DNA from: Flavobacteriales bacterium
GTDB taxonomy: Bacteria; Bacteroidota; Bacteroidia; CAIKAF01
Length of the DNA: 48,031 nucleotides
Direction: 5' to 3'
NCBI GenBank assembly: GCA_025451235.1
Contig: JANWKT010000020.1
Span: 1 to 48,031, forward strand
The notes under the pieces were generated by a model, which was not told the origin of the DNA, ran no database searches, and saw nothing but the letters and a program-made list of their open reading frames with translations. The position numbers were made by a program, and so were the translations under genes. Of the stretch, positions 1-48,031 are shown piece by piece (within the stretch, counting starts at the first letter, position 1; each line of letters starts with the position of its first letter).

Positions 1-116
1 CATAACCTCTTAAAGGTATTGGGGAATATAGTTTTTGAATCATTTATAAGGCGACTTTCATCAATATCATAGTCAAACAAGTAATGTTTCATGATATCAT
101 TTGTAAAAACTTTCAT
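1..116 (-). CDS. Hypothetical protein, N-terminal 38 residues only
   Basis: An ATG at 116-114 on the minus strand opens a frame that stays open to the window edge, so only the first 38 codons are present. It begins MKVFTNDIMKHYLFDYDIDE and shows no signal peptide or motif I recognise. It starts two bases after the stop codon of the upstream secreted EEP-family gene, so it is probably the next gene of the purB-to-cmk minus-strand run. Function is unknown. Confidence 0.5.
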   Translation of the reverse strand, partial: MKVFTNDIMKHYLFDYDIDESRLINDSKTIFPNTFKRL

Positions 117-118
117 AT

Positions 119-1354
119 CTACCTCACAAACTTCTTTACCACCGCCCCACTAACAGAACTCAACCGAAGAATATACATTCCTTTCTGCAGTGAAGGCACC
201 TCCATCAAAAACTGATTGTTACCAGCAACCGAATTAAAATGAGCAATGCTCGCCACGGATCCGTTGATCGTCAATATTTCTGCCCTTACTTTTTCTTCCT
301 TTAAATAATTTACATTGATCACTAGTTGATCCTCTTGTGGAAATGATAAGGAAACGTGTTGTGATGCAGGAACATCTTCTATTCCAATGGTAATATCACA
401 GGTAGCTACCTTCATCAGCACCGGTAAATGATCCGACATATTAAATAAGGCAGTATTTACATTGGCAGGCACAGAGGTATTGGCTCCCCCTTCTATCAAA
501 GCCAGGTTATAGTGATTTCCATCCTGCCCCACCGCTTTATAGGTTCCAGGAATGTATTGAGCTCCTTCCAATCCATCTCTCAAATTCTGGTTGATGAAGA
601 TAAAATCAAAACGATCATCCATTCCTCCTGTACTTCCACCACAACATCCCGGATTTGAACCTGAGCGGGTAGATTGGGTATGGATATTGTCGTAAAAACT
701 ATTGGCCTGCCATTCACCTGCCATATTGATAGGATCAATTAAACGTTGGGGACAATTTACTGTTAACTGGTTCCAGGCAGGTTCACCTGAAATAGTTACT
801 CCATAAAAATTAAAGTCCCCTCCCACCATAATATTCGTATTGGTAGGTAAAGTCCCAATATAATTGCTCAGCACCACGCATTCTGCCAAGCGATCCTGTG
901 CATTGGAAAATCCCTGGCTAGCCTTTAAGTGAACAGAAAAAATATCATACCAAATGGTATCCATCGATTCACAGGTATACACACTGTAATGGCTAATATC
1001 CCTCAAGGCAGTGCTGATCTGGTTCTGGCTAGCCAAGGTTACTTTATTGGTATTATAAAAAAGCATATTGTCGGTATCGGGTCCATCTACAAAATTAGAA
1101 GCAGCATAATAATTTACCGGTGCAACATTCAATGAATTGGTCAATAACAAGTTCACACCACTGTTGGCGGTAAATTCGGAGCAAATAAAAATATCCGGTT
1201 TTGTATATTGGATAATTTCTTTTAGGTCGTTGTACCTGGTTGGGCTTTGATCCGGATAATTGAGCAGGTTATAACTCATCACAGTTAGTGTATCCTGGGC
1301 AAAACCGACAAGAGAGATAGTCACCAAACCCAATACAAGGAAAAATCGTTTCAT
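119..1354 (-). CDS. Secreted endonuclease/exonuclease/phosphatase-family protein with T9SS type A sorting domain
   Basis: 411 residues. An N-terminal signal peptide ends near FAQ (residue 20), followed by an endonuclease/exonuclease/phosphatase fold: MSYNLLNYP (26-34), the metal-binding glutamate in CSEF (E60), SVHLKA (H142), GGDFN (D180, N182) and the C-terminal catalytic SDH (307-309). The last ~75 residues are a type A T9SS sorting domain ending GMYILRLSS...KKFVR. It should be exported by Sec, carried over the outer membrane by T9SS, and may be an extracellular nuclease or phosphodiesterase; the substrate cannot be told from sequence. An upstream in-frame TTG at 1357 exists, but the ATG at 1354 gives the better signal peptide. 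It lies four bases after the cmk stop and in the same run as porQ, so a T9SS cargo and a T9SS component are probably co-transcribed. Confidence 0.85.
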   Translation of the reverse strand: MKRFFLVLGLVTISLVGFAQDTLTVMSYNLLNYPDQSPTRYNDLKEIIQYTKPDIFICSEFTANSGVNLLLTNSLNVAPVNYYAASNFVDGPDTDNMLFYNTNKVTLASQNQISTALRDISHYSVYTCESMDTIWYDIFSVHLKASQGFSNAQDRLAECVVLSNYIGTLPTNTNIMVGGDFNFYGVTISGEPAWNQLTVNCPQRLIDPINMAGEWQANSFYDNIHTQSTRSGSNPGCCGGSTGGMDDRFDFIFINQNLRDGLEGAQYIPGTYKAVGQDGNHYNLALIEGGANTSVPANVNTALFNMSDHLPVLMKVATCDITIGIEDVPASQHVSLSFPQEDQLVINVNYLKEEKVRAEILTINGSVASIAHFNSVAGNNQFLMEVPSLQKGMYILRLSSVSGAVVKKFVR

Positions 1355-1358
1355 CAAA

Positions 1359-2060
1359 TTAAGAAATTAAGTCTTTTTTTATATGTTCAACTAACTCAAT
1401 TACGTAGTTAAGTTGCTGCTCCTTGGTCATATAGCTATTGTCTAATATAACGGCATCATCGGCCCGCATGAGTGGATCTTCCTCCCGTGTAAGGTCCTCA
1501 TGGTCACGAACCCTTTGCATTTCCATTACTTCGGCTTTGGAAACGTTGGCTCCTTTATCGCCAAGCTCCAACATTCTTCTTTCAGCCCTTATTTCGGGAT
1601 CTGCAATCATAAATATTTTGAGTTCAGCATGTGGCATGATCACAGTTCCGATATCTCTTCCATCCATGATCACTCCTTTTTGCAAACCGATCTTCTTTTG
1701 AAGTTTTTGCAATTTATCTCTAACAAACCTGTATTTACTAATGGTAGAAGCGAGGTTTCCAAGTTCCAGTGTCCGGATATAAGGCTCCACCGCTTCGTCA
1801 TTTAAAAACACTTCCGACTTCTTGGTTTCTTTATTTAAATGAAAATCCACATCCGCTTGTAATATATCTCTTTCCAATTGATGGATATCAATGATCCCTT
1901 CAGGGGTCATGAGCTTTTTGCGGACCGAAAATAAAGCAAGTGCTCGATACATCGCACCGGTATCAATATATTTATAATGTAACAGCGCTGCCAGTTCTTT
2001 GGCAATGGTACTTTTACCACAGGATGAAAATCCGTCAATAGCTATGTTGATCTTCGGCAT
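1359..2060 (-). CDS. cmk: Cytidylate kinase
   Basis: 233 residues; phosphorylates CMP and dCMP with ATP in pyrimidine nucleotide synthesis, in the cytosol. The P-loop GFSSCGKST is at residues 10-18 (a Cys replaces the more usual Ser/Gly in GxSGSGKST), followed by DTGAMYRA and MDGRDIGTVIMP, all typical of CMP kinase. The start is the ATG at 2060; an upstream TTG would add seven residues before MPKINIAIDG and is less likely. It lies just downstream of porQ, an arrangement known from other Bacteroidota, and directly precedes the secreted EEP-family gene. Confidence 0.95.
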   Translation of the reverse strand: MPKINIAIDGFSSCGKSTIAKELAALLHYKYIDTGAMYRALALFSVRKKLMTPEGIIDIHQLERDILQADVDFHLNKETKKSEVFLNDEAVEPYIRTLELGNLASTISKYRFVRDKLQKLQKKIGLQKGVIMDGRDIGTVIMPHAELKIFMIADPEIRAERRMLELGDKGANVSKAEVMEMQRVRDHEDLTREEDPLMRADDAVILDNSYMTKEQQLNYVIELVEHIKKDLIS

Positions 2061-2152
2061 AGAGAGAAACAAATATAGCAATTTGATGGAGATTTGGTGT
2101 TGAAACGCTATTTAGACGCACCACGGTACGTCTGTACAATGGGCTAAAATAA

Positions 2153-3235
2153 TTATTTGGTAACCTGGGTATCTTTTTTTACCCTTTTGTTTTTGAAGAA
2201 CCCATCAAGGTTGATATTAAGGGTAATGTGGTTGGGCGATTCGGTAACGAAATAATGTGCCCTGCTATAGCTAAAAGTAAAATGTGAGATCCGGATACCT
2301 ATTCCATAACTTAATCCTACGGCTCCATTGAGTGCATCCACTTTCATTTCACCGGCCCTTAAGAAGTTATAGGCTACCCTGAGAAATAAATGTTTTTTGA
2401 AAGGGAATAATTCGGCCCCTATAATAAAATGACGGATCAATACAGTTCCTGCTCCTATCTTGGTATCAACCGTATCCCCGGTTAATGGATCCGACTGAAA
2501 ACGGTCATCCGGATTTATATAACTCAGATCAGGTCGCTGAAGATTGGTAAAAGTGGCAAACAATTTAAGAGGTACATGCTTAAACCCTTGTGAAACTCCC
2601 AAATGGATCTCGAAAGGGGCAGCTTCATATCGACCTGGAGAATAAGGATCTAAAGTCCCCCCCATGTTCCTGAATACGGCTGAAACAGTAGTGAGTTTAT
2701 TTCGGCTTACGTATGATACACCAATATCCGAAGTGATCCCAAAGGAATTATATTCAGCATACTGTGATCCTATTAATTTTACTGATCCCCCTACATACAT
2801 CAAAGAATCGAAAAAGGGACGGGAATACCCCACATTGAATGCATAATCCCCGGCGCTGAAAGTACCTTGTATATTTCCAAACTCGTCCGTTCTTAAAAAA
2901 TCTCCATAGTTCAAAAACTGCAGACCGGCATAAAAGCTTCCGATCTTTTTCCAGGTTTTTGAATAGGCGAAATATCCCTGGCCAATGTTGGCAAAATAAG
3001 CATTGAATCCCATTACTACCTGGTTATTCATATCCGAATTAAGATTTGCAGGATTGGAATTCACAATACTCAGGTCGTTGTCGTACAAAGAAACGATGTT
3101 TCCTCCCAAGCCTTCGATCCTGGCAGTAGCGGGTATCTTTAAAAAAGCATACGTACCATTCCCACCTATCTGCGCAAATAGATTAGCGCTTACAGACATA
3201 AATAACAGGGGTATTATTTTGAAGGCTAATTTCAT
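2153..3235 (-). CDS. porQ: Type IX secretion system protein PorQ
   Basis: 360 residues. A signal peptide of about 21 residues (cleavage after LFAQ) is followed by GGNGTYAFLKIPATARIEGLG, the characteristic start of PorQ, and by alternating strands typical of a FadL/PorV-like outer-membrane beta barrel. In known systems PorQ sits in the outer membrane and, with PorU, PorV and PorZ, helps process T9SS cargo and attach it to the surface. Its presence agrees with the many sorting-domain proteins in this window. It is located between the ABC exporter (25 bases upstream) and cmk (92 bases downstream). No other T9SS core gene is in the window. Confidence 0.92.
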   Translation of the reverse strand: MKLAFKIIPLLFMSVSANLFAQIGGNGTYAFLKIPATARIEGLGGNIVSLYDNDLSIVNSNPANLNSDMNNQVVMGFNAYFANIGQGYFAYSKTWKKIGSFYAGLQFLNYGDFLRTDEFGNIQGTFSAGDYAFNVGYSRPFFDSLMYVGGSVKLIGSQYAEYNSFGITSDIGVSYVSRNKLTTVSAVFRNMGGTLDPYSPGRYEAAPFEIHLGVSQGFKHVPLKLFATFTNLQRPDLSYINPDDRFQSDPLTGDTVDTKIGAGTVLIRHFIIGAELFPFKKHLFLRVAYNFLRAGEMKVDALNGAVGLSYGIGIRISHFTFSYSRAHYFVTESPNHITLNINLDGFFKNKRVKKDTQVTK

Positions 3236-3260
3236 GGTTCTAATTTACATTTTATTCGTA

Positions 3261-5132
3261 TTATATTATATTTTTATCGGAACTCATGAACTCATCACCG
3301 TGGTGATTCGGTTCTTTAGTATCTGAAAGGCTCAGTTCATATAATTTCTTATACACCCCGTTTCTAATAATCAGTTCTTGGTGTGTTCCCGTTTCAACAA
3401 TCCTGCCATCGTCCATGACCACAATAGCGTCGGCATGCTGAATGGTGGTCAGCCTGTGAGCAATCACCAGGCTAGTCCGGTCCTGCATCAGGTTATTCAA
3501 TGCCGCTTGCACGAGTTTTTCGCTTTCATTGTCAAGGGCACTGGTAGCTTCATCCAGAATAAGGATGGGAGCATTTTTATACAATGCACGGGCAATGGCA
3601 ATCCTTTGCTTTTGTCCTCCGCTCAATTTGGTCCCCTGCTCTCCAACAGATGATTGGTATCCCTGGTCCATATGCATAATAAATTCATGGGCATGGGCCA
3701 TCCTGGCAGCTTCTTCCACCCTCTTGGGATCAGGATGTTCATCCCCAAAAGCAATGTTATTGGTCACAGTATCATTGAACAAAACAGATTGCTGGGGTAC
3801 GATCCCGATTAAACTTCTTAATGAATGGATGCTGAGGTCGCGGATGTCCTGCCCGTCGATTTCTATGGAACCTTCCTGCACATCATAAAAACGGGGCAGT
3901 AAATCTGCCAATGTAGATTTACCGGCTCCGCTCTGGCCCACCAAAGCGATGGTTTTGCCCTTGGGTATATTCAATTCGATCTCTTGCAAAACGGGTTTGA
4001 CCTGGTACTTGAAACTCACTTTTTTAAATTCTATTGTGCCGGTAAAATCATTTTTTTGGTAGGCATTGGGCTTTTCAATAATCGTATTGGGTTCATTGAT
4101 CACCGCTTCTACCCTATCCAACATAACAATACCTGTTTGCAGGTTATAAAATGAATTGGAAAACGCTTTCGCAGGAGAAATGATCTGGGAGAACATGGCG
4201 ATATAACCAATAAACACTGCTGCGTTAATCCCATTATCTAAAACAAGGTTACCTCCAAACCAGATGACCAATGCAATGATGATACTTCCCAAAAATTCAC
4301 TTACCGGTGAAGAAGCACTTCTTTTCCGGTATACTGACTTACCGAGCCTTACAAAATCTTCATTCTTCTCATCAAATTTTTTACGTAGATATTTCTCAGC
4401 GGTAAATGCTTTAATGATCTTGATGCCTCCTAAGGTCTCTTCAATCACTACCATCAGATCACTCAGAAATTTTTGTCCTTTAAAGCTCGATTTTTTTAAA
4501 CTTCTTCCCAACCGGTTAATAACAATGGCGCCAATCGGTAATAATATCAGCACGAATAAGGTAAGCTTCGGGCTCATGAACAATAATACGGCTATAGTGC
4601 CCAAAATCTGAATAGGATCTCTGATCAATGAAATAAACGAACCCATAATACTCCATTCTATTTCAACCACATCAGCACTCATCCGGGTCATGGTATCACC
4701 TTTTTTCTGGTCTGTATAATAACCAAGAGGCAAGGTGGTTAAATTATTATACATTTTTTTTCTCAGGTCCCTGATCACACCTGTTCTCATAGGCGCCAAT
4801 ACGTGCATAGAAAGATACGTAGTTAGGTTCTTTAGAAAAAACAATACAATAATACTTATACATAATAAGAGCAGCATTTTTTGTTTACTCAATCCTCCCA
4901 TCACATTCCCTGCAAAATAGTAGAGTTGATCGAGTACCGACTTAATATTATATTCGAATACGGGCTTTTGAGTGGGTAATTCAGCCTGGTTGAAAATGAT
5001 CTGTAAAAAAGGGATCACCATTGTAATGCTAAAGAGTCCGAAAAAAACAGAGAGTATGGCAAATACAGCAAAGACTCGGATGTTCTTCCTATAGGGTCTG
5101 AGATAAGGTCCGAAACGCCTGAGTCCTTTCAT
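3261..5132 (-). CDS. ABC exporter, fused membrane and ATPase domains (MsbA-like)
   Basis: 623 residues. The N-terminal half carries about six membrane helices of the type I exporter fold (residues ~15-330); the C-terminal half is the ATPase with Walker A GQSGAGKST (~397-405), signature LSGGQ (~501) and Walker B ILILDEATSALD (~520-531). It should work as a homodimer in the inner membrane. In Bacteroidota, proteins of this type next to envelope genes are usually annotated as MsbA-like lipid A or multidrug exporters; the substrate is not shown by the sequence. The start lies eight bases after the purB stop, so the two genes are probably co-transcribed, with porQ following. Confidence 0.9.
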   Translation of the reverse strand: MKGLRRFGPYLRPYRKNIRVFAVFAILSVFFGLFSITMVIPFLQIIFNQAELPTQKPVFEYNIKSVLDQLYYFAGNVMGGLSKQKMLLLLCISIIVLFFLKNLTTYLSMHVLAPMRTGVIRDLRKKMYNNLTTLPLGYYTDQKKGDTMTRMSADVVEIEWSIMGSFISLIRDPIQILGTIAVLLFMSPKLTLFVLILLPIGAIVINRLGRSLKKSSFKGQKFLSDLMVVIEETLGGIKIIKAFTAEKYLRKKFDEKNEDFVRLGKSVYRKRSASSPVSEFLGSIIIALVIWFGGNLVLDNGINAAVFIGYIAMFSQIISPAKAFSNSFYNLQTGIVMLDRVEAVINEPNTIIEKPNAYQKNDFTGTIEFKKVSFKYQVKPVLQEIELNIPKGKTIALVGQSGAGKSTLADLLPRFYDVQEGSIEIDGQDIRDLSIHSLRSLIGIVPQQSVLFNDTVTNNIAFGDEHPDPKRVEEAARMAHAHEFIMHMDQGYQSSVGEQGTKLSGGQKQRIAIARALYKNAPILILDEATSALDNESEKLVQAALNNLMQDRTSLVIAHRLTTIQHADAIVVMDDGRIVETGTHQELIIRNGVYKKLYELSLSDTKEPNHHGDEFMSSDKNII

Positions 5133-5140
5133 TGCGGGGG

Positions 5141-6493
5141 TTAAAACGTATGAATGCCTGTATAATTGTGTGGATTGATCTTTAACAACTCCTGCTTGAT
5201 CTCCTCTGATACATCCAGGCTTTGAATAAATTCATTCACTACTTCTTTGGTAATGGCTCCATGTACACGGGTAAGCTCTTTTAATTTTTCGTACGGATTC
5301 GGATATCCCTCACGGCGCAAAACAGTTTGAATGGCTTCAGCTACCACTGCATAATTATCGTCCAGGTCTTTTTTGATCCGCGGCTCATTCAGCATGAGTT
5401 TATCCAAACCTTTATTGATCGAGTTAAAAGCGATGAGGGTATGAGCTACCGGCAATCCTATATTTCTGAGCACCGTCGAATCCGTAAGATCACGTTGTAA
5501 ACGTGAAACCGGAAGTTTAGCGGCAAAAAACTCCAGCATGGCATTGGCCAATCCTAAATTGCCTTCCGCATTTTCAAAGTCGATGGGATTAACTTTATGT
5601 GGCATGGCGGATGAACCCACTTCGTTCTTGGATATTTTTTGCTTGAAATATTCCATAGACACATAGGTCCATATATCCTTGCATAGATCGCTTAAAATCG
5701 TATTTACTCTTTTCAATCCATCACACCAGGCAGCCAGGTGATCATAATGTTCGATCTGTGTGGTGGTTGTGCTTCTATGCAGTTTTAATTGACCGTTTAC
5801 AAACGAATTGGCAAAATCGGCCCAATCGATCTTCGGATAAGCCACATGATGCGCATTGAAATTCCCGGTAGCTCCGCCAAATTTCGCAGCATAAGGAACT
5901 GCCAGCAATAATTTTTCCTGGGCAACCAACCTTTCAAAGAAAACATAGATCTCCTTTCCCAACCTGGTAGGCGAGGCGGACTGACCATGCGTTTTGGCCA
6001 ACATCGAAACATCTTTCCATTCATGCGACAATACACGCAATTTATTAATGAGGTTCTGCAATTCAGGGTACAATACATTCTCATTGCAATCCTTCATACT
6101 TAACGGAATCGCAGTATTATTAATATCCTGGCTGGTAAGGCCAAAATGGATGAATTCTTTATGTTCACTTAAACCAAACTCATCCATTTTTTCTTTGATG
6201 AGATATTCCACTGCTTTTACATCGTGGTTGGTGGTTCGTTCAATTTCTTTTACACGCTTTGCATCTGCCTCGGTAAATTCCTTGTAAACATTTCTCAAGT
6301 CAGCAAATCGGTTTTTAGGGAAATCCTTCAATTGAGGCAAGGGTAATTCGCAAAGGGCAATATAATATTCAATTTCCACCCTGATCCTGTATTGGATCAA
6401 AGCGTATTCAGAAAAATACGGACTAAGCGGATGAGTGGTTTTATAATATCGGCCATCTACCGGCGAAATGGCAGTTAATTCATTCAATACCAT
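5141..6493 (-). CDS. purB: Adenylosuccinate lyase
   Basis: 450 residues, close to the length of the E. coli-type enzyme. It releases fumarate from SAICAR and from adenylosuccinate in purine synthesis. The fumarase/aspartase superfamily signature GSSAMPHKVNPIDFEN is at residues ~291-306, and the N-terminus ELTAISPVDGRYY and the HFGLTSQDIN segment are typical of the long PurB class. It is the first gene of the minus-strand run that continues through the ABC exporter, porQ and cmk. Confidence 0.96.
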   Translation of the reverse strand: MVLNELTAISPVDGRYYKTTHPLSPYFSEYALIQYRIRVEIEYYIALCELPLPQLKDFPKNRFADLRNVYKEFTEADAKRVKEIERTTNHDVKAVEYLIKEKMDEFGLSEHKEFIHFGLTSQDINNTAIPLSMKDCNENVLYPELQNLINKLRVLSHEWKDVSMLAKTHGQSASPTRLGKEIYVFFERLVAQEKLLLAVPYAAKFGGATGNFNAHHVAYPKIDWADFANSFVNGQLKLHRSTTTTQIEHYDHLAAWCDGLKRVNTILSDLCKDIWTYVSMEYFKQKISKNEVGSSAMPHKVNPIDFENAEGNLGLANAMLEFFAAKLPVSRLQRDLTDSTVLRNIGLPVAHTLIAFNSINKGLDKLMLNEPRIKKDLDDNYAVVAEAIQTVLRREGYPNPYEKLKELTRVHGAITKEVVNEFIQSLDVSEEIKQELLKINPHNYTGIHTF

Positions 6494-6583
6494 CGGAGTA
6501 TTATTAAGGAGCGAAGATAAGAAAATTTTGGGAGGGTGAAGTTGGAAAATACAAGCAAAGTTCTATGCGGGTAAGATTATTCC

Positions 6584-6955
6584 TTACATTTTATAAAAAC
6601 GAATAGTTACGCCATAATAGGAAATTTGAGGTCCACTTCTCTTAAGTGTTAAATGTGTTGAGGTTATTTCTGTGATTTTAAATCTTTCTAACGGATCATT
6701 CCCGAAAAAAATCGAATCAGGCGTTAAAGTATACGTACCGCTTTGAGGCCCCGTTGATACTGAAACCCATGTTCCATTCTGAACACCATAAGAATAATCC
6801 GAATGGAGGGAAACATGATCCGGAAGTCCAGGAAAGAAACTACTATCGAACAACATATATTGCCGATGCCAACTTCCTATATATTCCGAATTGCTGCATG
6901 AGTAAAACAATCCCAGAAATAGAATAACGAATATTGCTTGGAGTTTCTTTATCAT
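6584..6955 (-). CDS. Small lipoprotein, lipocalin-like
   Basis: 123 residues from the ATG at 6955. The N-terminus MIKKLQAIFVILFLGLFYSC is a lipoprotein signal with lipobox FYSC. The rest includes IGSWHRQY, then short strands and an SGTYTLTPDSIFFG-like segment, which resembles lipocalin-like or DUF-type proteins that measure 'GxW...Y' folds. The open frame extends upstream to 7054 and would overlap fabH, but the signal peptide fixes the start at 6955. It diverges from the FabH-like gene. Function unknown. Confidence 0.75.
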   Translation of the reverse strand: MIKKLQAIFVILFLGLFYSCSNSEYIGSWHRQYMLFDSSFFPGLPDHVSLHSDYSYGVQNGTWVSVSTGPQSGTYTLTPDSIFFGNDPLERFKITEITSTHLTLKRSGPQISYYGVTIRFYKM

Positions 6956-7006
6956 ATAAATGAGTCCTTGCCTGTTCAAATATATACATTTTAACCAACA
7001 TCCTTT

Positions 7007-7036
7007 TTGACTTATCAAAATAAATGGCTTAGTTTG
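7007..7036 (+). promoter_or_regulatory. Candidate promoter of the FabH-like gene
   Basis: TTG at 7007-7009, a 19-base spacer and TTAGTTTG at 7029-7036 approximate the Bacteroidota consensus (TTG, 17-23 bases, TAnnTTTG) with one mismatch. The ATG is only five bases further on, so the transcript would be almost leaderless; this makes the call tentative. Confidence 0.3.
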
Positions 7037-7041
7037 TTGCC

Positions 7042-8040
7042 ATGTATCAGTCAAGGATCATAGGAGCCGGACATTATGTTCCCGAAAACATTGTTACCAA
7101 CAAGGACCTGGAAAAGCTCATGAATACCACTGATGAGTGGATCACCGAGAGAACCGGCATTAAAGAAAGAAGATATTTTACCGAAGGGAAAGATACCACC
7201 TCTTTAATGGGTTTCAAAGCTGCCGAAAAAGCCATCCAACATGCAGGAATTGAAAAGAACGAAATCGATATGATCGTTTTTGCCACCCTCAGTCCTGATT
7301 ATTATTTCCCGGGTTGTGGAGTATTGCTTCAAAAAGAATTAGGACTTCCGAATATTGCTGCCTTGGATGTCCGCAATCAATGCTCCGGATTTATTTATGG
7401 TTTATCGGTGGCCGATCAGTTTATCAAGACCGGAATGTATAGAACGGTTTTGGTAGTAGGTTCCGAAACCCAATCTAATTTTGTGGAATACAGTGACCGG
7501 CACAGGCATATAGCCGTTATTTTTGGAGATGGTGCTGGAGCGGTTATTTTACAAAGGTCAGAAGAAAAACAAAAAGGTATCCTCTCCACCCATTTATACA
7601 GCGATGGAAACCTGGCTGAAGAACTATATTGTCCGCATCCCGGTACCCGCCTCAAAAACCGTATCACTCCAGAAATGATCACTGATGGAAGTTTGTTGGC
7701 CCATATGAATGGTAACCTCGTTTTCAAACATGCGGTGAACCGTTTCGAAGAATGTATTTCCACCGCATTAACACATAACCAATATACAATTACCGATCTT
7801 GATCTGTTGATCCCTCACCAGGCCAATTTACGGATCGCTGATTTTATTGCACGCAAGTTCCAGCTCCCGGATGAAAAAGTTTTCAATAATATCCAAAAAT
7901 ATGGGAACACCACGGCAGCCAGCATCCCCATTGCTTTAAGCGAAGCATGGGCTGAGGGAAGAGTAAAAGAAAATACACTGGTTTGTATGGCTGCATTCGG
8001 GAGTGGATTTACCTGGGCATCTGCTTTAATAAGAATGTAA
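7042..8040 (+). CDS. 3-oxoacyl-ACP synthase III family protein (FabH-like)
   Basis: 332 residues. Condenses an acyl-CoA primer with malonyl-ACP at the start of fatty acid synthesis, or a related reaction. The thiolase-fold catalytic triad is intact: Cys114 in NQCSGF, His259 in PHQAN, Asn289 in GNTTAASIP. The N-terminus (GHYVPENIVTNKDLE..., TTDEWITERTGI) is typical of KAS III. It is not next to plsX or other fab genes, so it may be a second, specialised KAS III rather than the housekeeping copy; hence no gene symbol. It is followed by a 170-base repeat element. Confidence 0.88.
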   Translation: MYQSRIIGAGHYVPENIVTNKDLEKLMNTTDEWITERTGIKERRYFTEGKDTTSLMGFKAAEKAIQHAGIEKNEIDMIVFATLSPDYYFPGCGVLLQKELGLPNIAALDVRNQCSGFIYGLSVADQFIKTGMYRTVLVVGSETQSNFVEYSDRHRHIAVIFGDGAGAVILQRSEEKQKGILSTHLYSDGNLAEELYCPHPGTRLKNRITPEMITDGSLLAHMNGNLVFKHAVNRFEECISTALTHNQYTITDLDLLIPHQANLRIADFIARKFQLPDEKVFNNIQKYGNTTAASIPIALSEAWAEGRVKENTLVCMAAFGSGFTWASALIRM

Positions 8041-8044
8041 TTTG

Positions 8045-8214
8045 GGGCGCCCTCCCTATGCTGCGGGCTCGCTTTCGCTCGGCCTTTTCTCAATAGGCAA
8101 TTGGCAACAAGCAATAGACAAAAATTGTATCGTAATCCCATGAGAGCATTGCTTATTGTCAATTACGTATTGCCTATTGGTAAAGGGCCAAGCCCTTCGC
8201 AGCGGTGGCGCAAC
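8045..8214. repeat. 170-bp imperfect palindromic element, copy 1
   Basis: A large imperfect inverted repeat lies between the FabH-like gene and the next CDS. The inner arms are at 8091-8120 (CAATAGGCAATTGG...) and 8150-8179 (...ACGTATTGCCTATTG). The two ends differ: the left end has GGGCGCCC and CGGGCTCGC...GCTCGGCC, the right end reads GAAGGGCTTGGCCC and GCGCCACCG on its complement. A second copy of the same size lies in opposite orientation at 23651-23821. It contains no open frame of note and no transposase. Confidence 0.7.
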
Positions 8215-8260
8215 TGATGTTCCAAATTTATTCGTATATTTATATATCTAATTTAGAAGC

Positions 8261-9478
8261 ATGAAAAGGATTCTCCTCTCCATTATCAGTCTTATCATCA
8301 TAACTAATATATATTCGCAATCATTAAAAAACGGATATGTTCAGGCCAGTTTATTTTATCCTGTTGGGACCTCATGGACCAAAAGCAAAGAAAAACAATT
8401 CAATTTTTCATTGAATTTATTGGCCGGTTATACCGGGCAAATCAAAGGTGTAGAGATCGGGACCCTTTTAAATGTGAATAAATACAATATGCACGGCATT
8501 CAATTAGGGTTGATCAATATCAACAAAGGAAATATGAAAGGCTTTCAGGTAGGCCCAGGAGTGAACTGGATCGAAGGTGAAGGAGTAGGTGCAAATTTTT
8601 CAGGATTATTTACTTATCAAAAAGGTCGGTTCACAGGGCTGGAATTTTCGTGGTTCGTTAATATCAACGGGGGTGATTTCAGGGGAGGAATGGGAAGTCA
8701 TTTATTGAACTACGTTCAAAAAGATATGTATGGAATTCAATGGGCATTAGGACCCAATGTGGTAATGGGGTCTACCAGAGGTGTACAGTTTTCATGGACC
8801 GTTAATTATACCAAAGGATACCATAATGGATTTCAGTTCGGTCCATTTTTCAATTATGCCGGTGAATCAGACGGGTTCCAGTTAGGTATTATTAACGTGG
8901 CAAAAAGATCCGGGGGTTTCCAGGCAGGCTTGATCAATTACTCTGGTGACAGCGCAGTAGTTCCTATTGGATTGATCAATATTGTAAAAGGAGGATATAA
9001 TAAATTTGAAATCTGGAGCAATGAACTCACCTCCTTTAATCTTGCTCTTAAAACAGGAGGCCGACAAGTGTATTCAGTCATTACTGTTGGTGTAAATCCA
9101 TTCAACAAAAACTTTTTCTGGTCATTTGGCTGGGGACCAGGTATCCATATTCCTTTCTCCAAAAGATTTTATGCCGACATAGATGATGTTACTTCGTTAG
9201 TCAACATAAATGAACCTTTTAGCTTTGGTGCAGGAAAAACTACCATTACCAATCAGCTGCGACTCACTTGTGGCTTTCAATTAACGCCTAAGGTTGCTTT
9301 ATTCCTGGGTCCTACCCTATTCACTTTATTCTCCAACAACAATTCATTGGAACATGGAGGTGAATTCAATGCGAATGGAACCGAACTGGCACCCACTTTC
9401 CGCACCTTTTATGGAAAGGCCGGTGAATTTGATTACGCCATCTGGCCGGGGGTTTGTGGAGGTATCAGGTTTTTCTAA
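8261..9478 (+). CDS. Surface-repeat outer-membrane-like protein (LA_2272-type repeats)
   Basis: 405 residues with a signal peptide of about 19 residues (IISLIIITNIYSQS). Residues ~60-245 consist of about ten short degenerate repeats with the pattern G-[IF]-Q-x-G-x-x-N followed by a polar turn, for example GIQLGLININKGNMKGFQVG and GFQLGIINVAKRSGGFQAGL. This is the pattern of the LA_2272-type surface repeats. The C-terminal part has alternating hydrophobic strands and ends with aromatic residues (GGIRFF), as beta-barrel proteins often do. It probably sits in or on the outer membrane; no enzymatic motif is seen. It stands alone between the repeat element and the paralogous cargo genes. Confidence 0.7.
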   Translation: MKRILLSIISLIIITNIYSQSLKNGYVQASLFYPVGTSWTKSKEKQFNFSLNLLAGYTGQIKGVEIGTLLNVNKYNMHGIQLGLININKGNMKGFQVGPGVNWIEGEGVGANFSGLFTYQKGRFTGLEFSWFVNINGGDFRGGMGSHLLNYVQKDMYGIQWALGPNVVMGSTRGVQFSWTVNYTKGYHNGFQFGPFFNYAGESDGFQLGIINVAKRSGGFQAGLINYSGDSAVVPIGLINIVKGGYNKFEIWSNELTSFNLALKTGGRQVYSVITVGVNPFNKNFFWSFGWGPGIHIPFSKRFYADIDDVTSLVNINEPFSFGAGKTTITNQLRLTCGFQLTPKVALFLGPTLFTLFSNNNSLEHGGEFNANGTELAPTFRTFYGKAGEFDYAIWPGVCGGIRFF

Positions 9479-9579
9479 GAAATCCTATTTTTTTATCTCA
9501 TAGATCCATCTTGATTTTTTTTAACGGAGTATACCCTCATCGTTTTTTTTTCTATTTTTAGACCTTAAACTCAAGCCAT

Positions 9580-11325
9580 ATGAAAAGGTTATCTATACTA
9601 GTTGCATGCATTCTTTCCGTTTCGTTACAAGCACAGGTAAATTTATTTACTGAAAATTTTGAAAGTGGAGGAGCAGGTGCTTTTACGCTTAATACCACTG
9701 ACCTTTCGTCACAAACAGACGCTACCGGATATAATAAATGGATCGTTAACAATGTGTATACAGGCGGTTCAGGCAGTATAACTTGTTTTGGTTTTCCCAT
9801 CGGTTATACAATTGCCAATACAAATAACCAGCCAGGAGGTATCACCAATTCCCCTAATAGTTTTTATATGCATATCCTCAGCGATGAGGCGCAAATAGAT
9901 GGAATTAACTGTTCGTCTTACCTCGCTGCAGATGGATTTTGCAATTTTGCACAAAATCATTTTTCTGGCATGACCGGTGATATTTCTACTACTACCTATA
10001 CTTCTGTAAGCTTTAGTTTCTGGTGGATTTGCGGAGGTTCGGTAAATAATTTTGGAGAGGTATACTATAGCACCAATTCGGGCTCCAACTGGACTATGAT
10101 CACTACACCCATCAGCCAGTATTCAGGTAGTGCAATCTGGCAACAACAAACCATTACCGATCCTGCATTCGATAACCAGCCAACGCTTCGATTTGGTTTC
10201 CGTTTTGTAAACAACCAAACCACTGCAGCTTCCGATCCAGGATTTTCTGTGGATGATATTAATATTGTTGGCGTCTTCGATCCCAACGCTGTTACAACAG
10301 GAACCATTACTCCTGCCAACTATTGTGCAGGAGATAGTATCAACATTCCTTATACCGAAACCGGAAGTTATGGTGGTGGAAATATTTTTACTGCAGAATT
10401 ATCTGATGATCTTGGCAGTTTTGCAAGTCCTGTAACATTAGGTAGCTTGGCAAGCACTGCTTCAGGCACCATTAATGGAGTTATTCCTGGGGGAACTTTA
10501 CCCGGATCAGGTTACCTGGTTCGTGTGGTTTCATCTTCTCCAGTTATTGTAGGTTCATCCAGTTCTTCAATTACCATCTCTGGTCCACCAGCTGCTGCAG
10601 CTATTAATACGGGACCTTATTGTGCCGGAGATACTATTTTCCTAGTGGCAAACGGTGGAGTTAGCTATGCATGGGCTGGGCCCAATTCTTTTACCAGCTT
10701 GCAACCAGATCCTTTTATAGGTTCTTCCATTTCTGCAGATGCAGGAGTTTATACCGTTACAGTTACCAGTGCTGCTGGATGTACTGCCATTTCTTCTACA
10801 ACGGTAGTTGTTAATACAAACCCAACTCCAACTGCATCGAATACCGGACCTTATTGTGTAGGAGATAATGCGCAACTATCTACGGCTGGGGGAGTATCTT
10901 ATGCCTGGACTGGACCAAACTCATATACAAGCGCTGCACAAAATCCTTCTATTTCGAATATACAACTGGTGGATGCAGGAACTTATACAGTTACAGTTAC
11001 CAATGCAGATGGCTGTACAGGTACCGCTACCACTGCGTTAGCAGTTACCGTTTGTGGTAGTGGAATGGAAGATGAATTGCTGACCCATGTTTCTGTATAT
11101 CCAAATCCAACTTCCGATATGTTTACCATTTCTTTGAATGAGGAAATGATGAACAAAGCACATATTTCGGTCATGAATATGTTAGGAGAAGTGGTATATC
11201 AAATAACACCTAACCAACCTAAACTAATGATCAGCAGCAAATCACTCGGTTTAAGACCTGGCATTTATCTGGTAAAGATCCAGTACAAGGAAGAGCATCA
11301 AGTAATCCGGCTTGTGGTGAGATAG
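9580..11325 (+). CDS. T9SS type A cargo, paralogue 1: beta-sandwich plus Ig-like domains
   Basis: 581 residues. Signal peptide 1-19 (SVSLQAQ), then a beta-sandwich (~22-230) of the choice-of-anchor J / cleaved-adhesin-like type, starting FTENFESGGAGAFTLNTTDL and closing FSVDDINIVG. A ~100-residue module follows (NYCAGDSINIPYTETG...), then two tandem Ig-like repeats (~336-498), each with GPYC.GD...YAW.GPN and DAG.YTVTVT. A type A sorting domain (YPNPTSDMF..., ~505-581) closes the protein. It is predicted to be exported by T9SS and displayed or released; no catalytic motif is visible, and adhesion is a guess. First of three tandem paralogues. Confidence 0.85.
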   Translation: MKRLSILVACILSVSLQAQVNLFTENFESGGAGAFTLNTTDLSSQTDATGYNKWIVNNVYTGGSGSITCFGFPIGYTIANTNNQPGGITNSPNSFYMHILSDEAQIDGINCSSYLAADGFCNFAQNHFSGMTGDISTTTYTSVSFSFWWICGGSVNNFGEVYYSTNSGSNWTMITTPISQYSGSAIWQQQTITDPAFDNQPTLRFGFRFVNNQTTAASDPGFSVDDINIVGVFDPNAVTTGTITPANYCAGDSINIPYTETGSYGGGNIFTAELSDDLGSFASPVTLGSLASTASGTINGVIPGGTLPGSGYLVRVVSSSPVIVGSSSSSITISGPPAAAAINTGPYCAGDTIFLVANGGVSYAWAGPNSFTSLQPDPFIGSSISADAGVYTVTVTSAAGCTAISSTTVVVNTNPTPTASNTGPYCVGDNAQLSTAGGVSYAWTGPNSYTSAAQNPSISNIQLVDAGTYTVTVTNADGCTGTATTALAVTVCGSGMEDELLTHVSVYPNPTSDMFTISLNEEMMNKAHISVMNMLGEVVYQITPNQPKLMISSKSLGLRPGIYLVKIQYKEEHQVIRLVVR

Positions 11326-11343
11326 ATCGTTATAAAATATAGG

Positions 11344-11382
11344 ATAAGAAAAGGTGGGTATTGAATAGCCACCTTTTCTTAT
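11344..11382 (+). terminator. Intrinsic terminator after cargo paralogue 1
   Basis: Stem ATAAGAAAAGGTGG (11344-11357) pairs with CCACCTTTTCTTAT (11369-11382) around an 11-base loop, 18 bases after the stop codon. The stem is perfect over 14 base pairs and T-rich on its 3' side. Confidence 0.8.
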
Positions 11383-11434
11383 TTCATTGAAAATCAATAC
11401 TTATAGCGTATAAGAGGCGCTCTGGCGAAAAAAT

Positions 11435-11465
11435 TTGTTTTGTCAATTGAAAATAACTAATTTTA
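11435..11465 (+). promoter_or_regulatory. Candidate promoter of cargo paralogue 2
   Basis: TTG at 11435-11437, a 20-base spacer and TAATTTTA at 11458-11465, followed by GA, 19 bases before the ATG at 11485. The same spacing and the TAnnTTTAG form recur before paralogue 3. The last base of the -7 box departs from the TAnnTTTG consensus. Confidence 0.5.
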
Positions 11466-11484
11466 GAAAACAAAACCAAGTTGT

Positions 11485-13227
11485 ATGAAAAAACTAGCTA
11501 CTATACTTTTATGTATTTTCTCTATTTCGTTGAATTCACAAACCACTTTATTTTCCGAAAATTTTGAAACAGGAGGTGCAGGAACTTTTAGTTTAAATAC
11601 AACTGATCTGTCGGGAACATCCACACCAAATTTTTGGATTGTAAACAACGCATATACTGGGGGCAGTGGATCGCTTATTTGTTTTGGGTTCCCATTTACT
11701 TACACCATTGCCAACACCCCTACGCAGCCGGCTGGAATTACAAATAATCCATCCAGTTATTATTTACATACTATGAGCATATATGGACAAGCAGATAATA
11801 TTTTCTGTTCATCCTTTGCTGCCGCCGACGGGTTTTGCATTTTTAACGATTATCCATTCTCCAGAATGACCAACGATATCAGCACAGTTGGTTATACCAA
11901 TGTTGATTTCTCCTTCTGGTGGGTATGTGCCGGTGGCGCCCCTGAAATTCACGGACAGGTATATTATAGCACCAATGCCGGAAGTTCATGGAACCAATGT
12001 ACTACCCCTATTACGCAATATGCCAATCAGATTACCTGGACCCAGACGACCATTAATATGGCCGTTTTTGCTAACCAACCTACACTTCGGTTCGGATTCA
12101 GATTCTATAATACAACTGCTTCCACCGCTGTTGATCCTGGATTTTCCATAGATGATGTAACGATTGTTGGATCTGTTGGTGGGGCTCAAAGTATTACTAC
12201 AGGAACCATTAACCCAACCACTATCTGTGCAGGTGCAAGCATCAATATACCTTATACCATCTCAGGAACTTTTATAGCAGGAAATGTTTTTACCGCTCAA
12301 CTATCGGATAACCTGGGAAGTTTTGCCAGCCCTGTTACACTGGGTACCTTGAATAGTGTAAATGCAGGAACCATTAATGGAACCATTCCAGGTGGAACAC
12401 CTCCTGGCTCTGGTTATATGATCCGGGTTGTTTCCTCTACTCCGGCTGTTACCGGTACATCCAGTGGGCCGATCACTATTTCAGGTCCTCCAATAGCCAG
12501 TGCCAGCAATACTGGTCCTTACTGTACCAGAGATACAATTTTCCTCAGTTCATCAGGTGGAATAAGTTATGCATGGGCAGGGCCGAGCGGATTTAACAGT
12601 TCATCACAGAATCCTATTATATTATTAGCGACTGTTGCAAACGCCGGTATCTATACAGTTACAGTAACCAACGCAGCAGGATGCACAGCGACCGCTACCA
12701 CGAATGTAGTCGTGAATGCAACTCCTACGCCTACTGCTTCGAATACCGGACCTTATTGTGTTGGTGATAACGCACAGTTATCATCCAGCGGTGGAGTAGC
12801 CTATGCATGGGAAGGTCCAAATTCTTATACCAGTGCTGCACAAAATCCTTCTATATCCAATGTACAACTTACACATGCGGGCACCTATACAGTTACTGTT
12901 ACCAGTGCACAAGGTTGCGAAGATACAGCCATCACTACCATGGTGGTTACGGTTTGCGGTAATGGAATAGAGGAGTCCCTTCTTAGCCAGGTTTCAGTTT
13001 ATCCAAATCCAACTTCCGATATATTTAATATTACATTGGATGAATCGATGTTGGGTGAAACGCATATTACCATCTTAAATATGGTAGGCGAACTTGTATA
13101 CAGCATGGCCCCTAATCAAGCTAAAACGATGATAAGCAGTAAATCACTTGGGTTCAGAGCAGGGATCTATTTGATCAAGTTAAAATATAGAGACCAGCAT
13201 AAGGTCATACGACTGATAGTAAGATAG
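11485..13227 (+). CDS. T9SS type A cargo, paralogue 2: beta-sandwich plus Ig-like domains
   Basis: 580 residues with the same layout as its upstream neighbour: signal peptide (SISLNSQ), beta-sandwich beginning FSENFETGGAGTFSLNTTDL and closing FSIDDVTIVG, the ATICAGASINIPYT-type module, two Ig-like repeats (GPYCTRDTIFLSSSGG..., GPYCVGDNAQLSSSGG...) and a type A sorting domain (YPNPTSDIFNITLDE...IRLIVR). Several DNA stretches in the second Ig repeat nearly match paralogue 1, which points to a fairly recent tandem duplication. It has its own promoter and terminator, so the copies may be expressed separately. No catalytic residues are evident. Confidence 0.85.
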   Translation: MKKLATILLCIFSISLNSQTTLFSENFETGGAGTFSLNTTDLSGTSTPNFWIVNNAYTGGSGSLICFGFPFTYTIANTPTQPAGITNNPSSYYLHTMSIYGQADNIFCSSFAAADGFCIFNDYPFSRMTNDISTVGYTNVDFSFWWVCAGGAPEIHGQVYYSTNAGSSWNQCTTPITQYANQITWTQTTINMAVFANQPTLRFGFRFYNTTASTAVDPGFSIDDVTIVGSVGGAQSITTGTINPTTICAGASINIPYTISGTFIAGNVFTAQLSDNLGSFASPVTLGTLNSVNAGTINGTIPGGTPPGSGYMIRVVSSTPAVTGTSSGPITISGPPIASASNTGPYCTRDTIFLSSSGGISYAWAGPSGFNSSSQNPIILLATVANAGIYTVTVTNAAGCTATATTNVVVNATPTPTASNTGPYCVGDNAQLSSSGGVAYAWEGPNSYTSAAQNPSISNVQLTHAGTYTVTVTSAQGCEDTAITTMVVTVCGNGIEESLLSQVSVYPNPTSDIFNITLDESMLGETHITILNMVGELVYSMAPNQAKTMISSKSLGFRAGIYLIKLKYRDQHKVIRLIVR

Positions 13228-13236
13228 TACTACCCC

Positions 13237-13267
13237 AAAGGGTGACCATACATGGTCACCCTTTTTT
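13237..13267 (+). terminator. Intrinsic terminator after cargo paralogue 2
   Basis: AAAGGGTGACCA (13237-13248) and TGGTCACCCTTT (13253-13264) form a 12-bp stem with a four-base loop, followed by more T. It starts nine bases after the stop codon. Confidence 0.88.
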
Positions 13268-13317
13268 CATGAACAAGACCTTGGTTAAAATAACCAACCA
13301 GAAACCCTTCCACAAAT

Positions 13318-13348
13318 TTGGATGGTATAGGTGTTCTACCTATATTTA
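13318..13348 (+). promoter_or_regulatory. Candidate promoter of cargo paralogue 3
   Basis: TTG at 13318-13320, a 20-base spacer and TATATTTA at 13341-13348, 24 bases before the ATG at 13373. Spacer length and box match the element before paralogue 2. Confidence 0.5.
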
Positions 13349-13372
13349 GTAAGAAATACAAAACTCAAGAAT

Positions 13373-14332
13373 ATGAAAAAACTTTCTACCCTAATTATTA
13401 GTCTGGGCTTTATTTCTTTACATGCACAAACCACCATTTACAGTGAGAATTTTGAAGGTGGAGCGGGCACTTTTAGTTTAAATACTACTGACCTGGGGAG
13501 TATGTCTTCCGCATTTAATTTTTGGACGGTGAACAACAACTACGCTGGTGGCACCGATACCATTATGTGTTTTGGGACTCCTTTTGGTTATACCATCAAT
13601 TCAACAAATGCACAACCTGGACCAGTTTTCAACAGCCCCAACGGTTCCTATTTACATACCATGAGCCAGGAAGGGCAGTCTGATGGGATCTTCTGTTCGT
13701 CGTTCGCAGCTGCAGATGGGTTTTGTGTTCTTGCCGACAGTATTTTTACAAGGATGACCAATGATGTAAGTACAGTAGGATTTACCAATGTTTCTTTCTC
13801 GTTTTATTGGGCCTGTGGAGGCGGAACTAATATATATGGGCAGGTGTACTATAGCACCAACGCCGGTGGTTCATGGAATTTATGTTCCAGCCCTACAGCA
13901 CAATATAAAGATTCAATTAACTGGAGCTTATCTACGATCACCCTGCCTGCATTTGATGGACAATCCACTTTAAGGTTTGGATTCCGCTTTCTCAATAATG
14001 TATCCATATCGGCTGTGGATCCCGGTTTTTCGATTGATGATGTAAAAATTATAGGTACTTCTACTTCAGGTATCAATGAAGAAAATGTAAAACTGGTAAA
14101 TGTATATCCGAATCCTACCGATGATATCTTCAATATTAAAATTGATGATCAATTCATGGATCATACCCAGATAAGTATCATTAATATGGTGGGTGAAACC
14201 ATATTTACCAAAACACCTCATCAAACATCAACACCATTGAGCACCAAAGCCCTGGGTTTAAAATCAGGGGTGTATCTTGTTCAGATCAAACATGATGATC
14301 AACAGAAAGTAGTACGCCTCGTGGTGAAATAA
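13373..14332 (+). CDS. T9SS type A cargo, paralogue 3: short form without Ig-like domains
   Basis: 319 residues from the ATG at 13373; an in-frame GTG at 13331 would add 14 residues ahead of the signal peptide and is unlikely. It keeps the signal peptide (FISLHAQ), the beta-sandwich (YSENFEGGAGTFSLNTTDL ... FSIDDVKIIG) and the type A sorting domain (YPNPTDDIFNIKIDD ... VRLVVK), but the CAGxSINIPYT module and both Ig-like repeats of its neighbours are absent, with the two remaining parts joined directly. It is either an internal deletion derivative or the ancestral short form. Third of a tandem set. Confidence 0.85.
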   Translation: MKKLSTLIISLGFISLHAQTTIYSENFEGGAGTFSLNTTDLGSMSSAFNFWTVNNNYAGGTDTIMCFGTPFGYTINSTNAQPGPVFNSPNGSYLHTMSQEGQSDGIFCSSFAAADGFCVLADSIFTRMTNDVSTVGFTNVSFSFYWACGGGTNIYGQVYYSTNAGGSWNLCSSPTAQYKDSINWSLSTITLPAFDGQSTLRFGFRFLNNVSISAVDPGFSIDDVKIIGTSTSGINEENVKLVNVYPNPTDDIFNIKIDDQFMDHTQISIINMVGETIFTKTPHQTSTPLSTKALGLKSGVYLVQIKHDDQQKVVRLVVK

Positions 14333-14353
14333 AATATTAGAATCCCTCCACCT

Positions 14354-14388
14354 AAAAAGGTAACCAGGAAACTGGTTACCTTTTTTTT
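14354..14388 (+). terminator. Intrinsic terminator after cargo paralogue 3
   Basis: AAAAAGGTAACCAG (14354-14367) pairs with CTGGTTACCTTTTT (14372-14385) over a four-base GAAA-type loop and runs into T8. It ends the cluster of three cargo genes. Confidence 0.9.
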
Positions 14389-14430
14389 ATGCCGCCGTTA
14401 AAGCCCACAACCCTTGTGCTATCTATTCCC

Positions 14431-14446
14431 GTTGGCTTTAGCCAAC
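14431..14446. repeat. Short palindrome GTTGGCTTTAGCCAAC
   Basis: A near-perfect hairpin in the gene-free stretch 14389-14674, with CCC before it and a second related piece (GTTAAAGCCC) at about 14397. Words of this type (GTTGGCT..AGCCAAC) look like the REP-like hairpins seen in Bacteroidota genomes. The rest of the gap holds a promoter and palindromes described separately. Confidence 0.4.
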
Positions 14447-14488
14447 AGCTAGGAAAACAAATTTTAACAAAAAAAGGAAACAAAAAAT

Positions 14489-14520
14489 TTGGAGAATCGT
14501 ATTAATTCGATATATATTTG
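14489..14520 (+). promoter_or_regulatory. Candidate promoter of the SPFH operon
   Basis: TTG at 14489-14491, a 21-base spacer and a perfect TAnnTTTG box, TATATTTG, at 14513-14520. The ATG of the SPFH gene is 154 bases downstream, so the leader is long; it contains a small ACCCC/GGGGT hairpin at 14559-14576. Confidence 0.55.
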
Positions 14521-14527
14521 ATATCAA
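14518..14527. promoter_or_regulatory. Candidate operator palindrome overlapping the SPFH promoter
   Basis: TTGATATCAA is a perfect 10-base palindrome whose first three bases are the end of the -7 box at 14513-14520. It is followed by a second partial dyad (GATAT...ATATC, 14520-14536). Ribbon-helix-helix regulators commonly bind such short dyads, and the operon ends with a ribbon-helix-helix gene at 16111, so autoregulation is a reasonable inference. Binding itself is not shown. Confidence 0.35.
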
Positions 14528-14674
14528 TTTAATATCAGACAATTTAAACGACACCCGAACCCCATATAAGCGGGGTGACCTGAACGAAGTGAAAGCATGA
14601 GCACCTTAACATAAAATAGTTATTGCGAATAAAGCACCAGTACTTTAAAAAAACAAACATAAACACGAGTAAAC

Positions 14675-15526
14675 ATGAAAACCTCTAAACAAGTAAAACC
14701 AATCAGTGGATTTTTAATGCTCTTCCTACTTTTTTGTATGATGGGTGGAATTGTAGTTACAGCCGCATTTAAAATAATTCCCGGCACCATTATACTTAGC
14801 ATCATTAGTTTCTTTAGTATGCTTGGATTTATGGTAGTAGGCCCAAACCAATCGATGGTGCTTACCTTTTTCGGTAAATATGTAGGTACCGTTATGACCA
14901 ATGGATTTTTCTGGGCCAATCCTTTTTATACCAAAAGAAAAATCACCCTGCGTGCCCGAAATTTTGAAACCGACCAGTTAAAAGTGAATGATAAAATGGG
15001 GAACCCTATTTTAATTGCAGCGGTGTTGGTATGGAAAGTAGAGGATACTTATATGGCCGCCTTTAATGTGGATAATTACGAACAATTCGTGAAAATTCAG
15101 GCAGATTCGGCTTTACGTGAAATGGCCAGTAAATATGCTTACGATACTTTCGAGGATGAGCATGCTTCTGTAACTTTGCGTGGAAGTGGTGATGACATCA
15201 ACAATTTTTTAGAGAATTTAGTCTCTGAAAGGCTTTCGCTTGCGGGTATAAAAGTAGTAGAGACCAAGATCTCACACCTTTCTTATGCCCCTGAGATCGC
15301 ATCAGCCATGTTGCAAAGACAACAGGCCACCGCAGTGGTTGCTGCCCGTACTAAAATTGTGGAAGGTGCAGTAGGCATGGTAGAAATGGCCCTGGCTGAA
15401 TTATCGAAAAGAGGGATCGTTAACCTGGATGATGAGAAAAAAGCATCGATGGTGAGCAATTTATTGGTGGTGCTTTGCTCCGATAAGAGTGCAGCTCCTG
15501 TGGTAAATACCGGTTCATTGTATTAA
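14675..15526 (+). CDS. SPFH/band-7 domain membrane protein
   Basis: 283 residues. Two N-terminal hydrophobic segments (~12-35 and ~39-57) are followed by an SPFH domain starting at VVGPNQSMVLTFFGKYVGTV and containing NPFYTKRKITLRARNFETDQLKVNDKMGNPI and the helical YEQFVKIQADSALREMASKYAYD. The C-terminal part (RQQATAVVAARTKIVEGAVGM) is the coiled-coil region typical of stomatin-like proteins. Such proteins form oligomeric membrane scaffolds, and the family role here is unknown. It begins a small operon with a second membrane protein and an Arc-type DNA-binding protein; the same trio type is, as I recall, found in other bacteria. Confidence 0.85.
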   Translation: MKTSKQVKPISGFLMLFLLFCMMGGIVVTAAFKIIPGTIILSIISFFSMLGFMVVGPNQSMVLTFFGKYVGTVMTNGFFWANPFYTKRKITLRARNFETDQLKVNDKMGNPILIAAVLVWKVEDTYMAAFNVDNYEQFVKIQADSALREMASKYAYDTFEDEHASVTLRGSGDDINNFLENLVSERLSLAGIKVVETKISHLSYAPEIASAMLQRQQATAVVAARTKIVEGAVGMVEMALAELSKRGIVNLDDEKKASMVSNLLVVLCSDKSAAPVVNTGSLY

Positions 15527-15534
15527 TGGATGGT

Positions 15535-15580
15535 TAACCGTTATTCGTTGCCCCTCAAGGATCAAAACGAATAACGGTTA
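15535..15580. other. 15-bp perfect inverted repeat between SPFH gene and next gene
   Basis: TAACCGTTATTCGTT (15535-15549) and AACGAATAACGGTTA (15566-15580) are exactly complementary around a 16-base loop. There is no T-run after it, so it is more likely an RNA processing or stability hairpin, or a partial terminator, than a full intrinsic terminator. It would make the SPFH message separable from the downstream genes. Confidence 0.6.
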
Positions 15581-15600
15581 TCAAATAATAAAGAACTAAC

Positions 15601-16101
15601 ATGCAATTAGAAGACAGAACATATTACGAGGAGGAACAAAAAATGGAAGCAAACTGGATGCTGATCCTTATTCTTTTTACCAGTATCAGTGCCATCGTCA
15701 TTGCGGTTGCTTTCCTCTATAATTCGAAAGCAGAATGGCTTCAGATCAGTTTGGTAGCAGGTGCCATTATTTTCAGTGATGCTTTGATGGTTTTTTTGTT
15801 CAAGACCATGAAGCTGGAACTAGCCATTGTAAAAAATGGTTTATACTTTAAGATGTTCCCCTCTACCAAAAATCATTTTATTGATTGGAATGACATTGCA
15901 GCTTTAAGTATCCGAAAATCGCCTGTTAAGGGATATGGAAAAACTAAAAAATGGAGGTATGGGGATGTGTATGCCATGAACCTAAAAGTGGGACTGGAAC
16001 TTATTTTCAAGGATGGAAAGAAAAAGTTCTTTAGTTTAAAACATCCGGATGAATTTAAAAAGGCGTTCCGGAAACTGGAACTGCATTTACAAATAGAATA
16101 A
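15601..16101 (+). CDS. Membrane protein with two helices and a PH-like C-terminal region
   Basis: 166 residues. After a charged N-terminus there are two membrane helices (~19-42 and ~48-68), then a soluble part with ELAIVKNGLYFKMFPS, IDWNDIAALSIRKS and LELIFKDGKKKFFSLKHPDEF. The pattern of strands followed by a final helix (KKAFRKLELHLQ) resembles bacterial PH-like domains. It lies between the SPFH gene and the ribbon-helix-helix gene and presumably acts with them at the membrane. No enzymatic residue is recognised. Confidence 0.75.
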   Translation: MQLEDRTYYEEEQKMEANWMLILILFTSISAIVIAVAFLYNSKAEWLQISLVAGAIIFSDALMVFLFKTMKLELAIVKNGLYFKMFPSTKNHFIDWNDIAALSIRKSPVKGYGKTKKWRYGDVYAMNLKVGLELIFKDGKKKFFSLKHPDEFKKAFRKLELHLQIE

Positions 16102-16110
16102 AGGAAGCTT

Positions 16111-16278
16111 ATGTCTGCTAAAAAGAATTTTGTTTTAAGAATTGATGAGGATGTTTACAAGGCTCTAGAGAAATGGGCTGCAGACGAATTTAGAAGTGTA
16201 AATGGTCAAATTGAATACATGCTTTATCAATCCTTGAAGAATGCAAAAAGGGAACCTAAAAGGGTCAATAAGAAATAG
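16111..16278 (+). CDS. Arc-type ribbon-helix-helix DNA-binding protein, 55 residues
   Basis: A short gene starting with ATG at 16111, nine bases after the previous stop and preceded by AAGGAAG, a possible ribosome binding site. The product reads KNFVLRIDEDVYKALEKWAA (5-24), then a segment with RSVNGQIEYML: a beta strand followed by two helices as in Arc/MetJ-type ribbon-helix-helix proteins, with the family's SVNGQIE turn. The basic tail (KNAKREPKRVNKK) fits DNA contact. It is most likely a dimeric regulator of its own operon; the palindrome at 14518-14527 is a candidate site. It converges with the HTH-phosphatase gene, seven bases away. Confidence 0.75.
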   Translation: MSAKKNFVLRIDEDVYKALEKWAADEFRSVNGQIEYMLYQSLKNAKREPKRVNKK

Positions 16279-16285
16279 CAATGTA

Positions 16286-16972
16286 TTATTTGGAGAAATA
16301 ATGGTCGATCAATTCTCTAACACAAGTATCTCCCCCTTTTCGGGTGAGTATAACTGAAACAGAAGCCTTTACTTTTTCAGAGGCATCAGAAGGACAAGCA
16401 GAAAATCCTGCTTTTTTGATCACTTTCAAGTCATTCAGGTCATCCCCTATGTAAGCAACATTTTTATAAGTGATCTTTAATTCCTTTACCCATTTATCCA
16501 ATATAAGTTCTTTCTCGTCCAGGCCCACATATACCCTTTGAACACCCAATAGTTTAGCCCTGTTCTTGATCAACTTGGCATTGATCCCGTTGCTTAGAAA
16601 AGCCACCTGCATGCCCGATTTAACAAGTCCCTTGATGGCCAGTCCATCCTTTGAATTAAATTTTTTGTACTCCACTCCGTCCTCTGCATAATACATCCCT
16701 CCATCAGTTAACACACCGTCCACATCCAACACCAATAGTTTAATCACTTTTGCTTTGGATTCCTTTAATGGTAAATTGATATGGATCAAACTATCCAGCG
16801 GTACTTTAAAATATTTAGCAGCCAACAATACCAGGCTCAATGAAACCTTGGAGGGATCCTTCTCCACTTGCTGCACCTTTTTCTCTGTAACTTTTAATTT
16901 GGCAGCCAGCTCTTCAATGGAGAGCTGATGTTTTTTTCGGAGAAATTTAATATTTGAAGAAAGGAATTCCAT
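16286..16972 (-). CDS. HTH domain fused to KdsC-like HAD phosphatase
   Basis: 228 residues. Residues ~5-66 form an XRE-type helix-turn-helix (LRKKHQLSIEELAAKLKVTE ... LLAAKYFKVPLDSL). Residues 75-228 are a C0-type HAD phosphatase of the KdsC/KDN-9-phosphatase group: nucleophile and general acid in DVDGVLTD (D83, D85), TDGGMYY, KKFNSKDG, K154, and IGDDLND (176-182). At the second HAD motif the usual TGR is replaced by LSNG (S127 in place of Thr, no Arg), so the substrate may differ from Kdo-8-phosphate. An HTH on such a phosphatase is unusual. It is the last gene of the epimerase-CBS and DAHP-synthase-like cassette; the start lies one base after the preceding stop. Confidence 0.82.
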   Translation of the reverse strand: MEFLSSNIKFLRKKHQLSIEELAAKLKVTEKKVQQVEKDPSKVSLSLVLLAAKYFKVPLDSLIHINLPLKESKAKVIKLLVLDVDGVLTDGGMYYAEDGVEYKKFNSKDGLAIKGLVKSGMQVAFLSNGINAKLIKNRAKLLGVQRVYVGLDEKELILDKWVKELKITYKNVAYIGDDLNDLKVIKKAGFSACPSDASEKVKASVSVILTRKGGDTCVRELIDHYFSK

Positions 16973-16973
16973 G

Positions 16974-17975
16974 TTAAACGATTTTTCTGGAAACAGAGGT
17001 TGCTACTGCACCCAACGATTTATACAATACTGTAAACTCATCAAAATTTAATTGCTGCGAAGCATCTGACTTGGCAACGGCCGGATTAGGATGTGTCTCC
17101 ACCAATAAACCATCGATTCCCATAGCAACACAGGCTCGTGCCAGGTCGGGCACTCCGTACGCATAACCAATGGCATGACTAGGATCAAGAATAACTGGCA
17201 AGTTTGTATATTGTTTTAAATAGGCTACGCCACAAAGGTCCAGGGTAAATCTTGTTTTGGTCTCGAAAGTCCTGATCCCTCTTTCACAAAGCATTACATT
17301 CATGTTTCCTCCTGATAAAATAAACTCAGCCGATTGAACGAATTCCTGTAAAGTAGTTCCGAATCCTCTCTTTAACAAGACCGGTTTATTGGATTTACCA
17401 CAACTCTTCAAAATTCCATGATCATACATGGCCTTGGCTCCGATCTGTAAAATATCTGCATATTCAATGACTTCGTTTACATGTGTGGAGTCACGGATCT
17501 CTGTAATAATTTTCAACCCATATTTGGATCTCATTTTATCCAATAGTTTTAATCCGTCCAAACCCATTCCCTGAAAAGTATATGGGGAAGTCCGTGGCTT
17601 ATAGGCACCAGCTCTCAGTATACCAATTCCCAGCTTAACACATAGCTGCGCTGCTTGTTCAATTTGCTCTTCCGATTCCACAGAACAAGGGCCTGCAATC
17701 ACTACTGTATTTCCTGAATTTCCTCCAATGGTTATCTGGTCACTGAGCTGAACGGTACGGGTCTCGCTTTTATATTTCCTGCTTGCCAATTGAATATCAT
17801 CATCAAAGGGAACTGCGCTTAAAACAAAGGATGCATACTTTTCATCCAGTTTTTTGGTTTTATTAGGAGTAATCAATATAAAATTTCCATTCTCGCTGAT
17901 AACAAAAGCTTCTAACTCCTTTCCAAGTTCGTGTGCTTGGTTGCTGTTTACTTCAGGTTTTAAGGTAACGATCAT
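16974..17975 (-). CDS. DAHP-synthase-like (type I-beta) aldolase
   Basis: 333 residues. An N-terminal ferredoxin-like regulatory domain (~1-80) precedes a TIM barrel with GPCSVES (C97), KPRTSPYTFQG (126-136), LKRG (201-204), CERGIRTFE (230-238), DPSH (H267), VETHP (E293) and D304, i.e. all four metal ligands. Such enzymes join phosphoenolpyruvate to erythrose-4-phosphate to give DAHP. The PEP-contact motif that is usually IGARNMQNF reads IGAKAMYDH (178-186), with Lys for Arg, so the aldehyde partner or kinetics may differ. The gene overlaps the stop/start of the epimerase-CBS gene at 17975 and is followed after one base by the phosphatase gene, so it may serve a dedicated pathway instead of the shikimate pathway. 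Confidence 0.85.
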   Translation of the reverse strand: MIVTLKPEVNSNQAHELGKELEAFVISENGNFILITPNKTKKLDEKYASFVLSAVPFDDDIQLASRKYKSETRTVQLSDQITIGGNSGNTVVIAGPCSVESEEQIEQAAQLCVKLGIGILRAGAYKPRTSPYTFQGMGLDGLKLLDKMRSKYGLKIITEIRDSTHVNEVIEYADILQIGAKAMYDHGILKSCGKSNKPVLLKRGFGTTLQEFVQSAEFILSGGNMNVMLCERGIRTFETKTRFTLDLCGVAYLKQYTNLPVILDPSHAIGYAYGVPDLARACVAMGIDGLLVETHPNPAVAKSDASQQLNFDEFTVLYKSLGAVATSVSRKIV

Positions 17976-18979
17976 TATTCGCCTTTAATTAAATTATTAA
18001 ATGTAACTACTCCATGTAAAATATTGTCCTGATCAACTACGGGTAAAAATAGAATAGTTGCTTTGATATTTTTGATAAAACTAAGCATTTCCGAAACATT
18101 ATCGCCAAGTTTTATTTTGTAAGGTTCCTTATTAATCAGTTGATCCACTCCTATTGTATTCAATTGATGATGGTTCCTGATCAAACCTCTTCGAACATCC
18201 GCGTTGCTAATGATCCCGGATAGTTTTCCTACTGGATCAATTACAGCAGTGAAGCCCAGGTTATATTTCTCAATGGATTCCAATATTTCAATAAAGGATG
18301 CCGAAGAATTGATCAAAGGCAACTCCTCTTTTGTAAGCATGAACTCAGCAACCCCCGTATGCGACATCAGGCTTTCACTTTTTAACCGGTGCAATGCTCT
18401 TCCAATGGTATCTTTTGGGTTCACCAGGTATGATCCTGAAACAATAGAAAAAACACCCAGGTTCCTTAGCACGAAAGCCACCTCATCGGTAACCCCTCCA
18501 TCCACATGTATTTTTTTGTCGGGAAACAACGTCTTGAATTTCCGGATCTTTCTAAAATTCTCGGGATTGAATACGCCTCCGCTTTTCCCCGGAGTGGTGG
18601 TCATGAACAAAACAAATTCAAATGTTTTACTGAATTGTTCAAATACTTCGACAGGGGTTTCGGATACGATGGCTAATCCCAACTTAGATTTTATATTTGC
18701 TGGAACTGTGAAAGATGATTGTAAGTTTTCGTATTGAAAGGTAACAAGCTCAACATGGTTTTCCTGAATGCCTGAAAAGAATTTTTCGGGATCGGCAGAA
18801 ATGATATGAAGATCGATCGGGGTTTCACTAAGGGTTCTTATTTCTTTGATCTGATCAAATACGGATAGGTCATCATTACAATCAACATGCAGGTAATCCA
18901 CATGAACCGCATCCAGTTCTTTCACCAACTCATGAATTGATTTGGTTGTATTGGAAAATATAGAGGCTGATATTTTCAA
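17975..18979 (-). CDS. Pentulose-phosphate-3-epimerase-like barrel fused to KdsD-like CBS pair
   Basis: 334 residues. The first ~200 are a ribulose-phosphate 3-epimerase-like barrel: SASIFS (4-9), LHVD (H31, D33), DLH (H58), TTPGKSGG, HVDGG (D160) and VSGSYLV. The four expected metal ligands H31, D33, H58 and D160 are all kept. Residues ~207-334 are a pair of CBS domains (LMSHTGVAEFML..., GIISNADVRRGLIRNH, LHGVVTFNNL) that resemble the CBS tail of arabinose-5-phosphate isomerase KdsD, not free-standing CBS proteins. KdsD normally has a SIS isomerase in front; here an epimerase takes its place. It is expected in the cytosol, with CBS ligands such as nucleotides controlling it. It is followed directly by the aldolase and phosphatase genes. 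Confidence 0.8.
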   Translation of the reverse strand: MKISASIFSNTTKSIHELVKELDAVHVDYLHVDCNDDLSVFDQIKEIRTLSETPIDLHIISADPEKFFSGIQENHVELVTFQYENLQSSFTVPANIKSKLGLAIVSETPVEVFEQFSKTFEFVLFMTTTPGKSGGVFNPENFRKIRKFKTLFPDKKIHVDGGVTDEVAFVLRNLGVFSIVSGSYLVNPKDTIGRALHRLKSESLMSHTGVAEFMLTKEELPLINSSASFIEILESIEKYNLGFTAVIDPVGKLSGIISNADVRRGLIRNHHQLNTIGVDQLINKEPYKIKLGDNVSEMLSFIKNIKATILFLPVVDQDNILHGVVTFNNLIKGE

Positions 18980-19018
18980 TGAATCGTATTAAGAGATATA
19001 GTTAATCACAAAATAAAA

Positions 19019-19222
19019 CTAGGTTTTTTTCAAAGTCCATAAAATCCAATTACTCCCCGAAGTGCAGGTGCATACTTCCCAGCCATCCTTGCCCAACCGG
19101 TTCAACAATTCAACCAGTTCCATATAACTCCCCTGGTATAATTTTTCTTCATTGCCTGGAAGATTCACACGGATCGAGCTATCTTCCCAAAGCCATTCTA
19201 AAATTGCATACTCGATACTCAT
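19019..19222 (-). CDS. Small protein, DUF4177-like
   Basis: 67 residues, beginning MSIEYAILEWLWEDSSIRVN and ending NWILWTLKKT. The pattern of an N-terminal strand, a helix (MELVELLNRLGKDGWEV) and a final strand is that of DUF4177-type proteins, whose hallmark is LN.LG..GWE. It lies between the thioesterase and the epimerase-CBS gene with gaps of 23 and 39 bases, so it may belong to the same transcript. Function unknown. Confidence 0.6.
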   Translation of the reverse strand: MSIEYAILEWLWEDSSIRVNLPGNEEKLYQGSYMELVELLNRLGKDGWEVCTCTSGSNWILWTLKKT

Positions 19223-19245
19223 ATTCTAAAAAAAATAAAACCTTA

Positions 19246-19713
19246 TCAATAAAATGTTTGCATTTCATCCTCTATGGATTTTCTAAGCTCCATTAGTCTG
19301 ATGGCATACTTCTGAAGATTTACTTCTTCTTCGGTTTCCGCGCTATATGCCGGCACCGGCACCGGATGATTGTTCTTATCCACTGCAACAAATATAATGA
19401 TGCAATGTGTATTGTGCACATATTCGTTTTCTTCTGGCTTTTTACTGAAAACATCCACCGAAATATGCATGGATGTTTTGCCGGTATGGATCAATCTTGA
19501 CCGGATCTCTACCAGGTTACCTATATGAATAGGTTTAAAAAAACGGATCCCACCTACATATATGGTCACTGCATAACCACCGCACCAATTAACGGCGCAG
19601 GCAAATCCTCCTTGGTCTATCCATTTCATCACCATGCCCCCATGTACCTTGCCCCCGAAATTTACATCGGTTGGTTCGGCTAAAAACCTAAGAGCTAAAC
19701 TTTTAGTTCCCAT
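19246..19713 (-). CDS. Acyl-CoA thioesterase, hotdog fold
   Basis: 155 residues, a single hotdog domain of the YciA/ACOT type. Family features are the N-terminal FLAEPTDVNFGGKVHGGMVMKW (Asn and Gly-rich turn of the active site), DQGGFACAVNWCGG, the central strand pattern, and TGKTSMHISVDVFSKKPEE. It should hydrolyse acyl-CoA esters in the cytosol; chain length cannot be inferred. It is the first gene of a minus-strand group that leads into the epimerase/aldolase/phosphatase cassette, but a functional link to that cassette is not obvious. Its upstream region (19714-19896) holds no other gene. Confidence 0.85.
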   Translation of the reverse strand: MGTKSLALRFLAEPTDVNFGGKVHGGMVMKWIDQGGFACAVNWCGGYAVTIYVGGIRFFKPIHIGNLVEIRSRLIHTGKTSMHISVDVFSKKPEENEYVHNTHCIIIFVAVDKNNHPVPVPAYSAETEEEVNLQKYAIRLMELRKSIEDEMQTFY

Positions 19714-19896
19714 AATACAGGCATTAAAATTATTAAAAATATATTAAATTCTCGATTAAACCATGCAGTTACTAAGCTATAAGTAACTCATGCTAAATGC
19801 AATGATAAGGTTATATGAATCCTTTTACATTTGTCAAAATAAGTAAAGAACCAGATCAATTCACTATATCCTAACCAACCAAGACCAAGTCTTAAG

Positions 19897-19926
19897 AAAG
19901 GTTTCTCCTCAAAAAGAAACCTTTTT
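19897..19926. terminator. Terminator hairpin downstream of the carboxyltransferase gene
   Basis: AAAGGTTTCT (19897-19906) and AGAAACCTTT (19915-19924) flank an eight-base loop, eight to ten bases past the stop codon at 19935. The T-run on the plus strand is longer than on the minus strand, so it may act in both directions. The gap 19714-19934 otherwise holds no gene. Confidence 0.6.
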
Positions 19927-19934
19927 TAGTTTCA

Positions 19935-21569
19935 TCAAGTTTGTAATACTCCAACACTGAATGTTTTTGTTATCGGTGCATGATCAGCTGATTCTAAACT
20001 CATCGATATATATTCACGGGTCCTGGCAGGGTCAATGATCTCATCTACCCATAGCCTGGATGCTGCGTAATAGGGAGTCATCTGGCTATTGTATCTATCC
20101 GTGATCAATTTTAAATGCGCTTCCTCATCTTCTTTGGTGATCTCTTTTCCTTTGGATTTTAAAGTGGCTACCTGTATCTGCAACAAAGTTTTTGCTGCTT
20201 GCGCTCCACCCATTACCGCAATTTGAGCCGTTGGCCATGCAAAAATAAATCGAGGGTCATAGGCTTTTCCACACATGGCATAATTACCGGCTCCATATGA
20301 ATTACCCATCACAACTGTAATTTTAGGTACCACCGAATTCGAAACCGCATTTACCATTTTGGCTCCATCCTTTATAATACCACCGTGTTCGCTTCTGCTT
20401 CCCACCATAAAACCGGTTACATCCTGTAAAAACACCAATGGTATTTTTTTCTGGTTACAGTTCATAATAAAACGGGCAGCTTTATCTGCCGAATCAGAAT
20501 AAATAACTCCACCGAATTGCATTTCACCTTTTTTCGATTTCACTACTTTTCTTTGATTGGCAACTATCCCTACCGCCCATCCATCGATCCGGGCATAAGC
20601 GCAGAAAATACTCTGCCCATAGGTGGCTTTGTACTCTTCGTACTCCGAATTATCCACCAGTCTTTCTATCAATTCTTTTACATCATATGATTTATCACGC
20701 TCCACCGGCATGATCCCGTAAATTTCCTTCGCGGGTTTTTTAGGGTTGATGGATTTTGTTCGGCTGAATCCAGCTTTTTCCGGATCACCAATCTTATCTA
20801 CAATATTGCGTATTCTTGTTAAGCAATCCTTGTCGTCCTTGCATTTATAATCTGTTACCCCACTAATTTCGCAATGGGTGGTTGCTCCTCCCAATGTTTC
20901 ATTGTCAATATCTTCGCCAATGGCTGCCTTTACTAAATAAGATCCTGCCAAAAAGATAGATCCTGTTTTATCCACAATCATGGCTTCATCAGAAAGGATA
21001 GGTAGATAAGCACCTCCTGCAACACAACTTCCCATCACTGCTGCAATCTGTACGATACCCATTCCACTCATGATGGAATTGTTCCTGAATATCCTCCCAA
21101 AATGTTCTTTATCCGGAAAAACTTCTGCCTGCATGGGAAGAAAAACCCCTGCACTATCTACCAAATAAATAATAGGTAATTTATTTTCCATGGAAATTTC
21201 CTGGGCACGTAGATTTTTTTTTGCCGTGATGGGGAACCAGGCACCTGCTTTTACCGTGGCATCATTCGCCACTACTACACATTGTTTGCCGGATACCTTT
21301 GTAATTCCCATAACAACTCCTCCTGCAGGACATCCTCCTTCTTCTTCATACATTCCATCTCCTACAAATGCACCTAATTCAAAAAAAACAGCATCCTTGT
21401 CTTTTAAAAACTCTATTCTTTCACGTGCAGTTAATTTTCCCTGCTCATGTTGCTTTTCAATTTTCGATTTTCCACCGCCTAAATAGATCTTATTTAGCTT
21501 TTGTTCGACCTCCGAAATGAGTAATCGCATTTTATCATCATTCTTGTTGAAATCGAGCTCTTTAGACAT
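19935..21569 (-). CDS. Acyl-CoA carboxylase, carboxyltransferase (beta) subunit
   Basis: 544 residues from the ATG at 21569 (MSKELDF...); an upstream start at 21653 would add 28 residues with no family support. Two crotonase-fold halves are present: the first with YLVDSAGVFLP, EHFGRIF and MGSCVAGGAYLP, the second with GGIIKDGAKMVNAV, GNSYGAGNYAM and MGGAQAAKTLL. The first-half motifs match methylcrotonyl-CoA carboxylase beta subunits better than propionyl-CoA carboxylase. It transfers CO2 from carboxybiotin to an acyl-CoA. No biotin-carboxylase/BCCP alpha subunit is adjacent, so the partner must lie elsewhere and the substrate is uncertain. A TACCTTTG box (complement of 21609-21616) lies 40 bases upstream of the ATG. 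Confidence 0.85.
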   Translation of the reverse strand: MSKELDFNKNDDKMRLLISEVEQKLNKIYLGGGKSKIEKQHEQGKLTARERIEFLKDKDAVFFELGAFVGDGMYEEEGGCPAGGVVMGITKVSGKQCVVVANDATVKAGAWFPITAKKNLRAQEISMENKLPIIYLVDSAGVFLPMQAEVFPDKEHFGRIFRNNSIMSGMGIVQIAAVMGSCVAGGAYLPILSDEAMIVDKTGSIFLAGSYLVKAAIGEDIDNETLGGATTHCEISGVTDYKCKDDKDCLTRIRNIVDKIGDPEKAGFSRTKSINPKKPAKEIYGIMPVERDKSYDVKELIERLVDNSEYEEYKATYGQSIFCAYARIDGWAVGIVANQRKVVKSKKGEMQFGGVIYSDSADKAARFIMNCNQKKIPLVFLQDVTGFMVGSRSEHGGIIKDGAKMVNAVSNSVVPKITVVMGNSYGAGNYAMCGKAYDPRFIFAWPTAQIAVMGGAQAAKTLLQIQVATLKSKGKEITKEDEEAHLKLITDRYNSQMTPYYAASRLWVDEIIDPARTREYISMSLESADHAPITKTFSVGVLQT

Positions 21570-21678
21570 AATTTGAACAATTTTTAACTTATCTTTAACA
21601 TCAACTTCCAAAGGTAACAATAATAGGCAATTAACATAGTTATCAACCGGCATTAAACAATCTTAACATTGCAAATCC

Positions 21679-21709
21679 TTGTCAGGCAAGGGATATAGCC
21701 GTACATTTG
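21679..21709 (+). promoter_or_regulatory. Promoter of the Bax-like gene
   Basis: TTG (21679-21681), a 20-base spacer and a perfect TAnnTTTG box, TACATTTG (21702-21709), with the ATG 30 bases downstream at 21739. This is the best match to the Bacteroidota sigma-A consensus next to a protein gene in the window. Confidence 0.65.
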
Positions 21710-21738
21710 TCTTAATTAATTTTTAATTCATTGATAAA

Positions 21739-22482
21739 ATGAAAAAAATATTAAGTGTAATGTTCCTCCTGGTTTTTGTATGTTCAGCGCTTCAGGCTGC
21801 TGGTTATAAAAAGGTCCATTTGACCGAAAAGAACAAGGAGTTTTTGCAAATGATGATCCCGCAGGTGAAGTATGTGAACCACGGAATTTATCTTCAACGC
21901 AAAACCATAGAAAACAATAAAAACTACTTCATTAAAACAGGCATTCTTACTGTTGATGATATAAGTACCATTAACGGTATTGCTAAACGTTATAAATATG
22001 ATGAATTAGTTGCTGAAGAACTTTCAACCCGGGAAGAAGTATTGGAATACTTCGATGGGTTGCTGGAACGAGTAGATATTATCCCGGAGAAGATGATCAT
22101 TGCCCAAGGTATTCTGGAAAGCGGATGGGGCAGATCAAGATCAGCCAGGGAATGCAATAACTATTTCGGACTTACATGTCGTGATTGCAGTGGTTATGTT
22201 GTAACCAGTAATCCGAATGCTACCTACTATCTTAAAAAATATGCAACATTGGGAGATTGTATCCAGGATTTTGCATTTATCCTCAATACAAAAAGTTCCT
22301 ACCTGCCTTTTAGAAAAATAAGGGCTAATATGAGGGAAAACAAAGAACCATTAAACTCTCAACAACTTGCCGGCGGATTGGTGAACTATTCAGAAATGGG
22401 CTACAGGTATATTTATAAAATAACTTTTGTTATTCATAAATACCTTCCCAATGACCTGATGTATTATATGCATTTAAGCTAA
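21739..22482 (+). CDS. Bax-like glucosaminidase-domain protein
   Basis: 247 residues. Signal peptide 1-20 (FVCSALQA), then a domain of the mannosyl-glycoprotein endo-beta-N-acetylglucosaminidase family as in the E. coli Bax protein. The catalytic glutamate is E127 in AQGILESGWGRSRSA, followed by NNYFGL and, near the C-terminus, LAGGLVNYSEMGYRYI. It probably cleaves glycosidic bonds in peptidoglycan in the periplasm or at the surface. It has its own promoter and a shared terminator and diverges from the carboxyltransferase gene. Length is close to that of Bax. Confidence 0.85.
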   Translation: MKKILSVMFLLVFVCSALQAAGYKKVHLTEKNKEFLQMMIPQVKYVNHGIYLQRKTIENNKNYFIKTGILTVDDISTINGIAKRYKYDELVAEELSTREEVLEYFDGLLERVDIIPEKMIIAQGILESGWGRSRSARECNNYFGLTCRDCSGYVVTSNPNATYYLKKYATLGDCIQDFAFILNTKSSYLPFRKIRANMRENKEPLNSQQLAGGLVNYSEMGYRYIYKITFVIHKYLPNDLMYYMHLS

Positions 22483-22503
22483 GTAAAAAAAGATATCAAT
22501 AAT

Positions 22504-22538
22504 AAAAAAAGCCATCTCTAAATAAGATGGCTTTTTTT
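22504..22538. terminator. Bidirectional terminator between Bax-like gene and transketolase half
   Basis: AAAAAAAGCCATCT (22504-22517) and AGATGGCTTTTTTT (22525-22538) form a 14-bp stem with A-run and T-run on both sides. It lies between two convergent genes, so it can end both transcripts. Confidence 0.9.
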
Positions 22539-22558
22539 ATTGATAAGCAAGTTGAAAA

Positions 22559-23509
22559 TCACTTTCTCTTCATCACTTTCTCCACTGCATTCACAATATC
22601 AGGGGTATCCAATCCATATTTTTTAAGTAGGTCCAATGGTTTTCCACTTTCTCCGAAAGTATCATTCACCGCAACATATTCCTGTGGCGAGGGATGATGC
22701 ATGGCCAATACCTGGGCCACACTGTCACCTAATCCACCATTCCTCATATGCTCTTCAGCAGTTACCACGCAACCTGTTTTCTTTACTGATCTCAAGATGG
22801 CATCCACATCCAATGGTTTAATGGTATGTATATTGATCACTTCGGCATAAATTCCTTTTTCATTCAGTACTTCTGCTGCTTCGATCGCTTTCCAAACCAA
22901 ATGACCGGTGGCAATAATCGTAACATCACTTCCCTCCTGCATTAATTTTGCCTTACCGATGATGAAAGGTTCATCAGCATTAAATACAGGCCATGCGGGC
23001 CTTCCAAATCGCAAATAAACAGGTCCTACATGATCGGCAATGGCAATGGTAGCTGCTTTGGTTTCATTGTAATCGCTTGGACAAATAACTGTCATATTGG
23101 GTAACATCTTCATCATTCCCAGATCTTCCAGGATCTGATGAGTTGCTCCATCCTCACCTAAGGTAAGCCCGGCATGCGATGCACATATTTTTACATTTTT
23201 ATTGCTATAAGCGATCGATTGTCTGATCTGGTCATAAACTCTACCGGTACTGAAATTTGCAAAGGTGCCTGTAAATGGGATCTTCCCTCCTATGGTCAAT
23301 CCTGCGGCGATCCCCATCATATTTGCTTCAGCAATTCCTACCTGAAAAAAACGGTCCGGAAATTCTTTTTCAAATTCATTCATCTTGAGGGACCCGGCAA
23401 GGTCAGCTGTTAAGCCAACTACATTTGGATTTTTTCTTCCCAATTCTAATAATCCAACTCCAAAACCGCTGCGGGTATCTTTTTGTTCAGTAAATGTGTA
23501 TTTTTTCAT
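22559..23509 (-). CDS. Transketolase, C-terminal subunit
   Basis: 316 residues from the ATG at 23509 ([20 protein letters not shown]). It holds the pyrimidine-binding domain of thiamine-diphosphate enzymes ([17 protein letters not shown]-like region, here [17 protein letters not shown]) and the transketolase C-terminal domain ([20 protein letters not shown] ... [19 protein letters not shown]). In Bacteroidota transketolase is often split into N- and C-terminal proteins encoded side by side. Here the N-terminal half is not adjacent: upstream there are 340 bases of non-coding DNA with a 171-bp repeat element and then a reductase. The partner must be elsewhere in the genome, or this protein has another role. 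Confidence 0.88.
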
Positions 23510-23650
23510 TTCGATTATCATGATCACAAAAATAATTGATCAAATTCAGTAAAATTCAATTGTTGGTAAAAGGTTAATAATTGGTAGGACATGGGTTTGA
23601 TGTTTGAAGGGTTTGATATTCGATGTTAGACCACCGTTTTAGCGACTGTA

Positions 23651-23821
23651 AGCGCCAGCGATGTGAAGGGTTTAGCCCCTTTGCCAATTGGCAATATGCA
23701 ATAGATAATTAGCAAATGCTTAAGCCGTCCCAATAGCTATAGGGAGGCCTTGAGTATGGCATATTGCCAATTGGTTAAGGGCCGAGCTATTGCGAGCCCG
23801 AAACGTAGCGCTCGGGCGTCC
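23651..23821. repeat. 171-bp imperfect palindromic element, copy 2 (reverse orientation)
   Basis: Second copy of the element at 8045-8214, inverted. Inner arms: GCCCCTTTGCCAATTGGCAA at 23675-23694 (continuing to 23699), mirrored at 23759-23783. Its left part (GCGCCAGCG...GAAGGG) matches the right end of copy 1, and the complement of its right part (CGCCC...CGGGCTCGC...GCTCGGCC) matches the left end of copy 1. A central palindrome reads TCCCAATAGCTATAGGGA (23728-23745). It fills half of the 340-base gene-free gap 23510-23849; the rest is unremarkable A+T-rich DNA. Confidence 0.7.
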
Positions 23822-23849
23822 TAACAAAACTATTCGAAATGTATTGGTA

Positions 23850-24929
23850 TTAATCGTAATACTCCAACTTTACGATCTTGGAGGTGGGATGCGATTGGCA
23901 GGTAAGCACATATCCTTTAGCTACCTCTTCATCACTTAATATATTGTTTTCGTCCATTCTAACCGACCCTTCGGTTACCTTGGCCATACAAGTACTGCAG
24001 ATCCCTGCTTCGCAGGAAAAAGGCGCATCTAACCCAGCCTTGATAGCGGCGTGCAAAACGCTTATTTTATGGTCCTTGATAATGATCTCCGTTTCCTTTC
24101 CACCCAAGGTTACATATACTTTGGAACCTTCAAAGTCCAACACTGGTTCCACCTGGGTTTCGGGTTCGGCCTTTTTATTATTTACTGGGGCATTGAAAAA
24201 CTCAATATGTACATGAGTAGATGGTAAATTCAGTTTGTTAAATGCCGTTCTTGCCTGCTGCATTAAACCCTCAGGCCCACATAAAAAATATTCACGATCC
24301 GTTAGACTTCCATATGATTGCTTGATCAGCTCGGAGATTTTATCAGCCGTTAGCAAACCGGTAACTCCTGTCCAACCAGATTCAGCCGTATCTATTGAAT
24401 AAATAATATTTAATCTACCTGGGTTAGCAACCTGTAACTGGTCCAGTTCCTGTTTAAAAATAATGGCGCTTGAATTCCTGTTTCCGTATATCAATGTACA
24501 AACACTGTTGGGCTCCTTGATGAGTACTGTTTTAATGATTGAAATGAGTGGAGTAATTCCACTCCCACCCCCCACCAACATATAATGCTTTTGATGGGTC
24601 GGATCCATTTCGGTATAAAACCGTCCGTCGGGTTCCATTACATTCAGGAACATTCCAGGTTTTACTTCGGAGGCAAGGAAGTTACTCATTTTACCTCCTT
24701 CAACACGTTTACAGGTAACTGCTGGCATTTCTCCGGTTACCGGACTGCTGCATAAAGAATAAGCTCTTCTGATCTCTTCTCCACCAACCACTGTAAGTAT
24801 GGTTAGGTACTGGCCTTGTTTATATTGAAATTCATGCTGTAATTGTGGTGGTATCTTGAAAGATATACTAATTGCATCACTGGTTTCCTGTTTCACCGAG
24901 GCTACTTCCAAGGAATGAAATTTAGACAT
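23850..24929 (-). CDS. Ferredoxin-NADP reductase-type protein with C-terminal 2Fe-2S domain (PaaE-like)
   Basis: 359 residues from the ATG at 24929; the frame continues upstream but MSKFHSLEV is the usual start for this family. Order: FAD-binding barrel (~1-105, with RRAYSLCSSP), NAD(P)-binding domain (~110-240, with LVGGGSGITPLISI and FLCGPEGLM), and a plant-type [2Fe-2S] domain with C306, C311, C314 and C344 (FSCEAGICSTCMAKV ... LTCQSHP). It passes electrons from NAD(P)H through FAD to the iron-sulfur cluster and on to an oxygenase or similar partner. In the phenylacetate system this is PaaE, but no paaABCD genes are next to it, so the partner is unknown. A TATTTTTG box (complement of 24976-24983) lies upstream. 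Confidence 0.88.
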   Translation of the reverse strand: MSKFHSLEVASVKQETSDAISISFKIPPQLQHEFQYKQGQYLTILTVVGGEEIRRAYSLCSSPVTGEMPAVTCKRVEGGKMSNFLASEVKPGMFLNVMEPDGRFYTEMDPTHQKHYMLVGGGSGITPLISIIKTVLIKEPNSVCTLIYGNRNSSAIIFKQELDQLQVANPGRLNIIYSIDTAESGWTGVTGLLTADKISELIKQSYGSLTDREYFLCGPEGLMQQARTAFNKLNLPSTHVHIEFFNAPVNNKKAEPETQVEPVLDFEGSKVYVTLGGKETEIIIKDHKISVLHAAIKAGLDAPFSCEAGICSTCMAKVTEGSVRMDENNILSDEEVAKGYVLTCQSHPTSKIVKLEYYD

Positions 24930-24992
24930 AAAAGGGATTTTATAAATTTGTTTAATCGCTGTATAAAATAGCGGACAAAAATAATCAAAAAA

Positions 24993-25703
24993 ATGGAGGA
25001 AACTCATCCAAATAGAAAAGCCATTGTTCTTGGAGCCACAGGCCTTATAGGTACCGAACTGGTGAAGCAACTCGTTCAAAACAACCTATATTCAGAAGTG
25101 AGGATATTAGGTCGCAGGAATGTGGATATTCAACATCCTAAAATTCAATTTCACCAGGTGAATATGGAACAATTACAGGATCACGCTCCTTTGTTTGATG
25201 CAAACGATGTGTATTGCTGCCTGGGAACTACCATTAAAACAGCAGGGTCCCAGGAAAATTTTAAAAAGGTAGACCTTTATATGGTATCGGAAGCAGCCAG
25301 GATAGCTCAATCTCATGCAGACCAATTCATCATGATCTCCTCTCTGGGTGCTAAGGCAGATTCGTGGAACTTTTACTTAAAAACAAAAGCCGAAGCTGAA
25401 AAATCAGTCCTCGGAACTTCTATTCCATCCATTTTTATTTTACGGCCTTCGATTTTATTTGGTGACCGGAAAGAAAAAAGAAAAGGAGAGAAAATAGGGA
25501 TCGGTTTTATGAAAATGTTTTCACCGGTTATGTTGGGGCCTTTGAAAAAGTATAGGGGCAATGAAGCCACCACTGTGGCCACCGCCATGATACAATGTGC
25601 CTTGTCAGGAAAAAAAGGAAAATACATTTATGAGTCTACGGATATAGAAAATATGGTGAAGCATCCTGAAAAAATATCCTCACCGCTGTTTCCTTCGATT
25701 TAA
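24993..25703 (+). CDS. NAD(P)-binding oxidoreductase, TIP30/HTATIP2-like
   Basis: 236 residues with an atypical short-chain dehydrogenase fold. The nucleotide-binding GATGLIGTELV (~13-24) is followed by LGRRN (cofactor selection), YCCLGTTIKTAG, MISSLGA (catalytic Ser) and the YLKTKAEAE (Tyr-x-x-x-Lys) segment, then LRPSILFGDR. This pattern is that of the TIP30/HTATIP2-like subgroup. The substrate is unknown. It diverges from the PaaE-like reductase 63 bases away and its stop overlaps the stop of the convergent TPR lipoprotein gene. Confidence 0.8.
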   Translation: MEETHPNRKAIVLGATGLIGTELVKQLVQNNLYSEVRILGRRNVDIQHPKIQFHQVNMEQLQDHAPLFDANDVYCCLGTTIKTAGSQENFKKVDLYMVSEAARIAQSHADQFIMISSLGAKADSWNFYLKTKAEAEKSVLGTSIPSIFILRPSILFGDRKEKRKGEKIGIGFMKMFSPVMLGPLKKYRGNEATTVATAMIQCALSGKKGKYIYESTDIENMVKHPEKISSPLFPSI

Positions 25704-27043
25704 TTCAATTTCGAAAAAATAGTTTCTGACAGTTGGTCGTTGGCAGCTTCCACCAAAATATTGATCAATTCTGATTTCGATTTTTTATCTTTTTCAGCAG
25801 AAAAACGGGTTCTCCATTTGTTGAGCTCCGTTTGACTGATATAGCCCATCGTAGGATATAGATCATTAAAGTCACCATCGTACCTGGCATATTTTACTTT
25901 GCTGATCACGCTTTTGGTGACCACATCATTGTGTAGCAGACTTCCGGTTACCGGATCAAATATTCTTATTTTCACATAAATGGCATACTTCACCCCTTCT
26001 TCTATCTCTTTGTATTTGATCTCCCTCCATTGGTAGTTGGTGGTTTGTCCATAATACGGGTCCCAATAAACCACTTTTTCCCTGGCATAGGCAATCTGAA
26101 AGTTTTCCGAATTAGCCAAAGGTTCTTCAGTGAGATCTGTAATGGCAATTAGAACGGCTTTGGTTGCCAACATCGTATTGGATACCTGGATCACTGTATT
26201 ATCGTCGAAAGGTGGTTGCGAATTTTTGTTAGCCTTTAACAATTCATTTTGAACCATTGTCTCATCTACAACAGCTAATAAAGAGCTTTGCATGCTAAAT
26301 AGTTTTCGTTCAATCCCCTTGTAGATGAGCCTGTCCAATGCCATTTCCCGTGATTTGTTTTCAATAGGAAATAAGGCAACGGTTTGTTTGGGTAATTTGT
26401 TCAGCTCATCCAGAAAATTATTGGTTTCACGATAGCCCGGATTTAAATTATTTACCTGGGTAAAATATTGGATGGCCACCAGTTTTTGTCCTTTGTTATA
26501 GGCATTGAGTCCATTCATATAAATAGGATCCACCTCAAAAGCTTTTTCCAGCGCACCTAATCCTTCGTAGTCAGGTGCATTGTTTCTCAACTCATCAATG
26601 CTACTTCTTGCTTTTGAATAATTCCCGCCGTTAATGGCAGCAGCTGCATCGAGGTATAAATTTCGCAGGTATTGGTCCAGTGCATTTTTATATAAAGTCT
26701 TGGCATCTTCAGGAAAGTCAAGTTCTATCCCGCGATCCTTTACTTTGTTATAATATTTTTCCGTCTTCTTATATTGTTCAACAGCACTTTTATAGTTACC
26801 GGATTCATAAGCGCTCTGCACTTCACCCAGCAACTGATCCAATAGTTTTTGTCCGGTCTTTTTAAATCCTTTTTTGGCATCCCGGTTATCAGGATCTATG
26901 GAATAAGCTTCGGCATAATTGGCCACTGCATTGTCATAATCCTTTTCCTTTTCATATTTCTGCGCTTGCTTGATGTAGTACTTAGCACCATGGCAGGAAA
27001 AAAGAGCCAGGGAAAAAATTGCGATATATAGATATCTTTTCAT
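25700..27043 (-). CDS. TPR-containing lipoprotein with CsgG-like C-terminal region
   Basis: 447 residues. Lipoprotein signal with lipobox at about residue 17 (LALFSC). Residues ~22-210 are tetratricopeptide repeats (AQKYEKEKDYDNAVANYAEA, ALEKAFEVDPIYMNGLNAYN, and similar). The C-terminal half (~215-447), with TVALFPIENKSRE, VVDETMVQNELLKA, TKAVLIAITDLTEE and YAIYVKIRIFDPVTGSLL, resembles the CsgG-like alpha/beta fold of periplasmic lipoproteins. It is likely anchored in the outer membrane facing the periplasm; a role in export or envelope assembly is a guess. Its stop codon overlaps that of the convergent oxidoreductase gene by three bases. Confidence 0.7.
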   Translation of the reverse strand: MKRYLYIAIFSLALFSCHGAKYYIKQAQKYEKEKDYDNAVANYAEAYSIDPDNRDAKKGFKKTGQKLLDQLLGEVQSAYESGNYKSAVEQYKKTEKYYNKVKDRGIELDFPEDAKTLYKNALDQYLRNLYLDAAAAINGGNYSKARSSIDELRNNAPDYEGLGALEKAFEVDPIYMNGLNAYNKGQKLVAIQYFTQVNNLNPGYRETNNFLDELNKLPKQTVALFPIENKSREMALDRLIYKGIERKLFSMQSSLLAVVDETMVQNELLKANKNSQPPFDDNTVIQVSNTMLATKAVLIAITDLTEEPLANSENFQIAYAREKVVYWDPYYGQTTNYQWREIKYKEIEEGVKYAIYVKIRIFDPVTGSLLHNDVVTKSVISKVKYARYDGDFNDLYPTMGYISQTELNKWRTRFSAEKDKKSKSELINILVEAANDQLSETIFSKLN

Positions 27044-27090
27044 AGCACCGGTATTTCTGATTTACTATACTTCAAAGACTTTGCCAAAAA

Positions 27091-27438
27091 TTATCCCCCC
27101 GCCTTTTTTACCTGATGACCCATTTCTGCTAAAATTTTCAATATTTTCTCCCGATGGTCGCCTTGTATAAGGATTTCTCCATTTTTTACAGACCCTCCTA
27201 CCCCACATTTGGTCTTGAGTAATTTTGCCAACTTTTCCAGTTCATCTTCACTTCCAACATAACCTCTTACAATTGAAACCGTTTTACCCCCCCTGGCATT
27301 TTTTTCAAGCCAGACTTTCAATTGTTGTTTTTGGGAATGACCTTGGCCAACCTCTTGATCATCTTCGTTTTCGACACTAAAGTCTTTATTTGTCGAATAA
27401 ACTATATTCCCATTGATATTTTTTTTAAATTTGCTCAT
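27091..27438 (-). CDS. Translation initiation factor SUI1/YciH family protein
   Basis: 115 residues from the ATG at 27438. A charged, low-complexity N-terminus (~1-45) is followed by the SUI1/eIF1 fold: RGGKTVSIVRGYVG, LAKLLKTKCGVGGSVKNGEI, LIQGDHREKILKILAEMGH. Bacterial YciH proteins bind the small ribosomal subunit; their exact function is still open. It diverges from the type B cargo gene; the starts are only 20 bases apart. Confidence 0.88.
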   Translation of the reverse strand: MSKFKKNINGNIVYSTNKDFSVENEDDQEVGQGHSQKQQLKVWLEKNARGGKTVSIVRGYVGSEDELEKLAKLLKTKCGVGGSVKNGEILIQGDHREKILKILAEMGHQVKKAGG

Positions 27439-27457
27439 AACGAACAATCCCGGGTTT

Positions 27458-30274
27458 ATGAAAAAAGTCCTTATCCCACTGGCCTTTCTTTCGGCTAATA
27501 TAATACATTCTCAGGTTACGGTAACCAATGACGGCCCTACCAATCTTATTCAAAACGTATTGATCGGAAGTGGAGTATTGGTATCCAACATTTCTTACCA
27601 GGGAGATACGACCACCCAATTTGGGTCGTTTACTGCGGCTCCCGGCACTCCTATTGATTTTAGCGATGGGATCATCCTGAGTACTTTTGGTATGAATTCA
27701 CCCACCTGCCTGCAACAGGGAGGAGGAGGATATTTTGGGGCCGGAACCCCCGGGGATGCTGATCTTTCGGCTACGGCAGGCGGAGGAACCACCACCGATG
27801 CAGCATGGATCCAATTTGATTTTATACCCACCGGGGATACCATGAAATTCGATTATATTTTCGGATCACAGGAATACAACGTTTTCGTAAATACAGGTTT
27901 CAACGATGTTTTTGCTTTTTACCTAACCGGGCCTAATCCCCTGGGTGGAAACTATACCGTTCAGAATGTAGCTATCATACCTGGAAGTCCAAGTGTGCCG
28001 GTAACCATCAACAACGTGAACAATGGTAATTCTGGAGGATGTGGGGCCGGGCCATGTGAATATTGCGCCTTTTTTGTAGATAACAATCCGGGTTGTGTTC
28101 CACCACCCTCGCCTCAGTCTCCCTTTACTGGAGGTTATACAACCAACCTCCAGGTGGTGGTGCCTGTTGTACCCTGCAGCACCTATACGATCAAGCTTGG
28201 AGTGGCCGATTTGCTCGACCAAGCCTTGAATTCATTCGTGATGCTGAAGGCAAATAGTTTCGTGAGCAACCAGGTGATCATCTCTTCTGAAACAGAATTA
28301 CAAGGGGTGGATACGGTTTTAGCAGCTGACTCTATTTTTTATGAAGGATGTACCTACACCACCTTGAGCTTTGTTAGAGAAGGAAATCTTACCGCAGCAG
28401 ATACTGTGACCTTTGGAGTAAGCGGAACCGCAACCATGGGAGTAGATTATGGCTCGTTTAGTACCACCATTATTTTTCCTCCAGGTGAAGATACCGTTCA
28501 GATCCAAATCATTCCGTATGAGGATCTCACCAATGAACCTATAGAATATGTAACGATCACCATTGTGGATACGATATGTAATCAACCCCAGTTTACGATC
28601 TTTACTTTGTTCATCAGCGATTCGGATTCACTTACCATTTTTGCCGGCAACGATACGATGGCATGCCCGGGAATACCGTTCACGTTTGATGCCACCGCCA
28701 ATGGTGGGGCCAATTTATTCAATATTCAATGGCAGGCCCCGAACAATAATGTATTCGATGATGATTCAACTTTTGCCGTGATGATCCCTGGTTTTTATTC
28801 GGTGGCCGTTTATGAATATTGCTTGGATACCACCGTATACGATTCCGTTTATCTAGCCATTTTACAACCTCCGGCTACCGGCCTTAATAACGTGCTGGCT
28901 TGCTCGGGAGAACCGATCAATATAGGTAGTCCCGCTATTCCGGGTTATAACATGACCTGGTCACCGGGAACCAACCTGAACAACGTAAATCTTAGTGACC
29001 CCACTTTCACGGGTACCAATGGATCGCAAACCCCGCTGGTATTTAATTATAATATTCAACTCGATTCCGCAGGATATCAATGTTTCTCCGACAGCATAAC
29101 GGTTACTTTATACATGGTGCCGATCGTAGATATTGGTGACTCCATTCAACAATGCGAAGGAGCTGGTATCATTAACCTGAATGCAGGTAATCCAGGATTA
29201 AGTTATTTATGGAATACGGGAGCCACTTCTCAAGGAATTTTAACCGGCTTTGCCGGAACCTATGGAGTAACCGTAACGGTTCCCGGAACATCCTGCGCCG
29301 CCAGTGATTCGGTGATCGTGATCATTTATCCGGCCTTCAACCTTCAGTTACCGGATCAGCAAGTTTGTGCATTGGATATTATTAATATTGGGCTCACGGG
29401 TTCTCCGGGCATTAATTATGCATGGAGTCCACCCACCAATATCAGCAGTACCGTTGTAAGTGATCCAATATTTGGAAGCCCAACTCCCGGCAGTTTCACT
29501 TATTATTTAAGTCTTGACTCTGCTGGATATACCTGTACGTATGATACCATTACGGTGACCGTGAATCCTAATCCAGTGGTGAACATGGCAGACAGTACCG
29601 TACTTTGTGAAAACGGAACGGTTAACCTGAATTCGGGTGTAGCTGGAGCCACTTATTTATGGAACACCGGTGCAACTACCCAATCCATCACGGTGAATGC
29701 TCCTGGTATTTATGGCGTATTGGTCACCAATCCGACTACCTGTTTTGATACCGATTCAATTGTAGTTACGTTCGATTCATTGCCGCATTTTACCATCAAT
29801 GATGTAACTGTTTGTGAAGGCGATTCGGCGGTGTTGTTTGTTAACCCGAATGAGGGTAATAGTTTCCTATGGAGCTCGGGGCAAACCACTCCATCGATGT
29901 ATACATTTACTCCTGGTTTCTATGTATTAACTGTTGGAAATAGTTGTGGAACCAGCACAGATACTGCACAGGTATTCTTTAAACCTGACCTGAAAAATCT
30001 ACCCATGCCCAACGTACTCACCTTAAACGATGATGGTACCAATGATCTCTACAGTATTCCGATATTGGCAGAGTTAGAATCATTCCGTATGGACTTCTTT
30101 GATAGATGGGGAGTATTGTTATATTCTACCACCGATGTAAATGCTCCATGGGCAGGTACTTCAGGCGCCAATGGGGGCAAGGTTCCACCAGGTACTTATT
30201 TTGTAGTGATCGAGTTCTTCAATTGTACAGGTGAAGAGATCAACAAAACGCAATTTATTACGGTATTTCATTAG
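27458..30274 (+). CDS. Choice-of-anchor L protein with Calx-beta region and type B sorting domain
   Basis: 938 residues from the ATG at 27458; an upstream in-frame start would precede the signal peptide and overlap the neighbouring gene. After a signal peptide (IIHSQ) comes a choice-of-anchor L domain (~20-275: DGIILSTFG, DFIPTGDTMKFDYIFGSQEY). A Calx-beta-like segment (~290-395) follows, then several Ig/PKD-like repeats with CxGD/CENG and YLWNTGAT motifs (~400-840). The last ~90 residues (PNVLTLNDDGTNDLY ... FDRWGVLLYS ... VPPGTYFVVIEF) are the gliding-motility-associated C-terminal domain, a type B T9SS sorting signal. Expected to be cell-surface or released; no catalytic site is seen. Confidence 0.88.
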   Translation: MKKVLIPLAFLSANIIHSQVTVTNDGPTNLIQNVLIGSGVLVSNISYQGDTTTQFGSFTAAPGTPIDFSDGIILSTFGMNSPTCLQQGGGGYFGAGTPGDADLSATAGGGTTTDAAWIQFDFIPTGDTMKFDYIFGSQEYNVFVNTGFNDVFAFYLTGPNPLGGNYTVQNVAIIPGSPSVPVTINNVNNGNSGGCGAGPCEYCAFFVDNNPGCVPPPSPQSPFTGGYTTNLQVVVPVVPCSTYTIKLGVADLLDQALNSFVMLKANSFVSNQVIISSETELQGVDTVLAADSIFYEGCTYTTLSFVREGNLTAADTVTFGVSGTATMGVDYGSFSTTIIFPPGEDTVQIQIIPYEDLTNEPIEYVTITIVDTICNQPQFTIFTLFISDSDSLTIFAGNDTMACPGIPFTFDATANGGANLFNIQWQAPNNNVFDDDSTFAVMIPGFYSVAVYEYCLDTTVYDSVYLAILQPPATGLNNVLACSGEPINIGSPAIPGYNMTWSPGTNLNNVNLSDPTFTGTNGSQTPLVFNYNIQLDSAGYQCFSDSITVTLYMVPIVDIGDSIQQCEGAGIINLNAGNPGLSYLWNTGATSQGILTGFAGTYGVTVTVPGTSCAASDSVIVIIYPAFNLQLPDQQVCALDIINIGLTGSPGINYAWSPPTNISSTVVSDPIFGSPTPGSFTYYLSLDSAGYTCTYDTITVTVNPNPVVNMADSTVLCENGTVNLNSGVAGATYLWNTGATTQSITVNAPGIYGVLVTNPTTCFDTDSIVVTFDSLPHFTINDVTVCEGDSAVLFVNPNEGNSFLWSSGQTTPSMYTFTPGFYVLTVGNSCGTSTDTAQVFFKPDLKNLPMPNVLTLNDDGTNDLYSIPILAELESFRMDFFDRWGVLLYSTTDVNAPWAGTSGANGGKVPPGTYFVVIEFFNCTGEEINKTQFITVFH

Positions 30275-30281
30275 TATAAAA

Positions 30282-30339
30282 AAGACATAAGACTATAGGA
30301 CGTAAGACTTACGACAAAAGGTCTTACGTCTTATGTCTT
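30282..30339. repeat. Word-repeat hairpin, AAGACGTAAGAC type
   Basis: AAGACATAAGAC (30282-30293) and CGTAAGAC (30301-30308) on the left are matched by GTCTTACG and GTCTTATGTCTT (30328-30339) on the right; a third GTCTTACGTCTT word follows at about 30351-30362. It lies between two convergent genes and may also serve as a terminator. It is built like the other hairpins in this window, from a short word repeated with small changes. Confidence 0.55.
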
Positions 30340-30368
30340 AAAGCGCAGCGGTCTTACGTCTTTCTTAT

Positions 30369-31121
30369 TTATTCATGATGTACTTCTTCTATCAACAGGT
30401 CATCATTCACTATGAATCCGCTGGAAGTACGAGGTGAACAATATAATCCAAAATGAGCCTGTGCAAGATTTCCATTACATCCATCCACTTCGGCTTGTGA
30501 AACCAACACTCCATTTTGCCAGACCTTCGCATATCCATTCACCGGATCAAAATCCAAATATGCTTTTATTTCTACCCATTCTCTTTGAGGAAACTTGACT
30601 GTGGTGGTTTGATAAATATGTTGTTGCTGACCCTGATTTGGTACATGCACCAGGCGGATACAACTATCTTCATAGGCCAGGTTGATCAAAACAGTTCTTG
30701 ACCAATTATCCGATTCATCCGAAGTAAAAGTGGCAAAACTAAACCAGTCGTTTTCTGGAGTGTGGGGATATAAAGCCATATCTAGATAAACCCATAAGGT
30801 AACGTAACAAGGAGTTCTGAAAACCCCCTCTGGTGTATTGTCAAACTGGATAGTTGGATACCCTCTATGGTTATTGTTCTGAAAAATAGTAGAAGGAGGA
30901 TTGGTATCAGTTACCCAGGCTATATGAGCATAGGTTCCGCTATGTACCATTGTATCCTGTATATTATGATAGCTGGTACCTAAATAACCCTGGGGACTAA
31001 TATAAAATCCATCGAAGTCACTTACTGATTCGAAAGAGGATTGGAATTTCCGGTGAGTATGGGGGCTCTCTTCACAACCAACGAAGGCTACTGCTATTAA
31101 AACAAGAATTATCCTATTCAT
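30369..31121 (-). CDS. Lipoprotein with concanavalin-like fold
   Basis: About 250 residues; either of two ATGs six bases apart (31127 or 31121) can be used, and the second gives the cleaner lipoprotein signal MNRIILVLIAVAFVGC. The rest is beta-rich: FESVSDFDGFYISPQGY, VHSGTYAHIAWVTDTNPP, VYLDMALYP, WVEIKAYLDFDPVNGYAKVW, VSQAEVDGC and AHFGLYCSP. This is the pattern of concanavalin/laminin-G-like sandwiches in surface proteins of Bacteroidota. No sorting domain is present. Function unknown. Confidence 0.7.
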   Translation of the reverse strand: MNRIILVLIAVAFVGCEESPHTHRKFQSSFESVSDFDGFYISPQGYLGTSYHNIQDTMVHSGTYAHIAWVTDTNPPSTIFQNNNHRGYPTIQFDNTPEGVFRTPCYVTLWVYLDMALYPHTPENDWFSFATFTSDESDNWSRTVLINLAYEDSCIRLVHVPNQGQQQHIYQTTTVKFPQREWVEIKAYLDFDPVNGYAKVWQNGVLVSQAEVDGCNGNLAQAHFGLYCSPRTSSGFIVNDDLLIEEVHHE

Positions 31122-31141
31122 ATACATGGTTTAAACAGAAA

Positions 31142-31234
31142 ACGAAATAAAAATAGGATTTATTATCTATATCAATAAAATGATAGCATATATGGGCCCA
31201 CACCTCAACGATTGTTCGTTTGTCTTATTTCTGC
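31142..31234 (+). pseudogene. Decayed 5' fragment of the YD-repeat lipoprotein gene region
   Basis: This stretch matches the sequence at about 31871-31965, the leader and signal-peptide region of the YD-repeat lipoprotein gene: shared ACGAAATAAAA, TTTATTATCT, AATGATAG, GATTGnTC and TTTGTCTT in the same order. An ATG corresponding to the lipoprotein start is at 31180-31182, but small deletions destroy the frame soon after. It is probably a truncated duplicate. Confidence 0.5.
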
Positions 31235-31370
31235 ATCTAGCATTCATCCTTTCCAGTAAAGAAAATATCGGCACAACCTGCAAATTATACAACTTAATAC
31301 ATAAATTGTGTATTACCACCCTCATCGTTCATGCAGACCTTTGTGTTCAACATTAATTATAGAAATTAAT

Positions 31371-31757
31371 ATGAAAAATAGGTTAACAATAATTACAGCT
31401 GCACTGATGATGGTGTTGCTTACTTCGTGCACAAATAAATTAGTAGGCACCTGGAACATAGAAAAATATACCACCACTATACCTGAACATGAAGGTGTTG
31501 TATTGACCAATATCGGCACAATGACATTCAAGGCGGATGGCCAAGGAGATAAACAATTGAATTATACCATTATGGACGTTACCATTAACGATAATGTTCC
31601 ATTTACCTGGATATCGACCGATAAATATGTTACTATTAAAGGCGAAAATTCCGAATTTTCAAAAACATGGATCATGGTGGAAAATGGGTCCAAGTCGCAA
31701 AAATGGAATTCAACCCAAGACAATGTTGTTCAAATTATTGAACTAAAAAAGCAATAA
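31371..31757 (+). CDS. Small lipoprotein, lipocalin-like
   Basis: 128 residues from the ATG at 31371; the frame continues further upstream without a plausible start. MKNRLTIITAALMMVLLTSC is a lipoprotein signal with lipobox LTSC. Then KLVGTWNIEKYTT fits the GxW motif of lipocalin-like proteins, followed by beta strands (TFKADGQGDKQLNY, FTWISTDKYVTIKG). It resembles in type, not in close sequence, the lipoprotein at 6584. Function unknown. Confidence 0.7.
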   Translation: MKNRLTIITAALMMVLLTSCTNKLVGTWNIEKYTTTIPEHEGVVLTNIGTMTFKADGQGDKQLNYTIMDVTINDNVPFTWISTDKYVTIKGENSEFSKTWIMVENGSKSQKWNSTQDNVVQIIELKKQ

Positions 31758-31910
31758 CATCTTTAAGTTTTATCATCTAACGCAGTCCCAAAAAGGTTTA
31801 TATTCAGTATAAACGAGTTATCCGATTTCTTAAAATACGCCTCGGTAAACGAAGCATCGAGTATTTCAAAACGAAATAAAAGCAGAATTTATTATCTTTA
31901 TCCATCTATA

Positions 31911-32864
31911 ATGATAGTATACATGAGGCCTGTACCTGCACGATTGCTCATTTGTCTTTCTTTATTTTTGCTTGGTTGTTCCAAAACGAGTTCTGTGCCT
32001 AAGAACGATCTGGGAAAAATGAACCTGAAGGGAAAGGTAAAATCCATACAAGAAAGATCATACGGTTCTACTCCAGATGGTACTATTGTACTGCCGACTC
32101 CCGGAGACAATGCTGAACAGACCTTAGACATGGATATAAGCTTTGATCAAAATGGGAATAAAATCAAGGAGGTAGATTATATAGGAAACGAAATATTTTC
32201 AACACGTACATTTGAATATGATTCCAAGGGCCATCTGACCAAAGAAGAATATGTGACTACGGATCTAAAATTCCATACGATCAACCAATATACCTATGAT
32301 GACATGGGCCGTCAATTAGAGGAAAAGAGGATATGGGAAAACCATTACGATAGTATTCCGCAAAAATTTAATTCAAAAGTAACCAATACGAAATTCGATC
32401 AAAAAGGGAACCCACTTGAACAAAAAAATGAAGTAGATGGTAAGCTAAAAACAATCAAAACGATTGTATATAATAACCAGGGAAAACCTGTAGAAGAAAT
32501 AGTGACCTTGGATGGTAAACCGGCCAGTACCACTAAAATGACCTATGATAAGCAAGGCAACCTATTAAAATCATCTGTTTTTGATGAAAATAACCAGGAA
32601 GTGTTTGTTTCCACCTATACCTACGATAAAAATGGAAATCAGACCTCTTCTGAAGATAATTTTCTACAGACTTCGCAAATTGTAAAGGGTACTGAATACA
32701 CCTATGATAAAAACAATTATATAATCACGGCTAAAGGCCGTCTGGATGATGAACCCTGGACCTATAGCTATACTTTTGATGCGCAGGGCAATTGGATCGA
32801 GCAAAAGCAGGCGAATTCAATGGGTACCTTGTATGTGATCAAACGAACGATAGAATACTGGTAA
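31911..32864 (+). CDS. YD/RHS-like repeat lipoprotein
   Basis: 317 residues, or 313 if the second ATG at 31923 is used. The signal MRPVPARLLICLSLFLLGC is a lipoprotein type. The mature part is a series of beta-hairpin repeats of the RHS/YD kind: FEYDSKGHLTKEEY, YTYDDMGRQLEEKR, TKFDQKGNPLEQKN, MTYDKQGNLLKSS, YTYDKNGNQTSSE, YTFDAQGNWIEQ. Repeats of this type form strip-like or shell structures. There is no C-terminal toxin domain and no RHS core motif, so it is not a polymorphic toxin. It probably sits on the outer membrane. Function unknown. Confidence 0.75.
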   Translation: MIVYMRPVPARLLICLSLFLLGCSKTSSVPKNDLGKMNLKGKVKSIQERSYGSTPDGTIVLPTPGDNAEQTLDMDISFDQNGNKIKEVDYIGNEIFSTRTFEYDSKGHLTKEEYVTTDLKFHTINQYTYDDMGRQLEEKRIWENHYDSIPQKFNSKVTNTKFDQKGNPLEQKNEVDGKLKTIKTIVYNNQGKPVEEIVTLDGKPASTTKMTYDKQGNLLKSSVFDENNQEVFVSTYTYDKNGNQTSSEDNFLQTSQIVKGTEYTYDKNNYIITAKGRLDDEPWTYSYTFDAQGNWIEQKQANSMGTLYVIKRTIEYW

Positions 32865-32909
32865 GTAGCTGTCTTTCTGAATCTTTACGCTTTTTTTCCA
32901 AGAGAGGAT

Positions 32910-32939
32910 TTGGGATTTTTAAAATTCTGGTTATATTTG
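32910..32939 (+). promoter_or_regulatory. Promoter of tRNA-Val
   Basis: TTG at 32910-32912, a 19-base spacer and a perfect TAnnTTTG box, TATATTTG, at 32932-32939. The tRNA begins at 32971, 31 bases further on. Confidence 0.65.
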
Positions 32940-32970
32940 CAGCCCGTTAAACAAAAAACGTTCATTAAAA

Positions 32971-33045
32971 GGGAGCTTAGCTCAGCTGGTTCAGAGCATC
33001 TGCCTTACAAGCAGAGGGTCGCTGGTTCGAACCCAGCAGTTCCCA
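32971..33045 (+). tRNA. tRNA-Val, anticodon TAC
   Basis: 75 bases. The acceptor GGGAGCT pairs with AGTTCCC (with a G-U pair), the D stem is GCTC/GAGC, the anticodon stem TCTGC/GCAGA holds loop CTTACAA with anticodon TAC, and the T arm contains GGTTCGA. The CCA end is not encoded. Preceded by a promoter and followed by an intrinsic terminator. Confidence 0.95.
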
Positions 33046-33047
33046 CA
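33030..33047 (+). repeat. Direct repeat of the tRNA-Val 3' end, copy within the tRNA
   Basis: AACCCAGCAGTTCCCACA covers the 3' half of the T arm, the acceptor strand and two further bases. The same 18 bases occur again at 33202-33219. Duplicated tRNA 3' ends are the usual mark of integrase attachment sites; no integrase is in the window, so this is a candidate only. Confidence 0.6.
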
Positions 33048-33054
33048 GATGACC

Positions 33055-33084
33055 AAAAGGCCTGACAATAGTCAGGCCTTTTTT
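33055..33084 (+). terminator. Terminator of tRNA-Val
   Basis: AAAAGGCCTGAC (33055-33066) and GTCAGGCCTTTT (33071-33082) form a perfect 12-bp stem with loop AATA, followed by further T, ten bases after the tRNA. Confidence 0.93.
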
Positions 33085-33138
33085 ATTTAGAGAAATCCAG
33101 GTCAAGCTTTGCTTGAAAAGGGATTTCTCTAAATAAAA
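33081..33138. repeat. 18-bp perfect inverted repeat between the two tRNA-end repeats
   Basis: TTTTATTTAGAGAAATCC (33081-33098) is exactly complementary to GGATTTCTCTAAATAAAA (33121-33138), and the spacer holds a further dyad TCAAGC-TTT-GCTTGA (33102-33116). It would form a long cruciform or RNA hairpin directly after the tRNA terminator. Confidence 0.8.
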
Positions 33139-33201
33139 AACAGCGAACAAAGTGAGGTAGTTTTGGTCCACTTCTTTCGAGACACGATGGTTCACGACAG
33201 T

Positions 33202-33219
33202 AACCCAGCAGTTCCCACA
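33202..33219 (+). repeat. Direct repeat of the tRNA-Val 3' end, distal copy
   Basis: Exact 18-base copy of 33030-33047, 172 bases downstream. It is preceded by GGTTC-like sequence (TGGTTCACGACAGT), so it could also be the worn remnant of a second tRNA-Val gene; a terminator-like hairpin follows at once, as after the real tRNA. Confidence 0.6.
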
Positions 33220-33223
33220 TTTT

Positions 33224-33250
33224 AAAGCCTCACATTGTGAGGCTTTTTTA
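33224..33250 (+). terminator. Terminator-like hairpin after the distal tRNA-end repeat
   Basis: AAAGCCTCA (33224-33232) pairs with TGAGGCTTT (33238-33246), followed by T residues. It repeats the arrangement tRNA end then terminator seen at 33045-33084, although no transcript source is evident in front of it. Confidence 0.65.
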
Positions 33251-33344
33251 TTTTCTAAAAGTTGGTACAGTCGTATAAATAGCCTAATATCATAGTTGTA
33301 TTGCCTCACTCTTTCTAATAAATACTAAACCTAGCCCTGAAAAA

Positions 33345-36300
33345 ATGAAAAAAGCATTATGGACCTTCATCATTATCTGTTTGTCAACCGGCATACAGGC
33401 CCAGCAAAATCTAACTAACCAAGCATACCAAATACCACCTTGCTTTACAGAAAACAAAGGGCAACTGGCCGATGGGACCGGAAAATTGTACCCTGAAGTA
33501 AAATTCATGGCAGAATTAAATGATGTCCAAATGTATTTTAAGCCAGATAGAATCAGCTATATATTTTACCAGCAGGAAAAAACGGATAAAAATGAGTTAG
33601 AAAAAAAAACAAGGGTTCTTTCGCACCGAACTGATGTAGAATTTATGGATGCAAATCCAATGGTAAACATTAGGGCAATGAAGAAAAAAGAATTCAAGAA
33701 AAATTTTTACCTCACCCATTGCCCTGAAGGAATAGTAGATGTAAGTACTTTTGAAAAGATCATTTACGAAAATATTTATCCGAATATTGACCTGGTCTAT
33801 ATCATCAATGAAAATGGATTGAAATATGATTTTATTGTACATCCTGGTGGAGACCCGGCCAACATTCGAATGAAATATACAGGAGTGGATAAAATTGAAT
33901 TGGATCAAGAAAAAGGAGTGAAGGTGACCAATTCACTCGGAGAAGTTACCGATGCAGCACCCGTTTCCTATTTAAAAAGTAACCAGAAGAACATTGCTAC
34001 TGAATTTGTCCTAAGAGACGATGTGCTATCCTTCAAGGTGGAGAATTATGATAAAACCCAAACTTTAATTATTGACCCGCTTGTAAGATTATGGGGGACT
34101 TATTATGGTGGCACGGAATATACCGAAATCAAAGCCTTGGATTATTTTGCCAGTGAGTCTTTTTCTGAGGCAGCCATTTACGTTACGGGAACTACAAAAT
34201 CCGCCACATATATTGCTACTCCAGGAGCCTCTTCGACCACCTACAGTGGTTTGGACGATGTTTTTTTGGCCAAGTTTAATACGAATGGTGAAATCATTTG
34301 GGGAACTTATTTTGGAGGTCCTGATGTTGAGTATGCTAATTGTGTAGCTGCCAACCGAAGTGAAATAGTAATTGGAGGCCGTACACATAGTTCCAGCGGT
34401 ATAGCAAGTAGCAGTACCGTTTTCAAACCTAGTTTAACCGGTAGTGGCCACAATGGATTTATTGCACGGTTCACTCCTAATGGTCAAAAAACCTGGTCTA
34501 CCTATTATGGAGGTGATGTAACAGAGGTAAGGGGAATTGATCTGGATGATTGGAACAACGAAATTGCCATAGGTGGAACTACTCAATCGTTAACCGGAAT
34601 TGGCACGTCGGGTGCCCTTTATCCTACCTCGCCTAACAGCGGTATAATAGGATTCGTGGCGAAATTTTTACCCGATGGTTCCAGAGAATGGGGAACCTAT
34701 TCCAAAGCATACATTCAGGATGTTGGTTTTAGAGCCGACCATAGCATTGCCATGGTTGGCCATATCACAGACCCTCTTGGATTGGAGGATGCTCCAACGG
34801 TTCAATCAAATTTCGGGGGAGGTACTGATGGTTATATTGCTGTTATTCACACAGACGGAAACATCATGCAATTCAATACTTTTTTTGGTGGATCGGGTTC
34901 TGATTACTGTCATGGATTGACGGTTGGCATCTTTGGAAATCTATATGCCGTAGGATACACCAATAGTCCCAATGCCATTGGTACCCCAGGGTCTCATCAA
35001 CCTTATTTGGCAGCAGACTATGATGGATTTTTGGTTCAGTATACTCCGGAGAATACCAAGGCCTGGGCCACATATCTTGGAGGTGATGGATTCGATGCGA
35101 TCAATGAAGTTTCAGTGCGTAACAATGGAGATATTTTTGTTGGCGGTAAAACAACTTCATCCCTTACGCTTGCTTCACCAGATGCTTTAAAACCATCATG
35201 GACGTATGCCAATACTGATATTGATGAAGGTTTGGTGGCAAAATTCGCTGGGTACGGTGAACTAAAACACTTTACCTATTATGGTGGGGTAAATCCATTG
35301 GCATCAGGAAACTTACATGAAACCGTGAATGATCTTGTAGTAGATTATAAGGGGAATGTGGTGATTGTTGGAGCTACTTCAAGCAATGACCTTCTATCAG
35401 CCTTTGACATGGCAACACCGGGAGCACACCAAACAAATAATAATTCAGCAGCAAGCGGTTCAGGCTTTATTGGTTTCTTAAGAGATCTCGAGATCACCAT
35501 CAGAGGGGTAAGTCCTGCTTATTTATGCGCAGGAGAATCCATCACCATTGATTATTTCGTACTGAGTGATTTTGATGCTCAAAATATTTTTACCGTTGAA
35601 TTATCTGGCCCTACCGGTCTGTTTACAAATCCCATTGATATCGGCTCTCTTCAATCCAGTACTTCCGGATCAATCCAGGTGCATATTCCCGACAATACCG
35701 TTGAAGGATTATATAAGGTAAGGATACGATCCAGTTTACCGGGTGTTGTGTACAGCCCTCCCTCTTCCAACTTTGGTGTGAACTCAAAACCTCCCACTCC
35801 AACTATACAAAATTCCTCTCCTGTTTGTGAAGGCGATCAGATCGGATTTTCTACCGGAACAGTACCAACTGTTACTTATAACTGGTGGGGACCCAATGGT
35901 TTTTCTTCTCAACTACAAAATCCTGTTATTCCTTCGGCTACGTTAAACGATGTAGGATATTATTGGCTGGCATTGACCACAGTTGCCGGTTGTACGTCTA
36001 ATTGGGTATATTCCGAAGTGATCGTGCATCCAGATCCAACGGTACAATTGATTTCTGTACAAGGATCTACAGATATTTGTGAGGGATTAAACATTTCAGT
36101 TCCGTTAAGCGTTGTAGAGTTTCCTGGGGAAACTTACCAGTGGTTGTTAGATGGAAATCCGATCAATACCGGAGGGAACCAATCATCCTATACTGCCACA
36201 GGTCCAGGAACCTACCAGGTAACCATTTGTAATGCGGAATGTTGTATCACTACTGATCCCATCTATATTCATGTGATCACTTGCCCCCGCAACACCGCAG

Positions 36301-36581
36301 CTACCTTTCCTGAAACACATGCTGTGAACATGGAATATATTAGATCCGAAGCCATGATTTCTCCAAATCCAACTTCCGGAATGTTCACCATCACATTAAA
36401 TGAATCTCTAACAAATGCATCGATAAAATTGCTCAGCATGAATGGTCAAACACTTCTGCAAAAAAACAACTTGAATGGAAATGTTTTCTCTTTTGATGTT
36501 TTTGAATATGCAAATGGGATCTATCTCATCGAAGTAATGGATGACCACCAAACTTTACGAATGAAATTAGTGAAGGATTGA
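33345..36581 (+). CDS. SBBP beta-propeller repeat T9SS type A cargo protein
   Basis: 1078 residues. Signal peptide 1-20 (STGIQAQQ), then an N-terminal domain (~25-250; CFTENKGQL, KYDFIVHPGGDP, IDPLVR) that in this family precedes SBBP repeats. Residues ~245-690 hold repeated propeller blades with WGTYYGG, WGTYFGG, WSTYYGG, FTYYGG and VGGxT/VxGxT motifs. A CAGESITIDY...IFTVELSG module (~725-820) follows, of the same kind as in the cargo genes at 9580 and 11485, then Ig-like domains and a type A sorting domain (ISPNPTSGMFTITLNES ... MKLVKD). It is expected on the surface or released. The start is the ATG at 33345. Confidence 0.88.
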   Translation: MKKALWTFIIICLSTGIQAQQNLTNQAYQIPPCFTENKGQLADGTGKLYPEVKFMAELNDVQMYFKPDRISYIFYQQEKTDKNELEKKTRVLSHRTDVEFMDANPMVNIRAMKKKEFKKNFYLTHCPEGIVDVSTFEKIIYENIYPNIDLVYIINENGLKYDFIVHPGGDPANIRMKYTGVDKIELDQEKGVKVTNSLGEVTDAAPVSYLKSNQKNIATEFVLRDDVLSFKVENYDKTQTLIIDPLVRLWGTYYGGTEYTEIKALDYFASESFSEAAIYVTGTTKSATYIATPGASSTTYSGLDDVFLAKFNTNGEIIWGTYFGGPDVEYANCVAANRSEIVIGGRTHSSSGIASSSTVFKPSLTGSGHNGFIARFTPNGQKTWSTYYGGDVTEVRGIDLDDWNNEIAIGGTTQSLTGIGTSGALYPTSPNSGIIGFVAKFLPDGSREWGTYSKAYIQDVGFRADHSIAMVGHITDPLGLEDAPTVQSNFGGGTDGYIAVIHTDGNIMQFNTFFGGSGSDYCHGLTVGIFGNLYAVGYTNSPNAIGTPGSHQPYLAADYDGFLVQYTPENTKAWATYLGGDGFDAINEVSVRNNGDIFVGGKTTSSLTLASPDALKPSWTYANTDIDEGLVAKFAGYGELKHFTYYGGVNPLASGNLHETVNDLVVDYKGNVVIVGATSSNDLLSAFDMATPGAHQTNNNSAASGSGFIGFLRDLEITIRGVSPAYLCAGESITIDYFVLSDFDAQNIFTVELSGPTGLFTNPIDIGSLQSSTSGSIQVHIPDNTVEGLYKVRIRSSLPGVVYSPPSSNFGVNSKPPTPTIQNSSPVCEGDQIGFSTGTVPTVTYNWWGPNGFSSQLQNPVIPSATLNDVGYYWLALTTVAGCTSNWVYSEVIVHPDPTVQLISVQGSTDICEGLNISVPLSVVEFPGETYQWLLDGNPINTGGNQSSYTATGPGTYQVTICNAECCITTDPIYIHVITCPRNTAATFPETHAVNMEYIRSEAMISPNPTSGMFTITLNESLTNASIKLLSMNGQTLLQKNNLNGNVFSFDVFEYANGIYLIEVMDDHQTLRMKLVKD

Positions 36582-36616
36582 TTGCGTTTATGGGTATACA
36601 AGGCGCCTGTTTATTC

Positions 36617-36715
36617 CACCGAAGTACGAACTTTTACGAACCTACGAACTACGAACCACAGCTGGACCGGTTCGTAGTTCGCAAGTTCGTATGATTTTAT
36701 TCGTATTTCGTTGGA
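36617..36715. repeat. Free-standing hairpin, TACGAAC word family
   Basis: Left arm 36617-36658 (CGAAGTACGAACTTTTACGA, then CCTACGAAC and TACGAACC) and right arm 36670-36715 (GGTTCGTAGTTCGCAAGTTC ... TTCGTATTTCGTTGG) form an imperfect hairpin of about 42 base pairs. The left arm closely matches the left terminal repeat of the element around the GxxExxY gene at 38271. It sits between two convergent genes and has no coding capacity. Confidence 0.7.
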
Positions 36716-36723
36716 AATAAAAC

Positions 36724-38196
36724 TTATTTCTCAAAAGCGCCAACATCAGGATTTCCCGATGCAAGACGGTTAGAACCTTTCAGGTCGAACATGAGTTTGT
36801 CGGAAAAAGTGGCCACGAAACTGGGATTGCCTATATTAATGGCGGCGGATCCTGTTTTAATAGTATAATCTCCATGGAAATCATCTGTAAACTCGGGGTC
36901 TTGATTCTTTACAACGTTGGTATAATGTACAGCCGGTGTTGGCATATCCTCATCCAACCTCAACAATGAATGGGTGAAATTATAATTGAATGCAGCAGTG
37001 GTTACACTGTCGAAATCCACTTCACTCAATACACTTCCATATACAATTCCATTGTTGAACTGGAAATTAAGATCGTCGTTATGTGTCCCATTCGCATCTA
37101 TATAATAGTTATTAAAAAATAAGGACGGAAAATTACGAATGCTGCCATTCCAATAATTGGCAAAAGTACTTTGGTAGAACTGAATATCCCCTCCATAGGT
37201 AAAAGCAGCACAATATTGTCCACAATTATTGATCAATACATTGTATCCTTCCACATTATACTGGCGAGAAAATATACCCACTGCACTCATGTTTTCAATT
37301 CGTACATTCTCAAGTACAACTTTTTTGGGAGTGGAAGTATTGTAAGTAGCCAATGCTGTAAAATCATCCAACTGTAAACCTATAAATGCGTTTTTAATGA
37401 TTGCATTGCGGATAATATTGTTGGTGCTTCCCTCATTGATCAATATCCGGTCCCACTGACCTGGAACATCTCTATAAGCAAACTCCAACCTGGTTCCCTG
37501 AAAAACTACCGGATTATGTTTTTCGCCCAATACCTGCAAAGTGGCATATTGGTAGACCCACAACGACCCATTCCCATAAAAGTGGACCTGTGTACCCGGT
37601 AATATCGTTAAGCTGCAAGCTGAATCCACCACAGCATATCCAACCACTACAATAGGTTTGCCTGGTCCCCAAACAGTATTACAAGGTATGATCGAATATT
37701 GAAGTCCAGAAGATAAGGTATCAGTGGGATAATAATAAATAGCATCCTGTCCGAAAGCTACCAACATAGCTCTGGCATAATTGGCGTTGTTATTATATTC
37801 CACCACAATCGAATCTTCCACGATCAAAGGATTGGTCCCTCCATTCGGATCCAAGGTAACTTCCACAAAAACATACATGCTATCATGAGCCTCCAATTCA
37901 AGATCGCTTACCGAAGGTCCGGGATATCCGTTCACATTGAACTTATAAGGTCCGTTGGTACCACTTGGAATATAAACCCGATCGAGATTCACGGTTTCAT
38001 CAGAATTGTTTCGGATGAGAAAAACCTTGGTCATAGAACCCATATTGGTGAAGACTGTATCGAAGATCACAGTATCCCGTGAAACAGTAATGGTAGGTAA
38101 ATTGTTAGTTTCGGGGGCACAGGAATTGAAAAAAAATGTTGATAGGATGCTGACTGCACCTAATAAACTGAAGAATGTAAGCTTGACCTTTCTCAA
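36724..38196 (-). CDS. Beta-helix repeat lipoprotein, TTG start
   Basis: 490 residues. No ATG lies between the last upstream stop and the signal peptide, so TTG at 38196 is the likely start, giving MRKVKLTFFSLLGAVSILST and a lipobox FNSC. After an Ig-like front part (VIFDTVFTNMGSMTKVFLIRNNSDETVNL) there is a right-handed parallel beta-helix region with PGTQVHFYGNGSLWVYQYAT, TNNIIRNAIIKNAFIGLQLD and VVLENVRIENMSAVGI, ending PDVGAFEK. Proteins with this ending are common in Bacteroidota as outer-membrane or surface lipoproteins; no enzymatic site is assigned. It lies downstream of the sigma-54 gene, separated by the GxxExxY insertion. Confidence 0.8.
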   Translation of the reverse strand: MRKVKLTFFSLLGAVSILSTFFFNSCAPETNNLPTITVSRDTVIFDTVFTNMGSMTKVFLIRNNSDETVNLDRVYIPSGTNGPYKFNVNGYPGPSVSDLELEAHDSMYVFVEVTLDPNGGTNPLIVEDSIVVEYNNNANYARAMLVAFGQDAIYYYPTDTLSSGLQYSIIPCNTVWGPGKPIVVVGYAVVDSACSLTILPGTQVHFYGNGSLWVYQYATLQVLGEKHNPVVFQGTRLEFAYRDVPGQWDRILINEGSTNNIIRNAIIKNAFIGLQLDDFTALATYNTSTPKKVVLENVRIENMSAVGIFSRQYNVEGYNVLINNCGQYCAAFTYGGDIQFYQSTFANYWNGSIRNFPSLFFNNYYIDANGTHNDDLNFQFNNGIVYGSVLSEVDFDSVTTAAFNYNFTHSLLRLDEDMPTPAVHYTNVVKNQDPEFTDDFHGDYTIKTGSAAINIGNPSFVATFSDKLMFDLKGSNRLASGNPDVGAFEK

Positions 38197-38270
38197 AACC
38201 TGGATCTTGGTATTATAACGTCTAATTATTTATTTAGTATAAAAAATCAAGGATAATTAAAGTTGGTATA

Positions 38271-38757
38271 ACTCGAAGCACGAATTTTTACGAACCTACG
38301 AACGATCATAAATATTGACTATTCTTTTAAATTGCATCCCTCTGCTTGCAAAGTTAAACAATATGGCCAATTTACAATTACTTAGCTTCATATAGTTTAA
38401 AACCTGTTGAATATGAGATTTAGAAAATAAATCATCCTTTTTCAACTCAACTACTATCTTTTCATCTACAAGAAAATCCAAAATCCCTTTACCCACTAAT
38501 TGGCTTTTAAACTTAACGGGATACTGAATTTGCTGTAAAAAAGGCAACCCCTTTTCCTTAAATGCAATTGCCATTGCTTTTTGATAAACCTTTTCCATAT
38601 GACCTGGCCCCAATTCATCCCATACATTATAAGCGCATCCAACAATATCATAACTAAGTTCAGGATAAATAAGATCTTTTTTATGAACAGGTGGTTTCAT
38701 TTTGAGGTTTCGAATGAGTTCGTACTTCGTAAGTTCGTATGAGTTCGTACTTCGAGT
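38271..38757. mobile_element. Putative 487-bp mobile unit: GxxExxY gene between terminal inverted repeats
   Basis: The GxxExxY gene is bounded by ACTCGAAGCACGAATTTTTA at 38271 (continuing CGAACCTACGAAC) and its imperfect mirror ending ACTTCGAGT at 38757, 27 of 34 positions matching. The stop codon of the gene is formed by the left arm (TAG from the complement of CCTACGAAC). The right arm holds two copies of ATGAGTTCGTACTTCG 25 bases apart. The unit ends six bases before the sigma-54 gene stop. No transposase or clear target duplication is seen. Confidence 0.5.
38296..38700 (-). CDS. GxxExxY protein, PD-(D/E)XK nuclease-like
   Basis: 134 residues. The family signature GHMEKVY (33-39) is followed by a PD-(D/E)XK-type active-site pattern: D75 in GKGILDFLVD, then E85 and K87 in VVELKK. 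This family (GxxExxY) is widespread, often in several copies per genome, and has no settled function. The whole gene lies within a pair of inverted repeats, and its last codons (YDRS and stop) run into one of them. It is inserted between the sigma-54 activator and the beta-helix lipoprotein. A role in moving or protecting its own repeats is inference only; a plain nuclease or an inactive relic cannot be excluded. Confidence 0.85.
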   Translation of the reverse strand: MKPPVHKKDLIYPELSYDIVGCAYNVWDELGPGHMEKVYQKAMAIAFKEKGLPFLQQIQYPVKFKSQLVGKGILDFLVDEKIVVELKKDDLFSKSHIQQVLNYMKLSNCKLAILFNFASRGMQFKRIVNIYDRS

Positions 38758-38763
38758 AGTAAA

Positions 38764-40002
38764 TTACTCTTTAATATTATATTCTTTGATCTTCCTGTAC
38801 AAGGTCCTTTCGGAAATACCCAATTCCTTGGCTGCATTCTTTCTTTTTCCTCTATGCTTTTGCAAGGCCTTTGCGATCAATTCCATTTCTCTATCGTCCA
38901 AAGATAAGGATTCTTCCACTTCATGGTGGATCACCGTTGGTTTTACCGGATTGATATTTGAACCAGAATGAATAATAATATCATCGTCGTGGCCATTCTC
39001 AACGGTTTCATGCTGGTCTTCATACAGTCGTTTAATGATCTTGGAATCATTATCGTTGAAGGATACTCCCTGACCTCCATTCTGCATAATGGTTAGCATG
39101 AGTTTTTTAAGGTCATTGATATCTTTCTTCATGTCGTAAAGAAATTTATAAATGATCTCCCGATCCGAAATATTCCCTTCTCCATTCTCACCCTTGAACA
39201 ATACCGGTGCCGTGGAATAGTTCTCTGCCGGAATATATTTTCGCAATGTTTCCGCATTGATCTCCCTTTCTCTTTCTAGAATGGAAATTTGTTCGGTAAT
39301 ATTTCTTAGCTGACGGATATTGCCCGGCCAGGAATAAGATTCCAGCAATGCTTTGGCATCTTCGGTTAATTTGATCGGGGGCATTCGATATTTATCTGCC
39401 AGATCCGCAGCAAATTTTCTAAATATCAGTTCAATGTCCTGGGGCCTTTCCCTTAATGATGGGATCATGATCGGAACCGAATTCAAACGATAATAGAGAT
39501 CTTCCCGAAACTTACCTTTATCGATGGCCTGCACAAAACTAATATTGGTGGCCGCAACAATCCGTACATCGGTTTTTTGCACTTTGGATGAACCCACTTT
39601 TATAAATTCACCAGTTTCTAATACACGTAATAATCTTACCTGGGTCTGCAAAGGTAGATCAGCCACCTCATCCAGGAAGATGGTCCCTCCATCTGCCACT
39701 TCAAAATAACCTTTACGTGCATCCGTTGCCCCCGTAAAAGATCCCTTCTCATGTCCGAATAATTCGGAATCAATGGTACCTTCGGGAATAGCTCCACAAT
39801 TAACCGCAATAAAAGGTCCATGCTTACGGGTAGATAGTTGGTGAATGATCTTGCTGAATACCTCCTTACCTACTCCACTTTCCCCTGTAATTAATACAGC
39901 CAGGTTAGTAGGAGCTACCTGTTGAGCCACATCAATAGCCCGATCAAGGGCAGGTGAACTGCCGATGATACCAAATCGATTTTTTATTTCCTGAATCGTC
40001 AT
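38764..40002 (-). CDS. Sigma-54-dependent transcriptional activator without receiver domain
   Basis: 412 residues. The AAA+ domain starts near the N-terminus: Walker A GESGVGKE (40-47), the sigma-54 contact loop GSFTGA (87-92, a Ser variant of GAFTGA), Walker B FLDE (109-112), and ALLESYSWPGNIRQLRNITE. A C-terminal Fis-type HTH (RGKRKNAAKELGISERTLYR) ends the protein. There is no receiver or other sensory domain in front, so control may come from expression level or a partner protein. It directly follows miaB (39-base gap), which is a familiar pairing in flavobacteria, where lptE-like genes often follow. Here the GxxExxY unit follows instead. Confidence 0.92.
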   Translation of the reverse strand: MTIQEIKNRFGIIGSSPALDRAIDVAQQVAPTNLAVLITGESGVGKEVFSKIIHQLSTRKHGPFIAVNCGAIPEGTIDSELFGHEKGSFTGATDARKGYFEVADGGTIFLDEVADLPLQTQVRLLRVLETGEFIKVGSSKVQKTDVRIVAATNISFVQAIDKGKFREDLYYRLNSVPIMIPSLRERPQDIELIFRKFAADLADKYRMPPIKLTEDAKALLESYSWPGNIRQLRNITEQISILEREREINAETLRKYIPAENYSTAPVLFKGENGEGNISDREIIYKFLYDMKKDINDLKKLMLTIMQNGGQGVSFNDNDSKIIKRLYEDQHETVENGHDDDIIIHSGSNINPVKPTVIHHEVEESLSLDDREMELIAKALQKHRGKRKNAAKELGISERTLYRKIKEYNIKE

Positions 40003-40041
40003 TATTTAGGTTGACGTTTAAGTTTTGATTTTACTTTAGAT

Positions 40042-41490
40042 TCATTCAACAATTGCATTCCCTAATAACGTTGCCGAATTGCAGTCATGCACTTTTACCA
40101 TGGCATAATCACCCTTCTTAAAATTTTCTTTTGGGAATACGATCACCTTGTTCTGGCTATTACGGCCAAATAATTCGTTTTCGTTTCGTTTACTGGTTCC
40201 TTCCACCAACACCTTGAAAGTTTTGCCAACATCTTTCTTATTGCTTTCCAGGGATAATTTCCTTTGGATGGCTATTACCTCTTCCAGTCTTTTTGTTTTC
40301 AGTGCTTCAGGAATATCGTCGGTATATTTTCTCTCAGCCAATGTTTTAGGTCGTTCACTATAGTTGAACATATAAGCATAATCAAATTCTACCTGCCACA
40401 TCAGGCTTTTGGTATCTTCATGTTCTTCATCCGTTTCTCCACAGAAGCCACAAATAATATCCGTACTAATAGCACAATCAGGCATGATTCTTTTGATGGC
40501 TGCGATCCGATCTAAATATTCTTTCCGGTTATATCCACGATTCATCCTCTCTAATACCGCAGAATTCCCTGATTGTATAGGCAAGTGAATATACTTGCAA
40601 ATGTTCTCATACTTGGCCATTACCTCCAACACTTCATTGGTCATATCTCTTGGATTGGAAGTGGTGTACCGAATACGAAGATCCTTATCCACCTCTGCCA
40701 CCATTTCGAGCAACTGTGCAAAATTCACGGCGGTTGATTTTTCCTCTTCAGTTAAATTTTTAAATTCTTTTTTAGCTCCTCCTCCATACCATAAATAGGA
40801 ATCTACATTCTGTCCAAGTAAGGTTACTTCTTTATATCCTGAAGCTAATAATTCTTTGGCTTCCTGTAAAATGGTCTCGGGGTTCCTGCTTCGTTCTCTA
40901 CCTCTGGTAAATGGAACCACACAAAAGGAGCACATATTGTCACAACCCCTCATGATACTGATAAAAGCTGTAATTCCATTTCCTCCTAAGCGAACCGGAC
41001 TGATATCTGCATAGGTCTCTTCCAATGAAAGCAATACATTCATGGCCTTCTGACCTCCCTGGACTTCCCCCACCAATTCGGGTAATGACCGGTATGCATC
41101 CGGGCCCACCACTATATCCACTAATTTTTCTTCTTCCAGGAATTTTTCTTTCAACCGTTCAGCCATGCAGCCAAGTACCCCAACAATCAATGATGGTTTG
41201 CTTTTTTTTAGTTTCCTGAATTCGGTTAACCTCTTTCTTACTTTTTGTTCTGCATTTTCCCGGATGGCGCAAGTGTTGAGCATGATCACATCAGACTCAT
41301 AGAGGTTATGGGTAGTATAATAACCATTTTCCCGCATAATAGATGCAACGATCTCGCTATCGCTAAAATTCATCTGACAGCCATAACTTTCAAGATAAAG
41401 TCGCTTGGCTCCCGCTGGAATTTCGGTGGTTAGTAAGGTAGGTTTCCCTTGCTGGGCTTCCTCTATTACCTTTTTTTCTATCTCGAACAT
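40042..41490 (-). CDS. miaB: tRNA-2-methylthio-N6-isopentenyladenosine synthase
   Basis: 482 residues from the ATG at 41490; a TTG at 41520 would add ten residues. It adds the methylthio group to i6A37 of tRNAs reading UNN codons. The N-terminal UPF0004 domain has three cluster cysteines ([23 protein letters not shown]). The radical-SAM motif is [20 protein letters not shown], followed by the barrel and a C-terminal TRAM domain ([20 protein letters not shown]). First gene of the minus-strand group with the sigma-54 activator. The gap to the divergent large cargo gene (41491-41639) holds a possible TACATTCG box. Confidence 0.96.
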
Positions 41491-41639
41491 TGCATTATTA
41501 AAGAGGTCAAATGTACTCAAACCATTTTGTATGACAAAATGACAGTTGTTAATCTTTGATAAACAAAATAATAGTGGTTTTTCATGGTATTTTTCATTAA
41601 AACCTTACATTCGCAACCTATTTGAAAAAAAGGATTTTT

Positions 41640-44600
41640 ATGAAAAGAAAACTTACCTTAATTTTAGCTGCTTTCGCAACTTTTTCTATGAGTTCATTTG
41701 CCCAGTTGGCAATGACAAGGACAACCTTTACCGGAGCTTATGCCCCGATTACCTCGGGTGCCGGAGGGGGTACCCTCTCTACGGCAGTTGGAGATGATGC
41801 TACCCAGGATGGCCTACCCATAGGTTTTACTTTTAATTATTTAGGTACCAATTATACTACCATGGGTGTATCAACCAACGGTTGGGCATCTTTTCTTACA
41901 CTATCTGGAGCATCACAAAATGGTAATGTAAATTTATACAATACTACTGGTCCACAATTATCTATCGGGCCCTGGTGGGATGACCTAAGAAGTGACTCTA
42001 TCATATATAGAACAACAGGAACTCCCGGTTCAATGGTTTTTACGATCCAATGGAATGCACTCTCCTATTATTTTACTTCCACTCAGAGTATATCTTTCCA
42101 GTTGAAGTTATATGAAACTACAAACACCATTGAATTTGTATATGGGCCTGTTGGAGGAGGGATTCCTAATACCGCATCCGAAAATGCCAGTATTGGTATT
42201 GAAGGTGCAACAGGTGGGGCAGGTAATTATTTGGATGCTGTAACAGGCTCCGCATTTACAGGAAATGCTTATATGTATGCCTCCACTAAATGGCCGGTTC
42301 GTCATATACGTTTTACCCCTGGTTCACCTACCCCAATTCCTGGTGGAACCTATACAGTTGGGGCAGGCCAAACTTATCCAACGTTAGATGAAGCTATTGC
42401 AGATGTGAATCATCGTGGAATTTCTGGAGCAGTTGTCCTATCTCTTACAGATGCTAATTATGATGTAACGCCTAGCGGAAATGATAATATATTTCCAGTA
42501 TTTATCGGTCCTGTTGCCGGTACTTCAGCAATCAACACTTTAACCATTCAACCGGCGTCAGGTACATCAACGCTAGCATATGATGGCACTACCAATGGTT
42601 TTGCAACCAATGCTACTTCAACCTCTGCTTTCGGAACTGGAAGCGAACCAATTATTGGTTTGGTGGGTGCTGATTTCAGCATTATCAGGAATTTAAACCT
42701 GACAACAACATCAGGTAATATTTTGGATAGAGGGATCGAAGTGGTCAACAGCAGCGGAACAGATGGATCGCAATTCAATGGATTTGAAAATATAAGCATT
42801 ACCCTCAATCGCACAAATACGGCAACGATAGGCATTAGTCAAAGAAGTGCTTCCGTTCCAACCAGCGCATTGGGAGCTAATTCAAATAATGCATTTATGA
42901 ATTTGAATATATCGAATACTTATATTGGGATCTATTTGAATGGAACTGCTGCATTTCCTGACCTGAATTGCCAGGTGGGTAATACTATTGCCACCAATTT
43001 TAATACCATAGGAGGTGCAGTTGCAAATGATATTGGGAACGGTACACTTGCCACCCACGGAATCCGTGCAGCCAACCAATCAAACGTTAGTATTTATAAT
43101 AATGAGGTGAAAAATGTGGGTGTTACAGGTAATGTAGCAGTGGATGGAATTTTTCTGGAACTTGGTCAGGGAACATGTAATATTTACAACAATAAGATCC
43201 ACGACCTTAGAAATACCAATACTACTTCAACTTTCAACATGAATGGTATCAGAGTAAATCTTGCAACAACTGCCGGGCATACTGCAAGGGTGTACAACAA
43301 CTTTATTTCGAATATGATCTCAGGATATACAGGAGCCGCTTCTGCTAACCGTCAGATCAAAGGTATCTTTGCTCAGGCTGCTGGTGGAGGTGTGATTACG
43401 AGCACCATCAATATTGATAACAACAACGTATCGATTGATAATACGGCCAATCCGAATGTTTCAAGTACATGTCTTGAAATTGGTACAACGAGTGGCCCAG
43501 TGATTAATGTCCGGAACAATGTTTTTGCCAATTTTACAGGTGCCCAGGTTGCTCCTGCTGCGCATTTTGCATGGAAATCCACCTCGGCTACTTTAACGGG
43601 TAACACAGGGTCAATATCCAATTACAACGACCTCTATATTGCAAACAGTACCCAGGGTTTTGTAGGACAGGGAAATGCTACCAACTATGCCACTTTGCTT
43701 GATTGGCAAACGGGTATGATAGCTATGGATATTAACTCTATATCTATAGATCCGGGCTTTACAAATAATAATACCAATCTTCATGTATCCGTATCTGCCT
43801 TGGATGAAACAGGAACTTCCTTAGGCTGGATCACTACCGATATCGATACAGATGTTCGGGGAGGAACCACCGATATTGGAGCAGATGAATTTGTGCCATT
43901 AACCATCGATATGGGTCTTAGTGCTTTGAATACGCCAACCAGTGGAACCTGTTATTCGAGTACTCAACCAGTTATAGCAACCATCCGTAATTTTGCAGTT
44001 TCGGCCATAGATTTTACCGCCAACCCAACGACAGTTACTGTTGATGTTACCGGAGCATTGGTGACCACTTTAGTAGTTACCCTCAACAACAATTCGTTGA
44101 ATGGCGGATTACCATTAGCAGCAGGAGCCACATTAAATGTACCCATGGGTACTATTAATATGACAGCAGCTGGCACCTATACCTTTAATGGATTTACAAC
44201 CGTTGCCGGTGATGGTAACGCCTCCAACAATGCCATGGTTGCTGTAAATATTTCTGTGAATTACGGTACTGCTACTTCTTCCCCAAGTACCATTTGTCAG
44301 TTATCAGGAGATCCTATCACGCTTACAGCTGCCGGTTTCTCTACAGGCTTTACCATTCAATGGCAATCCAGTCCTGATGGATTAATTTGGTCTGATATTA
44401 TTGGTGCAACTACAACGCCTTATAGTTTTGGTACATTAACAGATACCACCTGGTTCAGAGTGGTATATTGTGGAGGTTCAGGAATTTCTACAGTAGATAC
44501 CTCCTTTGTAATTCCAGTAGTAAACCCCACTACCATGGGGGATACTGTTTGTGGAGTGGATACCTTACATTTAATGGCATCCGGAAGCGGAACCTTAAAT

Positions 44601-47051
44601 TGGTATGCGGATTCAAATTCTACCAACTATATTTTTCAGGGAGCTAATTACAACGTAGTATTTGCATCCACCGACACCTTATGGGTGGGAAATACCAGCG
44701 GAGGGACTACCAGTAATGTTGGTTTGCTAAATAATTCGGCAGGTGGAGGACAACAAGTTTCTACCGCATACAATATCTTTGATGTTTTTCAGGCCTGCAC
44801 ACTGCAAGGTGTCACCGTTTATCCGGGAGGGGCGGGAAATGTCGTCTTTGATCTGAGGGATAATGGGGGTGCCCTTATACAACAGGTTACTTATCCTGTA
44901 ACAGCACTTGACATCAACAATCCTACCTTTATACCATTGAACTTATTACTTACTCCTGGAACCGGATTTAGATTAGCCCAGGGTGCAGGATCGGTTTCCA
45001 TGTTCAGAAATTCTGCCGGCGTAACATTCCCATATACATTACCCGGATATGTGAGTATTACCGGTTCTTCTGCTGGAGCTACCTTCTACTATTTCGGATA
45101 TAACTGGCTCATTAGCACAGGCTGTGAAAGCCCAAGGGTTCCAGTTGTAGGTGTAGTGAACACTCCACCCGCAATTACAGCAGTTGCAGGAAACACCACT
45201 ATTTGTGAAGAAGATACAACCACCTTAACGGTCACCAGCGGTGATCCTACTTATTCCTATACCTGGAATAATGGAAGTTCTTTGTCCAATCCAACATCTG
45301 CTAATACAAATGCGTATCCAATAAATTCAACCACTTATATAGTTCAGGCAACTAATCCAGCTGGCTGTATTAATTATGATACCGTTTCTATCAATGTGAA
45401 TGCATTACCAGTGGGTAACCTTACCATTACCGACACCCTTATTTGTGTTGGTGATTCTGCCGGTATACAGTTTATCCCTCAAGGAGGAATGTTTACGGAT
45501 TCAACGGCTTTCCTCATTAATGATTCTCCTGCCCCTGCAAATTATGATACGATGTATGTAAACAATCAAACCACCTTCATGACCTTCAACTCGATTGATT
45601 CGGTTTGTTTCAATGGGGTCCATACATGGGCCGGTGATGTGGTGGTAACGCTTACCTCACCTCAGGGAACTTCCCTGGTACTTATCGGACAAGAAGGTGG
45701 AAGCGGAGATAACTTTACTTCTATTTGCTTCTCACCAACAGCAGTTACCTCCATAGTGGGTGCTGTTGCACCTTTTACGGGTACCTGGATACCCGAAGGG
45801 GCTGGCGGATTTGCCTCCTTTAATGGTGAAGATGCCAATGGAGCATGGATCCTATCAAACCAGGATTTTGCCGGAGGAGATTTCGGGCAGATTGATAACT
45901 GGACCATCTGGTTCCACGAAAGAGCTTATTCCTATACATGGACCTCATCTACTCAGGGAGCTTTGCCTGATACAACTGATTCTATCAACGCCATGCCGCT
46001 CATTACAACCGTATATACAGTAAATGTAACAGATACCATTACCGGATGTACAAAAGCATTCCCGATCACTCTTCAAGTGAGGGATACGCTTTCATTCGTT
46101 ATTTCAGGTAATACCAATATATGCCCGGGTGATTCAACCCAGTTATTCGTTACGCCTGCAGGTGGAGATGGCAATTATGCTTATGCTTGGTCAGATGGAT
46201 TAGGTACCAATGATACCACCATGATGTTCACCATTCCGTTTGATTATACCTTCGGCTTGACCCTTGTAGATGGTTGTGGTACTCCTGCGTTTACCGATTC
46301 GGTTACCGTGAATGTTGCCGACAATAACATCAACGTTACGGTACCGGATATAACCATATGTTTTGGTGATGACCTGGATCTTCCTTCAACCGTTACCGGA
46401 GGAAACGGTCAATATACCTATCTATGGAATCCTGGCGGATCAACCAACGATACGCTCCAACTCACGAATGTTACCGTAGGTAATACTTATACTTTAACAG
46501 TGACCGATGGTTGCGGATTTACTGACAATGATCAGTCTATTGTTACGGTTATACCTCTGCCAGTTGCAGGATTTACAAGTTCAGGTTCAATCGCCAGCTT
46601 TAACTTCACCAACACTTCTACGAATGCCACCTCGTATTCATGGAACTTTGGTGATACACAAACAAGCACGCAAACCAATCCATCGCATACCTATTCGAGC
46701 AGTGGAATGTTTACGGTAACGCTGATAGCCACGAATAGCTGTGGATCGGATACCATTACTGCTACTGTTACAAGTACATTGGGTATAGAAAACAATGAAC
46801 TTGGTTTCGTAGAGCTCTATCCAAATCCATCGGTTGACCTGGTTAACCTGAGCATTATGAATTCAAATGAAAAAGAAATTCAACTTGAATTATTCGATGC
46901 ACAGGGAAAACTGATTTATACAAGATCCATTTATCCTATGGAAGGAAGTCTAATCACTACTTTGGATATAACTACGTTGGCATCCGGAATATATAATTTA
47001 CGACTCACAGGTCAAACCAATGTGGCCAATTTTAAAGTGGTTCGCAAATAA
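41640..47051 (+). CDS. Giant multidomain T9SS type A cargo protein
   Basis: 1803 residues from the ATG at 41640 (an in-frame TTG at 41622 adds six). Signal peptide to FAQ (~22). Domains in order: a nidogen-like region (~30-225, GLPIGFTFNYLGTNYTTMGV, NASIGIEGA); a parallel beta-helix (~235-755, TYPTLDEAIADVNHRGISG, VSIYNNEVKNV, PGFTNNNTNLHV, DIGADEF); Ig/CARDB-like segments; a P/Homo-B domain like those of proprotein convertases (~1300-1430, FNGVHTWAGDVVVTLTSPQG, GAWILSNQDFAGGD); further Ig-like repeats; a PKD domain (~1638-1707, SYSWNFGD); and a type A sorting domain (YPNPSVDLVNLS ... FKVVRK). No protease domain accompanies the P-domain. Likely an adhesin or matrix protein; this is inference. 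Confidence 0.88.
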   Translation: MKRKLTLILAAFATFSMSSFAQLAMTRTTFTGAYAPITSGAGGGTLSTAVGDDATQDGLPIGFTFNYLGTNYTTMGVSTNGWASFLTLSGASQNGNVNLYNTTGPQLSIGPWWDDLRSDSIIYRTTGTPGSMVFTIQWNALSYYFTSTQSISFQLKLYETTNTIEFVYGPVGGGIPNTASENASIGIEGATGGAGNYLDAVTGSAFTGNAYMYASTKWPVRHIRFTPGSPTPIPGGTYTVGAGQTYPTLDEAIADVNHRGISGAVVLSLTDANYDVTPSGNDNIFPVFIGPVAGTSAINTLTIQPASGTSTLAYDGTTNGFATNATSTSAFGTGSEPIIGLVGADFSIIRNLNLTTTSGNILDRGIEVVNSSGTDGSQFNGFENISITLNRTNTATIGISQRSASVPTSALGANSNNAFMNLNISNTYIGIYLNGTAAFPDLNCQVGNTIATNFNTIGGAVANDIGNGTLATHGIRAANQSNVSIYNNEVKNVGVTGNVAVDGIFLELGQGTCNIYNNKIHDLRNTNTTSTFNMNGIRVNLATTAGHTARVYNNFISNMISGYTGAASANRQIKGIFAQAAGGGVITSTINIDNNNVSIDNTANPNVSSTCLEIGTTSGPVINVRNNVFANFTGAQVAPAAHFAWKSTSATLTGNTGSISNYNDLYIANSTQGFVGQGNATNYATLLDWQTGMIAMDINSISIDPGFTNNNTNLHVSVSALDETGTSLGWITTDIDTDVRGGTTDIGADEFVPLTIDMGLSALNTPTSGTCYSSTQPVIATIRNFAVSAIDFTANPTTVTVDVTGALVTTLVVTLNNNSLNGGLPLAAGATLNVPMGTINMTAAGTYTFNGFTTVAGDGNASNNAMVAVNISVNYGTATSSPSTICQLSGDPITLTAAGFSTGFTIQWQSSPDGLIWSDIIGATTTPYSFGTLTDTTWFRVVYCGGSGISTVDTSFVIPVVNPTTMGDTVCGVDTLHLMASGSGTLNWYADSNSTNYIFQGANYNVVFASTDTLWVGNTSGGTTSNVGLLNNSAGGGQQVSTAYNIFDVFQACTLQGVTVYPGGAGNVVFDLRDNGGALIQQVTYPVTALDINNPTFIPLNLLLTPGTGFRLAQGAGSVSMFRNSAGVTFPYTLPGYVSITGSSAGATFYYFGYNWLISTGCESPRVPVVGVVNTPPAITAVAGNTTICEEDTTTLTVTSGDPTYSYTWNNGSSLSNPTSANTNAYPINSTTYIVQATNPAGCINYDTVSINVNALPVGNLTITDTLICVGDSAGIQFIPQGGMFTDSTAFLINDSPAPANYDTMYVNNQTTFMTFNSIDSVCFNGVHTWAGDVVVTLTSPQGTSLVLIGQEGGSGDNFTSICFSPTAVTSIVGAVAPFTGTWIPEGAGGFASFNGEDANGAWILSNQDFAGGDFGQIDNWTIWFHERAYSYTWTSSTQGALPDTTDSINAMPLITTVYTVNVTDTITGCTKAFPITLQVRDTLSFVISGNTNICPGDSTQLFVTPAGGDGNYAYAWSDGLGTNDTTMMFTIPFDYTFGLTLVDGCGTPAFTDSVTVNVADNNINVTVPDITICFGDDLDLPSTVTGGNGQYTYLWNPGGSTNDTLQLTNVTVGNTYTLTVTDGCGFTDNDQSIVTVIPLPVAGFTSSGSIASFNFTNTSTNATSYSWNFGDTQTSTQTNPSHTYSSSGMFTVTLIATNSCGSDTITATVTSTLGIENNELGFVELYPNPSVDLVNLSIMNSNEKEIQLELFDAQGKLIYTRSIYPMEGSLITTLDITTLASGIYNLRLTGQTNVANFKVVRK

Positions 47052-47062
47052 TAATATCTCAC

Positions 47063-47109
47063 ATTGAACAATAAAAAAAGCCCTTAACGGGCTTTTTTTA
47101 TTGTTCAAT
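47063..47109. terminator. Strong terminator after the giant cargo gene
   Basis: A 21-bp perfect stem, ATTGAACAATAAAAAAAGCC (47063-47082, plus C at 47083) against GGGCTTTTTTTATTGTTCAA (47089-47108, plus T), with a five-base loop. The inner part is a classic GC core with A/T flanks and would work in both directions. Confidence 0.92.
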
Positions 47110-47177
47110 GGTTAAAAATTGTTTTTACCTCTTGTTCTCAAATAAATTCAATTAATTTCATCGTCAAATCACCGTAC

Positions 47178-48031
47178 GTGAAACTAAGGCAACTAAGAGA
47201 GAATATTGTGATCGCCTGGAGGTCAATCAAAGGCCAGATGCTTCGCACGGTGCTTACCATTTTTATCATTGCTTTAGGTATTATGTCGCTGGTAGGAATG
47301 CTAACCGCCATTGATGTATTAAAACAAAGTATCAACGATAATTTTTCTTTTTTAGGAGCCAATACCTTTACTATTCGTAACAAAGGATTCAGAACATCTT
47401 TTGGCAAAGGTGGGCAAAGGCCTAAAAAGCATCCTGTGATCACCTATGAACAGGCGGTGGAATTTCAGAATAGTTTCCAATTCCCCGGAGATGTTTCCGT
47501 TTCAGCAATGGCAACCGGAGCAGGAGTGATAAAAAGGTTCAATAAAAAAACGAATCCCAATATCCCCATTACCGGATGCGATGAAAATTATTTGGCAGCC
47601 AGTGGGTTCGAGATCATGGAGGGAAGAAATTTTACTCCTGAAGAAGTGCAGACCGGTAGAAATGTAACGTTAATCGGTTCGGAAATAAAAAAGAATTTAT
47701 TCGGAGGAAATGAATGTGTGGATCAGGAAATTTCCATTGGTCCGAAAAGATATCAGGTCATTGGAGTATTGGCAAGCAAGGGGGCTGGAATAGGGATCAG
47801 TAATGACCGATCCGTGCTGATCACGATCAATAATCTTCGCCAGAATTATAAGAGGGAGAATACTTCTTTTGTGATCACGGTAAAAGTTCCAAGAGCAGAA
47901 TTGGTTGAACCGGGCATTGATGAAGCTACCGGTAAATTCAGAATTTCAAGAGGTGATCTTCCCGGCCGTGAGCCTTCTTTTGAAATTGTAAAAAGCGATA
48001 GCATCATCAACGAACTATTAGGTATGACTGC
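47178..48031 (+). CDS. ABC transporter permease, MacB/FtsX-like, N-terminal part
   Basis: About 284 residues to the window edge; the gene is cut off. The likely start is GTG at 47178, since no ATG is in frame upstream. It reads MKLRQLRENIVIAWRSIKGQ and then a first membrane helix (LTIFIIALGIMSLVGMLTAI), followed by a MacB-like periplasmic core domain: FLGANTFTIRNKG, YEQAVEFQNSF, ISVSAMATGAG-like strand, FEIMEGRNFTPEEV, VTLIGSEIKKNLFGG, YQVIGVLASKGAG. The C-terminal FtsX membrane helices lie outside the window. Such proteins pair with a MacB-type ATPase and an adaptor in export or envelope remodelling; the partners are not visible. Confidence 0.85.
   Translation, partial: MKLRQLRENIVIAWRSIKGQMLRTVLTIFIIALGIMSLVGMLTAIDVLKQSINDNFSFLGANTFTIRNKGFRTSFGKGGQRPKKHPVITYEQAVEFQNSFQFPGDVSVSAMATGAGVIKRFNKKTNPNIPITGCDENYLAASGFEIMEGRNFTPEEVQTGRNVTLIGSEIKKNLFGGNECVDQEISIGPKRYQVIGVLASKGAGIGISNDRSVLITINNLRQNYKRENTSFVITVKVPRAELVEPGIDEATGKFRISRGDLPGREPSFEIVKSDSIINELLGMT

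Follow-up and report, generated by a model that had tools for sequence, protein, structure and literature searches.

A three-gene cassette in Bacteroidota and Gammaproteobacteria that probably replaces the first enzymes of Kdo synthesis

In most Gram-negative bacteria, lipopolysaccharide is anchored by the sugar Kdo. Kdo synthesis is regarded as an essential and invariable process, and two enzymes of the KdsD-KdsA-KdsC-KdsB pathway, KdsA and KdsD, serve as pathway markers and as drug targets. Here we describe a set of three genes found in a stretch of 48,031 nucleotides from a Flavobacteriales bacterium (hereafter the window), for which the best reading is a non-orthologous module that would supply CMP-Kdo. 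No published description of such a cassette was found in the open-access literature; earlier reports may exist in subscription papers.

The cassette comprises three open reading frames, named E, A and P, all located on the minus strand and transcribed in the order E, A, P (Table 1). They are tightly packed, with a one-base overlap between E and A (TAATG) and a single base between A and P. The packed cassette described in the initial annotation, with an epimerase-like barrel carrying CBS domains, an aldolase and a phosphatase with a helix-turn-helix domain, was thus borne out by the reading frames, their spacing and the Pfam and NCBIfam matches. Scanning the GTDB genomes with an alignment of E returned 339 related stretches, and the best 80, from Bacteroidota and Pseudomonadota, were examined. 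Cultured carriers include Thiohalophilus thiocyanatoxydans DSM 16326 and Brumimicrobium species. Among these 80 loci, A directly follows E on the same strand in 72 and P then follows in 62, several of the exceptions being contig ends, and E and A again share a single base in 51 of the 70 loci where this could be measured. Chance packing is excluded by these figures, and the conserved linkage that the initial annotation had proposed to look for in related genomes does exist. A sample of 395 genomes of the phylum contained one strong relative beside the window, which the GTDB scan shows to be an underestimate. Some loci depart from the common order. In two of them, P directly follows E, the aldolase being missing between them (L175:2005-3479 and L178:2277-3739). 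In genome G409, a universal stress protein gene directly precedes the cassette aldolase, with no epimerase-CBS gene between them at the locus and no KdsD match (L127:5863-7808).

Table 1. Coordinates of the cassette genes and their domains and motifs in the window.
Feature	Position	Strand	Description
Gene E	17975..18979	-	Rpe-type TIM barrel and CBS pair; proposed arabinose-5-phosphate-forming enzyme (KdsD slot)
E barrel, residues 1-202	18374..18979	-	PF00834, 98 bits; invariant H31, D33, C34, N35, H58, D160 (81 rows); Z 26 against solved Rpe
E CBS pair, residues 205-334	17978..18367	-	CBS part of TIGR00393; top CBS structures 4o9k, 3k2v, 3fna; nearest are KdsD CBS pairs
Gene A	16974..17975	-	Aldolase of DAHP-synthase type, ferredoxin-like domain at the N terminus; candidate Kdo-8-phosphate synthase (KdsA slot)
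A motif GAKAMYD, residues 179-185	17421..17441	-	GARNMQN in DAHPS, PAFLCRQ in KdsA
A motif DPSHAIGYAYG, residues 264-274	17154..17186	-	DPSHPAGRRS in DAHPS, DATHSVQ in KdsA
Gene P	16286..16972	-	HTH_3 domain and KdsC-type HAD phosphatase
P HTH_3 domain, residues 8-61	16790..16951	-	Pfam; N-terminal extension often missing in relatives
P KdsC domain	16304..16744	-	TIGR01670, 139 bits; 141 bits in genome search

The surroundings of the cassette also show some recurrent features. In four genomes (G405, G406, G408 and G409), it is preceded by a gene for a two-domain universal stress protein (L043:7562-9365, L044:9633-11490, L045:4350-6170) and adjoined by a nucleoside phosphorylase-like gene in divergent orientation; such company is unusual for a sugar-acid pathway. 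Two more genes follow it in conserved order in Crocinitomicaceae and G041 (L206:8681-11325; similarly in L176, L179, L196, L205, L207, L208 and L046), encoding a dehydrogenase-like protein of about 406 residues and a membrane protein of about 450-474 residues. Convergent to the cassette in the window (14675-16278) are a Band 7/SPFH gene, a gene for a 166-residue protein without a Pfam match and a short, ribbon-helix-helix-looking reading frame; the first two also adjoin the cassette in G407. The C-terminal half of a transketolase stands alone at 22559-23527, with no N-terminal half beside it, and is conserved near the cassette in G407.

Gene E encodes a protein of 334 residues with a TTG start, where relatives have methionine at the equivalent residue. 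Its barrel scores far over the Pfam cut-off for Ribul_P_3_epim (21.1 bits) and is followed by CBS domains. The match of E to the KpsF/KdsD model TIGR00393 (50 bits) is confined to the CBS part (model positions 157-267): the C-terminal CBS pair of KdsD/KpsF type is present, the SIS isomerase domain was not detected by TIGR00393, Pfam or structure search, and the barrel is that of Rpe. An AlphaFold model (mean pLDDT 92) gave Z scores of 24-26 for the barrel over Rpe and allulose-6-phosphate 3-epimerase, and the best matches of the CBS pair were those of arabinose-5-phosphate isomerases, of which 4o9k is reportedly a complex with CMP-Kdo, the compound in which the pathway ends. On the basis of the alignment, we take H31, D33, H58 and D160, invariant among 81 E sequences, to be the metal and catalytic positions of Rpe. 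C34 and N35 are likewise invariant, the position of N35 being a methionine in Rpe, and the phosphate-site glycines are retained. We infer that E would deprotonate a sugar phosphate beside its carbonyl. The possibility that E is an ordinary Rpe was rejected, given its score against the Rpe equivalog TIGR01163 (82.7 bits, under the cut-off of 212.6), the CBS fusion and another Rpe-family match in the same genome.

The aldolase A, of 333 residues, passes the DAHP synthase (DAHPS) models NF006421 (374 bits, cut-off 335) and TIGR01361 (328 bits, cut-off 268) and reaches 125.6 bits against the KdsA model TIGR01362, under the cut-off of 314. It was modelled by AlphaFold with a mean pLDDT of 92 and matches the Thermotoga DAHPS 1rzm over its full length, ferredoxin-like N-terminal domain included, at 39% identity. 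KPRT, CERGxRTFE and the metal ligands do not vary among 73 A sequences. In place of GARNxQN and DPSHxxGRR of DAHPS, the subfamily has invariant GAKxMYD and DPSHAxGYxYG; FL-DAHPS paralogues in three other cassette-bearing genomes (L225, L226 and L229) retain GARNAQN or a similar form. The enzyme had initially been called a C4-type aldolase, a label that fits its KPRTS motif, found instead of the KANRS of KdsA (KANRTS in the KdsA of relatives), and does not fit the remaining acceptor region, which is unlike that of ordinary DAHPS. Phylogenetic analysis placed A in a group of its own (92/93 support), on the DAHPS side and well apart from KdsA. The window's genome encodes a separate DAHPS-chorismate mutase fusion on contig C17, which covers the shikimate pathway. 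The initial annotation had named A being the sole DAHPS of the genome as an observation that would speak against its proposal, and A is not the sole DAHPS.

The third gene product, P (228 residues), combines an HTH_3 domain with a KdsC-type phosphatase. It scores 139.3 bits against the KdsC subfamily model TIGR01670 (cut-off 106.95) and 136.3 bits against the KdsC equivalog NF007019 (cut-off 208), and falls under the equivalog cut-offs of both KdsC and KDN-9-phosphatase. The N-terminal extension amounts to about 60 residues in some lineages and to zero in others; in G041 it has no Pfam match, unlike the HTH_3 domain of the window. In the gammaproteobacterial locus L151, the cassette phosphatase scores 149 bits with the KDN-9-phosphatase model against 125 with that of KdsC, both below the equivalog cut-offs. 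The same locus encodes a canonical KdsC as well as this phosphatase (L151:4248-4781 and L151:8125-8694). Since gammaproteobacterial carriers also have a canonical KdsC, P may duplicate its activity or have another substrate. A second KdsC-type phosphatase gene adjoins a NeuB-like synthase gene (L048:8103-9528; G000, contig C37), so the window's organism probably makes a nonulosonic acid as well.

The distribution of the cassette was compared with that of the known Kdo enzymes in 16 genomes of the window's order, belonging to six genera. E gives a strong match in five of them, and A is present in six. Neither KdsA over the cut-off nor the KdsD isomerase was detected in any of the six A-bearing genomes. 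In all ten genomes devoid of A and E, KdsA scores over the cut-off and a KdsD-type protein is present, the latter over its cut-off in six and just under it in four. KdsB, which activates Kdo, was detected in all 16 genomes (over the cut-off in 13) and WaaA in 14; the window's own assembly gave no match to WaaA, which is present in its congener. The initial annotation had noted the lack of a CMP-transferase, which is right for the window, but the same genome encodes KdsB outside it, at C17:194352-195068 (204 bits, cut-off 155). We further tested 50 E-bearing genomes from two phyla for KdsA, KdsD and KdsB. In this set, which is given without completeness values and to be read knowing that many of the genomes are metagenome bins, KdsA was over the cut-off in 0/50 (the matches listed reach 133 bits, the cut-off being 314), KdsD was found at an E-value below 1e-20 in 0/50, and KdsB was over the cut-off in 47. 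True KdsA proteins of the order score 332-377 bits, and the 50 genomes contain no borderline KdsA match. Replacement of kdsD-kdsA by the cassette in every genome tested, with KdsB kept, is thus strongly supported by these sequence comparisons, as is the earlier suggestion that the operon would follow the KdsD-KdsA-KdsC logic with different enzymes.

The gene environment links the cassette to lipopolysaccharide genes. kdsB is present in 12 of the best 80 loci (of 339): it directly precedes E-A-P in L159, follows E-A-P and a heptosyltransferase-like gene in L203 (Thiohalophilus) and comes after P in L167 (Halorhodospira sp.). A divergent arrangement of the cassette and kdsB-kdsC-lptC-lptA-lptB is seen in L147, L150, L151, L153, L155 and L186 (lptA being identified in L151 only), so that a canonical KdsC with adjoining LptCAB is found in six of the nine gammaproteobacterial loci. 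In E. coli, kdsD precedes kdsC-lptC-lptA-lptB, and the cassette therefore stands close to the place of kdsD. In the tree of E and A, the nine gammaproteobacterial rows group as a single clade nested among the Bacteroidota rows, and its sister group consists of four Flavobacteriales. We read this as a transfer into another phylum, after which kdsD and kdsA would have been lost; KdsB, as well as KdsC in six loci, stayed canonical. The gammaproteobacterial KdsB proteins score 288-314 bits, and KdsB aligns over its whole length with E. coli 3k8d. Because KdsB (314 bits) and KdsC (216 bits, over the cut-off of 208) of L151 are both canonical, the simplest product would be Kdo itself. The canonical KdsB of these carriers, together with the KdsC and LptCAB genes of the six loci, thus points to ordinary Kdo and away from the unusual ulosonic acid that had initially been suggested.

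We consider it likely that the cassette stands in, as a non-orthologous module, for KdsD-KdsA(-KdsC) and provides KdsB and WaaA with Kdo, probably via arabinose 5-phosphate. E, as an Rpe-type metal-dependent barrel, would form D-arabinose 5-phosphate through an enediolate, acting either by 2-epimerisation of ribose 5-phosphate or by isomerisation of ribulose 5-phosphate; since it must hand an aldose to a PEP aldolase, arabinose 5-phosphate is the product to be expected. Its KdsD-type CBS pair would probably exert feedback control on this committed step. A, a DAHPS-type enzyme with a rebuilt acceptor region, would then join PEP and arabinose 5-phosphate into Kdo 8-phosphate, accepting this sugar despite having KPRTS in place of KANRS, and P would take off the phosphate. 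The unchanged KdsB would activate Kdo with CTP, and WaaA would transfer it to lipid A. The substrates of E and A, and hence the exact ulosonic acid, are putative.

Other explanations were weighed against the same evidence. A could be an extra DAHPS for aromatic or secondary metabolism with a coincidental link to Kdo, as its scores over the NCBIfam DAHPS cut-offs would suggest. This is highly improbable in view of the separate DAHPS-chorismate mutase, the linkage to kdsB, the changed acceptor motifs and a distribution complementary to that of KdsA and KdsD, with no KdsA over the cut-off in the 50 E-bearing genomes. The complementary distribution and the changed motifs also led us to reject an ordinary second DAHPS. 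It is decidedly unlikely that E has an accessory or regulatory role, with arabinose 5-phosphate or another pentose phosphate coming from an unrelated enzyme: E directly precedes A in 72 of the best 80 loci, its catalytic residues are invariant, and KdsD is missing from all 50 E-bearing genomes tested. In favour of such a role are the presence of A without E in G409, the strong divergence of E in G408 (33%) and the fact that, to our knowledge, no Rpe-fold enzyme forms arabinose 5-phosphate.

The cassette could also feed KdsB and WaaA another 3-deoxy-2-ulosonic acid, such as a C7 acid from erythrose 4-phosphate or a Kdo epimer from ribose 5-phosphate, which would alter the inner core. KPRTS and the full set of DAHPS catalytic motifs in A, an acceptor region matching neither DAHPS nor KdsA, the L151 phosphatase being nearer to the KDN-9-phosphatase model than to KdsC, and the life of G409 without E are all consistent with this idea. 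We hold it to be unlikely, given the canonical KdsB, above all in Gammaproteobacteria, the KdsD-type CBS pair on the first gene and the downstream Kdo machinery already present in the recipient phylum at the time of transfer.

If the replacement reading is right, two phyla would have a further set of first enzymes for Kdo synthesis, put together independently and transferred between them, which would fill a gap in many environmental genomes, so that a missing KdsA is no ground for calling cassette-bearing genomes Kdo-negative. The replacement would imply that the Rpe fold has taken on a new reaction and that Kdo-8-phosphate synthesis arose a second time, from DAHPS, providing a natural test of how the substrate choice of aldolases evolves. 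A broader proposal, which we make tentatively and regard as unlikely, is that several Bacteroidota lineages and the gammaproteobacterial clade make their lipid-A-linked ulosonic acid by an unrecognised route, based on a new Rpe-fold reaction forming arabinose 5-phosphate (or on a different sugar being fed) and on a recruited DAHPS, so that in some lineages an isomer or a homologue of Kdo may be formed.

Compared with the known enzymes, E shares with Rpe and allulose-6-phosphate 3-epimerase the barrel, the metal and catalytic His/Asp residues and the phosphate-site glycines, and differs by its fused CBS pair, the invariant DCN signature and a score far under the equivalog cut-off. A shares the full-length fold, the catalytic motifs and KPRTS with the Thermotoga-type DAHPS (AroA I-beta with a ferredoxin-like domain, 1rzm), whereas its GAKxMYD and DPSHAxGYxYG motifs are its own, and its operon and genome context is that of Kdo rather than shikimate. 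P has the HAD fold and the DxD and GDDxND motifs of KdsC and KDN-9-phosphatase and scores over the TIGR01670 cut-off, but in the window it bears an HTH_3 domain and stays under both equivalog cut-offs. As for the KdsD-KdsA-KdsC-KdsB pathway as a whole, the first enzyme of the cassette is an Rpe barrel instead of a SIS isomerase, its aldolase belongs with DAHPS within the family and not with KdsA, and its phosphatase often has an N-terminal extension. The two systems place the genes for steps one and two in the same order (kdsD-kdsA in G396, G400 and G402, as E-A in the cassette), and they have in common the CBS pair on the first enzyme, the KdsC-type phosphatase and the same KdsB and WaaA downstream.
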